Assembly: GCF_000764535.1 (NCBI RefSeq)
Contig: NZ_CP009571.1
Coordinates: forward strand, 1,855,001-1,919,000
Length of the DNA: 64,000 nt
Origin: Sphingomonas taxi
GTDB taxonomy: Bacteria; Pseudomonadota; Alphaproteobacteria; Sphingomonadales; Sphingomonadaceae
Direction: 5' to 3'
The translations under genes and the position numbers were made by a program. The notes below the pieces were generated by a model. That model was not told the origin of the DNA. It saw nothing but the letters and a program-made list of their open reading frames with translations, and did no database searches. Positions within the stretch are counted from its first letter, which is position 1; each line of letters begins with the position of its first letter. Positions 1-64,000 of this stretch are shown in pieces.

Positions 1-1
1 G

Positions 2-1009
2 CACACCGCGCCGGACCGCTACGTCTCCGCCAATCCGCATTTCGCCAAATCGGCGCTCGGGCGATATACCGCGAGCGATTTCACCGCGCTGGTCGAGCGC
101 CACCGGATCGCCTGGCATGAGAAGACGCTGGGGCAATTGTTCTGCGACGGCTCGGCCCGGCAGATCGTCGCGATGCTTCTCGACGAATGCGACGCGGGAC
201 GCGTCGACGTCGCGCTGTCCACGCCCTTCGGCGAAATCGGCCATGACGGCGCCGCGTTCACCGTCGCTTTGCCGGACCGCGTCGTTCGCGCGCCGCGGCT
301 GGTGATCGCCACCGGTGGACCATCGATCCCCAAGCTCGGCGCCACCGGTGCCGCTTACGATCTCGCCCGACGATTCGGACTCAAGGTGGTCGAGCCGCGG
401 CCCGCATTGGTGCCACTGACGCTCGGCGGCGACGAGGCGTTGTTTCGGACCTTGTCGGGCGTTGCCGCCGATGTCGTGGCGAGCGCCGGCAAGGCGCGGT
501 TCCGCGAGGCGGCGTTGTTCACGCATCGCGGCCTATCGGGCCCTGCGATCCTGCAGGTGTCGAGCTATTGGCGACCGCGCGAGCCGATCGGCATCGATTT
601 CGTGCCGGATGCGGATCGCGACTGGCTGCTGACCGCAAAGCGTATGCAGCCCCGTGCGACGCTGCGGCGGGCGCTGGCAGCGACGCTGCCGGACCGTCTC
701 GCCGAGGCGCTGGCCGAACGGCTCGATCTGTCGGTCGAACTCGGCAACGTTCCCGACCGCCGGCTCGACGAGGCGGGGCGACGCTTGTCGGATTGGCGGT
801 TCACGCCCAACGGCAGCGAGGGATTCGCCAAGGCCGAAGTGACCGTCGGCGGGATCAGTACCGCCGATCTGTCGTCCCAGACGCTGGAAGCGCGCCGCGT
901 CCCCGGCCTGCATGCGATCGGCGAGGCGGTCGACGTGACCGGCTGGCTCGGCGGCTATAATTTCCAATGGGCCTGGGCGAGCGGCTGGGCCGCGGCGCAG
1001 GCGCTCTAG
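2..1009 (+). CDS. BaiN/HI0933-family FAD-dependent oxidoreductase, 5' truncated
   Basis: The frame is open from base 2, so the N-terminus, including the FAD-binding Rossmann glycine motif, lies outside the window. The visible 335 residues match the HI0933/BaiN flavoprotein family (NAD(P)/FAD-dependent, the TIGR03862-like branch). Family-typical blocks are seen near the visible start (NPHFAKSALGRYTASDF), then IATGGPSIPKLGATG, LFTHRGLSGPAILQVSSYW, and the C-terminal FAD-contacting segment GLHAIGEAVDVTGWLGGYNFQWAWASG. An ATG at 137 is internal and is not the start. The substrate of this subgroup is not known, and the BaiN bile-acid role should not be assumed. It converges on the M23 peptidase gene with only 4 bases between the stop codons. 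Confidence 0.93.
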   Translation, partial: HTAPDRYVSANPHFAKSALGRYTASDFTALVERHRIAWHEKTLGQLFCDGSARQIVAMLLDECDAGRVDVALSTPFGEIGHDGAAFTVALPDRVVRAPRLVIATGGPSIPKLGATGAAYDLARRFGLKVVEPRPALVPLTLGGDEALFRTLSGVAADVVASAGKARFREAALFTHRGLSGPAILQVSSYWRPREPIGIDFVPDADRDWLLTAKRMQPRATLRRALAATLPDRLAEALAERLDLSVELGNVPDRRLDEAGRRLSDWRFTPNGSEGFAKAEVTVGGISTADLSSQTLEARRVPGLHAIGEAVDVTGWLGGYNFQWAWASGWAAAQAL

Positions 1010-1013
1010 ACGA

Positions 1014-1724
1014 TCAATCCTGCGCGGCGGGGCCGTCGGTCGAGACCGGGATGGCATGCACGGCGCGATCCTGCGACGCGAGCAGATAGTCGGCGGTCGT
1101 CAGGAACGGAATCGGGTTGACCGCATGGCCGTCGATGCGGACCTCATAATGGAGATGCGGACCGGTCGAACGACCGGTCGAGCCCATCAGCGCGATCAAC
1201 TGGCCGCGGGTGACGCGGGCGCCGTCCTCGACGAGGATCTTGGACAGGTGGCCGTAGCGAGTCGCGATGCCCTTGCCGTGGTTGATCTCGACCATATTGC
1301 CATAGCCGCCGAGTCGCGAAGCGTGATCGATGATGCCGTCGGCGGTAGCGTAGATCGGCGTGCCGACCGGACCGGGGATGTCGACGCCGGCGTGCATCGC
1401 CGCGGTGCCGCGGAACGGGTCGGAGCGGATGCCGAAGTTGCTGGTGAACTGGAGATGCTGAACCGGCTGGACCGAGGGGATGGCGATCGCGCCCTGCGGC
1501 CGCGTATCGAGCTTCTTCCAGCTCTGGAACAGGGTGCGGAACTGCGCGTCGGCCTTGAGGTCGGCCTGTGCCTCGGCGCCGTTGGCATCGAGCATCGGGC
1601 CGCCCTTGCCCTGCGCCGCGACCGTGGCCCGCGGGGTGCCGTCTTCCGCCTGTGCTGCGCCAAAACCGAGGGTCATCGCACCGAGCGTGGCGACGATCGT
1701 GGCTGTACGGGCGAAAATGCTCAT
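1014..1724 (-). CDS. secreted M23 family metallopeptidase
   Basis: This 236-aa protein is predicted to be a zinc peptidoglycan endopeptidase of the LytM/M23 type. Residues 1-26 form a signal peptide ending AQA. The catalytic domain spans about 95-215, with H111-x3-D115, H158 and the H190-L-H-Y-E motif; all expected zinc and catalytic residues are present, so it is probably active rather than a degenerate EnvC/NlpD-type activator. I chose the ATG at 1724 because it starts a clean signal peptide and is preceded by GGGG at suitable spacing. A longer reading to 1913 would add an Arg-rich stretch with no such logic. It likely acts in the periplasm. The gene stands alone, convergent with the flavoprotein gene. 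Confidence 0.93.
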   Translation of the reverse strand: MSIFARTATIVATLGAMTLGFGAAQAEDGTPRATVAAQGKGGPMLDANGAEAQADLKADAQFRTLFQSWKKLDTRPQGAIAIPSVQPVQHLQFTSNFGIRSDPFRGTAAMHAGVDIPGPVGTPIYATADGIIDHASRLGGYGNMVEINHGKGIATRYGHLSKILVEDGARVTRGQLIALMGSTGRSTGPHLHYEVRIDGHAVNPIPFLTTADYLLASQDRAVHAIPVSTDGPAAQD

Positions 1725-2061
1725 CGGACCCCAATATGATGCGCCGCGCCCGTGATGACGGGTGCGACCTATTCCCTCGTCTCGAAACCGCAGCCCCACC
1801 GCGTCCCTGACGGCCGATATGTGCCCGCATTTCGCGGGTAACCACAAGAGCCGCTGCCCGGTCGCCGCGATCAAGCGGCTTGGGGCTGCGCCGAGTCGAT
1901 GCGACACCGTCACATCGCCTGGATCGCGCGGGTTAGAAGACGGGGAACGGAGCCGGCGGTTCGGTCCGGGTTGACGGCCGTCGGCCGGGTGGCCGGGACG
2001 GCACGCCGGGGGGCATGACGCGCCCGATCGGGCGGCCTATAACGCGCGCTTCATCAAATGG
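1725..2061. other. intergenic region between divergent genes
   Basis: This stretch of 337 bases between the divergent M23 and oxygenase genes should hold both promoters. I see no convincing ORF, RNA gene or strong palindrome. GC-rich runs around 1965-2015 (GGCCGTCGGCCGGG) could fold but lack a terminator-like U tract. Confidence 0.5.
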
Positions 2062-3027
2062 ATGGCTTGCATGCTCGACTCCACTTCCGCCCAGGTTCCC
2101 ACGCTCAGCCTCGCCGATCAGGCCGGCGACCCCGATGGCTTCGCCGCAGCCTTCGGCGAATCGTTCGAGCGGTTCGGTTTTGCGATCGTCGCCGATCACG
2201 GCGTGCCGCAGGATCTGATCACCCGCGCCTGGCGCGAGACCGAGGCGCTGTTCGCGCTGCCCGAAGCGGAGAAGCGCGCCTATTTCGTCGCGGGCGGCGG
2301 TGGCGCGCGCGGCTACACGCCGTTCAAGACCGAGATCGCCAAGGACGCCAAGCACGTCGATCTCAAGGAATTCTGGCACATCGGTCGCGAGCTGCCGGCG
2401 GGGCATCGCTACGCCGACACGATGGCGCCCAATATCTGGCCGACGCGCCCCGAGGGCTTCAAGGACACGTTCCTCGAACTGTTCACCGCCTTCGACCGCG
2501 CGGGCGACCGGTTGCTGTCGGCGATCGCGCGGCATCTCGGCCTCGCGCCCGACTGGTTCGATCCCGCGGTGAAGGACGGCAATTCGGTGCTCCGCCTGCT
2601 CCATTATCCGCCGATCCCCGCGGATGCCGAGGGCGTCCGCGCCGGCGCGCATGAGGACATCAACCTCATCACGCTGCTGCTCGGCGCCGAGGAGGCGGGG
2701 CTGGAACTGCTCGACCGCGCGACCGGCCAGTGGCTGGCGATCAGGCCGCCCGAGGGCGCGATGGTGGTCAACGTCGGCGACATGCTGCAGCGGCTGACCA
2801 ACCACGTGCTGCCGTCGACCACGCATCGCGTCGTCAATCCGCCGGTCGAGCGCCGCGGCCATTCGCGCTATTCGATGCCCTTCTTCCTGCACCCCGCGCC
2901 CGATTTCCTGATCGAGACGCTGCCGCAGACGATCAGCGCGGAGAATCCGAACCGCTATCCGCAACCGATCACGGCGCACGACTATCTGCATCAGCGGCTG
3001 GTGGAGATCGGCTTGATCAAGGGGTAG
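2062..3027 (+). CDS. isopenicillin N synthase-like 2OG-Fe(II) oxygenase
   Basis: A 321-aa member of the IPNS/DIOX superfamily, non-heme iron oxygenases with an N-terminal DIOX_N region (about 12-130) and a C-terminal double-stranded beta helix. Iron ligands H197-x-D199 and H255 are visible, and the R269-Y-S271 motif in SRYSMPFF is the usual 2-oxoglutarate carboxylate anchor. Bacterial members of this type are rarely characterised; the substrate is unknown and a beta-lactam role is not implied. An in-frame ATG at 2071, with GGATGG just upstream, may be the true start (318 aa). A strong hairpin (3051-3079) follows the stop. Confidence 0.9.
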   Translation: MACMLDSTSAQVPTLSLADQAGDPDGFAAAFGESFERFGFAIVADHGVPQDLITRAWRETEALFALPEAEKRAYFVAGGGGARGYTPFKTEIAKDAKHVDLKEFWHIGRELPAGHRYADTMAPNIWPTRPEGFKDTFLELFTAFDRAGDRLLSAIARHLGLAPDWFDPAVKDGNSVLRLLHYPPIPADAEGVRAGAHEDINLITLLLGAEEAGLELLDRATGQWLAIRPPEGAMVVNVGDMLQRLTNHVLPSTTHRVVNPPVERRGHSRYSMPFFLHPAPDFLIETLPQTISAENPNRYPQPITAHDYLHQRLVEIGLIKG

Positions 3028-3050
3028 GCGCAGCGGCGGCCGGATCGGAG

Positions 3051-3079
3051 CGATGGGGACGGAAACTTCCGCCCCATCG
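3051..3079. terminator. hairpin between convergent genes
   Basis: CGATGGGG and CCCCATCG form the outer stem and GGAA/TTCC the inner stem. It lies 24 bases past the oxygenase stop and 18 bases past the M20 stop on the other strand, so it can serve both directions. No U tract is present, so it is a candidate only. Confidence 0.5.
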
Positions 3080-3096
3080 GTTCATCGCGGTTCTCG

Positions 3097-4311
3097 TCAG
3101 TCGAACCCGCGTTCGAGATAGCGCGTCGCGACCGCGCAATGCATCGCGACGCCCTTCGCCATGACCGATTCCTCGATCGTCATCCGCGTATTGTGGAGCG
3201 GCGGGTTGGTCGCCGGGTCGCTGCCGGCGGGGGCGACGCCGAGGAAAGCGAAGGCGCCGGGGAATTTGCGCAGCACGTAGGAGAAATCCTCCGCGCCCAT
3301 CATCGGCTGCGGCATCGGTGCGAAGGGCCGGCCGAGCTCGCCCGCCACTGTCTCGATCAGCGCCGCGCCGCGCGGGTCGTTGACCGTCACCGGATAGCCT
3401 TCGTCGATCCACGCTTCGGCGGTGGCGCCATGCGCCGCGGCGATATTCTCGGCGATCCGCTTGACCGCGGCGCGCATCGTCGTGCGCGTCGCCTCCGACA
3501 AGGTGCGCAAGGTGCCGAGCATGCGGACCTCGCCCGGGATGATATTGTGCGCCGAACCCGCCTCGATCTTGGTGATCGAGAGCACTGCGGGATCGGTGAC
3601 CGCGATTGCGCGCGCGACATAGGTCTGGAAGGCGGTGACGATCTCGCAGGCGACCGGCACCGGATCGATGCAATCGTGTGGCATCGCGGCGTGGCCGCCC
3701 GCGCCGCGTACGACGACGTGCACCGTATCCGCCGATGCCATGATCGATCCGGCGCGGGTGATGACGACGCCGGCGGGGGCATTGGGGGTGATGTGCAACG
3801 CGAAGGCGGCGTCGGGTGCGGCGACGTCGAGCAGGCCGTCGTCGATCATGAAGCGCGCGCCGTGATGGCCCTCCTCGCCCGGCTGGAACATGAAGACGAC
3901 GGTGCCGGGGAGCTGATCGCGGCGCGCGGAGAGCGCACGGGCGGCGCCGACCAGCATCGCGGTGTGCGAATCATGGCCGCAGGCGTGCATGCGGCCGGGG
4001 ATGGTGCTGGCGAAGGGCAGGCCCGTCTCCTCTTCCATCGCCAGCGCGTCCATGTCGCCGCGCAGCAGCACGGTGCGGCCATTGTCGCCCTTCTGCCCGC
4101 GCAGGATCGCGATCAGGCCGCTGGTCGATTTGCCCTCGTGATATTCGAGCGGCAGGCCGGCGAGCGCCGCCTTGATCTTGTCGGTGGTGCGGCGGCAGTC
4201 GAGGCCGATCTCCGGCTCGGCATGGATCGCGCGGCGCAGGGTGACGATGTCGGCGAGCTCGGCTTCGCCGGCCGCGGTCCAGTCGCTGAGAATGGGGTCG
4301 TCGAGGGACAT
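3097..4311 (-). CDS. M20 family amidohydrolase/peptidase
   Basis: This 404-aa enzyme belongs to the M20D amidohydrolase group (hippurate hydrolase / IAA-amino acid hydrolase-like), which cleaves N-acyl amino acids or small peptides. Metal-site motifs are in place: GDMDAL at 85-90, H109-A-C111-G-H113 (the Cys/His pattern typical of M20D), and E146-E147 in QPGEEGHHGA. A dimerisation lid domain follows at about 190-300. There is no signal peptide, so it should be cytoplasmic. I start at the ATG at 4311; the longer reading runs backwards into a palindromic repeat (4390-4491) and is not credible. The exact substrate cannot be read from sequence. Confidence 0.92.
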   Translation of the reverse strand: MSLDDPILSDWTAAGEAELADIVTLRRAIHAEPEIGLDCRRTTDKIKAALAGLPLEYHEGKSTSGLIAILRGQKGDNGRTVLLRGDMDALAMEEETGLPFASTIPGRMHACGHDSHTAMLVGAARALSARRDQLPGTVVFMFQPGEEGHHGARFMIDDGLLDVAAPDAAFALHITPNAPAGVVITRAGSIMASADTVHVVVRGAGGHAAMPHDCIDPVPVACEIVTAFQTYVARAIAVTDPAVLSITKIEAGSAHNIIPGEVRMLGTLRTLSEATRTTMRAAVKRIAENIAAAHGATAEAWIDEGYPVTVNDPRGAALIETVAGELGRPFAPMPQPMMGAEDFSYVLRKFPGAFAFLGVAPAGSDPATNPPLHNTRMTIEESVMAKGVAMHCAVATRYLERGFD

Positions 4312-4389
4312 GATGAGGCTCCGTTTCGGGCGCCAGTTTGCGCCGGAGCGGGGATGTTGTCGAGCTTTGGGGTGTGCTCCACGTAACCC

Positions 4390-4491
4390 GTCATCCCGGC
4401 GGAAGCCGGGACCCATGGATACGGAACGTCGACGGTTGCGTGAAACAGCAAATTTGCCGTGACCGTGGGTCCCGGCATTCGCCGGGATGAC
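4390..4491. repeat. REP-like inverted repeat (GTCATCCCGGC family)
   Basis: Two 26-bp arms, GTCATCCCGGCGGAAGCCGG... at the left and its near-complement at 4466-4491, enclose about 50 bases. The outer arms resemble those at 15944-16035, 40212-40316 and 46634-46725, but the interior differs. It lies between the M20 gene start and the stop of the HerA-like gene. Confidence 0.85.
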
Positions 4492-4516
4492 GAAGATGGG
4501 GACGAACGACCCCCCT

Positions 4517-6142
4517 TCACCGCATCAGATTGCCCAGCACGCTACGCAGCACCGTTCCGACCAGACCGCCGCCCGCCGACGAGCGCCGCGAGCCCGACCC
4601 GAACACCTGCTTGCCGATCTCGTTGGCGACCTGCCGCCCGATCGACGAACTCGCCGCGCGCGTGGCCGAGGTCATGGCCTTCGACCAGGGCGAGTTGGCC
4701 GCCTCGCGCGCTGCCGCCGCGTCCGCCTTGGCCTGCGCCGCCTGCGCGCGCGCCGCTTCCTTGGCGGCCTGCGCATCCGCCTTGGCCTGCACCGCCGCCG
4801 CCTTGGCGGCATCGTCCTGCGCGCGCGCCGCCGCGGCGGAAGCCGCGGCCTCCTGCGTCTTGGCCGCGAGAATCTCCTCCGCCGATTCGCGATCGATCGC
4901 GGTGTCGTATTTGTCGCCGACCGCGTCCGTCTGGATCATCACCGCGCGTTCCTGCGGCGTCACCGGGCCGACGCGGCTGGCAGGCGGCTTGATCAGCGTG
5001 CGTTCCACCGGCGCCGGCGACCCGTCCGCCTGCAACAGCGACACCAGCGCCTCGCCGACCTTCAATTCGGTGATCGCGGTGGCGACGTCGACGCCGGGAT
5101 TGGCGCGGAACGTCTCCGCCGCCGAACGCACCGCCGCCTGATCGCGCGGCGTGAAGGCGCGTAGCGCATGCTGGACGCGGTTGCCGAGCTGGCCGGCGAC
5201 CGTGTCGGGGATATCGATCGGGTTCTGCGTGATGAAATAGATGCCCACCCCCTTGGAGCGGATCAGGCGGACGACCTGTTCGATCTTGTCGAGCAGCGCC
5301 TTGGGCGCGTCGTCGAACAGCAGATGCGCCTCGTCGAAGAAGAAGACGAGCTTGGGCTTGTCGGGATCGCCGACCTCGGGGAGATGCTCGAACAATTCGC
5401 TCATCAACCACAGCAGGAAGGTGCTGTAGAGCTTCGGCGCGGCCATGAGCTTGTCGGCGGCGAGGATGTTGACGATTCCCCTGCCCCGGTCGTCGGTGCG
5501 GATGAAATCGTCCATTTCCAGCGCGGGTTCGCCGAAGAAATGATCGCCGCCCTGCGTGCGCAACTGGAGCAGCGCGCGCTGGATCGCGCCGATCGATTGC
5601 TTCGAGACGTTGCCGTAGGTGGTGGTGAGTTCGTCGGCACGGTTCGCGCAATGCGCCAGCATCGCCTGCAGGTCGTCGAGGTCGAGCAGCAGCAGCCCTT
5701 CCTTGTCGGCGACGTGGAAGGCGATCGTCATCACCCCCTCCTGCACCTCGTTGAGGTCCATCAGGCGGCTGAGCAACAGCGGCCCCATTTCGCTGACCGT
5801 GGTGCGGATCGGGTGGCCCTGTTCGCCGTACAGGTCCCAGAATTGCACCGGCATATCGGCATAGGCCCAGTCGGTCTCGCCGATCTCGGCGGCACGCGCG
5901 GCGAAGGCGGCATGCGTCTTGGCCTGCGGCGAACCCGCCATCGCGAGGCCGGACAGGTCGCCCTTCACGTCCGCAACGAAGCTCGGCACCCCGACCTTCG
6001 AGAACCCCTCGATGATCCCCTGCAGGGTCACCGTCTTGCCGGTGCCGGTCGCACCGGCGATCAGGCCGTGGCGGTTAGCGCGCTTGAGGTCGAGCAGCTG
6101 CGGCTTGCCGCCGCCAAGGCCGATGAAGATGCCGTCGCTCAT
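4517..6142 (-). CDS. HerA-like/DUF853 (YjgR-type) ATPase
   Basis: A 541-aa P-loop ATPase of the FtsK/HerA superfamily, DUF853 branch. The ligand pocket is GATGTGKT (residues 30-37) and the Walker B segment is [12 protein letters not shown], followed by [15 protein letters not shown]. Residues about 430-510 are a long Ala/Lys/Glu/Gln-rich coiled coil, and the tail is Gly/Ser-rich. HerA relatives move along DNA with a nuclease partner, but no nurA-like gene is adjacent and DUF853 proteins have no settled function. The ATG at 6142 has AGGAG six bases upstream; 16 further residues are possible upstream but lack a ribosome binding site. It follows degP on the same strand, but the terminator at 6190-6227 suggests separate transcription. 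Confidence 0.92.
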
Positions 6143-6189
6143 GTCCCGCTCCTGTGCTGGTGCCGGAGACCTACCCCGGCGTGCGGGCA

Positions 6190-6227
6190 AAAGGAAAGGG
6201 CCGCCGCTCGGGAGAGCGACGACCCTT
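6190..6227 (-). terminator. rho-independent terminator of degP
   Basis: On the minus strand a 14-bp stem (two G-U pairs) with loop TCCC is followed by TCCTTTT. It lies 23 bases past the degP stop. Confidence 0.85.
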
Positions 6228-6250
6228 CACCTGCACCGTTATGGCCAGGC

Positions 6251-7807
6251 TTACTTGATCTTCACCGGGATGAAGCCCGGGATCCGGCCGCGCTGCACCA
6301 GCAGCAGGACCTGCGGACGACCCGCCGCCTTCGCCTGCGCGACGAGACGGGCGACGTCGGCCGCGGTGCGGACCGGCGTGCTGTTGACCGCCTGGATCAC
6401 GTCGCCGCGCTTGATCTTGCCGTTGGCGTCGCTCGAGGCGTCGACCGAGGCGACCACCACGCCCTGTACGGTGGGATCGACGCCGACCGCGCGGGCGATC
6501 CCCGGGGTCAGCGGCTGGACGTTGAGGCCGAGCGGCGCCGAGCCGCCCTGGGTCGTGCCGGCGTCGTCATCGTCATTGCCGTCCGTCTGCGAATCGTTCG
6601 GCCCGAACCCGCCGGAATCCTCGCCACCATTGGCCAGCGCCTTCAGCTGGTCGTTCGACGGACGCGTCGCGACCTGGATGTTGAGCGACGTCGGCTGACC
6701 GGCGCGCAGCACCTCGAACCGGGCGGTCGTGCCCGGCTGGAGGTTCGAGACGAGACGCGTCAGCGTCTGGTCGGGCGTGACCTGCTGGCCGTTGATCTTG
6801 GTGACCACGTCGCCTGCACGCAGGCCACCCTTGGCCGCCGGACCGGCCGGCTCGACGCGCGCGATCAGCTCGCCCTGGTTCTTCGGAATGCCGAGCGCCG
6901 CGGCGGCATCGTCGTTCACCGCACCGCCGATCGACACGCCGATATAGCCGCGGGTGATCTTGCCACCCTTCATGAACGTCTCGATGATCGGCTTGGCGGT
7001 CGCCGCGGGAATGGCGAAACCGATGCCGATATTGCCGCCCGACTGGCTGAAGATCTGCGAATTGACGCCGATCACATTGCCGTTGAGGTCGAACATCGGG
7101 CCGCCCGAATTGCCCTGGTTGATCGAGGCGTCAGTCTGGATGAACTGATCATAGGCGCCGCCCTGACCGGTGACGCGGTTGATCGCCGAGATGATGCCCG
7201 CGGTCACCGTGCCGCCGAGGCCGAAGGGCTCGCCGATCGCCAGCACCCAGTCGCCGACGCGGGCACGGCTCGAATCGCCCCACTTCACGAACGGCAGGCC
7301 GGCGGCATCGATCTTGAGCAGCGCGAGGTCCGAATCCTGGTCCTTGCCGATGACGCGTGCGGTATATTCCTTGTTGTTGCTCAGCGTGACGGTGATCGAA
7401 TTGACCGTCGCGCCCTCCGCACCCGGCGCGATGACGTGATTGTTGGTCACGACATAGCCGTCAGGCGAGATCAGGAAGCCCGAACCGAGCGACGCGCCCT
7501 CGCGCTTCACCGGGGCGCCACCCTGGCCACCGCCCATGCCGCCGAACAGATCGCCGAACGGCGTGCCCGAGAAGGGATTGGCCGGCTGGCGCTGGACGAT
7601 CGTCTGCTTGGTCGAGATGTTGACCACCGCGGGCTGCAGCTTGGCGACCATGTCGGCGAAGCTCATCGGCGCACCGGCCTTGGGCGCCGCCGCCTGGATC
7701 GCGCCGGGCTCGTTCTGAGCCTGTTGCGCGGTGCTCGGCTGCAGCGCCAGCGTGGCGGTCGCGCCACCGAGGAGAAGCGCACTGGTAATGGCGTAGGCGT
7801 AGCGCAC
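6251..7807 (-). CDS. degP: DegP/DegQ-family periplasmic serine endoprotease (Do)
   Basis: A 518-aa HtrA protease. A signal peptide (about 1-28) precedes the trypsin-like domain, with triad H124 (TNNHVI), D160 (DSDLALLKI) and S234 (QGNSGGPMF), and a Gly/Pro-rich LA-loop segment at 75-105. Two PDZ domains follow (about 265-355 and 425-505), separated by an acidic Asp-rich linker (QTDGNDDDDAG). It degrades and refolds damaged envelope proteins. The start is GTG at 7807, with GAGGA about 10 bases upstream; no in-frame ATG lies above it. A seven-codon mini-ORF (7827-7807) ends on this start codon. It lies downstream of hflK-hflC, a common alphaproteobacterial arrangement, with a 116-base gap. Confidence 0.96.
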   Translation of the reverse strand: MRYAYAITSALLLGGATATLALQPSTAQQAQNEPGAIQAAAPKAGAPMSFADMVAKLQPAVVNISTKQTIVQRQPANPFSGTPFGDLFGGMGGGQGGAPVKREGASLGSGFLISPDGYVVTNNHVIAPGAEGATVNSITVTLSNNKEYTARVIGKDQDSDLALLKIDAAGLPFVKWGDSSRARVGDWVLAIGEPFGLGGTVTAGIISAINRVTGQGGAYDQFIQTDASINQGNSGGPMFDLNGNVIGVNSQIFSQSGGNIGIGFAIPAATAKPIIETFMKGGKITRGYIGVSIGGAVNDDAAAALGIPKNQGELIARVEPAGPAAKGGLRAGDVVTKINGQQVTPDQTLTRLVSNLQPGTTARFEVLRAGQPTSLNIQVATRPSNDQLKALANGGEDSGGFGPNDSQTDGNDDDDAGTTQGGSAPLGLNVQPLTPGIARAVGVDPTVQGVVVASVDASSDANGKIKRGDVIQAVNSTPVRTAADVARLVAQAKAAGRPQVLLLVQRGRIPGFIPVKIK

Positions 7808-7885
7808 TAGGAGAAAATCCTCTTCATGAAGGGCGATCGGAATTGGTGCCTTAGTGGACCCAAACGCCTGAACGCCGCTTGAATG

Positions 7886-7913
7886 TTCATACGCCCGAAA
7901 GCTGGGGGCTCAA
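7886..7913 (-). promoter_or_regulatory. possible sigma70-type promoter before degP
   Basis: On the minus strand TTGAGC (7913-7908), a 16-base spacer and TATGAA (7891-7886) give four matches of six to each consensus hexamer. It sits in the hflC-degP gap, about 80 bases before the degP start. Pattern match only; no sigma-E-type motif was recognised. Confidence 0.3.
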
Positions 7914-7923
7914 TCCTTGCGGA

Positions 7924-8799
7924 TCAACGCCCCCTGCCCTCGAACTCACGCAAGTAACTGTTTCCGGGTGACAAGATGATGGACGTCGAACCGCTTGGCG
8001 CGGGTCCGCCATCCGCCCCGAAGGTGTGGCGATAGGACTGCATGGCGCGGTAGAAGTCGTAGAAGTCGGCATCCTTGGTGAAGCTTTGCGCATAGATGCG
8101 CGCCGCCGCCGCATCCGCCTCGCCGCGGATGATCTGCGCTTCCTTCTGGCCCTGCGCGCGGATCGTCGTCGCCTGCTGCTGGCGGGCGGTCGCCATCCGG
8201 GCGAGCGCGCGGTCAAGCGGGCTGCCGTCGGGCAGATCGGCATGCTTGATCCGCACGTCGACGATCTGCACGCCATATTGGCTGGCGAGCCGCTGCATGC
8301 GGGTCTGGATATTGTCCATCACCTGGTCACGCTCGGGGCTGAGCAGCGTCGCGAACGGCTGATTGCCGAGCTCGTTGCGGATCGAGCTGCCGAGCAGCGG
8401 GCGCAGCGCCTCGGTGATCGCCGCCTCGGTCTGCGAGGTGCTGCCGGTGGCGTTCACCGCCTTCAGCGGATCGATGATCCGGAAGCGCGCATAGGCATCG
8501 ACCTCGAGCCGGAGCTGGTCGGACGAGAGCACCTGCTGGTTGTCGTAATCGACGTCGAGCACGCGCTTGTTGAGCCAGACCAGCCGGTCGATGAACGGGA
8601 TGCGCAGGATCGGGCCGGCACCGGTACGGCCGAACTGCTCGTTCGGTTTCCACGCGTTGACGGTGCGCACCGGCTGTTCGAAGCGCAGGATGACCGCCTG
8701 CTGCGTCTCCGGCACGATGGTGATCGTCGCCGAGAACAGGATGACGAGGACCAGCGCGGCGAGGCCGAGCGCGATCGGGTGACGCCAGAGGCCGTTCAC
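7924..8799 (-). CDS. hflC: HflC, SPFH-domain regulator of FtsH
   Basis: A 291-aa prohibitin/SPFH protein that with HflK forms the large periplasmic-facing cage around the FtsH protease. One N-terminal membrane segment (about residues 9-28) is followed by the SPFH domain (VPETQQAVILRFEQPVRTV...) and an Ala/Gln/Arg-rich coiled coil (ARMATARQQQATTIRAQGQKEAQ). The start is GTG at 8799: the hflK stop and hflC start overlap as GTGA, so translation is coupled. Length and layout are normal for the family. Confidence 0.96.
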   Translation of the reverse strand: MNGLWRHPIALGLAALVLVILFSATITIVPETQQAVILRFEQPVRTVNAWKPNEQFGRTGAGPILRIPFIDRLVWLNKRVLDVDYDNQQVLSSDQLRLEVDAYARFRIIDPLKAVNATGSTSQTEAAITEALRPLLGSSIRNELGNQPFATLLSPERDQVMDNIQTRMQRLASQYGVQIVDVRIKHADLPDGSPLDRALARMATARQQQATTIRAQGQKEAQIIRGEADAAAARIYAQSFTKDADFYDFYRAMQSYRHTFGADGGPAPSGSTSIILSPGNSYLREFEGRGR

Positions 8800-9920
8800 T
8801 GGCCGCCTCCCGTCGCAGGTGCAGGCTGCACCTGGGTCGCCTGCGCCGGCGCAGCATCGGGCAATCGCCGCGCGCGGTCGAGCGGCAGATAGGGCACGAC
8901 GCCATTGGCTTCGACGATCGTCTTGTCGGACTTGGCCAGCACGGCCTCCATGGTCTCGTAATACATGCGGCGGCGCGTCACCTCGGGAGCGAGGCGATAC
9001 TGTTCGTACACCTTGTCGAACTGCGACGCTTCGCCTTCGGCGCGGGCGACGACCTGCTTGGCATAGGATTGCGCCTGGTTGCGGACGCCCTGCGCATCCT
9101 GCTGCGCGGCGGTGACGTCCTTGAACGCATCGTTGACGCGCGCGGGCGGATCGGCCTGCTTGATGCCGACGCCGACGACGACGATGCCCGACTTATAATC
9201 GTCGAGCACCTTCTGCATCCGCTCCTGTACCTGGTTCTCGATCAACGCGCGGCCCGGCCCGAGCGCCGAGTCGAGGCTGACGTTCGCCACCACTTCGCGC
9301 ATCGCGCTCTCCGCGGTGGCGCGGACGGTGTCGCGCGGCCGGTCGATCTGGAACACGTAATTCTGCGGGCTCGATATCTTCCAGCGTACCGCATAGGCCA
9401 GATCGATGATGTTCTGGTCGCGGGTCAACATCAGATTCTCGGTGCCGCTCTCCGGGAAGTTCTCGATCCGGATATTCTGCACGTCGACCTTGACGACCCG
9501 TGCGATCGGCGCCGGCATCGTCATCGCGATGCCGGGATCGAGCGTACCCGAATACCGGCCGAGATAGGTGACGACGCCGCGTTCCTGCGGCGCGATCGGG
9601 TGGATCGAGGTGTAGAGGATCCAGACCAGCAGGATGATCCCCGCGCCGATCAGCCACAGCGCCCGCGCGTTGGGCGCGCCGGGCAGGCCACCCATGCCGC
9701 CGCCATTGCCGCCCCCGCCGCCGCCGCGCGCCTTGCGCAGGAAGTCGTCGAGCGCGGTCGGCTTGGCGCCGGTCTTCCGGGCGCCGGGCGGCAGCGACCA
9801 CGGGTTGCGCGGACCGCCGTTGGCGCCGCCATTGGCGTCATCGCCCTGTCCCCAGGGACCCTTGGGCGTCTCGGCAGCGAGAATGGGAGGGCGGCTTTTG
9901 CGGCCCGGCAGGATATTCAT
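8796..9920 (-). CDS. hflK: HflK, SPFH-domain regulator of FtsH
   Basis: A 374-aa partner of HflC in the FtsH-HflKC complex. The N-terminus is a Gly/Asn/Pro-rich cytoplasmic segment with a GGGGGNGGGMGG run, then one transmembrane helix (ALWLIGAGIILLVWILYTSI) and a long SPFH/coiled-coil region ending in a Pro/Gln/Ala-rich tail. The ATG at 9920 follows AAGGAAAGG, and the first residues (MNILPGRKSRPP) match family starts; a longer upstream reading is low-complexity and runs into mrp. Divergent from mrp with a 70-base gap that must hold both promoters; cotranscribed with hflC. Confidence 0.95.
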   Translation of the reverse strand: MNILPGRKSRPPILAAETPKGPWGQGDDANGGANGGPRNPWSLPPGARKTGAKPTALDDFLRKARGGGGGGNGGGMGGLPGAPNARALWLIGAGIILLVWILYTSIHPIAPQERGVVTYLGRYSGTLDPGIAMTMPAPIARVVKVDVQNIRIENFPESGTENLMLTRDQNIIDLAYAVRWKISSPQNYVFQIDRPRDTVRATAESAMREVVANVSLDSALGPGRALIENQVQERMQKVLDDYKSGIVVVGVGIKQADPPARVNDAFKDVTAAQQDAQGVRNQAQSYAKQVVARAEGEASQFDKVYEQYRLAPEVTRRRMYYETMEAVLAKSDKTIVEANGVVPYLPLDRARRLPDAAPAQATQVQPAPATGGGQ

Positions 9921-9990
9921 CCTTTCCTTATAAGAAGGCGGACGCGGAAAAACAGTGGCAAGCCGCCGGCGCGGGCCTATCTGGTGCCGC

Positions 9991-10944
9991 ATGACACAAG
10001 ACGTAACGATTGCCGCGGTCCGCGCCGCCGCGGGCGAGCGGGCGACGGTCCGCTTCGAGGGCACGCGCGCCGGCATCGTGCTGGACGCGACCGGGCTCGG
10101 CGGCGCCGAGCGCGATGCGCTGGAAGCCGCGGTCCGCGCCGCGGCGAGCGCGGCCTGGGCGGGCGAGGTGCGGCTGGTGGTCACCGCCGAGCGCATCCAT
10201 CGTCGCCTGCTTGCGGTGGCGAGCGGCAAGGGCGGCGTCGGCAAATCGACGCTCGCCGCCAATCTCGCCATCGCGCTGAAAGCGCGCGGGCGGCGCGTCG
10301 GTCTGGTCGACGCCGACATCTACGGCCCGTCGCAGCCGCGGCTGATGGCGGCGGAAGACCAGCGGCCGACCGCGAAGGACAAGGTGCTCGACCCCGTCCC
10401 CACCCCTTATGGCGTGCCGATGCTGTCGATGGGCCAGCTCATCCAGCCGGGCAAGGCGATCGCGTGGCGCGGGCCGATGGCGGCGGGCGCGCTCACCCAG
10501 CTGGTCGATGCCGATTGGGGCGCGACCGACACGCTGGTGCTCGACCTGCCGCCCGGCACCGGCGACGTGCAGCTCACCATGGTGCAGAAGCACAAGCCGG
10601 CGGGCGCGATCATCGTCTCGACGCCGCAGGATCTGGCGCTGATCGACGCGACGCGTGCGATCGACCTGTTCGACAAGGCGGGCATTCCGATCATCGGTAT
10701 CGTCGAGAATATGGCGGGCTATGTCTGCCCGCATTGCGGTGAGCTGTCCGATCCGTTCGGCAACGGCGGCGCGCAGGCGACCGCGGAGCGGCTCGGCCTG
10801 CCCTTCCTGGGCCGGGTGCCGCTGGCGATCGGCATCCGCACCGCCTCCGATGCCGGTCAGCCGCCGGCGGCGGGGAACGGCGCCGATGCGACCGCGTTCC
10901 ATGCGATAGCGGGTCAGGTCGACGACTGGCTGCGCACCCATTAA
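9991..10944 (+). CDS. mrp: Mrp/NBP35-family Fe-S cluster carrier ATPase
   Basis: A 317-aa ApbC/Mrp-type P-loop ATPase that carries and delivers Fe-S clusters. The deviant Walker A SGKGGVGKST spans 78-87, followed by the Mrp switch motifs (VDADIYGPSQPRL; PPGTGDVQLT), and the cluster-binding C-x2-C in ENMAGYVCPHCGE is present. A short N-terminal DUF59-like stretch (residues 1-70) lacks the usual conserved core and looks reduced. The ATG at 9991 fits the family better than the Arg-rich extension from 9955. A CoA-binding protein gene follows after 10 bases, so the two are probably cotranscribed. Confidence 0.94.
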   Translation: MTQDVTIAAVRAAAGERATVRFEGTRAGIVLDATGLGGAERDALEAAVRAAASAAWAGEVRLVVTAERIHRRLLAVASGKGGVGKSTLAANLAIALKARGRRVGLVDADIYGPSQPRLMAAEDQRPTAKDKVLDPVPTPYGVPMLSMGQLIQPGKAIAWRGPMAAGALTQLVDADWGATDTLVLDLPPGTGDVQLTMVQKHKPAGAIIVSTPQDLALIDATRAIDLFDKAGIPIIGIVENMAGYVCPHCGELSDPFGNGGAQATAERLGLPFLGRVPLAIGIRTASDAGQPPAAGNGADATAFHAIAGQVDDWLRTH

Positions 10945-10954
10945 GGAGACGATC

Positions 10955-11386
10955 ATGCCGCTGACCGACGATGCCGCGATCAAGGCACTGCTGGAAGGCG
11001 CACGGACGATCGCGCTGGTCGGCGCTTCCGACCGGCCAAATCGGCCGTCTCATGGCGTGATGGCGCGGTTGCAGCAGCACGGCTATCGCGTCATCCCGGT
11101 CAATCCGCAGATCACCGGCGAGCATGTCCTCGGCGAATTCGTCTTCCGTGACCTGCATCAGCTCGGCGACCCCATCGACATCGTCGACATCTTCCGCCGT
11201 CCCGAAGCCGCCGGCGAGGTGGTCGACGAGGCGATCACGATCGGTGCGAAGGCGGTCTGGCTGCAGCTCGGGGTGATCAACGAGGCGGCGGCGGCACGGG
11301 CGGAGGCGGCCGGGCTGCAGGTGGTTATGGACCGTTGCCCGGCGATCGAGATCCCGCGGCTCGGCGTCGCCCCGATCGAGGCTTGA
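10955..11386 (+). CDS. CoA-binding domain protein (YccU-like)
   Basis: A 143-aa single-domain Rossmann protein of the CoA-binding family (COG1832). The N-terminal block TIALVGASDRPNRPSHGVMARLQQHGYRVIPVNP and the later VDIVDIFRRPEA and AVWLQLGVIN segments are the family signature. Its cellular role is undefined; homologues bind CoA. It lies 10 bases after mrp with an AAGGAG ribosome binding site inside the gap, so it is likely the second gene of that unit. Confidence 0.93.
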   Translation: MPLTDDAAIKALLEGARTIALVGASDRPNRPSHGVMARLQQHGYRVIPVNPQITGEHVLGEFVFRDLHQLGDPIDIVDIFRRPEAAGEVVDEAITIGAKAVWLQLGVINEAAAARAEAAGLQVVMDRCPAIEIPRLGVAPIEA

Positions 11387-11443
11387 TTCGACAGCACGGC
11401 TCGGCGAGGATGGCGGCACCGCTCGCTGTGGGAGTAGGGCTGG

Positions 11444-11791
11444 ATGCTTGCGCTGCTGTTGCTGTTTGCCGCCCCGACCGAAGACCCCGCGACGGTCATC
11501 GCGCGATCGGCGTCCTTGATCGCCGGGGATCGCTGCACCGCCGATCCTGACAAGACCGACATCACCGTCTGCGGCCGGCGCCGCGCCGATCGCTTCCGTG
11601 TGCCGTTCGTCGTCCACGACGCGGGCGATCCCAAGCATGAGGCGGTGCGCGTCGAACGCGACCGGCTGCTCAACCGCACCAATCCGGTGCAGGAGCACAG
11701 CCCGTTCCTCGTCGGTGGCGGCATGTCCGGCGTGACGGTGAGCAGTGCGACCGGCGTCAGCGGCGTCACCAACCGGCCGCTCGCGCCATGA
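11444..11791 (+). CDS. small exported protein with a two-Cys DKTDITVC motif
   Basis: A 115-aa protein of unknown function. The first 10 residues are hydrophobic (MLALLLLFAA), consistent with a short signal peptide. The mature part has C-T-A-D-P-D-K-T-D-I-T-V-C followed by GRRRADRFRVPF. The two cysteines, 12 residues apart, could form a disulphide in the periplasm. The same pattern recurs in the next gene, whose ATG overlaps this stop codon as ATGA, so they are coupled and probably act together. I recognise similar IxVCGRRR-type small proteins in sphingomonads, but no function is assigned. Confidence 0.8.
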   Translation: MLALLLLFAAPTEDPATVIARSASLIAGDRCTADPDKTDITVCGRRRADRFRVPFVVHDAGDPKHEAVRVERDRLLNRTNPVQEHSPFLVGGGMSGVTVSSATGVSGVTNRPLAP

Positions 11792-12183
11792 TCTGGCTGG
11801 CGATCGCCCTCCAGACCGCGGCGGCCGGCGCGCCGGCGCCGGAGGCTCCGCAACGCTGGTCGATCCTCACTCCGCAGCCGTGTCCGCCGCAGGCCGACAA
11901 GAGCGACATCGTCGTCTGCGCCGACGGCAAATCATCGCAGACGCTGCCGCTCCCCGACGAAGCGGGCCCGGCCCCCGGCCGCGGCGCCAACCGCGACCTG
12001 AAGGCGACAACGGCGCTGGCGCTGGAAGCCCCGCCCTGCGCGGCGTCGCTCGGCGGCTGCACCGTCGGCTTCGGGCCACCGATCGTACCGCTTGTGGGCG
12101 CGCTGGCGAAGGTCGCCAAATCCGCCTTCGCCAAGAAACCGGACAAGCGCGGCCGCGTAGCGATCGACCTCAGCACACCTTAA
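11788..12183 (+). CDS. small exported protein, coupled partner with a related Cys motif
   Basis: A 131-aa protein of unknown function with a weak N-terminal hydrophobic segment (MIWLAIALQTAAAGAPA) suggesting export. It carries C-P-P-Q-A-D-K-S-D-I-V-V-C, the same layout as in the preceding gene, then a Pro/Ala-rich stretch and a second pair of cysteines in PPCAASLGGCTVGFG. The start overlaps the upstream stop by ATGA. A palindrome at 12183-12209 lies at the stop codon and separates it from the convergent hom gene. Confidence 0.78.
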   Translation: MIWLAIALQTAAAGAPAPEAPQRWSILTPQPCPPQADKSDIVVCADGKSSQTLPLPDEAGPAPGRGANRDLKATTALALEAPPCAASLGGCTVGFGPPIVPLVGALAKVAKSAFAKKPDKRGRVAIDLSTP

Positions 12184-12209
12184 TTCCTCCCCCGCCAGGG
12201 GGGAGGAAT
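12183..12209. terminator. palindromic hairpin between convergent genes (ATTCCTCCCC family)
   Basis: An ATTCCTCCCC arm and its complement surround a 5-6 base loop. It abuts the stop of the small exported protein and lies 7 bases from the hom stop. It is the shortest member of a hairpin family also seen at 23936, 29396 and 34339. Confidence 0.7.
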
Positions 12210-12215
12210 ATGGGA

Positions 12216-13511
12216 TCACCCCAGGATCGGCATCCAGAGCGGCTGGCCGGACAGGCTCTGCGAGCCGCGCAGCTTCTCCAGGGCATGGACCACCGCGCGT
12301 TCCGGACCTTCATGCGTGACGATCGCGACGATCGCGCTGCCGTCCGCCGCGACGCCACGCTGGATCAGGCTCTCGATCGATACGCCGGCATCGCGCATCG
12401 CCGCGGCGATCTCGGCCAGCACGCCGACCCGGTCCTGAACGGTGAACCGCAAATAGGATCGCGCGCGCCGCTCGCCGGTGTCCGCCGCCGGCTCGACGGT
12501 CAGCGCCGCCGCCGGCATCGCATAGGGCGAGCCATATTCGCCGCGTGCGATGTCGATCAGGTCGGCGACCACCGCGCTCGCGGTCGGTCCCTCGCCCGCG
12601 CCGGCGCCCTGGAAGAACAGGCGGCCGACGTAATTGCCCTCCGCGACCACCGCGTTGAGCGAGCCGGTGACGTGCGCGAGCGGATGGTCGACCGGCACGA
12701 GATGCGGATGCACGCGCTGGAACAGCCCGTGCGCGTCCGCCTCGGCCACCCCGACCAGCCGCACGCGATAACCGAGCGCCGCCGCCTCGGCGATGTCGGC
12801 GGCGATGACGTGGCGCACGCCGGTCGCCGACACGTCGCCGAACGCCGGGCGCGTCCCGAAGGCGAGGCTCGCGAGGATCGACAATTTGTGCGCGGCATCG
12901 ACGCCGTCGATGTCGAAACTGGGGTCCGATTCGGCATAGCCCAGCGCCTGCGCCTCGGCGAGCACCTCGGCGAAGTCGCGCCCCTCGGCCTCCATCTTCG
13001 ACAGGATGAAATTGCAGGTGCCGTTGAGGATGCCATAGACGCGGCTGATCCGGTTGGCTGCGGCGCCCTCGCGCAGCCCCTTGATCACCGGCACGCCGCC
13101 GGCCACCGCCGCCTCGAACTTGAGCGGCACCGCCGCAGCCTCGGCCGCCTGCGCGAGTTCGAGGCCGTGGTGCGCGATCATCGCCTTGTTGGCGGTGACG
13201 AAGCCCTTGCCCGCCGCGATCGTCTGCCGCGCCAGCGTCAGCGCCGGGCCGTCCGACCCGCCGATCAGCTCGACGACGACATCCGCCGCGGCATGGCCGG
13301 CGAGATCGCGCATGTCGTCGATCCAGGCGAAACGGGTCAGATCGATGCCGCGATCCTTGTTGCGGTCACGTGCCGAGATGGCGACGATCTCGATCGGCCG
13401 GCCGGCCCGGCGGGTGATCAGATCGCGGTTGGCATCGAGCAGGCGGACGACGCCGCCGCCGACCGTACCGAGCCCGGCAAGGGCGACGCGCAAGGGTGTG
13501 TTGCTATCCAT
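12216..13511 (-). CDS. hom: homoserine dehydrogenase
   Basis: A 431-aa NAD(P)H-dependent enzyme reducing aspartate semialdehyde to homoserine, the branch step to threonine and methionine. The nucleotide-binding loop GLGTVGGG is at residues 13-20. The catalytic domain carries the family block GILNGTCNFILSKME and EADPSFDIDG-like ESDPSFDIDGVDAAHKL. A C-terminal ACT domain from about 350 (YLRFTVQDRVGVLAEIAAAMRDAGVSI) suggests feedback control by threonine. It diverges from the OPT transporter gene with a 140-base gap. Confidence 0.97.
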   Translation of the reverse strand: MDSNTPLRVALAGLGTVGGGVVRLLDANRDLITRRAGRPIEIVAISARDRNKDRGIDLTRFAWIDDMRDLAGHAAADVVVELIGGSDGPALTLARQTIAAGKGFVTANKAMIAHHGLELAQAAEAAAVPLKFEAAVAGGVPVIKGLREGAAANRISRVYGILNGTCNFILSKMEAEGRDFAEVLAEAQALGYAESDPSFDIDGVDAAHKLSILASLAFGTRPAFGDVSATGVRHVIAADIAEAAALGYRVRLVGVAEADAHGLFQRVHPHLVPVDHPLAHVTGSLNAVVAEGNYVGRLFFQGAGAGEGPTASAVVADLIDIARGEYGSPYAMPAAALTVEPAADTGERRARSYLRFTVQDRVGVLAEIAAAMRDAGVSIESLIQRGVAADGSAIVAIVTHEGPERAVVHALEKLRGSQSLSGQPLWMPILG

Positions 13512-13651
13512 GGCCGCCGCCTAGCGGAAAGGCGCGTCGCCTGTCGAGACGGCGCAGCTTTATGTCGTGCACCGCGCCGCCATTGCCCGACCGCCGCGTA
13601 CCGTGCCACAACCCGCCGCACTTCCATTTTGCCAGCGAGCGCATTTCCCTG

Positions 13652-15619
13652 ATGGCCACCGCCCCCAGCCCCACCACCCGGCCCGTCGCCGAACTGACCG
13701 TTCGCGGTATCCTGCTCGGCGGGCTCATCACCCTGCTGTTCACCGCCGCCAACGTCTATCTCGGGCTCAAGGTCGGGCTGACTTTCGCCACCTCGATTCC
13801 CGCGGCGGTGATCTCAATGGCGATCCTGCGCTATCTGCCCGGCGCGACGATCCTCGAGAATAATATCGTCCAGACCGTCGCCTCGGCGGCGGGGACGCTC
13901 GCGGCGATCATCTTCGTGCTGCCCGGGCTGGTGATGATCGGCTGGTGGCAGGGCTTTCCCTATCTGCTCACCGCCGGGATCACGATGACCGGCGGCATCC
14001 TCGGCGTGATGTTCTCGGTGCCGCTGCGCCGCGCGCTCGTCGTCGATACCGACCTGCCCTATCCCGAAGGCCGTGCCGCGGCCGAGGTGCTGATGGTCGG
14101 CGCGGGCAGCCGCGCCGGCGAGGCGGAGAGCGGCCGCGGGCTGCGGCTGATCGTCGTCAACGCGCTGGTCTCGGCCGGCTTCGCCGTGCTGACCCAGACC
14201 AAATTGGTCGTCGCCGAGGCCGCGCATTTCTTCCGCGCCGGTGCCGGCGCGACCGCGATTTCGGGCGGCCTGTCGTTCGCACTGATCGGCGCGGGGCATC
14301 TCGTCGGCCTGTCGGTCGGCCTCGCGATGTTCGCCGGCGTCATCATCGGCTGGTGGATCGCGCTGCCGATCCTCACCGGCCTGTCGCCCGCCGTGGCCGG
14401 CGTCGGGATCGAGGCGTGGGTCGGCGGCGTGTTCCGCACCGACGTGCGCTTTCTCGGCGCGGGCGTGATCGGCGTCGCCGCAATCTGGACGCTGCTCAAG
14501 ATCATCGGGCCGGTGCTCGGCGGCATCCGCTCGTCGATCGCGGCGAGCAAGGCGAAGCGCGGCGGCGCCGTGCTCGAACTGGGCGAGCGCGACCTGTCGA
14601 TCGGCATCGTCGTCGCGGTGACGCTGGCGACGCTGGTGCCGATCGCCGGGCTGTTGTGGTCGGTGATCGCGGGCGGGCCGCTGCAGGGGTCGGCGCTGGT
14701 GCTGATCGCCGGCGCGCTGGTGTTCGTCCTGGTGCTCGGCCTCGTCATCGCCGCGGTGTGCGGCTATATGGCGGGCCTGATCGGCGCGTCGAACAGCCCG
14801 GTATCGGGGATCGGCATCCTTTCGGTGCTCGCCGCCAGCCTGATGCTCGTCGGCCTGTTCGGCCGCGGCGCCGGGCCGGATACGACGCAGGCGCTGGTCG
14901 CCTATGCGCTGATCGTCACCGGCATCGTCTTCGGCGTCGCGACGATCTCCAACGACAATCTTCAGGACCTCAAGACCGGCCAGCTCGTCGGCGCGACGCC
15001 GTGGAAGCAACAGGTCGCGCTGATCTTCGGCGTCATCTTCGGCAGCCTCGTCGTGCCGCCGGTGCTCGAACTGCTGGCGACGACGCTCGGCTTCCAGGGG
15101 GCGCCCGGCGCCGGTCCCAACGCACTCGCCGCACCGCAGGCGGCGCTGATCTCCGCACTCGCCAAGGGCGTGCTCGGCGGCGATCTCAACTGGGCGATGA
15201 TCGGCTATGGCGCGCTGGTCGGCGTCGCCGTCATCCTGCTCGACGAGACGCTTGGGCGGCTCGGCAAGCTGCGGCTGCCGCCGCTCGGCATCGGCCTCGG
15301 CGTCTATCTGCCGATGGCGGTGACGCTGCCGGTGGTGATCGGTGCGGTGATCGGCGCCTTCTACGATCGCTGGGCGGAGCGGACGCCGGACGTCGAGCTC
15401 GCCAAGCGCATGGGCGTACTGACCGCCACCGGCATGATCGTCGGCGAGAGCCTGTGGGGCGTCGGCTTCGCGGTCATCGTCTACGCCACCAATTCCGACG
15501 CGCCGCTGGCGATCGCGCCGGCAGGGTTCGGGACAGTGGCGCTGATCGGCGGGACGATCGCCTTCCTCGCGCTGATCGCCGGCTTGTACCGTTACACGCG
15601 GCGATCCGTCGCCGCCTAA
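13652..15619 (+). CDS. OPT family oligopeptide transporter
   Basis: A 655-aa polytopic membrane protein of the OPT superfamily, with about 15-16 predicted helices. Early family motifs are RGILLGGLITLLFTAANVYLGLKVGLTFATSIPAAVISMAILR and NIVQTVASAAGTLAAIIFVLPGLVMIG; GNDNLQDLKTGQLVGATPWKQQ-like NDNLQDLKTGQLVGATPWKQQ occurs in the C-terminal half. Bacterial members of this branch are proposed peptide transporters; metal-siderophore uptake, known for plant YSL relatives, cannot be excluded. The ATG at 13652 begins the cytoplasmic N-tail MATAPSPTTRPVAELT. A terminator follows at 15670-15719. Confidence 0.93.
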   Translation: MATAPSPTTRPVAELTVRGILLGGLITLLFTAANVYLGLKVGLTFATSIPAAVISMAILRYLPGATILENNIVQTVASAAGTLAAIIFVLPGLVMIGWWQGFPYLLTAGITMTGGILGVMFSVPLRRALVVDTDLPYPEGRAAAEVLMVGAGSRAGEAESGRGLRLIVVNALVSAGFAVLTQTKLVVAEAAHFFRAGAGATAISGGLSFALIGAGHLVGLSVGLAMFAGVIIGWWIALPILTGLSPAVAGVGIEAWVGGVFRTDVRFLGAGVIGVAAIWTLLKIIGPVLGGIRSSIAASKAKRGGAVLELGERDLSIGIVVAVTLATLVPIAGLLWSVIAGGPLQGSALVLIAGALVFVLVLGLVIAAVCGYMAGLIGASNSPVSGIGILSVLAASLMLVGLFGRGAGPDTTQALVAYALIVTGIVFGVATISNDNLQDLKTGQLVGATPWKQQVALIFGVIFGSLVVPPVLELLATTLGFQGAPGAGPNALAAPQAALISALAKGVLGGDLNWAMIGYGALVGVAVILLDETLGRLGKLRLPPLGIGLGVYLPMAVTLPVVIGAVIGAFYDRWAERTPDVELAKRMGVLTATGMIVGESLWGVGFAVIVYATNSDAPLAIAPAGFGTVALIGGTIAFLALIAGLYRYTRRSVAA

Positions 15620-15669
15620 ATGCGGCCAAGCGTTGGAACGCGGCGCACGATCGGCCGTTGAATAAGGCG

Positions 15670-15719
15670 AACCCGGTGATCACCCTGCCATCCCCCCCGG
15701 CCGGTGATTGCCGGGTTTT
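15670..15719 (+). terminator. terminator of the OPT transporter gene
   Basis: AACCCGGTGATCACC and GGTGATTGCCGGGTT pair over 15 bases with two mismatches and run into TTTT. It lies 50 bases past the stop. Confidence 0.65.
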
Positions 15720-15732
15720 CCGTTAGCGTATC

Positions 15733-15921
15733 ATGGGGTTCGTCGTGACATCGTCAGCACAAGAGAAGCGCGACCGACTGGCGAGGGTAAGCGAGGCGCT
15801 CAATTCCAGCGTCGCCGTGCCGACCGACACGTTCATCACCGACGATATTCCGCTGCTGTTGACCAAGCTCTCGCAGATCCCGGCCAAGCGGGGTGAGAAG
15901 CGCAGCGACGGCGCGGACTGA
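15733..15921 (+). CDS. small protein of unknown function
   Basis: A 62-aa hydrophilic protein with an amphipathic pattern (EKRDRLARVSEALNSSVAVPTDTFITDDIPLLLTKLSQ) that looks like a real coding sequence rather than an antisense shadow. There is no signal peptide or cysteine. The ATG at 15733 lacks a ribosome binding site; the in-frame GTG at 15745 has GGGG six bases upstream and may be the real start (58 aa). It sits alone between the OPT terminator and a palindromic repeat. I recall similar small hypothetical proteins in sphingomonads but cannot give a function. Confidence 0.6.
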   Translation: MGFVVTSSAQEKRDRLARVSEALNSSVAVPTDTFITDDIPLLLTKLSQIPAKRGEKRSDGAD

Positions 15922-15943
15922 ACGCCACGTCCCACACCAAAAT

Positions 15944-16035
15944 GTCATCCCCGCGAAGGCGGGGATCCATAGACGCTGACATAGCGGCTTAATCCCGGCC
16001 CCGCGCGTCTGGATCCCCGCCTTCGTGGGGATGAC
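15944..16035. repeat. 92-bp palindromic element (GTCATCCCCGC family), copy 1
   Basis: Arms of 26 bp (15944-15969 and 16010-16035) flank an interior starting TAGACGCTGAC and ending GCGCGTC. The copy at 46634-46725 is the same element in the opposite orientation. Confidence 0.9.
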
Positions 16036-16043
16036 GAAGATTT

Positions 16044-16073
16044 GGGATGCCCCCCACAGTGGAGGGCCATCCC
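16044..16073 (-). terminator. hairpin at the end of the GH130 gene
   Basis: GGGATG and the following C-rich strand pair with their complement over about 13 bp with one bulge, directly against the stop codon at 16074. No U tract is visible. Confidence 0.4.
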
Positions 16074-17357
16074 TCACACCATCGCGGCGAGCATGTCCTT
16101 GATCTTGACGAAGGCGAAGCCGACCGAACTGTCGGCGATGCCATAAGGCAGGAACAGCGTGTCGCCGTGCTTGATCGCGCCGCAGCTGTAAACGACGTTG
16201 GGCACATAGCCCTCGCGGTCCTGATCCTTCGCGGCGAGGATCGGCTCGCGCGTACGGCCGAGCACCTTCGACGGATCGTTCTTGTCGAGCAGCGCCGCGC
16301 CGATCGAATATTTGCGCATCGCGCCGACGCCGTGGGTCAGCAGAAGCCAGCCCTCGTCGAGCTCGATCGGCGGACCGCAATTGCCGATCTGCACCAGCTC
16401 CCAGGGGAAGACGGGGGTCAGGATCTTCTCGCCCTCGTCCCAATGCTCCAGACTGTCTGACTTGAGCAGGAACAGATTCTCGCCGTCTTGCCGGCCGATC
16501 ATCATATACTGGCCAGCGACCTTGCGCGGGAACAACGCCATGCCCTTGTTGCGCGCCGCTGGCCCCGACATCGGCACGAGGTCGAAGGCGCGGAAGTCGC
16601 GCGTGCGCAGCAGCTCTGACTGGATCACCGAGCCGTTATAGGCGGTGTAGGTGCCGATCCATTCATAGCTGCCGTCCTCATGCTGGAAATGCACGATGCG
16701 CAGGTCCTCGAGGCCCTTGGACTGCGCCTGGGTGATCGGGAAGATGACCGTGCCCGACAGCGTCGAATCGCGATGCCGCCAGACCGTGACCGGCCCCTCG
16801 GGAATCTCGTCCTCGCCGGCACCGACGACGTCGGTCGCGGTGGCGAAGGGCGGCTCGGGCGCCAATTTCAGCTCGTTGCCGCTGGTGATGATCCCCTCGC
16901 GAAAGGCAACCGAGGAGATATGCCCCTCGCCCACCGAGCGCAGGCTCATCAGGATGCGCATCGATCCCTCGGGCATGCCCGTCTGGTCGAAATGCGGCAC
17001 CGCGCTGGGATTCATCAGCGCCGCCGCGGCATAGCTGTATTCGTGGCAGAAATAGGCGCCGATCAGCTGACGCTTCTCGTCGCTGATCTCGGCGCCGTCG
17101 AGGCCGAGCAGATCCTCGATCTCGTCGTAGCGCGTCATGAAGACGCGGCGCGTCTGCCAATGGCGCGCCTCGAAATCCTTGAGCACGGTCTCGAGCTGCT
17201 CGCGCGCCTCCTCCCGCGACATTTCGAGCACTTCGCCGACCAGACGCTCGGTCCGGTTGGGTGGGCCGCCCTTGCCGCCCCACGCGATGTGGAACGGCCG
17301 GACGACGACACGGGACGGATCGGCATGAAGCCGCAAGCGGTGGGTGAACAGGTCCAT
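16074..17357 (-). CDS. GH130-type glycoside phosphorylase/hydrolase
   Basis: A 427-aa protein that resembles glycoside hydrolase family 130, five-bladed beta-propeller enzymes mostly acting on beta-mannosides, many of them phosphorylases. The motif QIGNCGPPIELDEGWLLLTHGVG (about 315-337) is the typical active-site strand; FPRKVAGQYMMIGRQDGENLFL precedes it and DREGYVPNVVYSCGAIKHGDTLFLPYGIAD follows. There is no signal peptide, so it should be cytoplasmic. The ATG at 17357 fits; a further 51-residue Arg-rich reading overlaps the glycosyltransferase end and is unlikely. It follows the glycosyltransferase by 55 bases on the same strand, which suggests paired synthesis and turnover of one glycan. 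Linkage and phosphate use are inferred only. Confidence 0.85.
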   Translation of the reverse strand: MDLFTHRLRLHADPSRVVVRPFHIAWGGKGGPPNRTERLVGEVLEMSREEAREQLETVLKDFEARHWQTRRVFMTRYDEIEDLLGLDGAEISDEKRQLIGAYFCHEYSYAAAALMNPSAVPHFDQTGMPEGSMRILMSLRSVGEGHISSVAFREGIITSGNELKLAPEPPFATATDVVGAGEDEIPEGPVTVWRHRDSTLSGTVIFPITQAQSKGLEDLRIVHFQHEDGSYEWIGTYTAYNGSVIQSELLRTRDFRAFDLVPMSGPAARNKGMALFPRKVAGQYMMIGRQDGENLFLLKSDSLEHWDEGEKILTPVFPWELVQIGNCGPPIELDEGWLLLTHGVGAMRKYSIGAALLDKNDPSKVLGRTREPILAAKDQDREGYVPNVVYSCGAIKHGDTLFLPYGIADSSVGFAFVKIKDMLAAMV

Positions 17358-17412
17358 CGCGATTGTTAAGCCTCGCCGGTCGGGTCGTTGACTGAGCCGC
17401 CGCCCGAACCGA

Positions 17413-19683
17413 TCAGGCGACGCGGGTCGTCCCTGCCACGCCTTGGACCGACTTTGAAAGCCCCGAAATCGCGCAACTCGCCAGTTGGAGCGCCAAAATC
17501 GATTCGGCACCCTGATTGCGGTTGAGACCGGTCGGCATCAACCCGTCGAAACAGCCACCGTCCGCCGGACTGGCGAGCGGCAGGTCGAGATCGTTCTGGC
17601 CGAGATACCAGGCATAGGCGCGCTCCGCCTCCGCCACCCAGCGCGTATCCCCGGTCGCATGCCAGGCCGCCAGACAGGCATCCACCGTCGCCTGCGCTTC
17701 CAGCGGCTGCTGGTCGAATTGCAGTGGCTCGGCATAGGGCCGGCCGAAGCTCTCGGTGCCGACGGCACGGAAACGCCCCTCGGGCGAAGTCTGCCTGCCG
17801 ACGATCCAGTCGAGCGTCTCCAGCCCGCAATCGATCAGGTCCTGCCGTTCCAGCGCCTGCCCGGCGACGATCAGCGCCTGCGGCAGACGGGCGTTGTCAT
17901 AAGCGAGGACGATCTCGAACCATTTCCATTCCGGCCGGCGTGCCTCGGCGAGCAGGGCGAGATGGTCGTCCGGAAAGCGTTCGAGAATCGAGCGCGCCAG
18001 ATCATGGCCGGGCGACGCCTCGAGCATCGCCGCCGCGCCCAGCATCGCGAACGACTGCGCGCGCAGCGAACCCAGATCGAGCGCCAGGCTGGCGGTCGCG
18101 TCGAACATGTTGCGCGCCCAGTCGCGGTGCTTGGCGTCCTTGCCGTCGCGCGCGGTGACGCCGAGCGCCCAGATGGCGCGGCCGTTCGAATCCTCGGACC
18201 CCACGTCCTCGCACCACGTCCGGTCGAAATTCATGAAGTTGCGGAACCGGCGCTCGTCCGGATTCCAGGCATATTGCACGAACGACGCGTAGATCGTCGT
18301 CCATTTGTCGCGCTCGACGGGATCGATGTCGTCCATCGCACTCATCAGCATCAGCGCGCGGGCATTGTCGTCGATGCAATAGCCGTGACGGCGATCGGGC
18401 ACCGAATAGATCGAATGCTGCAACATGCCGGTCGCGTCGCTCATCCGCTCCACCGCGGCGAAATTGGGCTTCAAGGCGCGCACGCCCTGCTGGACCTGCG
18501 CCAGACGCCGGGGGCGTGCGGCGACCGCCACCTCGGTCTCGTGCAGCGTCGCTTCGGCGAGGCGCGGCCAGATCATCGTCCGGCCGCGATCATAGGCCCG
18601 CTGCGCCAGCCGGGTGCGATCGCGCGCGCTCGACAGCAACCGGTCGATCTCGCGCGCGAAGGCAGCGACATCGCGGAAATCGACGAGCACGCCATGGCCG
18701 TCGGCGAGGATCTCCGTCGCATGAACGTAAGGGGTGGAGATCACCGCCTTGCCGACGCCGACCGCATAGGACAGCGTCCCGGAGGTGATCTGCGCCGGGT
18801 TCAGATAAGGCGTCGCATAGATGTCGGCGGCCTGGAGATAATCGATCAACTCGTCATGTTCGACGAACGCGTCGATGAACGCGACGTTGTCGCCGACGCC
18901 ATGCTCTTCCGCCAGCGCCTTCAGCCGGTCGCGATAGGCCTCGCCCTCATGCGCGACGAGATTGGGATGGGTCGCGCCGAGCACGACATACAGCAGATTC
19001 GGGTGCCGCGCCGTAACGGCGGGCAGCGCATCGATGATCGTCTCGATCCCCTTGTTGGGGGCGAGCAGTCCGAAGGTCAGCACCACGTCACGACCCTGCC
19101 AGCCGAAGCGCGGCTTCAGCGTCTCGGGATCGACGAAGAGGCGATCGGGCACGCCATGCGGGATCATCGCGATCTGCCGCGGCGCCGCACCATAGACGCG
19201 GCGCAGGATGTCACGGCCACGCTCGGCCATTACCACCACCTTAGCGGCGCGGCGCAACAGACCTTCGAGCACGCGACGCTCGTCGGCATTGGGCTTCTCG
19301 AGCACGGTATGGAGCGTGACGATCACCGGCAGCGTCGTCCGATCGAGCAGCGCGAGCAGATATTCACCGGCGGGACCGCCGTAGATGCCATATTCGTGCT
19401 GCACCCAGATCGCCTGCGCGCCGCTCGCCTCGATCGTTCGCGCGGTCGACAGATAGGCGGACAGGTCGGTCTGCGGGATCGTGCCGGTCACCGCGGGCGG
19501 ATAGTCGTAGCGCCCGGGATGATCGTCCATGGCATAAACGTCGACGCGGACGTCCGGAAACCGGTCGCGCATCGCCTGATAGACGTCCGTCGTGAAGGTG
19601 GCCAAACCGCACTGGCGGGGCAGGAAATTGCCGATCATCGCCAGATGCCGGATTGTCTCTCCGTTAGCCGCAGTCGGTCCCAT
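17413..19683 (-). CDS. two-domain glycosyltransferase (GT4-like plus alpha/alpha barrel)
   Basis: A 756-aa protein. Residues about 10-385 form a GT-B glycosyltransferase of the GT4 type: MIGNFLPRQCGLATFTTDVY at the start, VQHEYGIYGGPAGEYLL, a donor-site region VVLTFGLLAPNKGIETIIDALP, and DIYATPYLNPAQITSGTLSYAVGVGKAVISTPYVHATE with the retaining E-x7-type site. Residues about 400-745 (HGYCIDDNARALML ... FDRTWCEDVGSEDSNGRAIWALG ... WFEIVLAYDNARLPQAL) look like an alpha/alpha toroid related to six-hairpin glycosidases. GHs of this fold fused to GT4 occur beside GH130 genes elsewhere. The product is unknown. The ATG at 19683 follows GAAGGA. Upstream lies a set of TTGCAA-type palindromes. Confidence 0.85.
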   Translation of the reverse strand: MGPTAANGETIRHLAMIGNFLPRQCGLATFTTDVYQAMRDRFPDVRVDVYAMDDHPGRYDYPPAVTGTIPQTDLSAYLSTARTIEASGAQAIWVQHEYGIYGGPAGEYLLALLDRTTLPVIVTLHTVLEKPNADERRVLEGLLRRAAKVVVMAERGRDILRRVYGAAPRQIAMIPHGVPDRLFVDPETLKPRFGWQGRDVVLTFGLLAPNKGIETIIDALPAVTARHPNLLYVVLGATHPNLVAHEGEAYRDRLKALAEEHGVGDNVAFIDAFVEHDELIDYLQAADIYATPYLNPAQITSGTLSYAVGVGKAVISTPYVHATEILADGHGVLVDFRDVAAFAREIDRLLSSARDRTRLAQRAYDRGRTMIWPRLAEATLHETEVAVAARPRRLAQVQQGVRALKPNFAAVERMSDATGMLQHSIYSVPDRRHGYCIDDNARALMLMSAMDDIDPVERDKWTTIYASFVQYAWNPDERRFRNFMNFDRTWCEDVGSEDSNGRAIWALGVTARDGKDAKHRDWARNMFDATASLALDLGSLRAQSFAMLGAAAMLEASPGHDLARSILERFPDDHLALLAEARRPEWKWFEIVLAYDNARLPQALIVAGQALERQDLIDCGLETLDWIVGRQTSPEGRFRAVGTESFGRPYAEPLQFDQQPLEAQATVDACLAAWHATGDTRWVAEAERAYAWYLGQNDLDLPLASPADGGCFDGLMPTGLNRNQGAESILALQLASCAISGLSKSVQGVAGTTRVA

Positions 19684-19697
19684 GCCTGTTCCTTCGC

Positions 19698-19784
19698 TGT
19701 TGCAACATTACGGCTGTACCGCAAACCTTGCCTGCAGATGAACACGCTCGGGCGGCAAAGGTTGCAGTGATGTTGCACCGCAAC
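19698..19784. promoter_or_regulatory. cluster of TTGCAA-type palindromes before the GT/GH130 unit
   Basis: TGTTGCAACA at 19698-19707 is a perfect 10-bp palindrome; GTTGC-ACC-GCAAC at 19772-19784 is a second. GTTGCA also repeats at 19761 and 19772, one helical turn apart. All lie 15-100 bases upstream of the glycosyltransferase ATG. A repressor or activator may bind here; the factor is unknown. Confidence 0.4.
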
Positions 19785-19806
19785 CCGGATATTGGGTTAA
19801 TTTTGA

Positions 19807-20253
19807 TCAACCCCTGCCGCGATACGGCTGCACGCCCTGATCGGGCAGCCACAGGTCGGCCGGGGGCGGCCCGGACTGCCAGAAGACGTCGATCGGGATG
19901 CCGCCGCGCGGATACCAATAGCCGCCGATCCGCAGCCATTGCGGCTTCATTTCGTCGAACAGGCGCTGGCCGATGCCGACGGTGCAATCCTCGTGGAAGC
20001 CGGCGTGGTTGCGGAACGAGCCGAGAAACAGCTTGAGCGACTTGGATTCGACGATCGTCTCGCCGGGCGCATAGTCGATGACGAGATGCGCGAAGTCGGG
20101 CTGGCCGGTCACCGGACACAGCGAGGTGAATTCCGGCACGGCGAACCGGACGAGATAGGTCGTCCCGGCACGCGGGTTGGGAACATAATCGAGCACCGCT
20201 TCGTCGGGAGAGGCGGGCAGCTGGCTGGCTTGGCCGAGGTGCATTGGGGTCAT
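19807..20253 (-). CDS. queF: preQ1 synthase (NADPH-dependent 7-cyano-7-deazaguanine reductase)
   Basis: A 148-aa short-type (YkvM-like) QueF, which reduces preQ0 to preQ1 in queuosine synthesis for tRNA wobble bases. The catalytic Cys46 lies in [15 protein letters not shown] with the general acid Asp53; the QueF signature E69-S-K-S-L-K-L-F follows, and H-E-D in HAGFHEDC is near the end. Length is typical of the unimodular class. It could also start at the fourth codon (ATG). It is divergent from the photolyase gene with only 29 bases between the start codons. Confidence 0.95.
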
Positions 20254-20282
20254 GCCCCGCCATGTAGGATGTCGATCCCGAT

Positions 20283-21827
<1,545 letters not shown>

Positions 21828-21891
21828 CGATGCCGGGCACTCCTCCCCAGTCGTTGGCCCGACTAACACGTGTGAACGTATGGAGAGAGTG

Positions 21892-22746
21892 ATGGACGCG
21901 TTGGTGACCACCGAATGGCTTGCCGGGGAACTCGGTGCGAGCGATCTCAGGATCGTCGATGCCACCTATGTCGACGCGGCGCTCGGCCGCGACGTCGCTG
22001 CCGACTATGAGGCGGCGCATATCCCCGGCGCCGTGTTCCTGAACCTCGGCGAGCTGCGCGATACCGACAATCCGCTGCCGATGATGCTGCCGAGCGCGGA
22101 GAAGTTCGCCAGCCGCATGCAGAGCCTCGGGCTCGGCGACGGCAGCCGCATCGTGCTCTACGACGATTCGCCCTGGCATACCGCGGCGCGGGCGTGGTGG
22201 ATGCTGCGCACCTTCGGCGCACACGACGTCGCGATCCTCGACGGCGGCCTCGCCAAATGGCGCGCCGAGGGGCGCGAGACGGCGAGCGGCAAGGAAACGC
22301 TGCGCCACCGCCACTTCACCGTCTGGGCGGATCACAAGGGCGTCCGCACGCTCGAGCAGATGAAGGCCAATCTCGCCAGCGGCGCCGAGCAGGTGGTCGA
22401 TGCCCGCTCGGCGGCGCGCTTCACCGGCGAAGAACCCGATCCGCGCCCGGCGACGCACGCCGGTCATATCCCCGGCTCGAAGAACCTGCCCTATACCGGT
22501 CTCTTCAATTCCGACGGTACGTGGAAGCGGGGCGATGCACTCGCGACGGCGTTCGCGCAGGCGGGGGTCGATCTCGACCGGCCGATCGCATTGACCTGCG
22601 GCTCCGGGATCACCGCATCGACGCTCGCTTTCGGTCTGCACTTGCTCGGCAAGGACGCCGCGCTCTACGATGGCAGCTGGTCGGAATGGGGAGCGGATCG
22701 CTCGACGCCCAAGGCCATGGGAGCCAAGGAAACCGTTGACGGATGA
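21892..22746 (+). CDS. sseA: 3-mercaptopyruvate sulfurtransferase
   Basis: A 284-aa tandem rhodanese protein transferring sulfur from 3-mercaptopyruvate. The N-terminal rhodanese domain lacks a Cys in its active loop (DDSPWHTAAR), as expected; the C-terminal domain has C236 in CGSGIT, the signature separating mercaptopyruvate sulfurtransferases from thiosulfate sulfurtransferases (CRxGxT). The ATG at 21892 has GGAGAG just upstream; an ATG four codons earlier overlaps that site. The following PLP lyase gene starts before this gene ends, so sulfur-amino-acid functions are cotranscribed. Confidence 0.95.
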   Translation: MDALVTTEWLAGELGASDLRIVDATYVDAALGRDVAADYEAAHIPGAVFLNLGELRDTDNPLPMMLPSAEKFASRMQSLGLGDGSRIVLYDDSPWHTAARAWWMLRTFGAHDVAILDGGLAKWRAEGRETASGKETLRHRHFTVWADHKGVRTLEQMKANLASGAEQVVDARSAARFTGEEPDPRPATHAGHIPGSKNLPYTGLFNSDGTWKRGDALATAFAQAGVDLDRPIALTCGSGITASTLAFGLHLLGKDAALYDGSWSEWGADRSTPKAMGAKETVDG

Positions 22747-23938
22747 CACCACGACCGGCCGGCCTTTGGGGGACGCGACCCGCGTCGTCCAGGCCGGCCG
22801 GCGCTCCGAATGGACGCAAGGCATCGTCAACACGCCGGTCTGGCGTGCCTCGACGATCCTCTACGACAGCATTGCCGATCTGCGCGCCAATGCCCGGCCC
22901 GACACGCATCACCGCCTCTATTACGGCCGGCGCGGCACGCCGACGCAATGGAGCCTCGCCGACGCGCTGACCGCGCTGGAGCCGGGGGCGGAGGCGACCT
23001 TCCTCTACCCGTCCGGCGTCGCGGCGATCGCGGCGGCGTTGCTGTCGGTGCTGTCGCCCGGCGACGAACTGCTGCTGGTCGACAGCGCCTATGACCCGAC
23101 GCGCGGCCAGGCGATGCAGTTGCTCAAGCGCTTCGGGATCACGACGCGCTTCTACGACCCGCTGATCGGCGCGGGGATCGAGGCGCTGATCGGCCCGGCG
23201 ACCAAGGCGATCTTCCTCGAAAGCCCGGGCAGCCTGACCTTCGAGGTGCAGGACGTGCCGGCGATCGTCGCGGTCGCCAAGGCCCACGGGCTGACGACGC
23301 TGCTCGACAACACCTGGGCGACGCCGCTGTTCTTCCCGGCGATCGAGAAGGGCATCGACCTCACCATCCTCGCCGCGACCAAATATGTCGTTGGCCATTC
23401 CGACGCGATGCTCGGCGCGGTGACCGCGGCGCCGGGCCATTATGCGCGGCTGCGCGATACGAGCTATCAGCTCGGGCAGGTCGCCTCACCCGACGACAGC
23501 TGGCTCGGCAGCCGCGGCTTGCGGACGATGGCGGTACGGCTCGCGCAGCATCAGCGCAGCGCGCTGGAGATCGCGCACTGGCTGGCCGAACGGCCGGAAG
23601 TGGCACAGGTGCTGCACCCGGCCCTGCCCTCCTGCCCCGGCCACGATACGTGGGCGCGCGACTTCAAGGGATCGAGCGGGCTGTTCTCATTCGCGCTGAA
23701 CGGCGGCGGCGAGGCCGCGCGCGCGGCGCTGATCGATACGCTCGAGCTGTTCGGGATCGGCTATAGCTGGGGCGGGTTCGAGAGCCTCGCCATCCCCGCC
23801 GACCCGGCGCGGATCAGGACCGCGGCGCCGCGGGACTATGCCGGACCGATGGTGCGGTTGCAGATCGGTCTGGAGGATCCGGCCGACCTGATCGCCGATC
23901 TGGAGCGGGGATTGGCGGCGTTCCGGGCCAAATTGTAA
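22736..23938 (+). CDS. metC: cystathionine beta-lyase (PLP-dependent, Cys/Met metabolism family)
   Basis: A 400-aa PLP enzyme. D191 (LLDNTWATPLF) contacts the pyridine nitrogen and K216 in LTILAATKYVVGHSD forms the Schiff base; YYGRRGTPT and YPSGVAAI are family blocks. Gene context and overall pattern favour cystathionine beta-lyase (cystathionine to homocysteine), although gamma-lyase or related activity cannot be excluded. No ATG is available near the conserved N-terminus. I propose TTG at 22736, preceded by AAGGA at 5 bases and overlapping the sseA end by 11 bases. Its stop codon is the first triplet of the perfect hairpin at 23936. Confidence 0.9.
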   Translation: MTDDTTTGRPLGDATRVVQAGRRSEWTQGIVNTPVWRASTILYDSIADLRANARPDTHHRLYYGRRGTPTQWSLADALTALEPGAEATFLYPSGVAAIAAALLSVLSPGDELLLVDSAYDPTRGQAMQLLKRFGITTRFYDPLIGAGIEALIGPATKAIFLESPGSLTFEVQDVPAIVAVAKAHGLTTLLDNTWATPLFFPAIEKGIDLTILAATKYVVGHSDAMLGAVTAAPGHYARLRDTSYQLGQVASPDDSWLGSRGLRTMAVRLAQHQRSALEIAHWLAERPEVAQVLHPALPSCPGHDTWARDFKGSSGLFSFALNGGGEAARAALIDTLELFGIGYSWGGFESLAIPADPARIRTAAPRDYAGPMVRLQIGLEDPADLIADLERGLAAFRAKL

Positions 23939-23981
23939 CCTAAATTCCTCCCTCGCTGACGCGAGGGAGGAATTTAGGTTA
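23936..23981. terminator. perfect 21-bp-arm hairpin carrying both stop codons
   Basis: Two exactly complementary 21-base arms (23936-23956 and 23961-23981) flank the loop TGAC. The first three bases are the TAA of the PLP lyase gene, and the last three are the TAA of the convergent lipoprotein gene. The inner part, TTCCTCCCTCGC, places it in the hairpin family of 12183 and 34339. Confidence 0.85.
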
Positions 23982-24389
23982 CTGCGCCGATGCCTTGGCG
24001 TCCTGTCCGTCACCTTCCGGCGCCGCGACGATGTCGCGCGTCGTCGCGCCCTTGTCGACGACGTTGGTTGCGGGGTCGCCGACCGACGAGCGGATGCCGG
24101 TGTCGGCCGAATCGCCACCGGCCTGGTTGACGACGCCATTCTCCGCCGCGCTGCGCTGCGTGTTGCCGCCAAACAAGGCGTCGAGCGTCTGCGCCTGCGA
24201 GGCATTGTCCTGCGGGCGGGCGGCGCCGGGCTGCGGCGGGACCAGCGAATAATCGGGCGGGATCACCAGCGGCGCCTGCCGCGCGACGGCGAATTCGTCG
24301 GGCCGGGCGCGATCATAGCCACGCTTGCCGCAGCCCGAGAGGAGGACGACGCAGGCGAGGCCGGCGAGAATCGGAACTGACTTACGCAT
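23979..24389 (-). CDS. DUF3035-type lipoprotein
   Basis: A 136-aa lipoprotein. The signal MRKSVPILAGLACVVLLSGC has a standard lipobox with C20 as the lipidated residue. The family-typical RPDEFAVARQAPLVIPPDYSLVPPQPGAARPQ follows, then a low-complexity Gln/Ala/Asp-rich tail. The function of DUF3035 proteins is unknown. Its ATG lies inside the end of lspA (overlap ATGCGTAA) with GGAG seven bases upstream, so it is coupled to the signal peptidase that would itself process this prolipoprotein. Confidence 0.88.
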   Translation of the reverse strand: MRKSVPILAGLACVVLLSGCGKRGYDRARPDEFAVARQAPLVIPPDYSLVPPQPGAARPQDNASQAQTLDALFGGNTQRSAAENGVVNQAGGDSADTGIRSSVGDPATNVVDKGATTRDIVAAPEGDGQDAKASAQ

Positions 24390-24891
24390 GGGGATTCTCC
24401 GAGGGGATGTCGCGCTTGTCGCGCATCAGGAGCGCGCGGACAAGCAGCACCAGCACGCCGAGGGTGATCGCCGCATCGGCGACGTTGAACACAAGGAACG
24501 GCCGCCAGTCGCCGAAATGCAGATCGGCGAAGTCAACGACATAGCCGAAGCGCACCCGGTCGACGATATTGCCGAGCGCGCCGCCCAGGATCGCGCCGAG
24601 CGCCATCTGGTCGGCGCGATGCGGCTCGCGCGTCATCCACACCGCCACCGCCACCGCGATCGCGCCGGTCATCGCGACCAGCGCCCAGCGCATCGTATTC
24701 GTGTCGGCGTGGAGCAGTCCCAGCGAGATGCCGTGGTTGGCGACGAAGCGCAGGTTGAAGAACGGCGTGATCGTCCGCTCCGCGGTCAGCTCGTCGAGCT
24801 GCAACACGTCGGTGATCGTCACCTTCGTCACCTGATCGACGACGAACAGCAATGCCGCGGTCAGCAGCCCGGCGATCGGGGCCTTACGCAT
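24382..24891 (-). CDS. lspA: lipoprotein signal peptidase (SPase II)
   Basis: A 169-aa inner-membrane aspartyl protease that cleaves prolipoprotein signal peptides. Four membrane segments are predicted. Catalytic D111 lies in GNIVDRVRFGYVVDF and D139 in FNVADAAI. I chose the ATG at 24891, which overlaps the ileS stop as ATGCGTAA; the ATG at 24903 has its only purine-rich sequence directly touching the start codon. Order ileS-lspA is conserved in many bacteria. Both junctions of lspA use the same eight-base overlap. Confidence 0.95.
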   Translation of the reverse strand: MRKAPIAGLLTAALLFVVDQVTKVTITDVLQLDELTAERTITPFFNLRFVANHGISLGLLHADTNTMRWALVAMTGAIAVAVAVWMTREPHRADQMALGAILGGALGNIVDRVRFGYVVDFADLHFGDWRPFLVFNVADAAITLGVLVLLVRALLMRDKRDIPSENPHA

Positions 24892-27670
24892 GGGCGACGA
24901 CATCCTCGCAGCGCGCGCACAGATCGCCGTCCACGGTCACTTCGGGCAGATGGCGCCAGCAGCGGCCACATTTGCGATAGTCGGTGCGCGTCACCGCCAC
25001 CTCCTCGCCGGCGTCGACCTTCGCGACGATGAACGTCTCGGCCAGCGCCTCGGCCGACAGCGGCAGGTCGGGCACCGTCACCTCCGCCTCGAGGCTGGAG
25101 CGCACCGTCTTCTCGCGGCGCAGCGGCTCGATCGCCTCGGTCACGCTGGTGCGCAGCCGGCGCACGTCGGCCCAGTCGGTACCGAGCGGCTGGTCGCCGG
25201 GCAGCGCCGGCAGTTCGGGCCATTCGAGGAAATGCACCGAACCGTCCTCGCTCGGGAAGCGCGCCTGCCACACCTCTTCCGCGGTGAAGCAGAGGATCGG
25301 CGCGGCATAGCGCACCAGCGCGTGGAACAACGTGTCGAGCACCGTGCGATAGGCACGCCGCTTCGGATCGCCCGGCGCATCGCAATAGAGCGAGTCTTTG
25401 CGGATATCGAAGAAGAAGGCCGACAGATCCTCGTTGGCGAAGTCGGTCAGGCGGCGCAGATAGCGGTTGAGCTCATAGCCGTTCGCCGCCTCGCGCAGGT
25501 CCATGTCGAGCTGGCCCAACAAGGTGAGCACGTAGCGTTCCAGCTCGGGCATCGCCTCCACCTCGACCCGCTCGCTCTCGTCGAACCCGTCTAGCGCGCC
25601 GAGCAGATAGCGGAAGGTGTTGCGCAGCTTGCGATAGCCGTCGGAGGCGGTGCCGAGCACTTCCTTGCCGATCCGCACGTCGTCGAAATAATCGGTCGAC
25701 GCGACCCACATACGCAGGATATCCGCCCCGCTCTCGCCGATCACTTTGAGCGGATCGACGACATTGCCGAGGCTTTTCGACATCTTGCGCCCCTGCCCGT
25801 CGAGCGCGAAACCGTGCGTCAGCACCGCATCGTACGGCGCGCGGCCGCGCGTGCCGCAGCTTTCGAGCAGCGACGACTGGAACCAGCCGCGATGCTGGTC
25901 GCTGCCCTCGAGATACAGATTGGCGCGGACGTCCTCGCCGTAGCGCGCCTCGACGGTGAAGACATGCGTCGAGCCGCTGTCGAACCAGACGTCGAGGATG
26001 TCGTTCTGCGGCTCGTAATCCGCCAGGTCATAGTCGGGGCCGAGCAACGTCTGGTGATCCGCGGTGAACCACGCATCGGCACCGCCGTCGCGGAAGGCGG
26101 CGACGATCCGCGCATTGACCGCAGCGTCGTTGAGATAGTCGCCGGTCTCGCGATGCACATAGAGTGCGATCGGCACGCCCCATGCCCGCTGCCGGCTGAT
26201 GACCCAGTCCGGCCGCCCCTCGACCATCGAGCGGATGCGGTTCTGCGAGCGCGCCGGCACCCAGCGCGTGTGCTCGATCGCGTCGAGCGCAGTCTCGCGC
26301 AGCGTCGCGCCGTTCGACGCACCTTCGCCACCATTGAGGATCGGCCGGTCCATCGGGATGAACCATTGCGGCGTCGCCCGGAAGATCACCTTCGCCTTCG
26401 ACCGCCACGAATGCGGATAGCTGTGCGCGAAATCGTCCGACGCGGCGAGCAGCGCGCCGACCGCGCGCAGGTCCGAACAGATCGGGCCGTCGGCGCCGAC
26501 GAACTTCTTGTTGATGACGCTGCCCTGCCCGCCGAGCCACACCCAGTCGGGCCGATAAAAGCCGGCGCCATCCACGGCGAAGACCGGTTCCAGTCCATGG
26601 GCCTTGCACAGCAGGAAGTCGTCCTCGCCATGATCGGGCGCCATGTGGACGAGGCCGGTGCCGGCGTCGCTGGTGACGAAATCGCCCGACAGGAACGGCC
26701 GCGGCCGCGCGAAGAAGCCGCCGAGCGAATGCATCGGATGGCGCGCGGTCGCCCCCTCCAAAGCACTGCCCTTGACCAGAGCGATCACGGTTTCGGGCGC
26801 GATGCCGGTGCGCTTGCCGAACGCCGGCACGAGGTTCTCCTCGACGAGGAACCGCCGGCCGCCGCTTTCGAACAACACGTAGTCGAGCGCCGGATTATAG
26901 GCGAGCGCCTGGTTGACGGGAATCGTCCACGGCGTCGTCGTCCAGATCACCGCGGTCGCACCGACCAGCATCTCGCCCTCGGGCGCGGTGGCGATCTCGA
27001 AGCCGACGTCGATCTGCGTCGAGACGACGTCCTCATATTCGACCTCGGCCTCGGCGAGCGCGGTCTTCTCGACCGGCGACCACATCACCGGCTTGGCGCC
27101 GCGATAGAGCTGGCCGCTCTCGGCGAATTTGAGCAATTCGCCGACGATCGCCGCCTCGGCGTCGTAGTTCATCGTCAGATAGGGATCGGCCCAGTCGCCC
27201 ATCACGCCCAGCCGCTGGAACTGGTCGCGCTGCACGCCGACCCAGCGGTCGGCATAGGCGCGGCATTCGGCGCGGAACTGCGCGACCGGCACCTCGTCCT
27301 TGTTCTGCTTCTTGGCGCGATACGCCTCCTCGACCTTCCACTCGATCGGCAGGCCGTGGCAGTCCCAGCCGGGAACATAGGGCGCGTCCTTGCCCATCAG
27401 CGACTGGCTGCGGACGATGATGTCCTTCAGCACCTTGTTCATCGCATGGCCCATATGGATGTCGCCATTGGCATAGGGCGGGCCGTCGTGGAGGATGAAC
27501 AGCTCGCGCCCCTTACGCTGCTCGCGCAACCGGTCGTAGACGCCGATCCGCGCCCAGCGTTCGAGAATCGCCGGCTCCTTGGCGGCGAGGCCCGCCTTCA
27601 TCGGGAAATCGGTCTTCGGCAGGAAGACGGTGTCGCGCCAATCTTTCGGCGTGTCGGGGGCGTCGGTCAT
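24884..27670 (-). CDS. ileS: isoleucyl-tRNA synthetase
   Basis: A 928-aa class I synthetase. The HIGH-equivalent GDIHMGHA is near residue 70, the KMSKS motif occurs in GQGRKMSKSLGNVVDP, and an editing CP1 domain lies between. The C-terminus ends with four Zn-type cysteines (KCGRCW ... LCARCED). The ATG at 27670 matches family starts (MTDAPDTPKDWRDTVFLPKTDFPMK); 15 more codons are possible upstream. Downstream lspA overlaps; ribF ends 57 bases upstream on the same strand, giving the unit ribF-ileS-lspA-DUF3035. Confidence 0.97.
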   Translation of the reverse strand: MTDAPDTPKDWRDTVFLPKTDFPMKAGLAAKEPAILERWARIGVYDRLREQRKGRELFILHDGPPYANGDIHMGHAMNKVLKDIIVRSQSLMGKDAPYVPGWDCHGLPIEWKVEEAYRAKKQNKDEVPVAQFRAECRAYADRWVGVQRDQFQRLGVMGDWADPYLTMNYDAEAAIVGELLKFAESGQLYRGAKPVMWSPVEKTALAEAEVEYEDVVSTQIDVGFEIATAPEGEMLVGATAVIWTTTPWTIPVNQALAYNPALDYVLFESGGRRFLVEENLVPAFGKRTGIAPETVIALVKGSALEGATARHPMHSLGGFFARPRPFLSGDFVTSDAGTGLVHMAPDHGEDDFLLCKAHGLEPVFAVDGAGFYRPDWVWLGGQGSVINKKFVGADGPICSDLRAVGALLAASDDFAHSYPHSWRSKAKVIFRATPQWFIPMDRPILNGGEGASNGATLRETALDAIEHTRWVPARSQNRIRSMVEGRPDWVISRQRAWGVPIALYVHRETGDYLNDAAVNARIVAAFRDGGADAWFTADHQTLLGPDYDLADYEPQNDILDVWFDSGSTHVFTVEARYGEDVRANLYLEGSDQHRGWFQSSLLESCGTRGRAPYDAVLTHGFALDGQGRKMSKSLGNVVDPLKVIGESGADILRMWVASTDYFDDVRIGKEVLGTASDGYRKLRNTFRYLLGALDGFDESERVEVEAMPELERYVLTLLGQLDMDLREAANGYELNRYLRRLTDFANEDLSAFFFDIRKDSLYCDAPGDPKRRAYRTVLDTLFHALVRYAAPILCFTAEEVWQARFPSEDGSVHFLEWPELPALPGDQPLGTDWADVRRLRTSVTEAIEPLRREKTVRSSLEAEVTVPDLPLSAEALAETFIVAKVDAGEEVAVTRTDYRKCGRCWRHLPEVTVDGDLCARCEDVVAHA

Positions 27671-27727
27671 ATGTCTGGCGGTCTTATCGTGAGTGTCGGT
27701 CAGCACAAAGCGCATAAACGAGATGGG

Positions 27728-28654
27728 TTAAGCATCGAGCAACACCCGGGCGCGCGCGCAATCGCGCTCCATCTGCGCGGTCAGCGCATCGAGGCCGTCG
27801 AATTTCGCCTCGGGCCGCAGATAGTCGATCAGCGCCACCTCGATCGATTGCCCGTACAGGTCGCCGGAGAAATCGAAGAAATAGGGTTCGAGCAATTCCT
27901 TGGGCGGATCGAAGGTCGGCCGGATGCCGAGGTTCGCCGCGCCCTTGAGCAGGCGCCCGTCGGCGAGTCGCGCGGTCACGGCATAGATGCCGTAGGCGGG
28001 GCGCAGATATTTGCCCATGTCGACGTTGGCGGTGGGATAGCCGATCGTGCGGCCGAGCTTGTCGCCGTGCTGCACCAGCCCCTCGATGGCGAACGGCCGC
28101 GTGAGCAGCCGCGCCGCGCCGCGCGGGTCGCCGTCGCACAGCAAGGTGCGGATGCGGGTCGACGACACCGGCTCGCCGTCGAGCGTCACCGCGCCGACCG
28201 TCTCCGCGACGAAGCCGTGCGCGCGGCCGCGCGCGGCGAGCAGCCGGACGTCGCCGCTCTTGCGATGACCGAAGGTGAAATCCTCCCCCGTCACGACGCC
28301 GGCGACGGCGAGATTGGCGTGCAGCCGCTCGGCGATGAACGCTTCGGCAGACAGTGCGGCAAGCGCCGCATCGAACGGGAAGACGACCATTGCGTCGACA
28401 CCCGCCGCGGCGAACAGCCGTTCGCGCTGGTCGAGTGTGGTCAAACGGAACGGCGGCGCGTCGGGACGGAAGTGGCGCACCGGGTGCGGATCGAAGGTCG
28501 CGACCAGCGCGGGACGCCCCTCGGCACGCGCGCGCGCCACCGCCCGCCCGACCACCGCCTGGTGTCCGAGGTGAAAGCCATCGAAATTGCCGAGCGCGAC
28601 GATCCCGCCCGCCAGATGCGACGGCACCGCCGAGCCACCGTCCAGCCGCTCCAT
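27728..28654 (-). CDS. ribF: bifunctional riboflavin kinase / FAD synthetase
   Basis: A 308-aa enzyme making FMN and FAD from riboflavin. The N-terminal FAD synthetase domain starts with GNFDGFHLGHQAVV, with the later SSTRIRTLL signature; the riboflavin kinase domain covers about 185-305 (GYPTANVDMG, GAANLGIRPTFD). Length is standard. I start at the ATG at 28654 (MERLDGGSAVPSHL); an upstream ATG adds 12 unlikely residues. First gene of the ileS unit, and divergent from the prolyl hydroxylase-like gene with an 80-base gap. Confidence 0.96.
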   Translation of the reverse strand: MERLDGGSAVPSHLAGGIVALGNFDGFHLGHQAVVGRAVARARAEGRPALVATFDPHPVRHFRPDAPPFRLTTLDQRERLFAAAGVDAMVVFPFDAALAALSAEAFIAERLHANLAVAGVVTGEDFTFGHRKSGDVRLLAARGRAHGFVAETVGAVTLDGEPVSSTRIRTLLCDGDPRGAARLLTRPFAIEGLVQHGDKLGRTIGYPTANVDMGKYLRPAYGIYAVTARLADGRLLKGAANLGIRPTFDPPKELLEPYFFDFSGDLYGQSIEVALIDYLRPEAKFDGLDALTAQMERDCARARVLLDA

Positions 28655-28734
28655 CGCCGCGGCCTTAGGACGCGCGCCGCCACGGAGCAACAGGCGGCTG
28701 GCGACATAGGCTGACGCTATAGTAAGATCGTGGC

Positions 28735-29391
28735 ATGACCACCCTCCCCTCCCTCGGCAACGGCCTGACGCCGGAGCCGATCGTCGCCTGCATCCTGTCG
28801 CAAGCCGGCGTGCAGAAGGTGCCGAGTCCCAAGCTCGACCTGTTCATCGCCCGCGGCTTCATCGGACCGGTGCTGTGCGACGCGCTGATCGAGCGGATCG
28901 ACGCTGTGCGCCGCCCCTCGACGATCGCCGACCCCAATGGCGATTCCGCCTTTCGCACCAGCGAGACCGGCGACCTGTCGGCCGATGACCCGGTGGTGCA
29001 GGCGGTGGAGGCGCGGCTGGCGGCGTTCACCGGCCTCGACCCCGCGCACGGCGAGCCGTTGCAGGGCCAGCGCTACGCGGTCGGGCAGGAGTTCAAGGGC
29101 CATACCGACTATTTCGAGCCGCAGGGCGCCGACTTCGACCGCTATTGCTCGGTGGCGGGCAACCGGACGTGGACGGTGATGGTCTATCTCAACACGCCCG
29201 AGGCGGGCGGCGCGACGCGCTTCAAGGCGGCCGACAAGATCATCCAGCCGGAAACGGGGAAGCTGGTCGCGTGGAACAACCGCCGGCCCGACGGGTCGCT
29301 CAACCCGGCGACGCTGCATCAGGGGATGAAGGTACGCGAAGGGGTGAAATACGTCATCACCAAATGGTATCGCGAACGGGTGTGGGCGTGA
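28735..29391 (+). CDS. prolyl 4-hydroxylase-like 2OG-Fe(II) oxygenase
   Basis: A 218-aa member of the P4H alpha-subunit family. Iron ligands H123-x-D125 (KGHTDYF) and H195 (ATLHQGM), and K205 for 2-oxoglutarate binding (REGVKYVITKWYRER), are present, as is the typical GGATRF strand. The substrate, a protein proline or a free amino acid, cannot be told. There is no signal peptide. The gene ends 5 bases before a long palindromic repeat (29396-29550). Confidence 0.9.
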   Translation: MTTLPSLGNGLTPEPIVACILSQAGVQKVPSPKLDLFIARGFIGPVLCDALIERIDAVRRPSTIADPNGDSAFRTSETGDLSADDPVVQAVEARLAAFTGLDPAHGEPLQGQRYAVGQEFKGHTDYFEPQGADFDRYCSVAGNRTWTVMVYLNTPEAGGATRFKAADKIIQPETGKLVAWNNRRPDGSLNPATLHQGMKVREGVKYVITKWYRERVWA

Positions 29392-29395
29392 TCCC

Positions 29396-29550
29396 AATTC
29401 CTCCCCCGCCAGGGGGAGGTGGCAGTGCGCAGCACTGACGGAGGGGGAGGATGGGGCGGGAGCCCTGTTACGAGCCTTCCGCCCCATCCTCCCCCTCCAC
29501 CACTCGGCTAGCGCCGAGCGGTCCCCCTCCCCCTTGCGGGGGAGGATTTT
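29396..29550. repeat. 155-bp composite C/G-rich palindromic element, copy 1
   Basis: It starts AATTCCTCCCCCGCCAGGGG and ends with the complementary GCGGGGGAGGATT. Internal arms ATGGGGCGG/CCGCCCCAT form a second stem, and small hairpins (GTGCGCAGCAC) sit between. Structure and edges match the element at 34339-34484. It separates the P4H gene from the convergent TonB receptor and may act as a terminator for both. Confidence 0.85.
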
Positions 29551-29553
29551 CAA

Positions 29554-32397
29554 TCAGAACGTTGCGCTTACGCCGAGGCTGAACACGCGGCCGAGGTTAT
29601 ACCGATTGATATACACCTCGTTGCCGTTGGCGAAGGTCTGGCTCTCGCGATAGCGGGTGCGGGTCAGGTTGCGCGCCTCGGCCTTGATCTCGAACTTGCC
29701 GCCCATCAGCTCGACGCCCTGCCGTGCGACGAGATCGAGGCGGATGCCGGGATGCTCGACGATGTCGGGCTGGAAACCGGTGCCGCCCAGCAGCGACGGA
29801 CCGCGATTGGTCACGCGCTTGCTCGCATAATTGAACAGCAAGGTGATCTGCGACAGCGCCGCGCTGTCCTCGATGCCGAGTTGCAGATTGACGAGGTGGT
29901 CCGACTGCCCCGTCAGCGGTGCACCGTCACGGAACAGCGACGAGGCCGGTGCGAAGCCGACCGCGCAATTGCCCACCGCCTGCGTCGACGAGGCGACCGA
30001 CGGCGCGCAATTGCTGTCCGCGGTGATCTTCGACTTGGTGTAGGTGTAATTGGCGACGAGCAGCGCACGCCGCGTCGCGAAGAAGTCGCTGCCGAACACG
30101 TCGGCGAGCGGGAAATACTTCTGCAGCTCGACCTCGCCGCCGTACAGCGTCGCCTTGGGCAGATAGGTGAAGCCGGTCTGCAACCGGTCGTCGGCGCCGG
30201 TGTAGAAGCCGACCTGCTCGATCGGATTGTCGATCCGCTTGTAGAAGCCCGCCAGCGTGAAGCGCTGGTCGCGCTTGAAGAACCATTCGTAGCGCGCTTC
30301 GAGATTGTAGAGCTTCGAATCGCGGAGCAGCGGATTGCCGAAGAACAGGCGATCCGAATCGGGATCGCGGAATTGCTGCGGCGCGAGCTCGCGGAACTGC
30401 GGCCGCGAGATCGTCTTGGCGGCGCTGGCGCGCAGCTGCATGTCGGCGGCGAAATTCCAGGTCAGCGTCGATGCCGGCAGGAAGTAATCGTTCTTCAGCC
30501 GCGCAAGGCCGGTGGTGACGCCGAACGGCGTGACCCGCTCGTCGCCGCGTTCGTAGCGCACGCCGATCACCGCGCGCAGCCCGTCGAACGCCTCGCCCTC
30601 GGCCTGCACATAGCCCGCATGGACGTCGAGGGTGGCGTCGTAGCGATAGGCGCCCGCCGCGGTGTTGAACTGCAACTGGATCGTGCAGGGCGCAGTATTG
30701 GCGGTCGACGGACAGGCGTTGTTGAGCACGTCGGGGCTCAGCAGATAATCGGGGCGCAGCAGATTATAGGGATAGCCCGGCGCGGTGCCGCCGCCGTTCG
30801 ACGTCTGATAGTTGAACTGCAGGCGCGACGAGGTGCGGTCGGTGCCCTGGTAGAAATACCCCGCCGACAGCGTGATCGGGCGATCGCCGTCGATCTTGTA
30901 CGACGTGTCCGCCTGACCGGTCCAAAGATTCTCATTCAGCTCGCTGAAGATGATCGATGCGAAGGGGGTGAAGCGCTGCGTCACCTGATAGGCGCCGTTG
31001 CACTGGAAGCCGCCCGCCTGTTGCGCGCCGTCGCTGGTGATCGGCAGACCGGTGGTGGTGGTCGCCGAGCAGAGATAGTCGAACTGGCGCTCGTAGGGCG
31101 CGTTGCGCTTCGAATTGGCATAGGCGCCGCGCACGTCGAGCTTCAGCGCGTCGGTCAGCTTGAACTCGCCGACCAGCTGCGTCTCGATCAGCTGGCGTTC
31201 GAACCAATTGGTGTTCTGCTGGAAACGCAGTCCGCTGGCGTTGTTGTACAGCGTCGCCGCCGAGCCGCGCCCCTGCTTCAGCGTGTCGTGGATGTAGACG
31301 TTGGTCCAACGCAGCGTGTTCTCGCCGAACTCCAGCCCGACGCCAATCAGCGCATTGGCGACGATGCGATTGTCGGTCAGCAGGGTGCTGAAATCGTTGC
31401 GCAGCGTGCCGTCGGCCGAGACGCTGTCCTGCTGGTTGGCGAAACGCGTGCGGAAGGTGTTGCTGGCGCTCAGCGAGGCGATCACGCCGAGCCGCGACGA
31501 ACCGATGTCGTAGACCGAGCCGCCGCTGATCTCGCCCGACCAATTGGCCGGCAGCTGGTTGTTGCGCTGGAGCAAAGTGGTCGAGGCGTTGGACAGCTGC
31601 GCGACCTGCGCGGCGGGGATGATGCCGCTGCCGTTGGGCGCATTCTTGATGAACGCCGGCACCTTGCGCGTGCCGTCGTCATAGCCGATCCAGTCGGCGT
31701 CGCCGCCGGCATAGGTATAGCCCAGCTCGCTGGTGGTTGCGTCGTCGGCGGCGATGGTCGCGCCGAACGAAACGAAATTCTTGTCGGGGATCGCCTTGGT
31801 CGTCAGGTTGATCACGCCGCCGCCGAACTCGCCGGGATAATTGACCGAATAGGTCTTCTGGACCAGCGCCGAGCCGACGATCGTCGTCGGGAAGATGTCG
31901 AGCGGCACCGAGCGGCGCAGCGGTTCGGGGCTTGGCAGCGGCGAGCCGTTGAGCAGCGACGAGGAGTACCGATCGCCGAGGCCGCGAACGTAGACGAAGC
32001 CGCCGCCGACCACCGACAGGCCGGTGACGCGGGTCAGCGCGCCGGCGATATCGCCCTCGCCGGTCCGCGCGATATCGGCGCTCGACAGCACCGAGACGAT
32101 CTGCGGCGTCGAGCGGACGACGTTGGGGATGTTGCGGCCGACGACGACGATGTCCTCGACATCGCCGTTCATGCCCGGCGCGGACACTTCGACCGGCGCC
32201 TCCTGCTGGTCGGTGGAGGTCGGCGCCGCGGTCTGCGGATCGGTCGCGCCGCCGGGGCTCGACGTCGCGGGGGTCGAGGTCTGCGCCGGCGGCGGGGCCG
32301 GCGCGGCGGTGCCGCCCGCGGTCTGCGCGAGAACCGCCGGCGCCACGAGGGTGGAGGACATCAATAGAAGGGTGGCGAAAGCGAGCCGCTGCGGCAT
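29554..32397 (-). CDS. TonB-dependent outer-membrane receptor
   Basis: A 947-aa receptor. A signal peptide (MPQRLAFATLLLMSSTLVAPAVLAQ) is followed by a Pro/Thr/Ala-rich linker, then the plug domain (VVGRNIPNVVRSTPQIVSVLSSADIARTGEGDIAGALTRVTGLSV; VYVRGLGDRYSSSLLNGSPLPSP) and a 22-strand-type barrel ending in Phe (RVFSLGVSATF). The ATG at 32397 begins the signal peptide; a longer reading is not needed. It lies 107 bases after a large lipoprotein gene on the same strand, with two hairpins in the gap, and a three-unit Pho-box candidate precedes the pair, suggesting import of a phosphorus-containing compound. The ligand is not known. Confidence 0.92.
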   Translation of the reverse strand: MPQRLAFATLLLMSSTLVAPAVLAQTAGGTAAPAPPPAQTSTPATSSPGGATDPQTAAPTSTDQQEAPVEVSAPGMNGDVEDIVVVGRNIPNVVRSTPQIVSVLSSADIARTGEGDIAGALTRVTGLSVVGGGFVYVRGLGDRYSSSLLNGSPLPSPEPLRRSVPLDIFPTTIVGSALVQKTYSVNYPGEFGGGVINLTTKAIPDKNFVSFGATIAADDATTSELGYTYAGGDADWIGYDDGTRKVPAFIKNAPNGSGIIPAAQVAQLSNASTTLLQRNNQLPANWSGEISGGSVYDIGSSRLGVIASLSASNTFRTRFANQQDSVSADGTLRNDFSTLLTDNRIVANALIGVGLEFGENTLRWTNVYIHDTLKQGRGSAATLYNNASGLRFQQNTNWFERQLIETQLVGEFKLTDALKLDVRGAYANSKRNAPYERQFDYLCSATTTTGLPITSDGAQQAGGFQCNGAYQVTQRFTPFASIIFSELNENLWTGQADTSYKIDGDRPITLSAGYFYQGTDRTSSRLQFNYQTSNGGGTAPGYPYNLLRPDYLLSPDVLNNACPSTANTAPCTIQLQFNTAAGAYRYDATLDVHAGYVQAEGEAFDGLRAVIGVRYERGDERVTPFGVTTGLARLKNDYFLPASTLTWNFAADMQLRASAAKTISRPQFRELAPQQFRDPDSDRLFFGNPLLRDSKLYNLEARYEWFFKRDQRFTLAGFYKRIDNPIEQVGFYTGADDRLQTGFTYLPKATLYGGEVELQKYFPLADVFGSDFFATRRALLVANYTYTKSKITADSNCAPSVASSTQAVGNCAVGFAPASSLFRDGAPLTGQSDHLVNLQLGIEDSAALSQITLLFNYASKRVTNRGPSLLGGTGFQPDIVEHPGIRLDLVARQGVELMGGKFEIKAEARNLTRTRYRESQTFANGNEVYINRYNLGRVFSLGVSATF

Positions 32398-32435
32398 GAC
32401 CGTCAATCCCGGATCAGGAGTCTGGATACAGGTGT

Positions 32436-32501
32436 CCGCAGGTGACGGGATCGCCACCTGCGGCATCGATGCTGGGATGGGGCGCCGTCAGGCACCCCAT
32501 G
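32436..32501 (-). other. two hairpins between lipoprotein and TonB receptor genes
   Basis: CCGCAGGTG/CACCTGCGG (32436-32463) and ATGGGG/CCCCAT (32477-32500) are adjacent palindromes just after the lipoprotein stop. Neither has a U tract, so full termination seems unlikely; they could stabilise the upstream message or lower expression of the receptor relative to the lipoprotein. Confidence 0.45.
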
Positions 32502-32504
32502 GCC

Positions 32505-34136
32505 TCAGCGGCCCTGGCAGGCGAAATAGACCGAGTTGAACGACGGCGGGCCGAAGTCCTGCAACGCCGAGTCGGCGGGACGGACCGTGCTGCGGCCGCC
32601 GCTGGTCTGTTCGCCGGCGATGATGTTGACGCAGGCGACGTTGTTCACCGTCTTCACCACGCCGTTGACGAAACGCATGTCGGAGCCGCCACGCTGGCGG
32701 ATCGCGGCGGGCGCCAGCGCGGTCTGGATGAAGGTGAAGTTGGCGTAGGTCGCGAAGGTGCGCGGCAGCAGGTCCTCGGCGTTGTTCGAATCGATCTCGG
32801 TCGAGAAGCTGTCGACGGTCGCGCCGCTGGTCCGCTGCGCCGCGATCATGAACTGGATGAAGCCGCGATAGCCGTTGTCGATGTCGAAGCCGTCGTCGTC
32901 GGCGCCGGTGATCGCGATATATTTCAGGTTGCTGGTGCCGCCGAATATCTCGATGCCGTCATCCGCCGAATTGTGGCTCTGGATATGGTCCAGCGTCGTG
33001 CCCGAGCCGGTCGCGCCGAGCGTCAGGCCCTGCAGCTCGTTGCCGTCGCTGATCGCGATGCCCGAATAGCGGATCTGGACGTAGGACATCGTTCCGCTCG
33101 AATCGGCGGTGTCGGTGCCGCCGTAGAAGCGGCCGGTGACGCCCTCGATCGCGAGCTGGCACGGCGTCGCGTTGCTGCCGCCGCTGCCGGTGGCGCAGAC
33201 CGCGGTCGGCGCGCGGCCGAGCAGGATGATGCCGCCCCAATGGCCCTGGCTGGTCTCCGATTCGCCGGTCGACGAGCTGACGTTCTGCTGCGAGGTGAAG
33301 ATGATCGGCGCGCTGGCGGTGCCGATCGCGTTGAGCTTCGATCCGCGGTTGATCAGCAGCAGGTCGTTGGTCGATTCATTGGCGTTGGCGAAGACGGTGA
33401 CGCCCGGCTCGACGGTCAGCGTCACGCCGGTGCCGCCGCTCGCGCCGAGATCGGTGCCGACCTCGGTCTGGCCGGTGAAGCGATAGGCGATGCCGGCGAT
33501 GCGCGGCAGCGTCAGGCTGGTGGTGATCGCCTGCGGGATGTCGCAGACCTTGAAGCCGCCGATCGTCGCCGCGGTGGCGGTGTTCGCCGCACCGCTCGCG
33601 GTGGTGGTACCGGTCGGGCAGGCCGCGCCGCTCGCCAGCGTGCCGATCGCCGGCACCGCCGTGCAGCGCGCACCGCTGCCGCCGAACTCCGCTGCGGTCG
33701 AATTGCAGGTCCAGCCCTGGAAGCTGGTATCGCTCGGCCCGCTCAGCGCACCGACGTAATTCGTCCGGGTGAAGAAGGCGTTGATCGCCGACGGATCGGC
33801 CGCCGTGGTCAGCGAGGTCGCCGAGGTCGGATAGACGCCGTTGAGCGTCGAGCCGGTGCCGTTGACGTTGTTGTTGCTGCCCGCGTTGACGATCGCGAGT
33901 TGCTCGTCCGCGGTGATCGTGATGCTGTTGACGGTCGTGGCGGCGGCGAATTGCGCGGCGGTGATCGCCGAGGGGGTCGGCGTCGGGGTGGGCGCGGTCG
34001 GCGTCGGCGTCGGGCTGACGATCACGACGCTGCCCGCACCCGGCGAGGCGACGCTGTCGGCACCGCCGCAGCCGGCGAGCGCCAGGCACGCGGTTGAAGC
34101 CATGAGGATTGCGCCGATGCGCGTGTGGCTCGCCAT
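32505..34136 (-). CDS. large beta-helix-like outer-membrane lipoprotein, partner of the TonB receptor
   Basis: A 543-aa lipoprotein. The signal MASHTRIGAILMASTACLALAGC has a clear lipobox (LAGC, C23), followed by a PTPTPTAPTPTPTP spacer. The body is Thr/Ser/Gly/Asn-rich with short repeating strands (MSYVQIRYSGIAISDGNELQGLTLGATGSGTTLDHIQSHNSADDGIEIFGG; YIAITGADDDGFDID), as in right-handed parallel beta helices. I know of comparable lipoproteins next to TonB receptors in sphingomonads and caulobacters; a surface ligand-capture role is inferred. The ATG at 34136 has GGAG nine bases upstream. The Pho-box candidate lies about 120 bases upstream. Confidence 0.85.
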   Translation of the reverse strand: MASHTRIGAILMASTACLALAGCGGADSVASPGAGSVVIVSPTPTPTAPTPTPTPSAITAAQFAAATTVNSITITADEQLAIVNAGSNNNVNGTGSTLNGVYPTSATSLTTAADPSAINAFFTRTNYVGALSGPSDTSFQGWTCNSTAAEFGGSGARCTAVPAIGTLASGAACPTGTTTASGAANTATAATIGGFKVCDIPQAITTSLTLPRIAGIAYRFTGQTEVGTDLGASGGTGVTLTVEPGVTVFANANESTNDLLLINRGSKLNAIGTASAPIIFTSQQNVSSSTGESETSQGHWGGIILLGRAPTAVCATGSGGSNATPCQLAIEGVTGRFYGGTDTADSSGTMSYVQIRYSGIAISDGNELQGLTLGATGSGTTLDHIQSHNSADDGIEIFGGTSNLKYIAITGADDDGFDIDNGYRGFIQFMIAAQRTSGATVDSFSTEIDSNNAEDLLPRTFATYANFTFIQTALAPAAIRQRGGSDMRFVNGVVKTVNNVACVNIIAGEQTSGGRSTVRPADSALQDFGPPSFNSVYFACQGR

Positions 34137-34229
34137 GATCGAAAGCTCCCGGTCGTAGTCGTTGTGACGGCCGGCCGAGGCTCCCCCTTCGACCGTTCCC
34201 TGAAGCCCCGGTACGAGCGGTAAATGACT

Positions 34230-34250
34230 CCTGAATGAGATTCAGGAGAC
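34230..34250. promoter_or_regulatory. 9-bp-arm palindrome at the lipoprotein promoter
   Basis: CTCCTGAAT-GAG-ATTCAGGAG lies immediately downstream (in the direction of transcription) of the Pho-box candidate. It would overlap the -10/transcription start and could be an operator or a 5' transcript hairpin. Confidence 0.45.
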
Positions 34251-34256
34251 GTTTTG

Positions 34257-34285
34257 GTGACGATGATGTGACGAGTTTGTTACGG
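34257..34285 (-). promoter_or_regulatory. Pho-box candidate, three units at 11-bp period
   Basis: Reading the minus strand, CCGTAAC, TCGTCAC and TCGTCAC follow each other with 4-base A/T-rich spacers, so units repeat exactly every 11 bp. This is the geometry of PhoB sites (CTGTCAT-like heptamers, 11-bp period). It points towards the lipoprotein/TonB receptor genes. Identification is by pattern and has not been tested. Confidence 0.6.
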
Positions 34286-34338
34286 CAGCGGCTGGGCGAC
34301 AGCGCGACGCATGGGACGCAAGCCACTGAATGCCAGTG

Positions 34339-34484
34339 AAATTCCTCCCCCGCCAGGGGGAGGTGGCAGGCCGGAGGCCTGACGGAGGGGGAGGATACAG
34401 TAAGCGTGGCGTATGCGGAAACGCCCCCTCCACCACCCGCTGACGAGGGCGGTCCCCCTCCCCCGCTAAAGCGAGGGAGGAATT
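34339..34484. repeat. 146-bp composite C/G-rich palindromic element, copy 2
   Basis: It shares edges and internal order with 29396-29550 (AATTCCTCCCCCGCCAGGGG ... CTGACGGAGGGGGAGGAT ... CCCCCTCCACCAC ... GCGAGGGAGGAATT). It fills much of the 420-base gap between the lipoprotein gene and the small membrane protein gene; the rest of that gap holds the Pho-box region and a terminator. Confidence 0.85.
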
Positions 34485-34504
34485 CGCATTCTGCCCCCAA
34501 ACGC

Positions 34505-34536
34505 AAAACGGGCGCCCTCCTTCCGGAGGACGCCCG
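34505..34536 (-). terminator. rho-independent terminator of the small membrane protein gene
   Basis: A 12-bp stem (CGGGCGTCCTCC with one G-U pair) and loop GGAA are followed by TTTT on the minus strand, about 22 bases past the stop. Confidence 0.85.
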
Positions 34537-34557
34537 CCACGCATCAAGCCGGGAAGC

Positions 34558-34890
34558 TTACTTCTTGCCTTCCGTCACGCCGATCGCGGGGACCGAGACG
34601 GTTTCCCTCTCGGTCTTGACCTTGGGCACTTCGACCGTGGTTTCCTTGGTGCCGACGACGACCTTCTTCGAATCGAGATCCACCGCCGGCAGCGAGCCGC
34701 CCTTGGCGCTGACGTCGACGGTCGGCAGCGAGCCCTTCTTGGTGACGTCCGCGCTCCAGAAGCCGGTCAGGAACAGCAGAGCGACGATGATGATCGCCAC
34801 CACGGCCACGATCGCCAGCACACGGCCCGCGCCGCCGCGGCGCTCGACGATGACGCGGTCGCCGTTACGGTCGGTCGTATAGTCTACCAT
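34558..34890 (-). CDS. small single-pass membrane protein of unknown function
   Basis: A 110-aa protein with a charged N-terminus (MVDYTTDRNGDRVIVERRGG), one strong membrane helix (about 24-44, VLAIVAVVAIIIVALLFLTGFW) and a Lys/Val/Thr-rich C-terminal segment with two related phrases, KGSLPTVDVSAKGGSLPAVDL. Orientation is probably N-in by the positive-inside pattern. The start ATG follows GGGAGAGAG. No family recognised. It has its own terminator and stands alone. Confidence 0.8.
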   Translation of the reverse strand: MVDYTTDRNGDRVIVERRGGAGRVLAIVAVVAIIIVALLFLTGFWSADVTKKGSLPTVDVSAKGGSLPAVDLDSKKVVVGTKETTVEVPKVKTERETVSVPAIGVTEGKK

Positions 34891-35022
34891 GATCTCTCTC
34901 CCTTTGAACTGAAGAGCTTAATCCGGAGATCGGGCGATTGTTCCCGATCCGCAACGACCAAAAGGGGGACCGGACTGCCCCACGCCCGGCGCGCCGGCCG
35001 CGACGCACCGTCGCCAGAAACC

Positions 35023-35055
35023 AAAAAGCCCGCCGATCATGCGATCGGACGGGCT
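35023..35055 (-). terminator. terminator after tRNA-Val
   Basis: A stem AGCCCG-(T)-CCGATC with loop GCAT and its complement is followed by TTTTT on the minus strand. It lies 5 bases beyond the tRNA 3' end. Confidence 0.85.
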
Positions 35056-35059
35056 GATA

Positions 35060-35134
35060 TGGTGGGCGCGACAGGGATTGAACCTGTGACCCCACCCGTG
35101 TGAAGGGTGTGCTCTACCGCTGAGCTACGCGCCC
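35060..35134 (-). tRNA. tRNA-Val (CAC)
   Basis: A 75-nt cloverleaf including an encoded CCA. Acceptor GGGCGCG/CGCGCCC, D-arm AGCTCAGCGGTAGAGC, anticodon stem CACCC with loop TTCACAC (anticodon CAC) and T-arm ACAGGTTCAATCCCTGT are all intact. It follows hup by about 50 bases on the same strand and may be cotranscribed with it. Confidence 0.97.
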
Positions 35135-35185
35135 GAAACTTGTCGGAGGCGGGCCTTTACGGGCAGCCGCCGCCGCTGTCCAGTC

Positions 35186-35458
35186 TCAGTTCACCGAATC
35201 TTTCAGGCCCTTGCCGGCCTTGAACTTGGGCTGGTTGGACGCCTTGATCGTCATCGGCTCCAGCGTGCGGGGATTGCGGCCCTGCGACGCCTTGCGCTTG
35301 GAGACGGAGAAGGTGCCGAACCCCACCAGACGAACCTCGTCGCCCTTCTTCAAGCTGTCGGTGATCGCATCGAAGACCGCTTCCACCGCCTTGATCGCAT
35401 CGCCCTTGGCGAGCCCCGAGGTGTCCGCGACCGTCGCGATCAGCTCTTGCTTGTTCAT
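35186..35458 (-). CDS. hup: HU family nucleoid protein
   Basis: A 90-aa DNA-bending protein that compacts the nucleoid. MNKQELIATVADTSGLAKGDAIKAVEAVFDAI is the typical helical start, GFGTFSV is the saddle strand, and the DNA-binding arm contains GRNPRTLEPMTIKA with the intercalating Pro. It lies downstream of lon, as hupB does in enterobacteria and many alphaproteobacteria, with a 150-base gap that probably holds its own promoter. Confidence 0.97.
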   Translation of the reverse strand: MNKQELIATVADTSGLAKGDAIKAVEAVFDAITDSLKKGDEVRLVGFGTFSVSKRKASQGRNPRTLEPMTIKASNQPKFKAGKGLKDSVN

Positions 35459-35608
35459 GGAATACTGCCCCTTCGAACCCTGAAAAGAATCATTGCCAAG
35501 CCAGAACGACCAATAAGGCCGCCCCGACCGGCAGAGTCAATCGATACCGTTGCGCTCTGTAAGGCGCAGCGGTTTCAAAACGTTAACGACGGCCTAGCCG
35601 CCCTTGGC

Positions 35609-38002
<2,394 letters not shown>

Positions 38003-38014
38003 GGATACTCCGGT

Positions 38015-38034
38015 GCCACCTCGAACGGGGTGGC
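38015..38034 (-). other. hairpin in the lon 5' leader
   Basis: GCCACC and GGTGGC pair across 8 bases just upstream of the GGAG ribosome binding site. It may affect ribosome access or RNA stability; the site itself is not enclosed in the stem. Confidence 0.35.
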
Positions 38035-38044
38035 TTTGATACAC

Positions 38045-38073
38045 TATATGGGGATCGGGGCGTATCCATCAAT
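38045..38073 (-). promoter_or_regulatory. sigma32-type promoter of lon
   Basis: On the minus strand CCCCATATA (38053-38045) matches the sigma32 -10 consensus CCCCATnT, and ATTGATG (38073-38067) stands as a CTTGAA-like -35 at 13 bases. The predicted transcript starts about 35 bases before the lon ATG. This fits the known heat-shock control of lon. Confidence 0.6.
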
Positions 38074-38152
38074 CGTCGCGCTCACGGCACGGCAGGTCTT
38101 GTCATCCTTCCGCCGAGCGCCGAAACCCGCCGCTTCCATCCGGGAGTACAGA

Positions 38153-39856
38153 ATGCCGCTACGCCTGCCGTTCGCCGCCCTATTGCTGCTGTCGGCCAGC
38201 GCTTATGCCGCCGAACCGGGCAAGCCGCCGCTCAGCGCACAGACCGCCGCCTCGGGCGGGCCGCTCGACGCCGCGCAGAAGAAGGTGACGTTCGACACCG
38301 CCGACCTGCAATTCGAGGTCGATCCCGAGCGCGAGGTCATCAACGCCACCGCGACGCTCGTCTTCACCGCCAAGGAGCGGATCGACCGGCTGGTGGTCGA
38401 TCTCGACAAGAATTTCACCGTCACCGCGGTGACCGTCGACGGCGTCGATTCGGCGGGGTTCAGCAACCCCGAAGGCCGGATGACGATCAAATTGGTCAAG
38501 AAGGCCGCCAAGGACGCTAAGCTCACCGTCAAGATCACCTATGGCGGCCGTCCGCATACCGCGGTGCGCGCGCCGTGGGACGGCGGCTTCGTGTGGGCCA
38601 AGACGCCCGACGGCAGTCCGTGGATCGCCACTGCGGTGCAGGGCGAGGGCTGCGACCTGTTCTGGCCGTGCATCGACTATCCGACCTACGAGCCGCAGAA
38701 GGTGACGCTGCACATCACCGTGCCCAAGGGGCTGAAGGCGCCGTCGAACGGCAAGTTGCTCGGCGTCGACCATCTCGACGACGGCCGCAGCACCTGGAAC
38801 TGGGAGGTCGCGCACCCCAACCCCTATACGATCGCGCTCAACGTCGGCCCGTATGAGGAGCTGACCGGCACCTACAAGAGCAAATACGGCAACGAGATCC
38901 CGATGTATTATTGGTATCTGCCCGGCGAGAAGGAGAAAGCGGAGAAGCTGTTCGCCGAATTCGCGCCGACGCTCGACTTCTACGAAAGCGTCGTCGGCCC
39001 CTATCCCTGGGCGAACGAGAAGGTCGGCGTGGTCGAGACCCCGCACAAGGGCATGGAGCACCAGACGATCAACGCCTACGGCAACGACTATGCCAAGGCG
39101 CCCGAGGGCTTCGACTGGCTGTTCCAGCACGAATTCGGCCACGAATGGTTCGCCAACCAGATGACCGCGCCCAATTGGGACGACTTCTGGATGCACGAGG
39201 GCTTCACCGAATATATGCAGCCGCTCTACGGCCGCTGGCGCGACGGCGACGCGCGCTATGCGGCGATGATGCTCGACATGCGGCCGAAGATTCTCAACCA
39301 GTCGGCGCTGGTCGCCGGCAAGCCGCAGACCGCCGACGACGTCTACAAGACCGCGCCGGGCCGCGGCGGCGACATCTATTACAAGGGCGCGTGGGTACTC
39401 CACACGCTGCGCAACGCGATCGGCGACAGGCAATTCGACGAGATCTTGCGCTGGACCGTCTACGGCCGCGCCGATCCCGCGCCGGGCAATTTCCAGCCCG
39501 TGTTCCGCACGACGCCCGAGTTCATCGGCTACGTCAAGCAGGTGACGGGGCAGGATTGGCAGTGGTTCTTCGACGTCTATCTCTACCAGGCGGCGCTGCC
39601 CAAACTGACCGCGACGCGCAATGCGACGCAGCTCACGCTGAAATGGACCTCGCCGACCAACAAGCCCTTCCCGCTGCCGGTCGAGGTGTCGGTCGACGAC
39701 GTCGTCCAGAAGGTGGCGATGACCGGCGGCGTCGCGACGATCACCGTGCCGGCGGGCGCGCACGTCGTCGTCGATCCGATGGCGCGCGTGCTCAAGCAGG
39801 ACGACGCGATCGACGCCTATCAGGCGTGGAAGGCCGCGCAGCCCAAACCCAAGTGA
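38153..39856 (+). CDS. secreted M1 family metallopeptidase
   Basis: A 567-aa zinc aminopeptidase-like protein with a signal peptide (MPLRLPFAALLLLSASAYA). H326-E-F-G-H330 and E349 (HEGFTEY) make the HExxH-x18-E zinc site. The exopeptidase GAMEN motif is replaced by KGMEHQ, which still supplies the Met-Glu. Compared with full aminopeptidase N it lacks the large C-terminal helical domain, so it belongs to the short M1 type. Periplasmic peptide turnover is likely. The ATG at 38153 has GGGAG six bases upstream. A small protein gene follows after 14 bases. Confidence 0.92.
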   Translation: MPLRLPFAALLLLSASAYAAEPGKPPLSAQTAASGGPLDAAQKKVTFDTADLQFEVDPEREVINATATLVFTAKERIDRLVVDLDKNFTVTAVTVDGVDSAGFSNPEGRMTIKLVKKAAKDAKLTVKITYGGRPHTAVRAPWDGGFVWAKTPDGSPWIATAVQGEGCDLFWPCIDYPTYEPQKVTLHITVPKGLKAPSNGKLLGVDHLDDGRSTWNWEVAHPNPYTIALNVGPYEELTGTYKSKYGNEIPMYYWYLPGEKEKAEKLFAEFAPTLDFYESVVGPYPWANEKVGVVETPHKGMEHQTINAYGNDYAKAPEGFDWLFQHEFGHEWFANQMTAPNWDDFWMHEGFTEYMQPLYGRWRDGDARYAAMMLDMRPKILNQSALVAGKPQTADDVYKTAPGRGGDIYYKGAWVLHTLRNAIGDRQFDEILRWTVYGRADPAPGNFQPVFRTTPEFIGYVKQVTGQDWQWFFDVYLYQAALPKLTATRNATQLTLKWTSPTNKPFPLPVEVSVDDVVQKVAMTGGVATITVPAGAHVVVDPMARVLKQDDAIDAYQAWKAAQPKPK

Positions 39857-39870
39857 TCGAGGAGCCTGCG

Positions 39871-40107
39871 ATGACGACCCAGCCCTGGACCGCCCGCGCT
39901 GCCGAAATGGCGGCAATCTTCATGGTCGGCGACGGCCTCGTCGGCCTCCTCCAGCCGCGTCGCCACGTCGATCTGTGGAAGGAGGAGGCGCTCGGCGCGG
40001 AAAGGACGGTCGCGCCGTTCGTCGACCGTCCCGGCCGGCGGCAACTCTATGCGCTCGCGCAGATCGCCGGTGGACTGTGGCTCGCCAGCCGCCAGCGCCC
40101 GCGCTAG
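39871..40107 (+). CDS. small hypothetical protein downstream of the M1 peptidase
   Basis: A 78-aa protein with two hydrophobic segments (AAEMAAIFMVGDGLVGLL and QLYALAQIAGGLWLAS) separated by a charged stretch (QPRRHVDLWKEEALGAERTVAPFVDRPGRR). It may be membrane-associated. GGAG lies six bases before the ATG, and the gap to the peptidase gene is 14 bases, so the two are probably cotranscribed. Function unknown. Confidence 0.75.
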   Translation: MTTQPWTARAAEMAAIFMVGDGLVGLLQPRRHVDLWKEEALGAERTVAPFVDRPGRRQLYALAQIAGGLWLASRQRPR

Positions 40108-40211
40108 GCCGGGTCGACGTTCCAAGCTTGGCGAAACTTCCTCCCCCGCCAAGGCAAGGCTATCGCATATGACTGCGGGGACGAGGATCAAGCCGCTTCC
40201 ACATATTCTTC

Positions 40212-40316
40212 GTCACCCCGGACTCGTTCCCGGGTCCACCGGGCCGCAAGAGAATGGTGCCCTTTCAAGCCGTTCTCCTCGCCGCAGGGTGGACCCCGGA
40301 ACGAGTCCGGGGTGAC
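40212..40316. repeat. palindromic element (GTCACCCCGGACTCG arms)
   Basis: Arms of 29 bases (40212-40240 and 40288-40316) are nearly perfectly complementary and surround about 47 bases. The outer arms relate to the GTCATCCC elements elsewhere, but the core GACTCGTTCC is distinct. A fragment of the CTTCCTCCCCCGCCA family lies just before it at about 40137. Together they fill the 280-base gap between the small protein and the antiporter genes. Confidence 0.85.
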
Positions 40317-40386
40317 GGGGTGGGGTTGGAAGGCGGTGCGCTCACATGAACGTTCATATGCGACCCGCGCTAGGCCACGCGCGCCT

Positions 40387-41475
40387 CTACGGCACCACCG
40401 TGGTGAACAGATACGCCGCGAAGATCACCAGATGCACCACGCCCTGCAGCACCGTAGTCCTCCCGGTGCCGAGCGAGATCGTCGTCACGAACAGCGACAG
40501 CGCCAGCAGCGTCATGCTCTTCGCCCCGATCCCCAGCGCCAGCGGCAGACCGAGCACCAAGCTGACGATCGCCACCGCCGGGATGGTCAGTCCGATCGTC
40601 GCCAGCGCCGATCCCAGCGCGAGGTTGAGGCTGGTCTGCAACCGGTCGCGCCGCGCCGCATTGTAGGCGGCGAGGCTTTCCGGCGCGAGCACCAGCGCGG
40701 CGATCACCACGCCGACGATCGCCAGCGGCAGCCCGGCGGCGAGGATCGCCGCCTCCACCTGCGCCGACAGTCCCTTGGCGAGCAGCACCACGACGACCAG
40801 CGCGACCAGCAGGATGCCGAACGCGATCCACGCGGTACGGTCGCTCGGCGGCGGTGCATGCTCTTCCGGCGCGATGTCACCCGCGGGCAGGAAATAGTCG
40901 CGATGCCGCACCGTCTGGACCAGCACGAACGTGCCGTAGAGCACCAGGCTGACGATCGCCACGAAGATCAATTGCGACGGCGCATAGGTCGGCCCCGCCG
41001 CGCTGGTCGTGTAATTGGGCAGGATCAGCGACAGGACGACCAGCGCGGCGAGCGTCGCCAGCGCGGCACTGATCCCGCGCAGCGTGAAGCGCTGTTCACC
41101 ATGCGTGATCCCGCCGGTCAGCAGGCACAGCCCGATAATGAAGTTCAAGATGATCATGATCGCCGCGAACACCGTGTCGCGCGCCAGCGCGGCGACGTCG
41201 CCCGATCCCGACAGCATCAGCGAGACGATCAGCGACACCTCGATCACGGTCACCGCGATCGCCAGCACCAAGGTCCCGAACGGCTCGCCGACGCGATGCG
41301 CGACGACCTCTGCATGATGCACCGCCGCCACGACCGCGCCGATCAGCACGACCGCGGCGACGATCGTGCCGATCGTCCCCATCGCATAGACGGACAGCAG
41401 CACCACCGGCACGCCGAGCGCCGGGAACAGGATCGCCCATAGCGGCAGCCCCATCCAGCCCTTGGTCACGGTCAT
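40387..41475 (-). CDS. chaA: Ca2+/H+ antiporter (ChaA-like, CaCA family)
   Basis: A 362-aa integral membrane cation/proton exchanger with about 11 helices. The two alpha-repeat regions of the CaCA superfamily are visible: GEPFGTLVLAIAVTVIEVSLI (about 62-82), with the essential Glu, and the related ALVLAPESLAAYNAARRDRLQTSLNLALGSALATIGLTIPAV in the second half. It probably extrudes Ca2+ or, as in E. coli ChaA, Na+/K+. An exact FNR/FixK-type palindrome lies about 97 bases upstream of the start. Confidence 0.9.
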   Translation of the reverse strand: MTVTKGWMGLPLWAILFPALGVPVVLLSVYAMGTIGTIVAAVVLIGAVVAAVHHAEVVAHRVGEPFGTLVLAIAVTVIEVSLIVSLMLSGSGDVAALARDTVFAAIMIILNFIIGLCLLTGGITHGEQRFTLRGISAALATLAALVVLSLILPNYTTSAAGPTYAPSQLIFVAIVSLVLYGTFVLVQTVRHRDYFLPAGDIAPEEHAPPPSDRTAWIAFGILLVALVVVVLLAKGLSAQVEAAILAAGLPLAIVGVVIAALVLAPESLAAYNAARRDRLQTSLNLALGSALATIGLTIPAVAIVSLVLGLPLALGIGAKSMTLLALSLFVTTISLGTGRTTVLQGVVHLVIFAAYLFTTVVP

Positions 41476-41565
41476 GCTTTCGTCTCCAGATCGTTACGCA
41501 AGGCCAATGCTCTTGCGCCGCGAAAAGGTCCGTATTGATCGCCGCAGCGGAATGCCATTAACACT

Positions 41566-41579
41566 TTGATACGGATCAA
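41566..41579. promoter_or_regulatory. FNR/FixK-type binding site
   Basis: TTGATACGGATCAA is an exact match to the TTGAT-N4-ATCAA consensus of FNR/FnrL/FixK regulators. It lies in the 124-base gap upstream of the antiporter gene, the only gene whose promoter region this is. Centre to start codon distance is about 97 bases, compatible with a -41.5 activator site and a leader of about 55 bases. Confidence 0.55.
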
Positions 41580-41599
41580 GAGCAATACACCGGTCCCGT

Positions 41600-42244
41600 T
41601 TATCGCCCCTGTGCGGCGCGCGCCTGCGCCGGACGGTCGAACGCCTGATCGCGATAGCGACCGTCTTTCTCCACCCAATGCAGGAAGAGGTGCGCCGACC
41701 AGCTATTCGGATTGGCCTCGAGCCGGCCGTGCCGGTGATGCGTCCCCTGATACAATACCCCGTCGCCCGGCTGCATCGCGACCGACGCATAGGGTTGCGT
41801 GCCGAAATCGTCGCTGACCTGCGGCTGCGGCACCTCGCTTCGCTCGGTCGCGACCGACAGCGCCCATGGCCGGTCGTCACCGTAAGCGATGGTCAGCGAC
41901 AGGCTGTGCTCGCACGCCTGCCGATCCGAATGGACCCGGCAGACGTCGCCCTGCTGATAGGCGCGGAAATAGGCATAGGTCGGCAGCAGCTCGCACCCCA
42001 CCACCTCGGCGACCCGCGGCGTCAGCCCCCACAGGAAGGTGAGCATCGGCGCATATTGGAACGCATAGACCTCGATCGCCGGCTGGCGCAGCAACGGCCC
42101 GCGAGCGGTGAAGCTCTGCAACGGGCGCCCCGCCGCCTGCAGATCGGCCTGCATCATCCGGTAGAAAGCGAGCAGCACCTCGGGCACGAACAGATGCGGC
42201 AGGCCGACATGGCCGTCGCGATGGTAGCGTTCCGATAAGGTCAT
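41600..42244 (-). CDS. probable 2OG-Fe(II)-type oxygenase of unknown substrate
   Basis: A 214-aa protein with the facial-triad pattern H105-S-D107 (VCRVHSDRQACEHSLSLTIAYG) and candidate distal His at 169-172 with R174 (VLYQGTHHRHGRLE). This fits the small 2OG-Fe(II) hydroxylase group, but I do not recognise a named family. AlkB or phytanoyl hydroxylase-like assignments are possible but not supported by further motifs. No signal peptide. It lies between the CPBP-like gene (80 bases upstream) and the antiporter gene, all on one strand. Confidence 0.65.
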   Translation of the reverse strand: MTLSERYHRDGHVGLPHLFVPEVLLAFYRMMQADLQAAGRPLQSFTARGPLLRQPAIEVYAFQYAPMLTFLWGLTPRVAEVVGCELLPTYAYFRAYQQGDVCRVHSDRQACEHSLSLTIAYGDDRPWALSVATERSEVPQPQVSDDFGTQPYASVAMQPGDGVLYQGTHHRHGRLEANPNSWSAHLFLHWVEKDGRYRDQAFDRPAQARAAQGR

Positions 42245-42324
42245 GGTCCGGCTCGTCTTTCTGGCGTCGCTCCGGGTCTAGGACGCCGACGCGGCGGGCG
42301 CCATGCCTGTTTCGCCGGCGGCGG

Positions 42325-42861
42325 TCAGTCGCCCATGACGAGCAGGATGGCCGGGAACAGGTTCTGGAGGACGTGCACCGCCACGACGACCCCGACCGCC
42401 CACCAGAAGCCGCGCGGCCGCCACGTCACGTAGAGCGTCGAGAAGATCAGGAACGGCCACCAGATCACCGCCCCCCACCACGGCGAGGCGAGGCTGTGCG
42501 CAATTCCCCACAAGGCGCTGCTCGCGAGGACCGCCTGCCACCCGCACAGCCAGCGCAGCAACAGGCTGAGGACGCCCGCCATGATCAGCGTCTCGACGAC
42601 GGGACTGAAGCCGGCGACGAGGAACAGCTTCACCGGTCCCGAGGTATCGCCGAGATCCGGCCCGGGATTGCCCGGCACGAAATGATCGATCGCGGTGCTC
42701 AGCGCGATGCTGCCGACGATGGTCAGCAGCCAGCCGACGAGGATCGCCAGCCACGGCCGCCGGTCGCGGAACAGCAGCGGCGGCAGTATCGCGAGCGGTC
42801 CGCGGCCTTCGTGCCATAAGGGGCTGAGGCCGGGTGCGGTCTCGATCCGTGTCGTTGCCAT
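42325..42861 (-). CDS. CPBP-like intramembrane protein with degenerate motif
   Basis: A 178-aa membrane protein with about five helices. It resembles the CPBP (CAAX protease and bacteriocin-processing, Rce1-like) family: the second and third motifs are visible as W-G-I-A-H (ALWGIAHSLA) and H-V-L-Q-N, but the first motif, normally EExxxR, appears as VVETLIMAG without the second Glu or the Arg. It may therefore be a non-proteolytic relative. The ATG at 42861 begins MATTRIETAPGLSP. Function unknown. Confidence 0.7.
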   Translation of the reverse strand: MATTRIETAPGLSPLWHEGRGPLAILPPLLFRDRRPWLAILVGWLLTIVGSIALSTAIDHFVPGNPGPDLGDTSGPVKLFLVAGFSPVVETLIMAGVLSLLLRWLCGWQAVLASSALWGIAHSLASPWWGAVIWWPFLIFSTLYVTWRPRGFWWAVGVVVAVHVLQNLFPAILLVMGD

Positions 42862-43024
42862 CGTCGCTCCGTCGTTTGAACGCCCCCGTGGGGCCGGCAA
42901 CGTTAACGCCGGATGAGGCGATGCGACGCGCGGGCGACATCACGCCATCGTTTTCGCCGGCAATTACGACCTCTCGGATGCGACGCGCGGCCCGCCCGAC
43001 CGATCACCCCGGTCCGCCAAGGAC

Positions 43025-43071
43025 TTTTGCAGATCCTCCCGGCGACCCGGCAAAGGCGGGCGTCTGCAAAA
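43025..43071. repeat. inverted repeat with TTTTGCAGA arms
   Basis: TTTTGCAGA (43025-43033) and TCTGCAAAA (43063-43071) enclose a GC-rich interior with its own partial pairing. It is one of several palindromes in the 560-base gap (42862-43423) before clpX in which I see no gene. Confidence 0.6.
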
Positions 43072-43140
43072 ACGTCGAATGCACCTAGCGAAGGTGAGGA
43101 ATTCGTCAGCTATCGCGCTCCCGCGGCACGAGCACGCGTC

Positions 43141-43212
43141 AAAACCTCACCAGTGCTCCCGCACAAAACCTCGCCAGTGCTCCCGCGCAAAACCTCGCCA
43201 GTGCTCCCGCGC
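43141..43212. repeat. three tandem 24-bp repeats
   Basis: Units start at 43141, 43165 and 43189, each beginning AAAACCTC and ending CAGTGCTCCCGCRC; the first differs from the others at two positions. The last unit merges into the left arm of the palindrome at 43200-43290, so the array appears to be an expansion of that arm. There are no spacers, so it is not a CRISPR. Confidence 0.9.
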
Positions 43213-43290
43213 AGGCGGGAGCCCAGGAGTCCCGCACGCTACCGGACGTTGTTCCGCTTGGCCCTGGGTTCCCGCCTTCGCGGGAACACT
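43200..43290. repeat. palindromic element (AGTGCTCCCGC arms)
   Basis: The left arm, 43200-43227, begins AGTGCTCCCGCGCAGGCGGG, and the right arm, 43263-43290, ends CCTTCGCGGGAACACT. Arms match with a few changes. Its left end carries the tandem expansion. Confidence 0.85.
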
Positions 43291-43369
43291 AGAGATGGGG
43301 CGGACGCGCCGGCGCCTCTCGACCAATGCGGCAATGCCAGAGATACCAGTGACCAGCCACCGCCCCACG

Positions 43370-43398
43370 AAAAAGGGGCGCCGCTCGCGCGACGCCCC
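43370..43398 (-). terminator. rho-independent terminator of clpX
   Basis: Stem GGGGCGTCGC with loop GCGA and its complement is followed by TTTTT on the minus strand. It ends the clpP-clpX region, 26 bases past the clpX stop. Confidence 0.9.
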
Positions 43399-43423
43399 TC
43401 CTCATCATGTCCACAGGAATGGA

Positions 43424-44695
43424 TCAGGCCGCGGCGCCCGCCCCGTCCTTCTTCTTCTCGGCATAGACGCGGATCGGTTCCTTGCGGCCCTCGATCACGT
43501 CCTTGTCGATCATCACCTCGTCGACGCCGTCCATGCCGGGCAGGTCGAACATCGTGTCGAGCAGGATCGCCTCAAGGATCGAACGTAGCCCGCGCGCACC
43601 GGTCTTGCGCTCGATCGCCTTCTTGGCGACCGTCACCAGCGCATCGTCGGTGAAGTCCAGCTCGACCTGCTCCATCTCGAACAGCTTCTGATATTGCTTC
43701 ACCAGCGCGTTCTTCGGCTCGGACAGGATCTTGACCAGCGCCGGGATGTCGAGATCCTCCAGCGTCGCGATCACCGGCAGACGGCCGACAAACTCGGGGA
43801 TCAAACCGAACTTGAGCAGATCCTCCGGCTCGGTCTGGCGCAGCAGCTCGCCGGTGCGCTTCTCCTCGGGCGCCGCCACATAGGCGCCAAAGCCGATCGA
43901 CTTGCCCTGCAAACGATCGCCGATGATCTTCTCGAGGCCCGAGAAGGCGCCGCCACAGATGAACAGGATGTTCGTCGTGTCGACCTGCAGGAATTCCTGC
44001 TGCGGATGCTTGCGCCCGCCCTGCGGCGGTACGCTCGCGGTGGTGCCTTCCATCAGCTTGAGCAGCGCCTGCTGCACGCCCTCGCCCGACACGTCGCGGG
44101 TGATCGACGGATTTTCCGCCTTGCGGCTGATCTTGTCGATTTCGTCGATATAGACGATGCCGCGCTGCGCGCGCTCGACGTTATAGTCGGACGCCTGAAG
44201 CAGCTTGAGAATGATGTTCTCGACATCCTCGCCGACATAGCCCGCCTCGGTCAGCGTCGTCGCATCCGCCATGGTGAACGGCACGTCGAGGATGCGCGCC
44301 AGCGTCTGCGCCAGCAGCGTCTTGCCGCAGCCGGTCGGCCCGACGAGCAGGATGTTCGACTTGCTCAGCTCGACGTCGGCACCCTTGGCGCCGTGGTTGA
44401 GCCGCTTGTAATGATTGTGCACCGCCACCGACAGCACGCGCTTGGCACGCTTCTGGCCGATCACGTAATCGTCGAGGACGTCGCAGATCTCCTGCGGAGT
44501 CGGCACGCCGCCGTCCTTCTTGGACACCAGCGCCGACTTCGTCTCCTCACGGATGATGTCGTTGCACAGCTCGACGCACTCGTCGCAGATGAACACGGTG
44601 GGTCCGGCAATCAGCTTGCGGACCTCGTGCTGCGACTTGCCGCAGAACGAGCAGTAGAGGGTGCTCTTCGAGTCGCCACCGCTCAGTTTCGTCAT
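43424..44695 (-). CDS. clpX: ATP-dependent Clp protease ATP-binding subunit ClpX
   Basis: A 423-aa AAA+ unfoldase. The N-terminal zinc domain has four Cys (CSFCGKS ... CDECVELC), the Walker A is GPTGCGKT and the Walker [11 protein letters not shown]; the [23 protein letters not shown] block and the IGF-type pore/ClpP-contact loop (KSIGFGA) are present. In alphaproteobacteria ClpXP degrades cell-cycle regulators. It lies downstream of clpP with a 120-base gap containing a hairpin. Confidence 0.98.
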
Positions 44696-44732
44696 TCAAA
44701 CTTCCTTGTCGCGGGTGAGGCCCCGCTGGTGA

Positions 44733-44754
44733 GGCCGGTCATGGTAGACCGGCC
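44733..44754. terminator. hairpin in the clpP-clpX gap
   Basis: GGCCGGTC and GACCGGCC pair over 8 bases around a 6-base loop. No U tract, so it may act as an attenuator or RNA-stabilising element rather than a terminator. Confidence 0.45.
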
Positions 44755-44815
44755 GTTACGCAAACCACAACGCCCAAACGTCCCTAACGGCACGGCCGGG
44801 CGCGGAACTGCGCCT

Positions 44816-45505
44816 TTATGCCGCTTGGGCAACGTCTTCCGAGGGGCTCGGACGCTTGTCGAACACCTCGTCGACCAAACCGAATTCCTTGGCTTCATGC
44901 GCTTCCAGGAACGTGTCGCGATCCATCCGGCGCTCGATCTCCTCGATCGGCTGGCCGGTATATTGCGCGTACAGCTGGTTCATCCGGGCGCGGATACGCA
45001 GGATTTCCTTGGCCTGGATCTCGATGTCCGACGCCATGCCTTGCGCCCCGCCCGACGGCTGGTGGATCATGATCCGCGCGTTGGTCAGCGCCACACGCAT
45101 GCCCGGCTCGCCGCTGGCGAGCAGGAAGCTGCCCATCGACGCCGCCTGACCGATGCAGACCGTGCCGACGCGCGGACGGATGTACTGCATCGTGTCGTGG
45201 ATCGCCATGCCCGCCGTGACGACGCCGCCCGGCGAGTTGATGTACATGAAGATGTCCTTCTTCGGGTTCTCGGACTCGAGGAAGAGCAGCTGCGCGGTGA
45301 TGAGGCTGGCCATGCCGTCCTCGACGCCGCCGGTGACGAAGATGATCCGCTCGCGCAGCAGGCGGCTGAAGATATCGAACGAGCGCTCACCGCGGTTCGA
45401 CTGTTCGATGACGATCGGCACGAGCCCCGCTTGGGTCTGCTGCAAACCAAGGCCGGCACTGGCCATCGGGCTCATGAAGTCGCCGGTCTCGAACGGATTA
45501 TGCAT
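44816..45505 (-). CDS. clpP: ATP-dependent Clp protease proteolytic subunit
   Basis: A 229-aa serine peptidase that forms the ClpP tetradecamer. Catalytic S123 lies in [14 protein letters not shown] and H148 in [11 protein letters not shown]; the Asp of the triad is further on (around MDRDTF). The N-terminus is somewhat longer than in E. coli ([20 protein letters not shown]), and a start at Met11 or Met14 is possible. A sigma32-like promoter lies immediately upstream, overlapping the GT2 stop codon. Confidence 0.97.
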
Positions 45506-45544
45506 GAAAATCTCTCTATATGCCCCGAAGATCGCCAACATCGG

Positions 45545-45566
45545 CGCTCCCGCGGGGGAGTTCAAG
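45545..45566 (-). promoter_or_regulatory. sigma32-like promoter of clpP
   Basis: On the minus strand CTTGAA (45566-45561) is an exact -35 match; about 15 bases on, GCCGATGTT partly matches CCCCATnT. The TGA inside the -35 is the stop codon of the upstream GT2 gene, so clpP keeps its own promoter despite that insertion. Confidence 0.45.
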
Positions 45567-46494
45567 CCCCGGCGGTCGGAGCGGGATGGGTCAGATAGGC
45601 GAGCCGGCGCACCTCGCGCCGCCCGCGCACCACGGTATCGAGGATCAGACCGGCGAAGCCGCACAGCGCGGCGATGATCATCAGCCCGGTGATCAGGATC
45701 GCGGTCGGGAAGCGCGGCACCAGATGCGTGTGCATATAGGTGATCGCCAGCGGCACGCTCATCGCCACCGCGATGCCGGCGAGCAGCGCGCCGATCACCC
45801 CGAAGAACAGCAGCGGCCGCTCGATCCGGTACAGCGTCAGGATGGTGTTTAGGATGCGGAAGCCGTCGCCATAGGTGCTCAGCTTCGACGCCGACCCCTC
45901 CGGCCGGGCATAATAAGGCGTCTCGATCTCGGCGCAGGGCATCTTGAGTTCGAGCGCGTGGACGCTGATCTCGGTCTCGATCTCGAAGCCCGAGGACAGC
46001 GACGGGAAGCTCTTGACGAAGCGGCGCGAGAAGACGCGATAGCCCGACAGGATATCGGTGAAGCTGCGCCCGAACAGCCGCGCGAGCATGCCGGTGAGCA
46101 GCGCGTTGCCGAAGCGATGGCCGCGGCGATAGCTTTCCTGCACCTGGCTGATCCGGCTGCCGACGACCATGTCGCATTGCTCATCGAGCAGCCGCGCGAC
46201 CAATGCGGGGGCGGAGGCTGCATCATAAGTCGCATCGCCATCGGCCATCACATAGACGTCGGCATCGATATCGGCGAACATCCGGCGGACGACATTGCCC
46301 TTGCCCTGGATGCGCTCGGTCCGGACCACGGCGCCGGCTGCGCGCGCGACCACGACGGTGTCGTCGGTCGAATTGTTGTCATAGACGTAGACGGTGGCGT
46401 CCGGCAGCGCGGCGCGGAAGCCGGCGACGGTCTGCGCGATCGCCGCAGCCTCGTTGTAGCAGGGCAGCAGGACTGCGATCGTCGGTTGCGTCAC
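45562..46494 (-). CDS. GT2 family glycosyltransferase (dolichyl-P-mannose synthase-like)
   Basis: A 310-aa inverting glycosyltransferase. The GT-A domain begins [22 protein letters not shown], with YDNNSTDDT, and the metal-binding [24 protein letters not shown] follows. Two C-terminal membrane helices ([23 protein letters not shown] and [21 protein letters not shown]) anchor it. It probably transfers a sugar to a polyprenyl phosphate. The start is GTG at 46494 with GAGGA about 8 bases upstream. Its place between tig and clpP is unusual. Confidence 0.9.
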
Positions 46495-46551
46495 GGGTGA
46501 ATCCTCATCGCGGCGCTCGGCATGCGTCTACCCGATATCCGTCCGTTTGCC

Positions 46552-46600
46552 CTGAGCCTGTCGAAGGGCTGTGAGTCTCACGATGCTTCGACAGGCTCAG
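46552..46600. repeat. perfect inverted repeat CTGAGCCTGTCGAAG
   Basis: Exactly complementary 15-base arms (46552-46566, 46586-46600). The same core recurs, degenerate, at 49174-49211. This motif is common in many proteobacterial intergenic regions. Confidence 0.9.
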
Positions 46601-46633
46601 CACCAACGGGTTTGGCATAATACACTGCGTTTT

Positions 46634-46725
46634 GTCATCCCCGCGCAGGCGGGGATCCAGACGCGCAGGTCTCCGATCGAGCCGCAGCGTCAGCGTCTAT
46701 GGATCCCCGCCTACGCGGGGATGAC
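46634..46725. repeat. 92-bp palindromic element (GTCATCCCCGC family), copy 2
   Basis: Arms 46634-46659 and 46700-46725. Read on the minus strand, its interior starts TAGACGCTGAC and ends GCGCGTC, matching the element at 15944-16035. Same length, inverted orientation. Confidence 0.9.
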
Positions 46726-46732
46726 GATGGGT

Positions 46733-46757
46733 GGGGAGGGGACCGCGGCCCCTCCCC
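46733..46757 (-). terminator. hairpin after tig
   Basis: GGGGAGGGG and CCCCTCCCC-type arms pair around a GC-rich loop within 10 bases of the tig stop. No U tract. Confidence 0.4.
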
Positions 46758-46765
46758 CATCAGTC

Positions 46766-48427
46766 TCAGCCCTCGCTCGACGCAGCGGCCTTCTTCGCGC
46801 GCGGCTTCTTCGCCGGAGCGTCGGCGGCCTCGGTGCCTTCCGCCGCTTCCGCTGCGACCGGCGACGATTCGGTCACCGCGGTCTCGGCCTCGACCGGCGC
46901 GGCGGCCTTCTTGGCGCGCGGCTTCTTGGCGGGCGCTTCGGCACCGGCATCCTCGGCCGGGGTCTCGGTCGCCGCATTGTCGCCCTCGGCGACCGGCTTC
47001 TTGGCGGCGGCCTTCTTCGGCTTGGCCTCGCCCGCGGCCTTCTTCGCCTTGGGCTTGTGGTTGTCGTGATCGTGCGTGTGCGTGCCGGTCGCGAAACCGT
47101 CCTCGCTCTCGATCGCGGCTTCCAGCTCCTCGCGGGTCGCTTCGCGGTCGGTCACCTCGGCCTTGTCGAACAGGAAGTCGACGACCTTGTCCTCGTACAG
47201 CGGCGCGCGCAGCTGGGCGGCCGCCATCGGCTCCTGCTGGACATACTGGATGAAGCGCTGCTGGTCCTCGCCGCGATACTGCTGCGCGGCCTGCGCGATC
47301 AACCGGTTCATCTCCTGCTGCGACACCTCGACGCCGTTCGCCTGGCCGATTTCGGACAGCAGCAGACCCAGACGCACGCGGCGCTCGGCGATCTTGCGGT
47401 AATCGTCGCGCTCGGCTTCCATCTCGGCGAGCGCCGCGGCGGGATCTTCCTCGTGCGTCGCTTCATGCTCCAGCTGCTGCCAGATCTGCGCGAACTCGGC
47501 CTCGACCATCGACGGCGGCACTTCGAAATCGTGACCCTCGGCGAGCTGGTCGAGCAGCTTGCGCTTCATGTGGGTGCGGGTGAGGCCGTTATGCTCCTGC
47601 TCGATCTGACCCTTGATCAGGCCGCGCAGCTGCTCGAGGCTCTCGAGCCCGAGGTTCTTGGCGAGATCCTCGTCGATCTTGCTCTCCGCGGCGACCTGAA
47701 TCTTCTTGACGGTGATCTCGAAGGTCGCGGGCTGGCCGGCGAGCTCCTTGGCGCCGTAATCCTCGGGGAAGGTCACGTTGAGCACCTTCTCCTCGCCGAG
47801 CTTCACGCCGACGAGCTGCTCCTCGAAACCGGGGATCAGGCGGCCCGAACCGAGCTCGACGCCCATGTCGGTGCCGGTGCCGCCGTCGAAGGCGACGCCG
47901 TCGGCGGTCTTGCCGACGAAATCGACGGTGACGAGGTCGCCGGTCTCGGCGGCCTTGTCGTCGGCGTCATCCCACTTCTTCGACTGGTCGGCGAACTTCT
48001 GCAGCTGCTCGTCGACCAGTTCGTCGGCGACGGGCACGGTCAGCCGCTCGAGCTTGAGCGAATCGATCGCCGGTGCCGGGACGGCCGGCAGCACTTCCAG
48101 CTCGACGGTGACCGCGGCGTCCTGGCCGGGTGCGTAATCGTCGTTGAGCGCGACCGAGGGCTGCATCGCGGGACGCAGCGCCTTGTCGGCGATTAGCTGC
48201 TGCACGCCCTGCTGGATCGCGCTGTTGAGCGCGTCGGCGGCGAGCGATTCACCATGCATCTTGCGCACGAGATTGGCCGGGACCTTGCCGGGGCGGAAGC
48301 CGGGCATCTTCACCTGCGGCGCGATGCGCTTCACCTCGGCATCGACCTTGGCATCGATGTCCTTGGCGGTGATGGTCAGCGTGTAGGCACGCTTCAGGCC
48401 CTCGTTCAACGTCTCGACAGTCTGCAT
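46766..48427 (-). CDS. tig: trigger factor with an extended Lys/Ala-rich C-terminus
   Basis: A 553-aa ribosome-bound chaperone. The ribosome-binding signature is GFRPGKVP (about 44-51), the FKBP-type PPIase domain spans about 155-245 (GDLVTVDFVGKTADGVAF), and the C-terminal chaperone domain extends to about 440. The family is usually about 430-450 residues. Here another 100 or so residues follow, with repeated APAKKPRAKKAA phrases separated by acidic Glu/Thr stretches, resembling histone H1-like tails. The role of the tail is unknown. The gene lies downstream of tRNA-Leu on the same strand. Confidence 0.96.
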   Translation of the reverse strand: MQTVETLNEGLKRAYTLTITAKDIDAKVDAEVKRIAPQVKMPGFRPGKVPANLVRKMHGESLAADALNSAIQQGVQQLIADKALRPAMQPSVALNDDYAPGQDAAVTVELEVLPAVPAPAIDSLKLERLTVPVADELVDEQLQKFADQSKKWDDADDKAAETGDLVTVDFVGKTADGVAFDGGTGTDMGVELGSGRLIPGFEEQLVGVKLGEEKVLNVTFPEDYGAKELAGQPATFEITVKKIQVAAESKIDEDLAKNLGLESLEQLRGLIKGQIEQEHNGLTRTHMKRKLLDQLAEGHDFEVPPSMVEAEFAQIWQQLEHEATHEEDPAAALAEMEAERDDYRKIAERRVRLGLLLSEIGQANGVEVSQQEMNRLIAQAAQQYRGEDQQRFIQYVQQEPMAAAQLRAPLYEDKVVDFLFDKAEVTDREATREELEAAIESEDGFATGTHTHDHDNHKPKAKKAAGEAKPKKAAAKKPVAEGDNAATETPAEDAGAEAPAKKPRAKKAAAPVEAETAVTESSPVAAEAAEGTEAADAPAKKPRAKKAAASSEG

Positions 48428-48476
48428 GTTCGGCCTTCAATCTTGAGAAATCTGACGGAAATTCAATAAGGCTGCC

Positions 48477-48499
48477 GTCCCGCCCGAAAGCGGCGGGAC
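48477..48499 (-). terminator. hairpin between tRNA-Leu and tig
   Basis: GTCCCGCC and GGCGGGAC pair around a 7-base loop, directly against the tRNA 3' end. No clear U tract follows; it could terminate or mark tRNA 3' processing. Confidence 0.5.
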
Positions 48500-48584
48500 T
48501 GGTGCGGGCGAAGGGACTCGAACCCCCACATCTTGCGATGGCAGGACCTAAACCTGCTGCGTCTACCAATTCCGCCACGCCCGC
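48500..48584 (-). tRNA. tRNA-Leu (UAG)
   Basis: An 85-nt class II tRNA with encoded CCA. Acceptor GCGGGCG/CGCCCGC, D-arm TGGCGGAATTGGTAGACGC, anticodon stem GCAGG with loop TTTAGGT (anticodon TAG), a long variable arm and T-arm GGGGGTTCGAGTCCC are all intact. Confidence 0.97.
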
Positions 48585-48695
48585 ACAAAGGACCCGCCGT
48601 TGGGCGCGCGTCTATACCAGCGTAGCGCCCGGGGGCAAGCGAAGAGGCAACCGGCGCGCACCCGGAACGTTGGGTCATATGAAGGAGAGACCGAC

Positions 48696-48857
48696 ATGGC
48701 AACCCAGCCCCCACCCGAAACGCCGGCCCCCACCCCGCAACCGGTCCAGCCCGATTCACCGCCGCCCGAGATCCAGACGCCCGCGCCCGACGTCGACGTC
48801 CCCTCGCCGACGATCCCCGCCACCGATCCCGGCACATCGCAGCCGGCGGAGATCTGA
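48696..48857 (+). CDS. small proline-rich protein
   Basis: A 53-aa protein made almost wholly of Pro, Ala, Thr, Gln, Asp and Glu (MATQPPPETPAPTPQPVQPDSPPPEI...). It is likely disordered. AAGGAGAGA lies at good distance before the ATG, which argues that it is translated. The next gene starts 2 bases after its stop. Function unknown. Confidence 0.65.
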   Translation: MATQPPPETPAPTPQPVQPDSPPPEIQTPAPDVDVPSPTIPATDPGTSQPAEI

Positions 48858-48859
48858 GC

Positions 48860-49084
48860 ATGAGCACCGATCCCAACGCCCTTCCCGAGGACGCACCGGA
48901 CAGCAATCCGGACGCCCGTGAGGACGAGCGCAGCGACATCGAACAGGCGGTCGAAGCCCGCGCCGACGCGGTCGCCCGCGGCGAAGGCGGCGAGGAACCC
49001 TCGCGCTTTACCGACACCGGCGCCTTCGACGGCAACAGCGGCACCGGCGGCGAGGTCAAGAACCAGGACCTGACGCAACAATGA
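48860..49084 (+). CDS. small acidic protein
   Basis: A 74-aa acidic, hydrophilic protein (MSTDPNALPEDAPDSNPDAREDERSDIEQAVEARADAVARGEGG...). The middle is probably helical. No cysteine or membrane segment. It follows the proline-rich protein by 2 bases and is closed by a strong terminator, so the two form a complete small operon. Function unknown; general stress-type proteins of this composition exist in sphingomonads, but I cannot confirm a match. Confidence 0.7.
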   Translation: MSTDPNALPEDAPDSNPDAREDERSDIEQAVEARADAVARGEGGEEPSRFTDTGAFDGNSGTGGEVKNQDLTQQ

Positions 49085-49086
49085 CG

Positions 49087-49113
49087 AGGCGGCCCTGCGG
49101 GGCCGCCTTTTTT
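49087..49113 (+). terminator. rho-independent terminator
   Basis: Stem AGGCGGCCC with a short loop and complement is followed by TTTTTT, right after the acidic protein gene. Confidence 0.93.
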
Positions 49114-49173
49114 GCAGGTTGGCCCTGCCCCACTCCGTCTCCGTTGGTTGGCCTCGCCGCACCCCCATCCATT

Positions 49174-49211
49174 CGCCCTGAGCCTGTCGGAGGGCATTGG
49201 GTCTCAGGGCG
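49174..49211. repeat. inverted repeat CGCCCTGAG
   Basis: Nine-base arms are exact; the interior GCCTGTCGGAGGGCA relates it to the CTGAGCCTGTCGAAG repeat at 46552. Confidence 0.7.
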
Positions 49212-49289
49212 GTGTGACGGGTCCGACGCCGGCGAGCCAGCCAGCGACCATATGCCGGAACGTCGGATGTCTATCGAGGCGAGGAAGAT

Positions 49290-49427
49290 TTTGCGCGCAG
49301 AGACGCAGAGACGCAGAGGCGCAGAGAGGCAATGACCTCACCGCGAACGCCCAGACCCAAATCCGGCGACGACGAAGGCGCTCCGCGCCGCGCGTGACAC
49401 CTCCGCGTCTTTGCGCCTCTGCGCGAA
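49290..49427. repeat. imperfect inverted repeat with GCAGAGACGC units
   Basis: The left side has three near-copies of GCAGAGACGC; the right side ends CCTCTGCGCGAA in the complementary sense. With the terminator and the repeat at 49174 it occupies the 420 bases between the acidic protein and the PPIase gene, where I see no gene. Confidence 0.7.
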
Positions 49428-49506
49428 CCATCATCTACTGATGGATCAGACCATGCCCCTGACCGATACCGTCTAACTCCCCCTCACGGGGACAAATCGA
49501 TGCGCG

Positions 49507-50148
49507 CTATTTCACCCGCCGCGCGGTGAGGATCGTCACCTTGGTCACCGGCACCTCGCCCTTGAACGCGCCGCGCAGCGTCGCGGTCGGCGACACCGGC
49601 GCGTCGAACACCTTCAGGATGGTATCCTGCCCCTCGACGACATGGCCGAACGCTGCATAGCCGAGATTGTCGCCCGGCTTGCTCGGGTCCGCATCGAACG
49701 ACGGCTGGTCGCCGATGCTGATCGTGAACTCGCCGCGCGCGCTGCCCGGTTCGAACCGCGCGGTCGAAACGGTGAAGTCGGTATGGCGGATCCCCGTCTG
49801 CGTCGTCGGCTCATGCTTGATCGGCGGCAGCAGCCGCTTGATCTCGCCATCCGGCCCGAATTGCACGAAGCCGAAATGGTCGCCGATCTTCACCGCGCGA
49901 TAGAAGCTCACCCCGTCGAGCCGCTTGCCGTCGACATATTTGAGGAAATTGCCCGCGCTGATCGGCGCATGCACAATATCCGCCTCGATCACGAACCGCC
50001 CGACGCTGGTCTCCAACGCGACGCGCGGCAGCGCCGGCGTCGGCTGCGGCGTGGGCACCGGTGCGGCCGCAGGCGCAGCCTGTTGCGCCGCCACCGGCAC
50101 CGCGACGAGGGACATGGCAAGCGTCGCGACCCGAACGAAACCGATCAT
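49507..50148 (-). CDS. exported cyclophilin-type peptidylprolyl isomerase
   Basis: A 213-aa protein with a signal peptide (MIGFVRVATLAMSLVAVPVAAQ), an Ala/Pro/Thr linker and a cyclophilin-like domain (VALETSVGRFVIEADIVHAPISAGNFLKYVDGKRLDGVSFYRAV ... FTISIGDQPSFD ... YAAFGHVVEGQDTILKV). Several canonical active-site residues of classical cyclophilins are changed (for example the FHR block is FYRAVKIGDHFGFVQFG), as in many bacterial periplasmic members, so activity may be weak. The ATG at 50148 follows GGGAG. It ends the gat operon, 16 bases after the barstar gene. Confidence 0.88.
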   Translation of the reverse strand: MIGFVRVATLAMSLVAVPVAAQQAAPAAAPVPTPQPTPALPRVALETSVGRFVIEADIVHAPISAGNFLKYVDGKRLDGVSFYRAVKIGDHFGFVQFGPDGEIKRLLPPIKHEPTTQTGIRHTDFTVSTARFEPGSARGEFTISIGDQPSFDADPSKPGDNLGYAAFGHVVEGQDTILKVFDAPVSPTATLRGAFKGEVPVTKVTILTARRVK

Positions 50149-50164
50149 CCCTGCTCTCCCCAAT

Positions 50165-50449
50165 TCAGACGAACCGCAACCGCACATCCCGCCCAAATTC
50201 CGCACGGGCATCGTCGAACACCTGCTCCGCACGCCGCACATAGGCAAGCTCGTCCGCCGGCAGGTCGCCGACATGGCGGACGATCACCTCGAACGGCGGC
50301 GCCAGATCGGCGATGCCGCCGCCGAGACAATCGAACAGCGCATCCAGATTGCCGCCGACCCACGGCTCCGCGCCGAGCCGCGGCAGCAGCGCGGCGTAGA
50401 AGTCCGCCCTGCTCCGCCAGCCGCGCCCGTCGAGCTCGATCGTCGTCAC
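50165..50449 (-). CDS. barstar-family (ribonuclease inhibitor-like) protein
   Basis: A 94-aa protein with the barstar fold pattern: MTTIELDGRGWRSRADFYAALLPRLGAEPWVGGNLDALFDCLGG, in which the G-x-N-L-D-A-L-x-D block is the RNase-binding helix region. The rest ends DDARAEFGRDVRLRF. The start is GTG at 50449, ten bases after the gatB stop. No barnase-like RNase gene is present nearby; orphan barstars are common and may guard against incoming toxins. Operon position suggests expression with gatB. Confidence 0.88.
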   Translation of the reverse strand: MTTIELDGRGWRSRADFYAALLPRLGAEPWVGGNLDALFDCLGGGIADLAPPFEVIVRHVGDLPADELAYVRRAEQVFDDARAEFGRDVRLRFV

Positions 50450-50459
50450 CGCGCGGCGG

Positions 50460-51929
50460 TCAGGCGAGCGCCTTCTTGAGCAGCTCGTTGACCACCGCCG
50501 GATTGGCCTTGCCCCCCATCGCCTTCATCGTCTGGCCGACGAAGAAACCGAACAACGTCTCCTTGCCGCCGCGATATTGCGCGAGCTGGTTGGGACTCCT
50601 GGCGATCACCTCGGCGATCACCGCCTCGATCGCGCCGGTATCGCTGGTCTGCTTGAGGCCGCGATCCTCGACGATCTTCGACGGCGCATCGCCCGTCTCC
50701 AGCATCACCTCGAACACCTGCTTGGCGAGGCTGCCCGACAGCGTACCGTCGGCGACCAGCGCGAGCAGCTCGGCGGCCTGCGCCGGCGACACCGGCGAAT
50801 CGGCGATATCGCGCCCGGTGCGGTTGAGCGCGCCGAACAGCTCCGACGTCGTCCAGTTCGCCGCCGCGACCGGCTTGGCCCCGGCATCGAGCAACGCATC
50901 GAACCAGCGCGCCGCCTCGACCTCGGCGGTCAGCACGTCCGCCTGATAGGCCGAGATGCCGAGCGATTCGTACCGCTTGCGCTTGGCGTCGGGCAGTTCG
51001 GGAAGGCTAGAGCGGCACTCGGCGAGGAACGCCTCCTCCAGTTCGAGCGGCAGCAGGTCGGGATCGGGGAAGTAACGGTAATCGTGCGCGTCTTCCTTCG
51101 AGCGCATCGAGCGGGTGGTGCCGCTCTCGACGTTGAACAGCCGCGTCTCCTGGACGATGCGGCCGCCGTCCTCGATCACCTCGACCTGGCGCTTCGCCTC
51201 ATATTCGATCGCCGCCATGACGAAGCGCACCGAATTGACGTTCTTCGTCTCGGTGCGCGTGCCCAGTTCGCCGCCCGGCTTGCGCACGGAGACGTTGACG
51301 TCGGCGCGCATCGAGCCTTCTTCCATATTGCCGTCGCACGAGCCGACGTAGCGCAGGATCGCACGCAGCTTGCGCAGATACGCCCCCGCCTCGGCCGGCG
51401 AGCGCATGTCGGGCCGGCTGACGATCTCCATCAGCGCGACGCCCGAGCGGTTGAGGTCGACATAGGAGCGCGTCGGATGCTGGTCGTGCATCAGCTTGCC
51501 GGCATCCTGCTCGACGTGGATGCGCTCGACGCCGATCGTCTTGGTCGCGTCGGGGTTCTTGTCGTCGGGGCTGATCTCGATCGCGCCCTCGCCGACCAGC
51601 GGATGATAGAGCTGGCTGATCTGATAGCCCTGCGGCAGATCGGCGTAGAAGTAATTCTTACGATCGAACCGCGACCAGCGATTGATCTGCGCGTCGATCG
51701 CCATGCCGGTGCGCACCGCCTGCCGGATGCACTCCATGTTCGGCACCGGCAGCATCCCCGGCATCGCCGCATCGACGAGGCTGACCTGCGTATTCGGCTC
51801 CGCCCCGAACGCAGTCGCCGCGCCCGAGAACAATTTGGCGTTGGAAGTGACCTGCGCATGGACCTCGAGGCCGATCACGACCTCCCACTCGCCGGTGGCG
51901 CCCTGGATGCGGTAGCTGGTCTCGGTCAT
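50460..51929 (-). CDS. gatB: Asp-tRNA(Asn)/Glu-tRNA(Gln) amidotransferase subunit B
   Basis: A 489-aa subunit binding the misacylated tRNA and phosphorylating its side chain. [14 protein letters not shown] is the usual start, followed by [30 protein letters not shown] and [16 protein letters not shown]. The C-terminal YqeY/tail domain reaches the end ([14 protein letters not shown]). The ATG at 51929 overlaps the vapC stop as ATGA, so its translation is tied to the toxin gene rather than to gatA as in a normal gatCAB operon. Confidence 0.97.
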
Positions 51930-52336
51930 GGATGCGTCTCTGGGGTGATGAGGGTAAGGTCTGGAAAATAGGTCGCGAGCCGGCGATCGCGGGTCATCAG
52001 CGTCGCGCCGAGCACCTGAGCGTGGCCGGCGATCAGGAAATCGGGCAACACGCGCTCCCGCTTGCCGCCGCGCCGACGATAGTCGCCGAAAGCCCGGCCA
52101 CCGGCAAGCGCCGCCTCGACCGTCAACGGCAGCACCTCGACGTGCAGGGTTTCGAGATCGTCGAGGACCATGTCCGCCCGGCATGATCCAGCGATGATTT
52201 CCGCCAGGACGATGTGGTTGCAGCCAAGGACATCCGATTGTTCCGCTGCAACGACGGTACGGCGCGACCATTCGGGTTCGTAGCCGGTGGCATTACTGAG
52301 CAGATCGGCGATGATGTTGGTGTCGAGCAGGATCAC
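51926..52336 (-). CDS. vapC: VapC-family PIN-domain toxin
   Basis: A 136-aa putative endoribonuclease. All four acidic PIN residues are present: D5 (LLDTNI), E46 (VLAEI), D99 ([10 protein letters not shown]) and D117 (MTRDRRL), so it should be active. The start is GTG at 52336, overlapping the antitoxin stop by GTGA. At the other end the stop overlaps the gatB start by ATGA. The target RNA is unknown; VapCs often cut initiator tRNA or rRNA. Confidence 0.93.
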
Positions 52337-52629
52337 GGCAGCGGTTCGTCACCGCGAATGTCGCGCACGAAGTCCGCTCCCGATTGCGTGAACTGCGGAC
52401 GTTCGCGGATCCGCGCAAAGAAGGCCGCAAGCCGCGCCTCCCGCTCGTCCGGCGTTTCGTCCGGCCAGCGCTTGCCCGGAACGACCACCGCCTCGCCGCG
52501 ATCGTTGATCCCGACATCCACCGGCCGCCCCGGCACCAGCCCGATCGCGTCGCGCACGTCCTTGGGGATCAGCACCTGACCCTTGCTCGTCATGTTCGTC
52601 GTCGTGCGCTTGTCGAGTAAAGTCGCCAT
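52333..52629 (-). CDS. vapB: AbrB/MazE-type antitoxin paired with VapC
   Basis: A 98-aa antitoxin. The N-terminal swapped-hairpin DNA-binding domain reads TTTNMTSKGQVLIPKDVRDAIGLVPGRPVDV; the C-terminal part is Arg/Glu-rich (PDETPDEREARLAAFFARIRERPQF) and should wrap the toxin. The ATG at 52629 has GGAGG six bases upstream; a GTG one codon earlier is less likely. A perfect palindrome lies 11 bases upstream of the ATG and probably binds the VapBC complex. Confidence 0.92.
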   Translation of the reverse strand: MATLLDKRTTTNMTSKGQVLIPKDVRDAIGLVPGRPVDVGINDRGEAVVVPGKRWPDETPDEREARLAAFFARIRERPQFTQSGADFVRDIRGDEPLP

Positions 52630-52640
52630 CACCCGCCTCC

Positions 52641-52660
52641 GGTGTTACCAAGGTAACACC
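52641..52660. promoter_or_regulatory. vapBC operator palindrome
   Basis: GGTGTTACCAAGGTAACACC: two exact 9-base arms around AA. It lies between the gatA stop (52676) and the vapB ribosome binding site, the place expected for an autoregulatory operator. Confidence 0.7.
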
Positions 52661-52675
52661 TCACGCGACGATCGT

Positions 52676-54172
52676 CTACCACCACGCCTGCGGCCGCGCC
52701 GTGAAGCCCGCCCGCTGCTCGATCGCCAGCCCGGCGTTCAGCACGCCCTGCTCGTCGAGCGGCTTGCCGATGATCTGCAACCCCAGCGGCAGTCCCTGTT
52801 TGTCGAGCCCGCCCGGCACGCTCATCGCCGGCAGGCCTGCGAGGCTCGACGGTACGGTGAACACGTCGTTGAGATACATGGCGATCGGATCGGCCGACTT
52901 CTCGCCGAGCGCGAACGCCGCCGACGGCGCTGTCGGCGTCAGCAGCACGTCGCACTGTTCGAACGCCCGCTCGAAATCGCGCGCGATCAGCGCCCGGACC
53001 TTCTGCGCCTGCGTGTAATAGGCGTCGTAAAAGCCCGCCGACAGCACATAGGTGCCGATCATGATGCGGCGCTTCACCTCGGGGCCGAAGCCGGCGGCAC
53101 GGGTCGCGGCATACATGTCCTGCAACCCCGCCCCGCCCCCGGATTCATTGGCGGGCAGCTCGCGCAGGCCGTAGCGCACGCCGTCATAGCGTGCGAGGTT
53201 GGACGAGGCCTCCGCCGGCGCGATGATGTAATAGGCCGGCAGCGCATATTTGGTATGCGGCAGCGAGACCTCGACGATCTCCGCGCCCGCGTCGCGCAGC
53301 CAGTCGATCCCCGCCTGCCACAGCGCCTCGATCTCCTCGGGCATGCCGTCGACGCGATATTCCTTGGGAATACCGACGCGCTTGCCCGCGAGATTGCCCG
53401 ACAACCCCTGTTCCCAGCGCGGCACGTCGAGCTGGAGCGAGGTCGCATCCTTGGCGTCGAACCCGGCCATCGCCTCGAGCAGGATCGCGCAGTCGCGCAC
53501 GTCGCGCGCCATCGGCCCCGCCTGATCCAGCGACGAGGCGAAAGCGATCGTCCCCCAGCGCGAGCAGCGGCCATAGGTCGGCTTGATGCCGCTGATCCCG
53601 GTGAACGCCGCCGGCTGGCGGATCGAACCGCCGGTGTCGGTGCCGGTCGCGCCCGGACACAGCCCCGCCGCCACCGCCGACGAACTGCCGCCCGACGAGC
53701 CGCCCGGCGCCAGCGGCGCGTCGCTGCCCGGCCGCCGCCACGGCGAGATCACGTTGCCGAACGCGCTGGTCTCGTTCGACGAGCCCATCGCGAACTGGTC
53801 CATGTTGAGCTTGCCGAGCATCCCCGCGCCGGCATCCCACAATTTCTGCGAGATCGTCGATTCGTAGGTCGGCACGAAGCCTTCGAGGATATGGCTCGCC
53901 GCGGTGGTCGCGACGCCGTTCGTGCAGAACAGGTCCTTCATCCCGATCGGCACGCCGGCGAGCGGCTTCAGCGTCTCGCCCGCCGCGCGCGCGGCATCGG
54001 CGGCGCGCGCCGCGGCCAGCGCATGATCGGGCGTCTCGACGAGGAAGGCGTTGAGCGGCTTGGCCTTCGCCACCTTCACCACGAAGGCGTCGGCGACCTC
54101 GACCGCGGAAAAAGCGCCGCTGCGCACCCCGTCGCGCAGGGCGGCGACGCCCAATTCGGTCAGCTCGGCCAT
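52676..54172 (-). CDS. gatA: Asp-tRNA(Asn)/Glu-tRNA(Gln) amidotransferase subunit A
   Basis: A 498-aa amidase-signature glutaminase. The catalytic triad is K79 (GVPIGMKD), cis-S159 ([11 protein letters not shown]) and S183 ([12 protein letters not shown]), with the 24-residue spacing expected for GatA. It releases ammonia from glutamine for GatB. Its ATG shares one base with the gatC stop (TAATG). Confidence 0.97.
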
Positions 54173-54474
54173 TATTCGATCACCTTGGGAACGGTAAAGA
54201 AGCCATGCTCCGCCTGGGGGGCATTGGCCATCAGCGCGTCGCGAATGCCGCCGCCGGTCAGCGGATCGGCATCGGTCACGTCCTCGCGCAGGCGCAGCTG
54301 GTTGGGGATGACCGCGGTCATCGGCTCGATGCCGGCGGTATCCACCCCTTCCAGTTGCTCGATCCAGCCGAGGATGTTGCTGAGTTCGGGGGCGAGGCGC
54401 GCGGCATCCTCGTCGGTGATCGCGATGCGCGCGAGCGCGGCGACCTTCTTCACGGTGGCGGTGTCTACGGACAT
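54172..54474 (-). CDS. gatC: Asp-tRNA(Asn)/Glu-tRNA(Gln) amidotransferase subunit C
   Basis: A 100-aa small subunit that stabilises GatA-Gat[46 protein letters not shown] is the standard N-terminus, and the C-terminus [22 protein letters not shown] is diagnostic. First gene of the operon gatC-gatA-vapB-vapC-gatB-barstar-PPIase; the promoter should be in the 131 bases before 54606. Confidence 0.97.
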
Positions 54475-54605
54475 GGCCTTGCGCCTATCAGAGGCGGCTC
54501 GGCGGATGCAACCTCCGCTTGCGTGACCGCGCGCAACCGTATGTTGCCAGTTCGCCGGGGCTCGTCCATCAGGCGGCCTCCCTGCCCTGCCCGGAACCCG
54601 CACGC

Positions 54606-55715
54606 TTGGCCCGCAAATTCCTCTACGTCTTCGCGTTCCTGATCGCGCTCGTCATCGCCGGCGCCTTCGCTTACCGGCTCTACGGCGTCGAGATCCTGCG
54701 CATGGCGCTGGTCCCGTCCGAGGCGTTCAGAGCGCAGCCGCGCGTCGACCCGAAGCGCTATGACGATCGCGCGATGTGGATCGCCCGCCCCGACATCCCG
54801 GCCAATCCCGCGCTCTGGACCCCCGCCGGCTACACGCCCGAGGCGAAGCCGAAGGCGGCGGTCTTCTTCATCCACCCCACCTCGTACATCGGCCGCGACC
54901 ATTGGAACGCGACGCTCGACGATGCCGAGACCAATGCGCGCGCCGCGATCTTCCTGCGCGGCCAGGCGAGCGCGTTCAACGCCGCCGGCGAGATCTGGTC
55001 GCCGCGCTACCGGCAGGCGACGTTCGGCGCCTTCCTGACCAGCGTCGCCGACGCCAATCGCGCGCTCGACCTCGCTTATGGCGACGTCGCCGCCGCCTTC
55101 GCCACCTTCGTCGGGCAGGTCGATCCCAAGCGGCCGATCATCCTCGCCGGCCACAGTCAGGGCGCGCTCCACCTCACCCGCCTGCTCCGCGAACAGATCG
55201 CCGGCAAGCCGATCGCCAAGCGCATCGTCGCCGCTTATGTCGTCGGCTGGCCGGTGTCGAAGACCACCGATCTTGCCGCGCTCGGCCTGCCCGAATGCAC
55301 CCGCGCCGATCAGGCGCGCTGCCTGCTGTCGTGGGAGAGTTTCGCCGAGCCCGCCGACCCGCAGCAGATCACCGACGTCTACGACCAGACGCAGGGGTTC
55401 GACGGCCGCCCGCGCCGCGACACGCCGCTCGTCTGCACCAACCCGCTGACCGGCACCGCCGACGCCGTCGCCCCCGCCGCCGCCAACCAGGGCACGCTCT
55501 ACCCCTCGGCCGATCTCAGCAGCGCGACGATCGCGCCCGGCAAGGTGCCCGCGCGTTGCGGCCCGCGCGGCTTCCTGCTGATCGGCGAGCCGCCCGAGGT
55601 CGGCAGCTACGTGCTCCCCGGCAACAATTACCACGTCTACGACTACAGCCTGTTCTGGGCCAACGTCCGCGCCGACGCGCTGCGCCGGCTCGCCGCATTC
55701 GGCGCGAAGCGATGA
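54606..55715 (+). CDS. DUF3089 alpha/beta-hydrolase-like protein
   Basis: A 369-aa protein with an N-terminal membrane anchor ([24 protein letters not shown]) and an alpha/beta-hydrolase-like domain with the nucleophile elbow GHSQGA ([16 protein letters not shown]) and [16 protein letters not shown] earlier. The family, DUF3089, has no assigned substrate. No ATG occurs near the anchor; I propose TTG at 54606 (LARKFLYV). An ATG at 54519 would add 29 Pro/Arg-rich residues. The stop overlaps the ruvX start as ATGA. Confidence 0.85.
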
Positions 55716-56173
55716 TCACCCCCGACCGCGCCGTCTTCCGCGAGGCGCTGCCGGCGGGCGGGCGGCTGCTCGGCCTCGACCTCGGCAGCAAGACGATCGG
55801 CACCGCGCTGTGCGACGCCGGCTGGAGCTTCGCCAGCCCCGCCGAGCTGATCCGCCGCAGCAAGTTCACCAAGGACAAGGCGGCGCTGGTCGCGCTCGTC
55901 ACCGCGCAGCAGGTGAAGGGGCTGGTGCTCGGCCTCCCGCTCAACCTCGACGGTAGCGAGAGCCCGCGCAGCCAGTCGACCCGCGCCTTCGCGAAGAATT
56001 GCGCCGACCTCGGCCTGCCGATCCTGCTGTGGGACGAACGCTGGTCGACGGTGGCGGTGGAGCGCACGATGATCGAACAGGACATGAGCCGCGCCAAACG
56101 CGCCGAGCGGATCGACAACCTCGCCGCGGCGCACATCCTGCAAGCGGCGATCGACGCGCTGGTGATGGTTTAG
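55712..56173 (+). CDS. ruvX: putative pre-16S rRNA nuclease / Holliday junction resolvase (YqgF)
   Basis: A 153-aa RNase H-fold protein. D23 in [15 protein letters not shown] starts the active site; [35 protein letters not shown] and [12 protein letters not shown] complete the YqgF signature. It takes part in 16S rRNA 5' maturation and possibly recombination. Coupled by ATGA to the DUF3089 gene. It is the last gene before the AT-richer island. Confidence 0.95.
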
Positions 56174-56478
56174 GGGGGGAGGTCCGGTCTCGACTGATCC
56201 AGTCTGTTCCAGTCGGCGGAGAACTGTGGATCAGCGATGGTCATTCGCTATATCCTGACGGCGCATCCCGTCAGAAAACAGGCCTGCTATCCAGATAGCA
56301 TGAGCTGAACAGCCCGCGCATTGACTTCGAAACCCGAATTTTGTCGGGACCGCGCGAACGGGGCTTCCGCTCGCCGCGCTCTCGATATAGATACGCGCGA
56401 TGATCACGCTTCCAGTCCTGGCCACGATTGAACATTGTCCCTTCTAAAAACGGGGAACTCAAGACGCATAGGTATAAA
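56174..56478. other. gap before the NTPase island
   Basis: 305 bases without a supported gene. It holds an inverted repeat CTGATCCA (56194-56201) / TGGATCAG (56227-56234) and a direct repeat TCCAGTC twice near 56199-56213. Base composition falls from about 56270 onwards. No transposase remnant or att-like tRNA sequence is visible. Confidence 0.5.
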
Positions 56479-58539
56479 ATGGAAGACGTGAAATTTACGG
56501 AAGTCGCTACCGCTATGTCGCGGCCCACGATGGCTACCCGCGGCAACAATCTTACGGTCGCGAGCATGCCGACACCGTTCGTGCCGCCGAATTTCGAAAG
56601 TGTAGACGGGCGCGACCTTAGCGCGTGCGAAGTGATCCTTATTAAAGCCTCGGCCGCCGTCGGTAAGTCGACTCTTGCGCGGGCTATATCAGCGACACAG
56701 GGCATTCCAATTCTGGATCTTGCCCATACGCCGGTGGCAACGGGATCGCTGATCGGCATCTTGAACGACTATCAAGGTGCTATTTCGCCTGTATCAGAGT
56801 TTCATGCCGGCGCGGCGCCGATATTAGTAGACGCCCTAGATGAGGGTCGCCTTCGTTCTGGCGACAACGGCTATCTCAGCTTTATAGAGTCTTCCGCGCA
56901 ACTCATTCTTCAGGACCGACGTCATCGCAAGCCGAAACTGATGCTGCTTGGCCGAGAAGAAGCGATAGCCTACGCCGAGATGTATCTTGTAGATGCCGGC
57001 GTCGAAGTAACAATACTGAACGTCGGATATTTCGACGAGTCTGGCGCCAAGGAACTTGTCCACGCGTACGCGACTGCATCCGCTAAGCAAGATTCGCAGT
57101 ATACAATTCATAAGAAACCTGCAGACGATCTGGTCGAAACTTATTTTCGAAAAATAGCGGACGCGCTCAGCATACCGCACGACCAACTTTGGGATAACCC
57201 ATCCGGGAAAAGCTTTGCAGGATACGCTCCGGTGCTTGCAGCGATCGGAGCGCTGCTGCCCGAAGTCGAAAATTTTGCGGAAGCACAGAACAAACTAGAA
57301 GATGTGCGCCTCAATAGTGCTTGGAGCGTAATCGAGAACGTCCTCGATTCGATAATTAATCGGGAACAGGGCAAGGTTTCGACGCAACTTTCCAACGCGG
57401 GCGTCATCGACCCCCAAGGTTTGCTGTACTCTCCCCAAGAACAAGCCGCGCTGTTACTTCAACATGTACAAGGCCTCGCGCTGACCGGCACCTCGAAAAT
57501 CAGGCTAAACGCATCCGATACGGTAAAGTATTCGGATCAGGTGAAGCGATTTCTGCCGGAACATCCGTTTGTTAAAGATGGCCGCTTTAGTAACGAGGTT
57601 ATCGCCTCTTACGTTGTTGCGAGGGCAATAGACGCGGGCTGGAAGATTCAAGACCACAATATCCTTCGGCAGCTTGCACGCCAACCGTTTTTGTGGCGTT
57701 CACTTCGGGGGACTTTAGCAGGCGATGCTATCTTAGAAGGGGAGTACTTGGGATACGTCCTGACCTCGTTCTGGAATGACCCCTTGACTAAGGACGAGCG
57801 CGTAGAGATCACCGATAAGGAAGATGACGCGGATGCTTTCGTTACGATAGACGTTCTCGAGGATTCGCTAACTTTCAAGGCAACTACGCCCGTTTATTTT
57901 TTTGGCCAAATACGGAATGTCACCGTAAACACAGATGAGCCATTTACCATGGTCGGCATCGGTGAAGGCTCTTCCCAAGCCTTTTCATTTAGCGGGAACA
58001 ATAACGTAACCGGAAGCATGGTAGATTTGCGCGCTACCGAGATCCATTTACGCAATGGACGTACATGGCTCGATGCGGATATCGTTCCTGCGGCTGGCCA
58101 ATTATCACTGATCATAGCCGACGGTGTCGAGTATGGTTGGAGTGCACAACTATCAAATGTTTACCCGTTCAGCATATTCCCCAGTACGATTAATGCGGAC
58201 GAAGTAGAGAATCGTGATCGGCTTGCCGGACTTCTTTCCGACCTAGCTGCTCGCTCTCCCGTCGGCACATCGTTAATGCTACACGCCGATTACTCTGTTC
58301 CCGAGAACGATTATCTTCGAACTATATTTTCGGAGTATGGCCACGATTTCAAGACTTTGATGACGACTTTGGTCGGGGAAGGTTGGGCCAATAGCGCACC
58401 GATGCAAGTAAAAGGACCTCCGAAAGTTAGAGTCCGATTTAAAGCGTCGTTCGGCCAGCTACGCGATGCAGCGCTGAAGCCGGCCCAAGATGGCGAGCTG
58501 AACACTTTGATTGCTTTGCTGCGACAAAGGATAGTTTGA
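56479..58539 (+). CDS. STAND/NACHT-like P-loop NTPase of unknown function (horizontally acquired)
   Basis: A 686-aa protein unlike any family I can name. Walker A is A-S-A-A-V-G-K-S-T (57-65), Walker B with the DALDE form typical of STAND ATPases is ILVDALDEG (115-123), and LMLLGREEA (154-162) sits where sensor 1 of NACHT ATPases lies. A helical middle (about 200-420) is followed by a beta-rich region (about 455-570, with FFGQIRNVTVNTDEPFTMVGIGEG). No transmembrane segment. Sample 60-base lines are 47-53% G+C against about 70% in pyrB. The ATG at 56479 is weakly supported by AGG; TTG at 56428 would add 17 residues, and ATG 56515 is also possible. A solitary sensor or defence protein is the leading guess. 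Confidence 0.75.
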   Translation: MEDVKFTEVATAMSRPTMATRGNNLTVASMPTPFVPPNFESVDGRDLSACEVILIKASAAVGKSTLARAISATQGIPILDLAHTPVATGSLIGILNDYQGAISPVSEFHAGAAPILVDALDEGRLRSGDNGYLSFIESSAQLILQDRRHRKPKLMLLGREEAIAYAEMYLVDAGVEVTILNVGYFDESGAKELVHAYATASAKQDSQYTIHKKPADDLVETYFRKIADALSIPHDQLWDNPSGKSFAGYAPVLAAIGALLPEVENFAEAQNKLEDVRLNSAWSVIENVLDSIINREQGKVSTQLSNAGVIDPQGLLYSPQEQAALLLQHVQGLALTGTSKIRLNASDTVKYSDQVKRFLPEHPFVKDGRFSNEVIASYVVARAIDAGWKIQDHNILRQLARQPFLWRSLRGTLAGDAILEGEYLGYVLTSFWNDPLTKDERVEITDKEDDADAFVTIDVLEDSLTFKATTPVYFFGQIRNVTVNTDEPFTMVGIGEGSSQAFSFSGNNNVTGSMVDLRATEIHLRNGRTWLDADIVPAAGQLSLIIADGVEYGWSAQLSNVYPFSIFPSTINADEVENRDRLAGLLSDLAARSPVGTSLMLHADYSVPENDYLRTIFSEYGHDFKTLMTTLVGEGWANSAPMQVKGPPKVRVRFKASFGQLRDAALKPAQDGELNTLIALLRQRIV

Positions 58540-58543
58540 TTCG

Positions 58544-58568
58544 GAGCGCCGGGTAGCGTCCGGCGCTC
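58544..58568 (+). terminator. hairpin after the NTPase gene
   Basis: GAGCGCCGG and CCGGCGCTC pair around GTAGCGT four bases past the stop, followed by TTACTTAG. The stem is strong but the U tract poor. Confidence 0.55.
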
Positions 58569-58701
58569 TTACTTAGTATTTGATATTTAGTCAGCCATGT
58601 GCGGGGATGACGTACGTGCTCGAGGAGTTGACAGCGGGTAGATAGCCCCCCTCTGCTACACCGCTGACGCTATTTCGCATCGTGACCCGCATCATCACCA
58701 A

Positions 58702-58733
58702 AACGGAAACGATCAGGCCGGATCGTTTCCGTT
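58702..58733. promoter_or_regulatory. perfect 13-bp-arm palindrome upstream of pyrB
   Basis: AACGGAAACGATC, a 6-base spacer, and its exact complement, about 100 bases before the pyrB start. It may be a hairpin in the pyrB leader or an operator. The rest of the 290-base gap shows no gene. Confidence 0.55.
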
Positions 58734-58835
58734 CAAGTGTCCATCTTGTCCACGTTGCCCCAATCCCGCCACAATTAGATGGCGGCTCCCTCCCCGCTTG
58801 CCCCCACCCGCCCTGCGCGCTAACCGGCGCGCTTG

Positions 58836-59819
58836 ATGAACCGTTCGGACCACCGCCCCGCTGCCCTGATCCAGGGTGGCGCCGTCTTCCCGCACCGGCA
58901 CCTCACCGGCATCGACGGGCTCCAGCCGCATGAGATCGCCTTTCTGCTCGACGAGGCGGAAAGCTGGGTCGCGGCGAACCGCAGCCATGCCGCGCCCGAC
59001 AAGCGGCTCGCCGGCCTCACCCAGATCAACGCGTTCTTCGAGAACAGCACGCGCACGCTGCTGAGCTTCGAGATCGCCGGCAAGCGGCTCGGCGCCGACG
59101 TGGTCAACATGCACGCGGCGCAGTCGAGCGTGAAGAAGGGCGAGACGCTGATCGACACCGCGCAGACGCTCAACGCGATGCGCGCCGACGTCATCGTCAT
59201 TCGCCATATGGCGAGCGGCGCGGTGCGGCTGATCGCCGACAAGGTCGATTGCCCGGTGCTCAACGCCGGCGACGGCCGCCACGAACATCCGACGCAGGCG
59301 TTGCTCGACGCGCTCACCATCCGCCGCCGCAAGGGCTCGATCGCCGGCCAGCGCGTGGTGATCTGCGGCGACGTGCTTCACAGCCGGGTCGCGCGCTCGA
59401 ACATCCTCGCGCTCACCGCGCTCGCCGCCGAGGTGCGCGTCTGCGCGCCATCGACGCTGATGCCCGCCGGGATCGAGCGGATGGGGGTGACGCCGTTCAC
59501 CGATTTCGACGCGGCGCTGGTCGGCGCGGACGTGGTGATGATGCTGCGCGTCCAGAACGAGCGGATGGCGGGCGGCTATATCCCGTCGAGCCGCGAATAT
59601 CGGCTGCGCTACGGGCTGACGCCGGAACGGCTGGCGAAATTGCCCGACGCGCTGGTGATGCATCCGGGGCCGATGAACCGGGGGGTGGAGATCGATTCGG
59701 TGGTGGCGGACGGGCCGCAATCGGCGATCACCGAGCAAGTGGAGATGGGCGTGGCGGTACGGATGGCGTGTCTCGACGTGCTCACCCGGCGCGCGCGCGG
59801 CGTGGAGGGCTGGGCATGA
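58836..59819 (+). CDS. pyrB: aspartate carbamoyltransferase catalytic subunit
   Basis: A 327-aa enzyme of pyrimidine synthesis. The carbamoyl-phosphate loop is F-E-N-S-T-R-T (about 48-54), followed by the SSVKKGETL loop, [13 protein letters not shown], and [12 protein letters not shown]. No regulatory PyrI is present; instead a PyrC-like gene overlaps its stop by ATGA, as in PyrB-PyrC' holoenzymes. The ATG at 58836 lacks a clear ribosome binding site. Confidence 0.97.
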
Positions 59820-61033
59820 GCGTGATCGCCTTCCTCGATGCACGGCTCGCCTGCCCCGTCGCCGGCGTCGCGCCGGGCGGGCTGCTGGTCCGCGACGGCG
59901 TGATCGTCGCGCGCGGCCCGTTCGAGCTGCCCGGCGATGCGGTGACGGTCGATTGCGGCGGCAAGCTGCTGGCGCCGGGGATCGTCGACCTCGGCGTGTT
60001 CAAGGTCGATCGCGACGCCTGCCGCGCCGGCGGCATCGTCCGCGTCGCGCTGATGCCCGACGGCAATCCGGTGCTCGACGATCCCGGCGTCGTCCAGCGC
60101 GCGGCGCTGATCGGCAAGCCCGATCTGTGGATCCACCCGATCGCCGCGGCGACGCAGGGCCTCGCCGGCACCGACATGGCGGAGATGGCGATCTGCATCT
60201 CGGCCGGCGCGCGCGCGGTGGGGACGGGGCGCGGCTGGATCGCCGACAGCGGCGTGATGCTGCGCGTCCTGTCCTATGCCCGCGACCTCGACATCGCGGT
60301 GGTCGCGCATGGCGAGGACGGCGCGCTGACCGCAGGCGCGGTGGCGACCGATGGCGAGACGGCGACGCGGCACGGCCTGCCCGCCGCGCCGGCGGTGGCC
60401 GAGGCGCTGGCGGTGGCGCGCGACCTGATGCTCGCTGAGGAAAGCGGCGCGCGTCTCCACATCCGCCAGGCGACGACCGCGGCGGCCTTCGACCTGATCC
60501 GCGCCGCCAAGCGCCGCGGCGTGCGCGTCACCTGCGGCATCACGCCCGCGCACCTCCATCTGTCCGACATCGCGATGAGCGACTTCCGCACCTACGCCCA
60601 TCTCTCGCCGCCGCTGCGCAGCGAGGGCGACCGGCAGGCGGCGCGCGCCGCGGTGGCGGACGGGACGATCGACGTCCTGTCCTCGGGCCACGACCCGCAC
60701 GGGCCGGAGGCGAAGCGCCTGCCCTTCGTCGATTCGGCGGCGGGCATGGCGGGGGCCGAGACGCTGCTGCCGCTCGGGCTGCTGCTGGTGCGCGACGGCG
60801 TGCTGACGCTCGAGCGATTGCTGGCGATGCTGGCGGTCAATCCGGCGCAGGTGCTCGGGCTCGACACGGGGACGCTGGAGGTCGGTAAGCCCGCCGACCT
60901 GATGCTGTTCGACCCAGACACGCCGTGGCAGGTCGACGGCGAGGCCTTCGCCTCGGCGGGCAATACGCCCTTCGACGGCCTGCCCGTCCAGGGCCGTGTG
61001 CTCAGGCTGTGGAAGGCCGGGCGCGAGGTCTGA
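59816..61033 (+). CDS. dihydroorotase-like protein with degenerate metal site (PyrC')
   Basis: A 405-aa amidohydrolase-fold protein. The first metal motif PGxxDxHxH reads P54-G-I-V-D58-L-G60-V-F62, so both His are lost; the late Asp of TDHAPH is replaced by Gly291 (SSGHDPHG). H165 (VAHGEDG) and H215 (LHIRQAT) remain. Such proteins are catalytically dead but needed for assembly or stability of PyrB in pseudomonads. Coupled to pyrB by ATGA. A working dihydroorotase should be encoded elsewhere. It abuts the convergent SPOR gene with no gap (TGATCA holds both stops). Confidence 0.9.
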
Positions 61034-62290
61034 TCAGCGCGCCGCCACCTGCACCGGCGCGCGCAGCCATTGCGCGATCCGGTCGCCGGCCTCGCGGCGG
61101 ACGAAGCAGGCGCCGCCCTCGGCGCGATAGCGGCCGCACAGCCGGTCCGCCTCGGCGCGGCTGAACCCGCCCACCGACACGCGGTAGAGCGACCCCTGCG
61201 CCGCCGCGACCATCGTCCCGGTCGGCCGCTGCCCGGTCAGCGCGGCGAAGCGTCGCGTCGCCTCGGTCCACCCGGACTTGGCGACCGCGACATTGCTGTA
61301 CGCGCCGATCTGCACATACCAGTCGCCTGCAACCGCCGCGGGTACCTTCAGCGCCACCGCCTGCCGTACCGGTGCGACGGCGGCGCGCAGCATCGTCGGC
61401 AGCGGCTGCGCCACCTCCTGCGGCGGCGCGAACACGACGCGGGTGAACGGCGAGGCCGGCGCCGGCGTCTCGACCGCGGCGGTGCGTACGGGCGCCTCCT
61501 GCGTCGGCATCACCGGCACCGGCGCGTTGAGCGCCAGCGCGACCGGTCGCCCGCCGTCGGCGCCGACGGTCACGCCGAGCAGGCTCGCCACCTGATCCGA
61601 CGCCGCCCGCGGCTGCGCGAACGCCGCCCATTGCTCCAGCCGCGCATCGACATCGGCAGGCGACATATCCGCCGCCGCGGCGACCCGCGCCATCGCCCAT
61701 TGACCGGCGAGCGCATAGCTCAGCGCCAGATTCTGCCGCAGCTTGGCGTCGGCACCCGGTTCGCGCGCCGCCGCGTTGAGCGTCGCGATCGCCGCGGCCG
61801 GATTGCCGGCGAGCGCGGTGGCGAGGCCGAGGTCGCCGACCGGAATGATCGCCGCGTTGCGCGCCAGCGTCGCCTGCGCCGCCGACCAGTCGCCGGTGGC
61901 GATCTCCGCCAGCGCGAGGCTCAGCGCCGCCTTGCCGTTGCCCGGCGTCAGTTCCAGCACCTCGGCGAAGGTATCGCGCGCCGACGCGAAGCGCCCCGCC
62001 TGCTGATACGCCTGCCCCAGCACCAGCCGATAATCCGCATTGCGCGGCGCCAGCGCCACCGCCGCTTCGGCGCGTTCGATCGCGCTGACGGGATCGCGTT
62101 TGGCCAGCGCCCGCGCGGCGCCGTCGGCGTGCCGCTCCGCGGTCCGCGCGACGATCCGGTCGTTGCGATCGCTCGCCGCGGCGATCCGCCCGCTGCCGCC
62201 GGTACATCCGACCACCGAGCCGCCGAGCACCAGCGCCGACAGGCCGAAGGTCAGGACCAGCCGCGGGGTGGAAGAGATCACGGCGCTCAT
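61034..62290 (-). CDS. TPR/SPOR-domain lipoprotein
   Basis: A 418-aa protein. The signal ends with SVVGC (C29), a plausible lipobox. Tetratricopeptide-like helices cover about 45-200 (AIERAEAAVALAPRNADYRLVLGQAYQQAGRFASARDTFAEVLELTPGN). A Pro/Ala linker leads to a C-terminal SPOR domain (DWYVQIGAYSNVAVAKSGWTEATRRF ... GSLYRVSVGGFSRAEADRLC), which binds denuded septal peptidoglycan. The start overlaps the ParA stop by ATGA. A division- or envelope-related role is inferred. Confidence 0.88.
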   Translation of the reverse strand: MSAVISSTPRLVLTFGLSALVLGGSVVGCTGGSGRIAAASDRNDRIVARTAERHADGAARALAKRDPVSAIERAEAAVALAPRNADYRLVLGQAYQQAGRFASARDTFAEVLELTPGNGKAALSLALAEIATGDWSAAQATLARNAAIIPVGDLGLATALAGNPAAAIATLNAAAREPGADAKLRQNLALSYALAGQWAMARVAAAADMSPADVDARLEQWAAFAQPRAASDQVASLLGVTVGADGGRPVALALNAPVPVMPTQEAPVRTAAVETPAPASPFTRVVFAPPQEVAQPLPTMLRAAVAPVRQAVALKVPAAVAGDWYVQIGAYSNVAVAKSGWTEATRRFAALTGQRPTGTMVAAAQGSLYRVSVGGFSRAEADRLCGRYRAEGGACFVRREAGDRIAQWLRAPVQVAAR

Positions 62291-63006
62291 GCTCCGACCA
62301 CCCGGCGGCCGAAGCCGCCCGTCGCCGGGCGCGGCCCGAAGCCGCCGCCATGCACCGTCGGCACGCTGAACACGGTACGGCGGAAATTGGTCTCGAGCCG
62401 CCCGGAAATGTAGCTCCACAGCTGCGCGATCTCGGCCGCCGACCGGCCGCCGGGATCGACCTCCATCACCGTACGGCCGTCGGTCATCGCCGTGGCGTAA
62501 TCGAGGCGCTGGTGGACGATCACCGGCGCGACGCTGCCATGTTGCGCCAGCGCCACCGCGGCGTCGGCGTTGATCGGCGCGTCGGGCGTCGCGGCATTGA
62601 GGACGAAGATCAGCGGCTTGCCCGCGCGCTGGCACAGGTCGACGGTCGCGCCCACCGCGCGCAGATCGTGCGGCGACGGCCGCGTCGGCACGACGACCAG
62701 CTCGGCGACGGCGATGACGCTCTGGATCGCGAGCATGTTCGCCGGCGGCGTGTCGATCATCACCAGCTTGACCCCCTGCTGGCGCAGCATCTCAAGATCC
62801 GCCTGGAGCCGCGCGACGACGGTCTGCGCGAAGGCGGGATAGGCCGTGGTACGATCGCCCCACCAGTCGGCCAGCGTACCGTGCGGATCGATGTCGATGA
62901 GGACCACCGGGCCATGCCCGGCGAGCTGTGCCTGCACCGCGAGATGTCCGGACAATGTCGTCTTGCCCGAACCACCCTTTTGCGATGCCATCGCGAGAAC
63001 GCGCAT
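62287..63006 (-). CDS. ParA/MinD-family ATPase, orphan
   Basis: A 239-aa deviant-Walker ATPase: MASQKGGSGKTTLSGHLAVQAQ at the start, DIDPHGTLADWW and MIDTPPA as switch regions. No parB is adjacent. A Phe/Arg/Gly-rich C-terminal tail (RRTVFSVPTVHGGGFGPRPATGGFGRR) is unusual for ParA and may be a partner-binding tail. Coupled to the SPOR lipoprotein by ATGA and divergent from another SPOR protein, so it may position envelope proteins rather than DNA. Confidence 0.9.
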   Translation of the reverse strand: MRVLAMASQKGGSGKTTLSGHLAVQAQLAGHGPVVLIDIDPHGTLADWWGDRTTAYPAFAQTVVARLQADLEMLRQQGVKLVMIDTPPANMLAIQSVIAVAELVVVPTRPSPHDLRAVGATVDLCQRAGKPLIFVLNAATPDAPINADAAVALAQHGSVAPVIVHQRLDYATAMTDGRTVMEVDPGGRSAAEIAQLWSYISGRLETNFRRTVFSVPTVHGGGFGPRPATGGFGRRVVGA

Positions 63007-63156
63007 AGGCCCCCTTCAAACTGTGCCGTCAAATCGTAAGCGAACCTGACAGGACAGCGCTAACAGGCGGTTAATGTAGCGCTTTGCGCGATGTGGCTTT
63101 GCCTGCGCGCGCGTCCGGGGCATGATGCGGCCGATATGGTGAAGAGGGTGACGAGG

Positions 63157-64000
63157 ATGCGGAGTACCGGTTGGATGGCGGTTGCGCTGGTGGCTTGCAT
63201 CGCCGTTGCCGCGCCGGCCGGGGCGCAGGCGGTCAAGGCGGGCGTCGACGCCTGGACCCGCGGTGACTTCGCCGGCGCGGTGGCGCAATGGCGCGGCCCG
63301 GCGGTCGCGGGCGACGCCGATGCGCAGTTCAACCTCGGCCAGGCATACAAGCTCGGCCGCGGCGTGCCGCTCGATCCGGCGCTGGCGGAAAGCTGGTTCC
63401 GCAAGGCGGCGCTGCAAGGCCATCCGCAGGCCGAGGACAATTACGGCTTCGCGCTGTTCCAGGCCGGTCGCAAGGCGGAGGCCGCGCCGTGGCTGGAGAA
63501 GTCGGTGCGGCGCGGCGAGCCGCGCGGCCAGCTGGTGCTCGGCACGATGCTGTTCAACGGCGACGGCGTGCCCCGCGACTATCCCCGCGCCTATGCGCTG
63601 ATGACGATGGCGTCACAGGCGGGGCTGAAGTCGGCTTCGGAGACGCTGGCGCAGATGGACCAATATATCACGCCCGCCGACCGTCAGCGCGGCACGGCGC
63701 TGGCGCAGCGCTACGCGACCGACCTGCGCGCCGGTCCGCCCGCCGCCGACCGCGGCGGCATGATGGCGGCAGAGGCGACCGCCCCGCGTCGCGGCACCGT
63801 TCCGATCGCCACCCCGTCGAAGGCACCGCCGCGCCAGAAACCGGCCCCCGCCGATCTGTCGCCCGACCGCCCGGTCGCCGATCGCATCGTGGCGCATGAG
63901 AAACGCCCCGCCCCGCCCCGCCCCGCGGCGGCGCCCGCCGGCGGCGCGTGGAAGATCCAGCTCGGTGCATTCAGCACGCAGGCGAACGCGCAGACGCAAT
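63157..64000 (+). CDS. Sel1-repeat/SPOR protein, 3' truncated
   Basis: Open to the window end. From the ATG at 63157 (GAGGG about 10 bases upstream) a signal peptide MRSTGWMAVALVACIAVAAPAGAQA leads to Sel1-like repeats (AQFNLGQAYKLGRGVPLDPALAESWFRKAALQGHPQAEDNYGFALF; GTMLFNGDGVPRDYPRAYALMTMASQAG), then a Pro/Ala-rich linker and the first strand of a SPOR domain (AWKIQLGAFSTQANAQTQ) where the window stops. An in-frame ATG at 63136 is possible. It faces the ParA/SPOR unit across a 150-base shared promoter region. Confidence 0.85.
   Translation, partial: MRSTGWMAVALVACIAVAAPAGAQAVKAGVDAWTRGDFAGAVAQWRGPAVAGDADAQFNLGQAYKLGRGVPLDPALAESWFRKAALQGHPQAEDNYGFALFQAGRKAEAAPWLEKSVRRGEPRGQLVLGTMLFNGDGVPRDYPRAYALMTMASQAGLKSASETLAQMDQYITPADRQRGTALAQRYATDLRAGPPAADRGGMMAAEATAPRRGTVPIATPSKAPPRQKPAPADLSPDRPVADRIVAHEKRPAPPRPAAAPAGGAWKIQLGAFSTQANAQTQ

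Follow-up and report, generated by a model that had tools for sequence, protein, structure and literature searches.

A gene of atypical base composition lies between ruvX and pyrB

The window, by which we mean the whole stretch of 64,000 nucleotides of Sphingomonas taxi DNA that was analysed, carries on its forward strand an open reading frame for a 686-aa protein of the NACHT/STAND type (56479-58539, stop codon included). The gene lies between ruvX (55712-56173, +; NCBIfam TIGR00250, 3.3e-28) and the aspartate carbamoyltransferase gene pyrB (58836-59819, +; NCBIfam NF002032, 2.8e-117), so that the NCBIfam matches bear out the housekeeping flanks named in a first-pass annotation. That annotation had placed the gene at 56270-58570. 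The gene is indeed present in this interval, but because an alignment of 89 sequences supports ATG 56479 as the start, the first ~200 bases are upstream DNA and not coding sequence.

The gene has a G+C content of 51.8% (GC3 53.6%), while in 720 overlapping segments of 2061 bp each, drawn from 20 stretches of this genome, the mean is 68.3% (sd 3.5) and the minimum 54.0. None of the 720 segments is as low as the gene, in agreement with the earlier claim that it is AT-richer than its surroundings. In a comparison with the closest relative by PyrB (G411, 99%), homology breaks off at the ruvX stop codon (56173) and is regained at 58648, leaving a segment (56174-58647, 52.5% G+C) without counterpart in the relatives compared. 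By inspection of the flanks, as distinct from a separate transposase scan, no mobility gene was seen adjoining the 686-aa gene; no tRNA gene was found in 50000-64000 (ARAGORN) and no Rfam family in 56100-58900 at E<=1, and promoter and terminator scans at the gene gave no more signals than shuffled sequence did. We also note an inverted repeat, AACGGAAACGATC...GATCGTTTCCGTT (58701-58735), upstream of pyrB and inside the stretch common to G411. Elsewhere in the window, a PIN-type gene and an AbrB-type antitoxin gene (TIGR01439) lie between gatA and gatB (51926-52632, -) as another small accessory pair within a housekeeping cluster; the PIN-type gene had no NCBIfam match and is VapC-like by our reading by eye.

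The protein represents a conserved family with a predicted NACHT fold

In a search of ~5.8 billion proteins, 7995 candidates were scored and 217 proteins matched at E<=1e-3. Among the 120 relatives listed (the best 120 of the 217, own cluster included), lengths are mostly 680-715 aa and 119 have no Pfam domain; the single exception, P0120, is an in-frame fusion with GatB at the front and a family member behind it. Invariant columns number 35 in the 89-sequence alignment and include G62, K63, D118, D121, E122, R159, R295, Q322, and H362, and all nine of these residues are also invariant in an alignment of 25 sequences reaching down to 18% identity to the window protein. They cover the Walker A GK[ST] and the acidic Walker B motif required of STAND/NACHT proteins (G62, K63, D118, D121, and E122 in 89/89 and 25/25). 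Walker A (ASAAVGKST, residues 57-65; 56647-56673, +), Walker B (DALDEGR, residues 118-124; 56830-56850, +; DALDEG at 118-123), and the LLGRE segment with R159 are all at the positions assigned to them in the first-pass annotation. A His-Pro-Phe motif (residues 362-364; 57562-57570, +) contains H362, conserved in 89/89 and 25/25 aligned sequences and situated in what we take to be the region expected of the STAND winged-helix histidine. The first glycine of Walker A is replaced by Ala in 81/89 and by Ser in 8/89 sequences of the larger alignment, and by Ala in 25/25 of the smaller one. Judged from these alignments, this is a real, conserved protein, and the atypical Walker A with Ala for the first Gly is a hallmark of its family.

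No Pfam model, HTH and TPR included, matched the window protein at E<=10; among the 25 members at E<=1, nSTAND3 matched six (best 2.3e-7) and NACHT five (best 1.6e-4), with general P-loop models matching more members than either. A sequence search of the PDB gave nothing below E 0.02. A PADLOC scan up to E 10 returned only PDC-S01 (E 0.018), which also matches 5/25 family members (best 4.1e-4) and one control protein at 3e-84. The Pfam and PADLOC scans recognised no effector domain or motif, as had been anticipated from reading the sequence. A literature search by text rather than by sequence, and with most subscription journals outside its scope, found nothing on this family.

An AlphaFold model of the protein has a pLDDT of 91, and its best structure matches in the PDB are the NACHT modules of NLRP3 and NLRC4 over approximately residues 17-408. 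The NACHT ATPase is the molecular switch of animal NOD-like immune receptors (NLRs). About 50 residues precede Walker A, and the predicted NACHT fold extends, as in STAND/NACHT proteins, into a helical and winged-helix-like module (residues 1-408 in all; 56479-57702, +), followed by a beta-rich domain with weak likeness to a beta-helix (residues 433-574; 57775-58200, +) and a C-terminal domain with weak likeness to a winged helix (residues 580-686; 58216-58536, +). Thus, the assignment as a STAND/NACHT-type NTPase is carried by the predicted fold and, more weakly, by the profile matches of other members; a structural match to a metabolic or transport ATPase, which had been named as evidence against it, was absent, the best matches being NLR NACHT modules. 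Among the matches listed from a viral structure library were an NLR-named siphovirus protein (E 3.3e-6) and a BCS1-like protein (1.2e-4), followed by weaker ones with mostly AAA+-type names and some nameless. Because a search with the C-terminal half alone (P0015, 430-683) returned only itself among 5099 candidates, it does not decide whether this tail occurs in other proteins.

The ruvX-pyrB interval is an interchangeable site

Among 295 genomes of the genus, only the own genome has a close copy of the gene, so that the genus-wide homologues that would have spoken against a foreign origin were not seen. Matches of any kind were found in seven of the 295, namely the own genome, G454 (32%, 43-431), and five with short P-loop matches, and in 4/397 genomes of the taxonomic family, namely the own genome, G337 (28%, 49-384), and two matching in the P-loop region only. 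We read the ruvX-pyrB interval in 59 other genomes of the genus, of which 48 were usable with ruvX upstream on the same strand; the other 11 had no ruvX so placed in the stretch fetched, and G406, which has no true pyrB, was left out of the comparison. The interval is empty (41-80 bp) in 14/48 genomes and spans 340-3336 bp with varied content in 34/48. Therefore, many different insertions are tolerated here, most of them with native composition, and the proposal of a one-gene cargo at a tolerated site fits what is seen in these relatives.

The interval of G411 is the most AT-rich of the 34 (49.6% G+C; the next has 57%), and its gene (L070, 1675-3174) matches the PADLOC family HEC-04 over its full length (E 1.7e-218). 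HEC-04 is scarce in the genus: near-full-length matches at E<1e-190 occur in 4/295 genomes, with one further partial match at a contig end, one weaker match (3.9e-60), and others that are short or much weaker, and none was found in the own genome. Among the six best HEC-04 loci in the genus, the G411 locus is alone in having both ruvX and pyrB inside the 1.5-kb flanks examined. HEC-04 is described as protecting E. coli from T4 and T5, and IbfA, a homologue, as interfering with a Salmonella phage (PMC12111858). Thus, in the sister lineage this site is occupied instead by a rare gene of reported anti-phage activity, which is suggestive of, although not proof of, a defence role for the 686-aa gene. 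More generally, the ruvX-pyrB interval is an easy locus at which to search this genus for exchangeable single-gene cargo.

Relatives are scattered, AT-rich, and usually solitary

Scanning 84,980 species genomes, we found 29 loci in several phyla. In a test on 20 of these loci and G454, the gene is AT-richer than its flanks in 19/21 (mean -12 points; Wilcoxon p 4.8e-6). Outside this test are four short forms described below (L005, L008, L009, and L010; -0.015 to +0.023), two plasmids (L125, -0.009; L126, -0.194), and L085 (-0.092, approximate coordinates), and values for L007, L011, L013, L029, and L030 are absent from it.

At least five of the 23 loci whose neighbours were scanned have clear defence-type neighbours within ~6 kb. 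Neighbours include a type II methylase (4.4e-160) and a restriction enzyme (7.1e-99) at L014, PD-Lambda-2_B (1e-155) at L033, a DruM-like cytosine methylase (1.5e-77) directly upstream of the relative at L016 (positions at L033 and L016 set by sequence), a DNA methylase and a kinase resembling mad6 and PD-T4-6 at L006, and an AAA_21 ATPase at L024. In G454, a MobA/MobL relaxase gene lies 0.7 kb from the relative. At E<=1e-10, 171 PADLOC families were found for 141 neighbours and 61 for 141 control proteins (best 25 rows of each set shown). The neighbours were 141 of 191 frames, with shorter frames and loci L005, L008, and L009 left out; the controls were 141 of 179 selected proteins, with two long L163 frames, L172-L175, and part of L171 left out, and region L156 was dropped after a DruM-like methylase was found inside it. 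Because this control is weak, being anchored on ThiF-type genes such that 22/25 of its rows shown are E1-E2 models, we do not claim a statistical enrichment of defence neighbours.

Plasmid records with a match number 3/72,556. The relative carried by the Acidithiobacillus plasmid CP084174.1 overlaps the end of a multiubiquitin-ThiF-small-protein operon, with dcm and a very-short-patch-repair gene ~5 kb beyond, and a related Acidiphilium plasmid has the same gene order. We note that the overlapping row of multiubiquitin, ThiF E1, small protein, and NACHT member (L125, CP084174.1, 5810-10007; L139, NZ_CP041721.1, 7810-10510) adjoins a WYL regulator and that the small protein is DUF6527 on L139. 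An Alistipes plasmid has, 2.4 kb from the relative, a gene whose annotation reads putative phage abortive infection protein.

Several other proposals were considered and rejected. A ubiquitin-like operon is not a general partner: Multi_ubiq occurs in 3/23 genomes or records, in two genomes away from the gene's locus and at the locus only on a plasmid. Among the matches listed from an all-against-all BLAST of neighbour ORFs, no conserved partner gene ran through the family, and shared ORFs were confined to Nitrobacter-type loci, pairs among the Streptomyces loci L017, L018, and L032, and the single pairs L018-L031, L021-L028, L009-L027, and L010-L011. A viral or phage origin was likewise rejected: a search of IMG/VR by pattern and tblastn confirmed none of 169 pattern stretches as a relative, and 50,697 phage records yielded none either. 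Finally, an apparent N-terminal effector fusion in Propylenella (L023, 1344-aa frame) was discarded: over its first ~600 residues the codon-position G+C is that of a different frame, and to our eye this part resembles lepA translated out of frame. Relatives occur directly behind gatB (P0120, the in-frame fusion) and probably lepA (L023, around 3537), and the window copy behind ruvX is, like these, a solitary insertion just downstream of a housekeeping gene.

Nitrobacter retains a form without the C-terminal half

At seven loci of Nitrobacter and its kin (L005, L007-L011, and L013), the reading frame stops near residue 408, just past the winged-helix-like part. The end point is alike in six, including one truncated 5' by the contig edge, and the seventh frame is broken. 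We detected no remnant of the C-terminal half in the DNA searched at these loci (best E 0.26). The 5/5 short forms checked retain Walker A, Walker B, and the HPF motif, and the ten pairs among these five have pairwise dN/dS of 0.12-0.23. Four short forms were measured for G+C, which is native in all of them, and synteny holds at several loci. By these measures of sequence, the NACHT-only form is under purifying selection and apparently domesticated. Because it is conserved without the tail, the NACHT part seems to do something useful on its own, which argues against the tail as the sole output.

A probable single-gene immune sensor

Altogether, we consider it probable that the gene encodes a predicted NACHT-type STAND ATPase, likely acquired horizontally, that acts as a self-contained immune sensor against phages. 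Our best reading of the family is a variant among bacterial NLRs, an immune sensor of the NACHT type encoded by a single gene; its defence role and output mechanism we infer. The motifs, the confident NACHT-like model, the patchy occurrence as a lone gene, the foreign composition, and the interchangeable site are the directly supported parts of this reading. In our working model, the fast-evolving C-terminal half, with its beta-helix-like and winged-helix-like parts, would recognise an infection signal, either directly or via a host protein; binding of the signal would free the ADP-locked NACHT module (Walker A/B, R159, and H362), which would then take up ATP and oligomerise. Because no effector domain was recognised, we would expect either the oligomer or a host partner to provide the output. 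That phage is the trigger, that nucleotide drives oligomerisation, and that cells then stop growing or die are suggested by analogy with the STAND class as described in PMC12931631 and PMC12169576.

It is conceivable, if speculative, that the family forms an unnamed bacterial NLR class in which the NACHT oligomer is the output and the beta-helix/winged-helix tail a fast-evolving sensor, and which spreads as one-gene cargo behind housekeeping genes, has joined a ubiquitin-like conjugation operon on plasmids, and in Nitrobacter has become a domesticated, sensor-less NACHT-only core gene.

We also considered a MalT-like STAND transcription regulator, in which an NTPase switch and a beta-rich ligand sensor would control a DNA-binding C-terminal winged helix. 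This is unlikely: no operon that it could control adjoins the gene, a metabolic regulator would not usually be so patchy or of foreign composition, and neither the LuxR-type HTH nor the TPR-like sensor of such regulators was detected by Pfam. Moreover, the winged-helix domain lacks a basic character (net charge +1 in the window protein, against a family mean of -0.2), and the tail-less Nitrobacter forms argue against DNA binding by this domain as the main function. The same short forms, being syntenic, of native G+C, and constrained, show the NACHT part in stable, core-like use in at least one lineage and speak for a non-immune accessory ATPase that would serve stress responses or proteostasis and travel as neutral cargo; as an account of the whole family we find this quite unlikely, given that full-length members behave as mobile cargo and that the nearest relative's site holds a reported defence gene. 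STAND proteins can respond to many foreign signals, and relatives on plasmids or next to a relaxase gene would also suit a factor interfering with plasmids or other incoming non-phage DNA, but plasmid carriage fits a mobile phage-defence gene equally and nothing points to plasmid targets, making this very unlikely.

The family bears on the unsettled question of how NACHT proteins without a recognisable effector act. It is widespread, compact, and usually solitary, with an invariant set of switch residues, and together with the natural truncation after residue ~408 in Nitrobacter it makes it possible to test directly which part of an effector-less NLR delivers the output, a point that matters equally for bNACHT clade 14.

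Comparison with known systems

The first-pass annotation had likened the protein to Avs proteins. This likeness holds at the level of mechanism only: compared with Avs5 (AVAST type 5) and other Avs proteins, the window protein has neither a SIR2 or nuclease N-terminus nor a helical-repeat C-terminus and is only 686 aa long. PADLOC-DB contains Avs models, yet none matched it in the scan up to E 10, and the seven families matched by 25 members at E<=1 include none named Avs. By these profile and domain-layout tests, the protein is not an Avs protein. HEC-04/IbfA shares with it the identical site in the nearest relative and the character of a solitary AT-rich ATPase gene, but is an unrelated protein, described as an ABC-type ATPase with TOPRIM (PMC12111858). 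To the NACHT modules of NLRP3 and NLRC4 it is alike in predicted fold, but identity is only ~11-14% and the model has no death-fold domain or leucine-rich repeats. By description rather than by sequence kinship, it resembles bNACHT clade 14 (e.g., bNACHT02 and bNACHT12), described as NACHT proteins without a discernible effector domain (PMC12169576). No SNaCT model appeared by name among the hits obtained here, from libraries that may lack one. Clade 14 proteins have a short C-terminal SNaCT domain, whereas here ~250 residues resembling a beta-helix and a winged helix follow the NACHT module.
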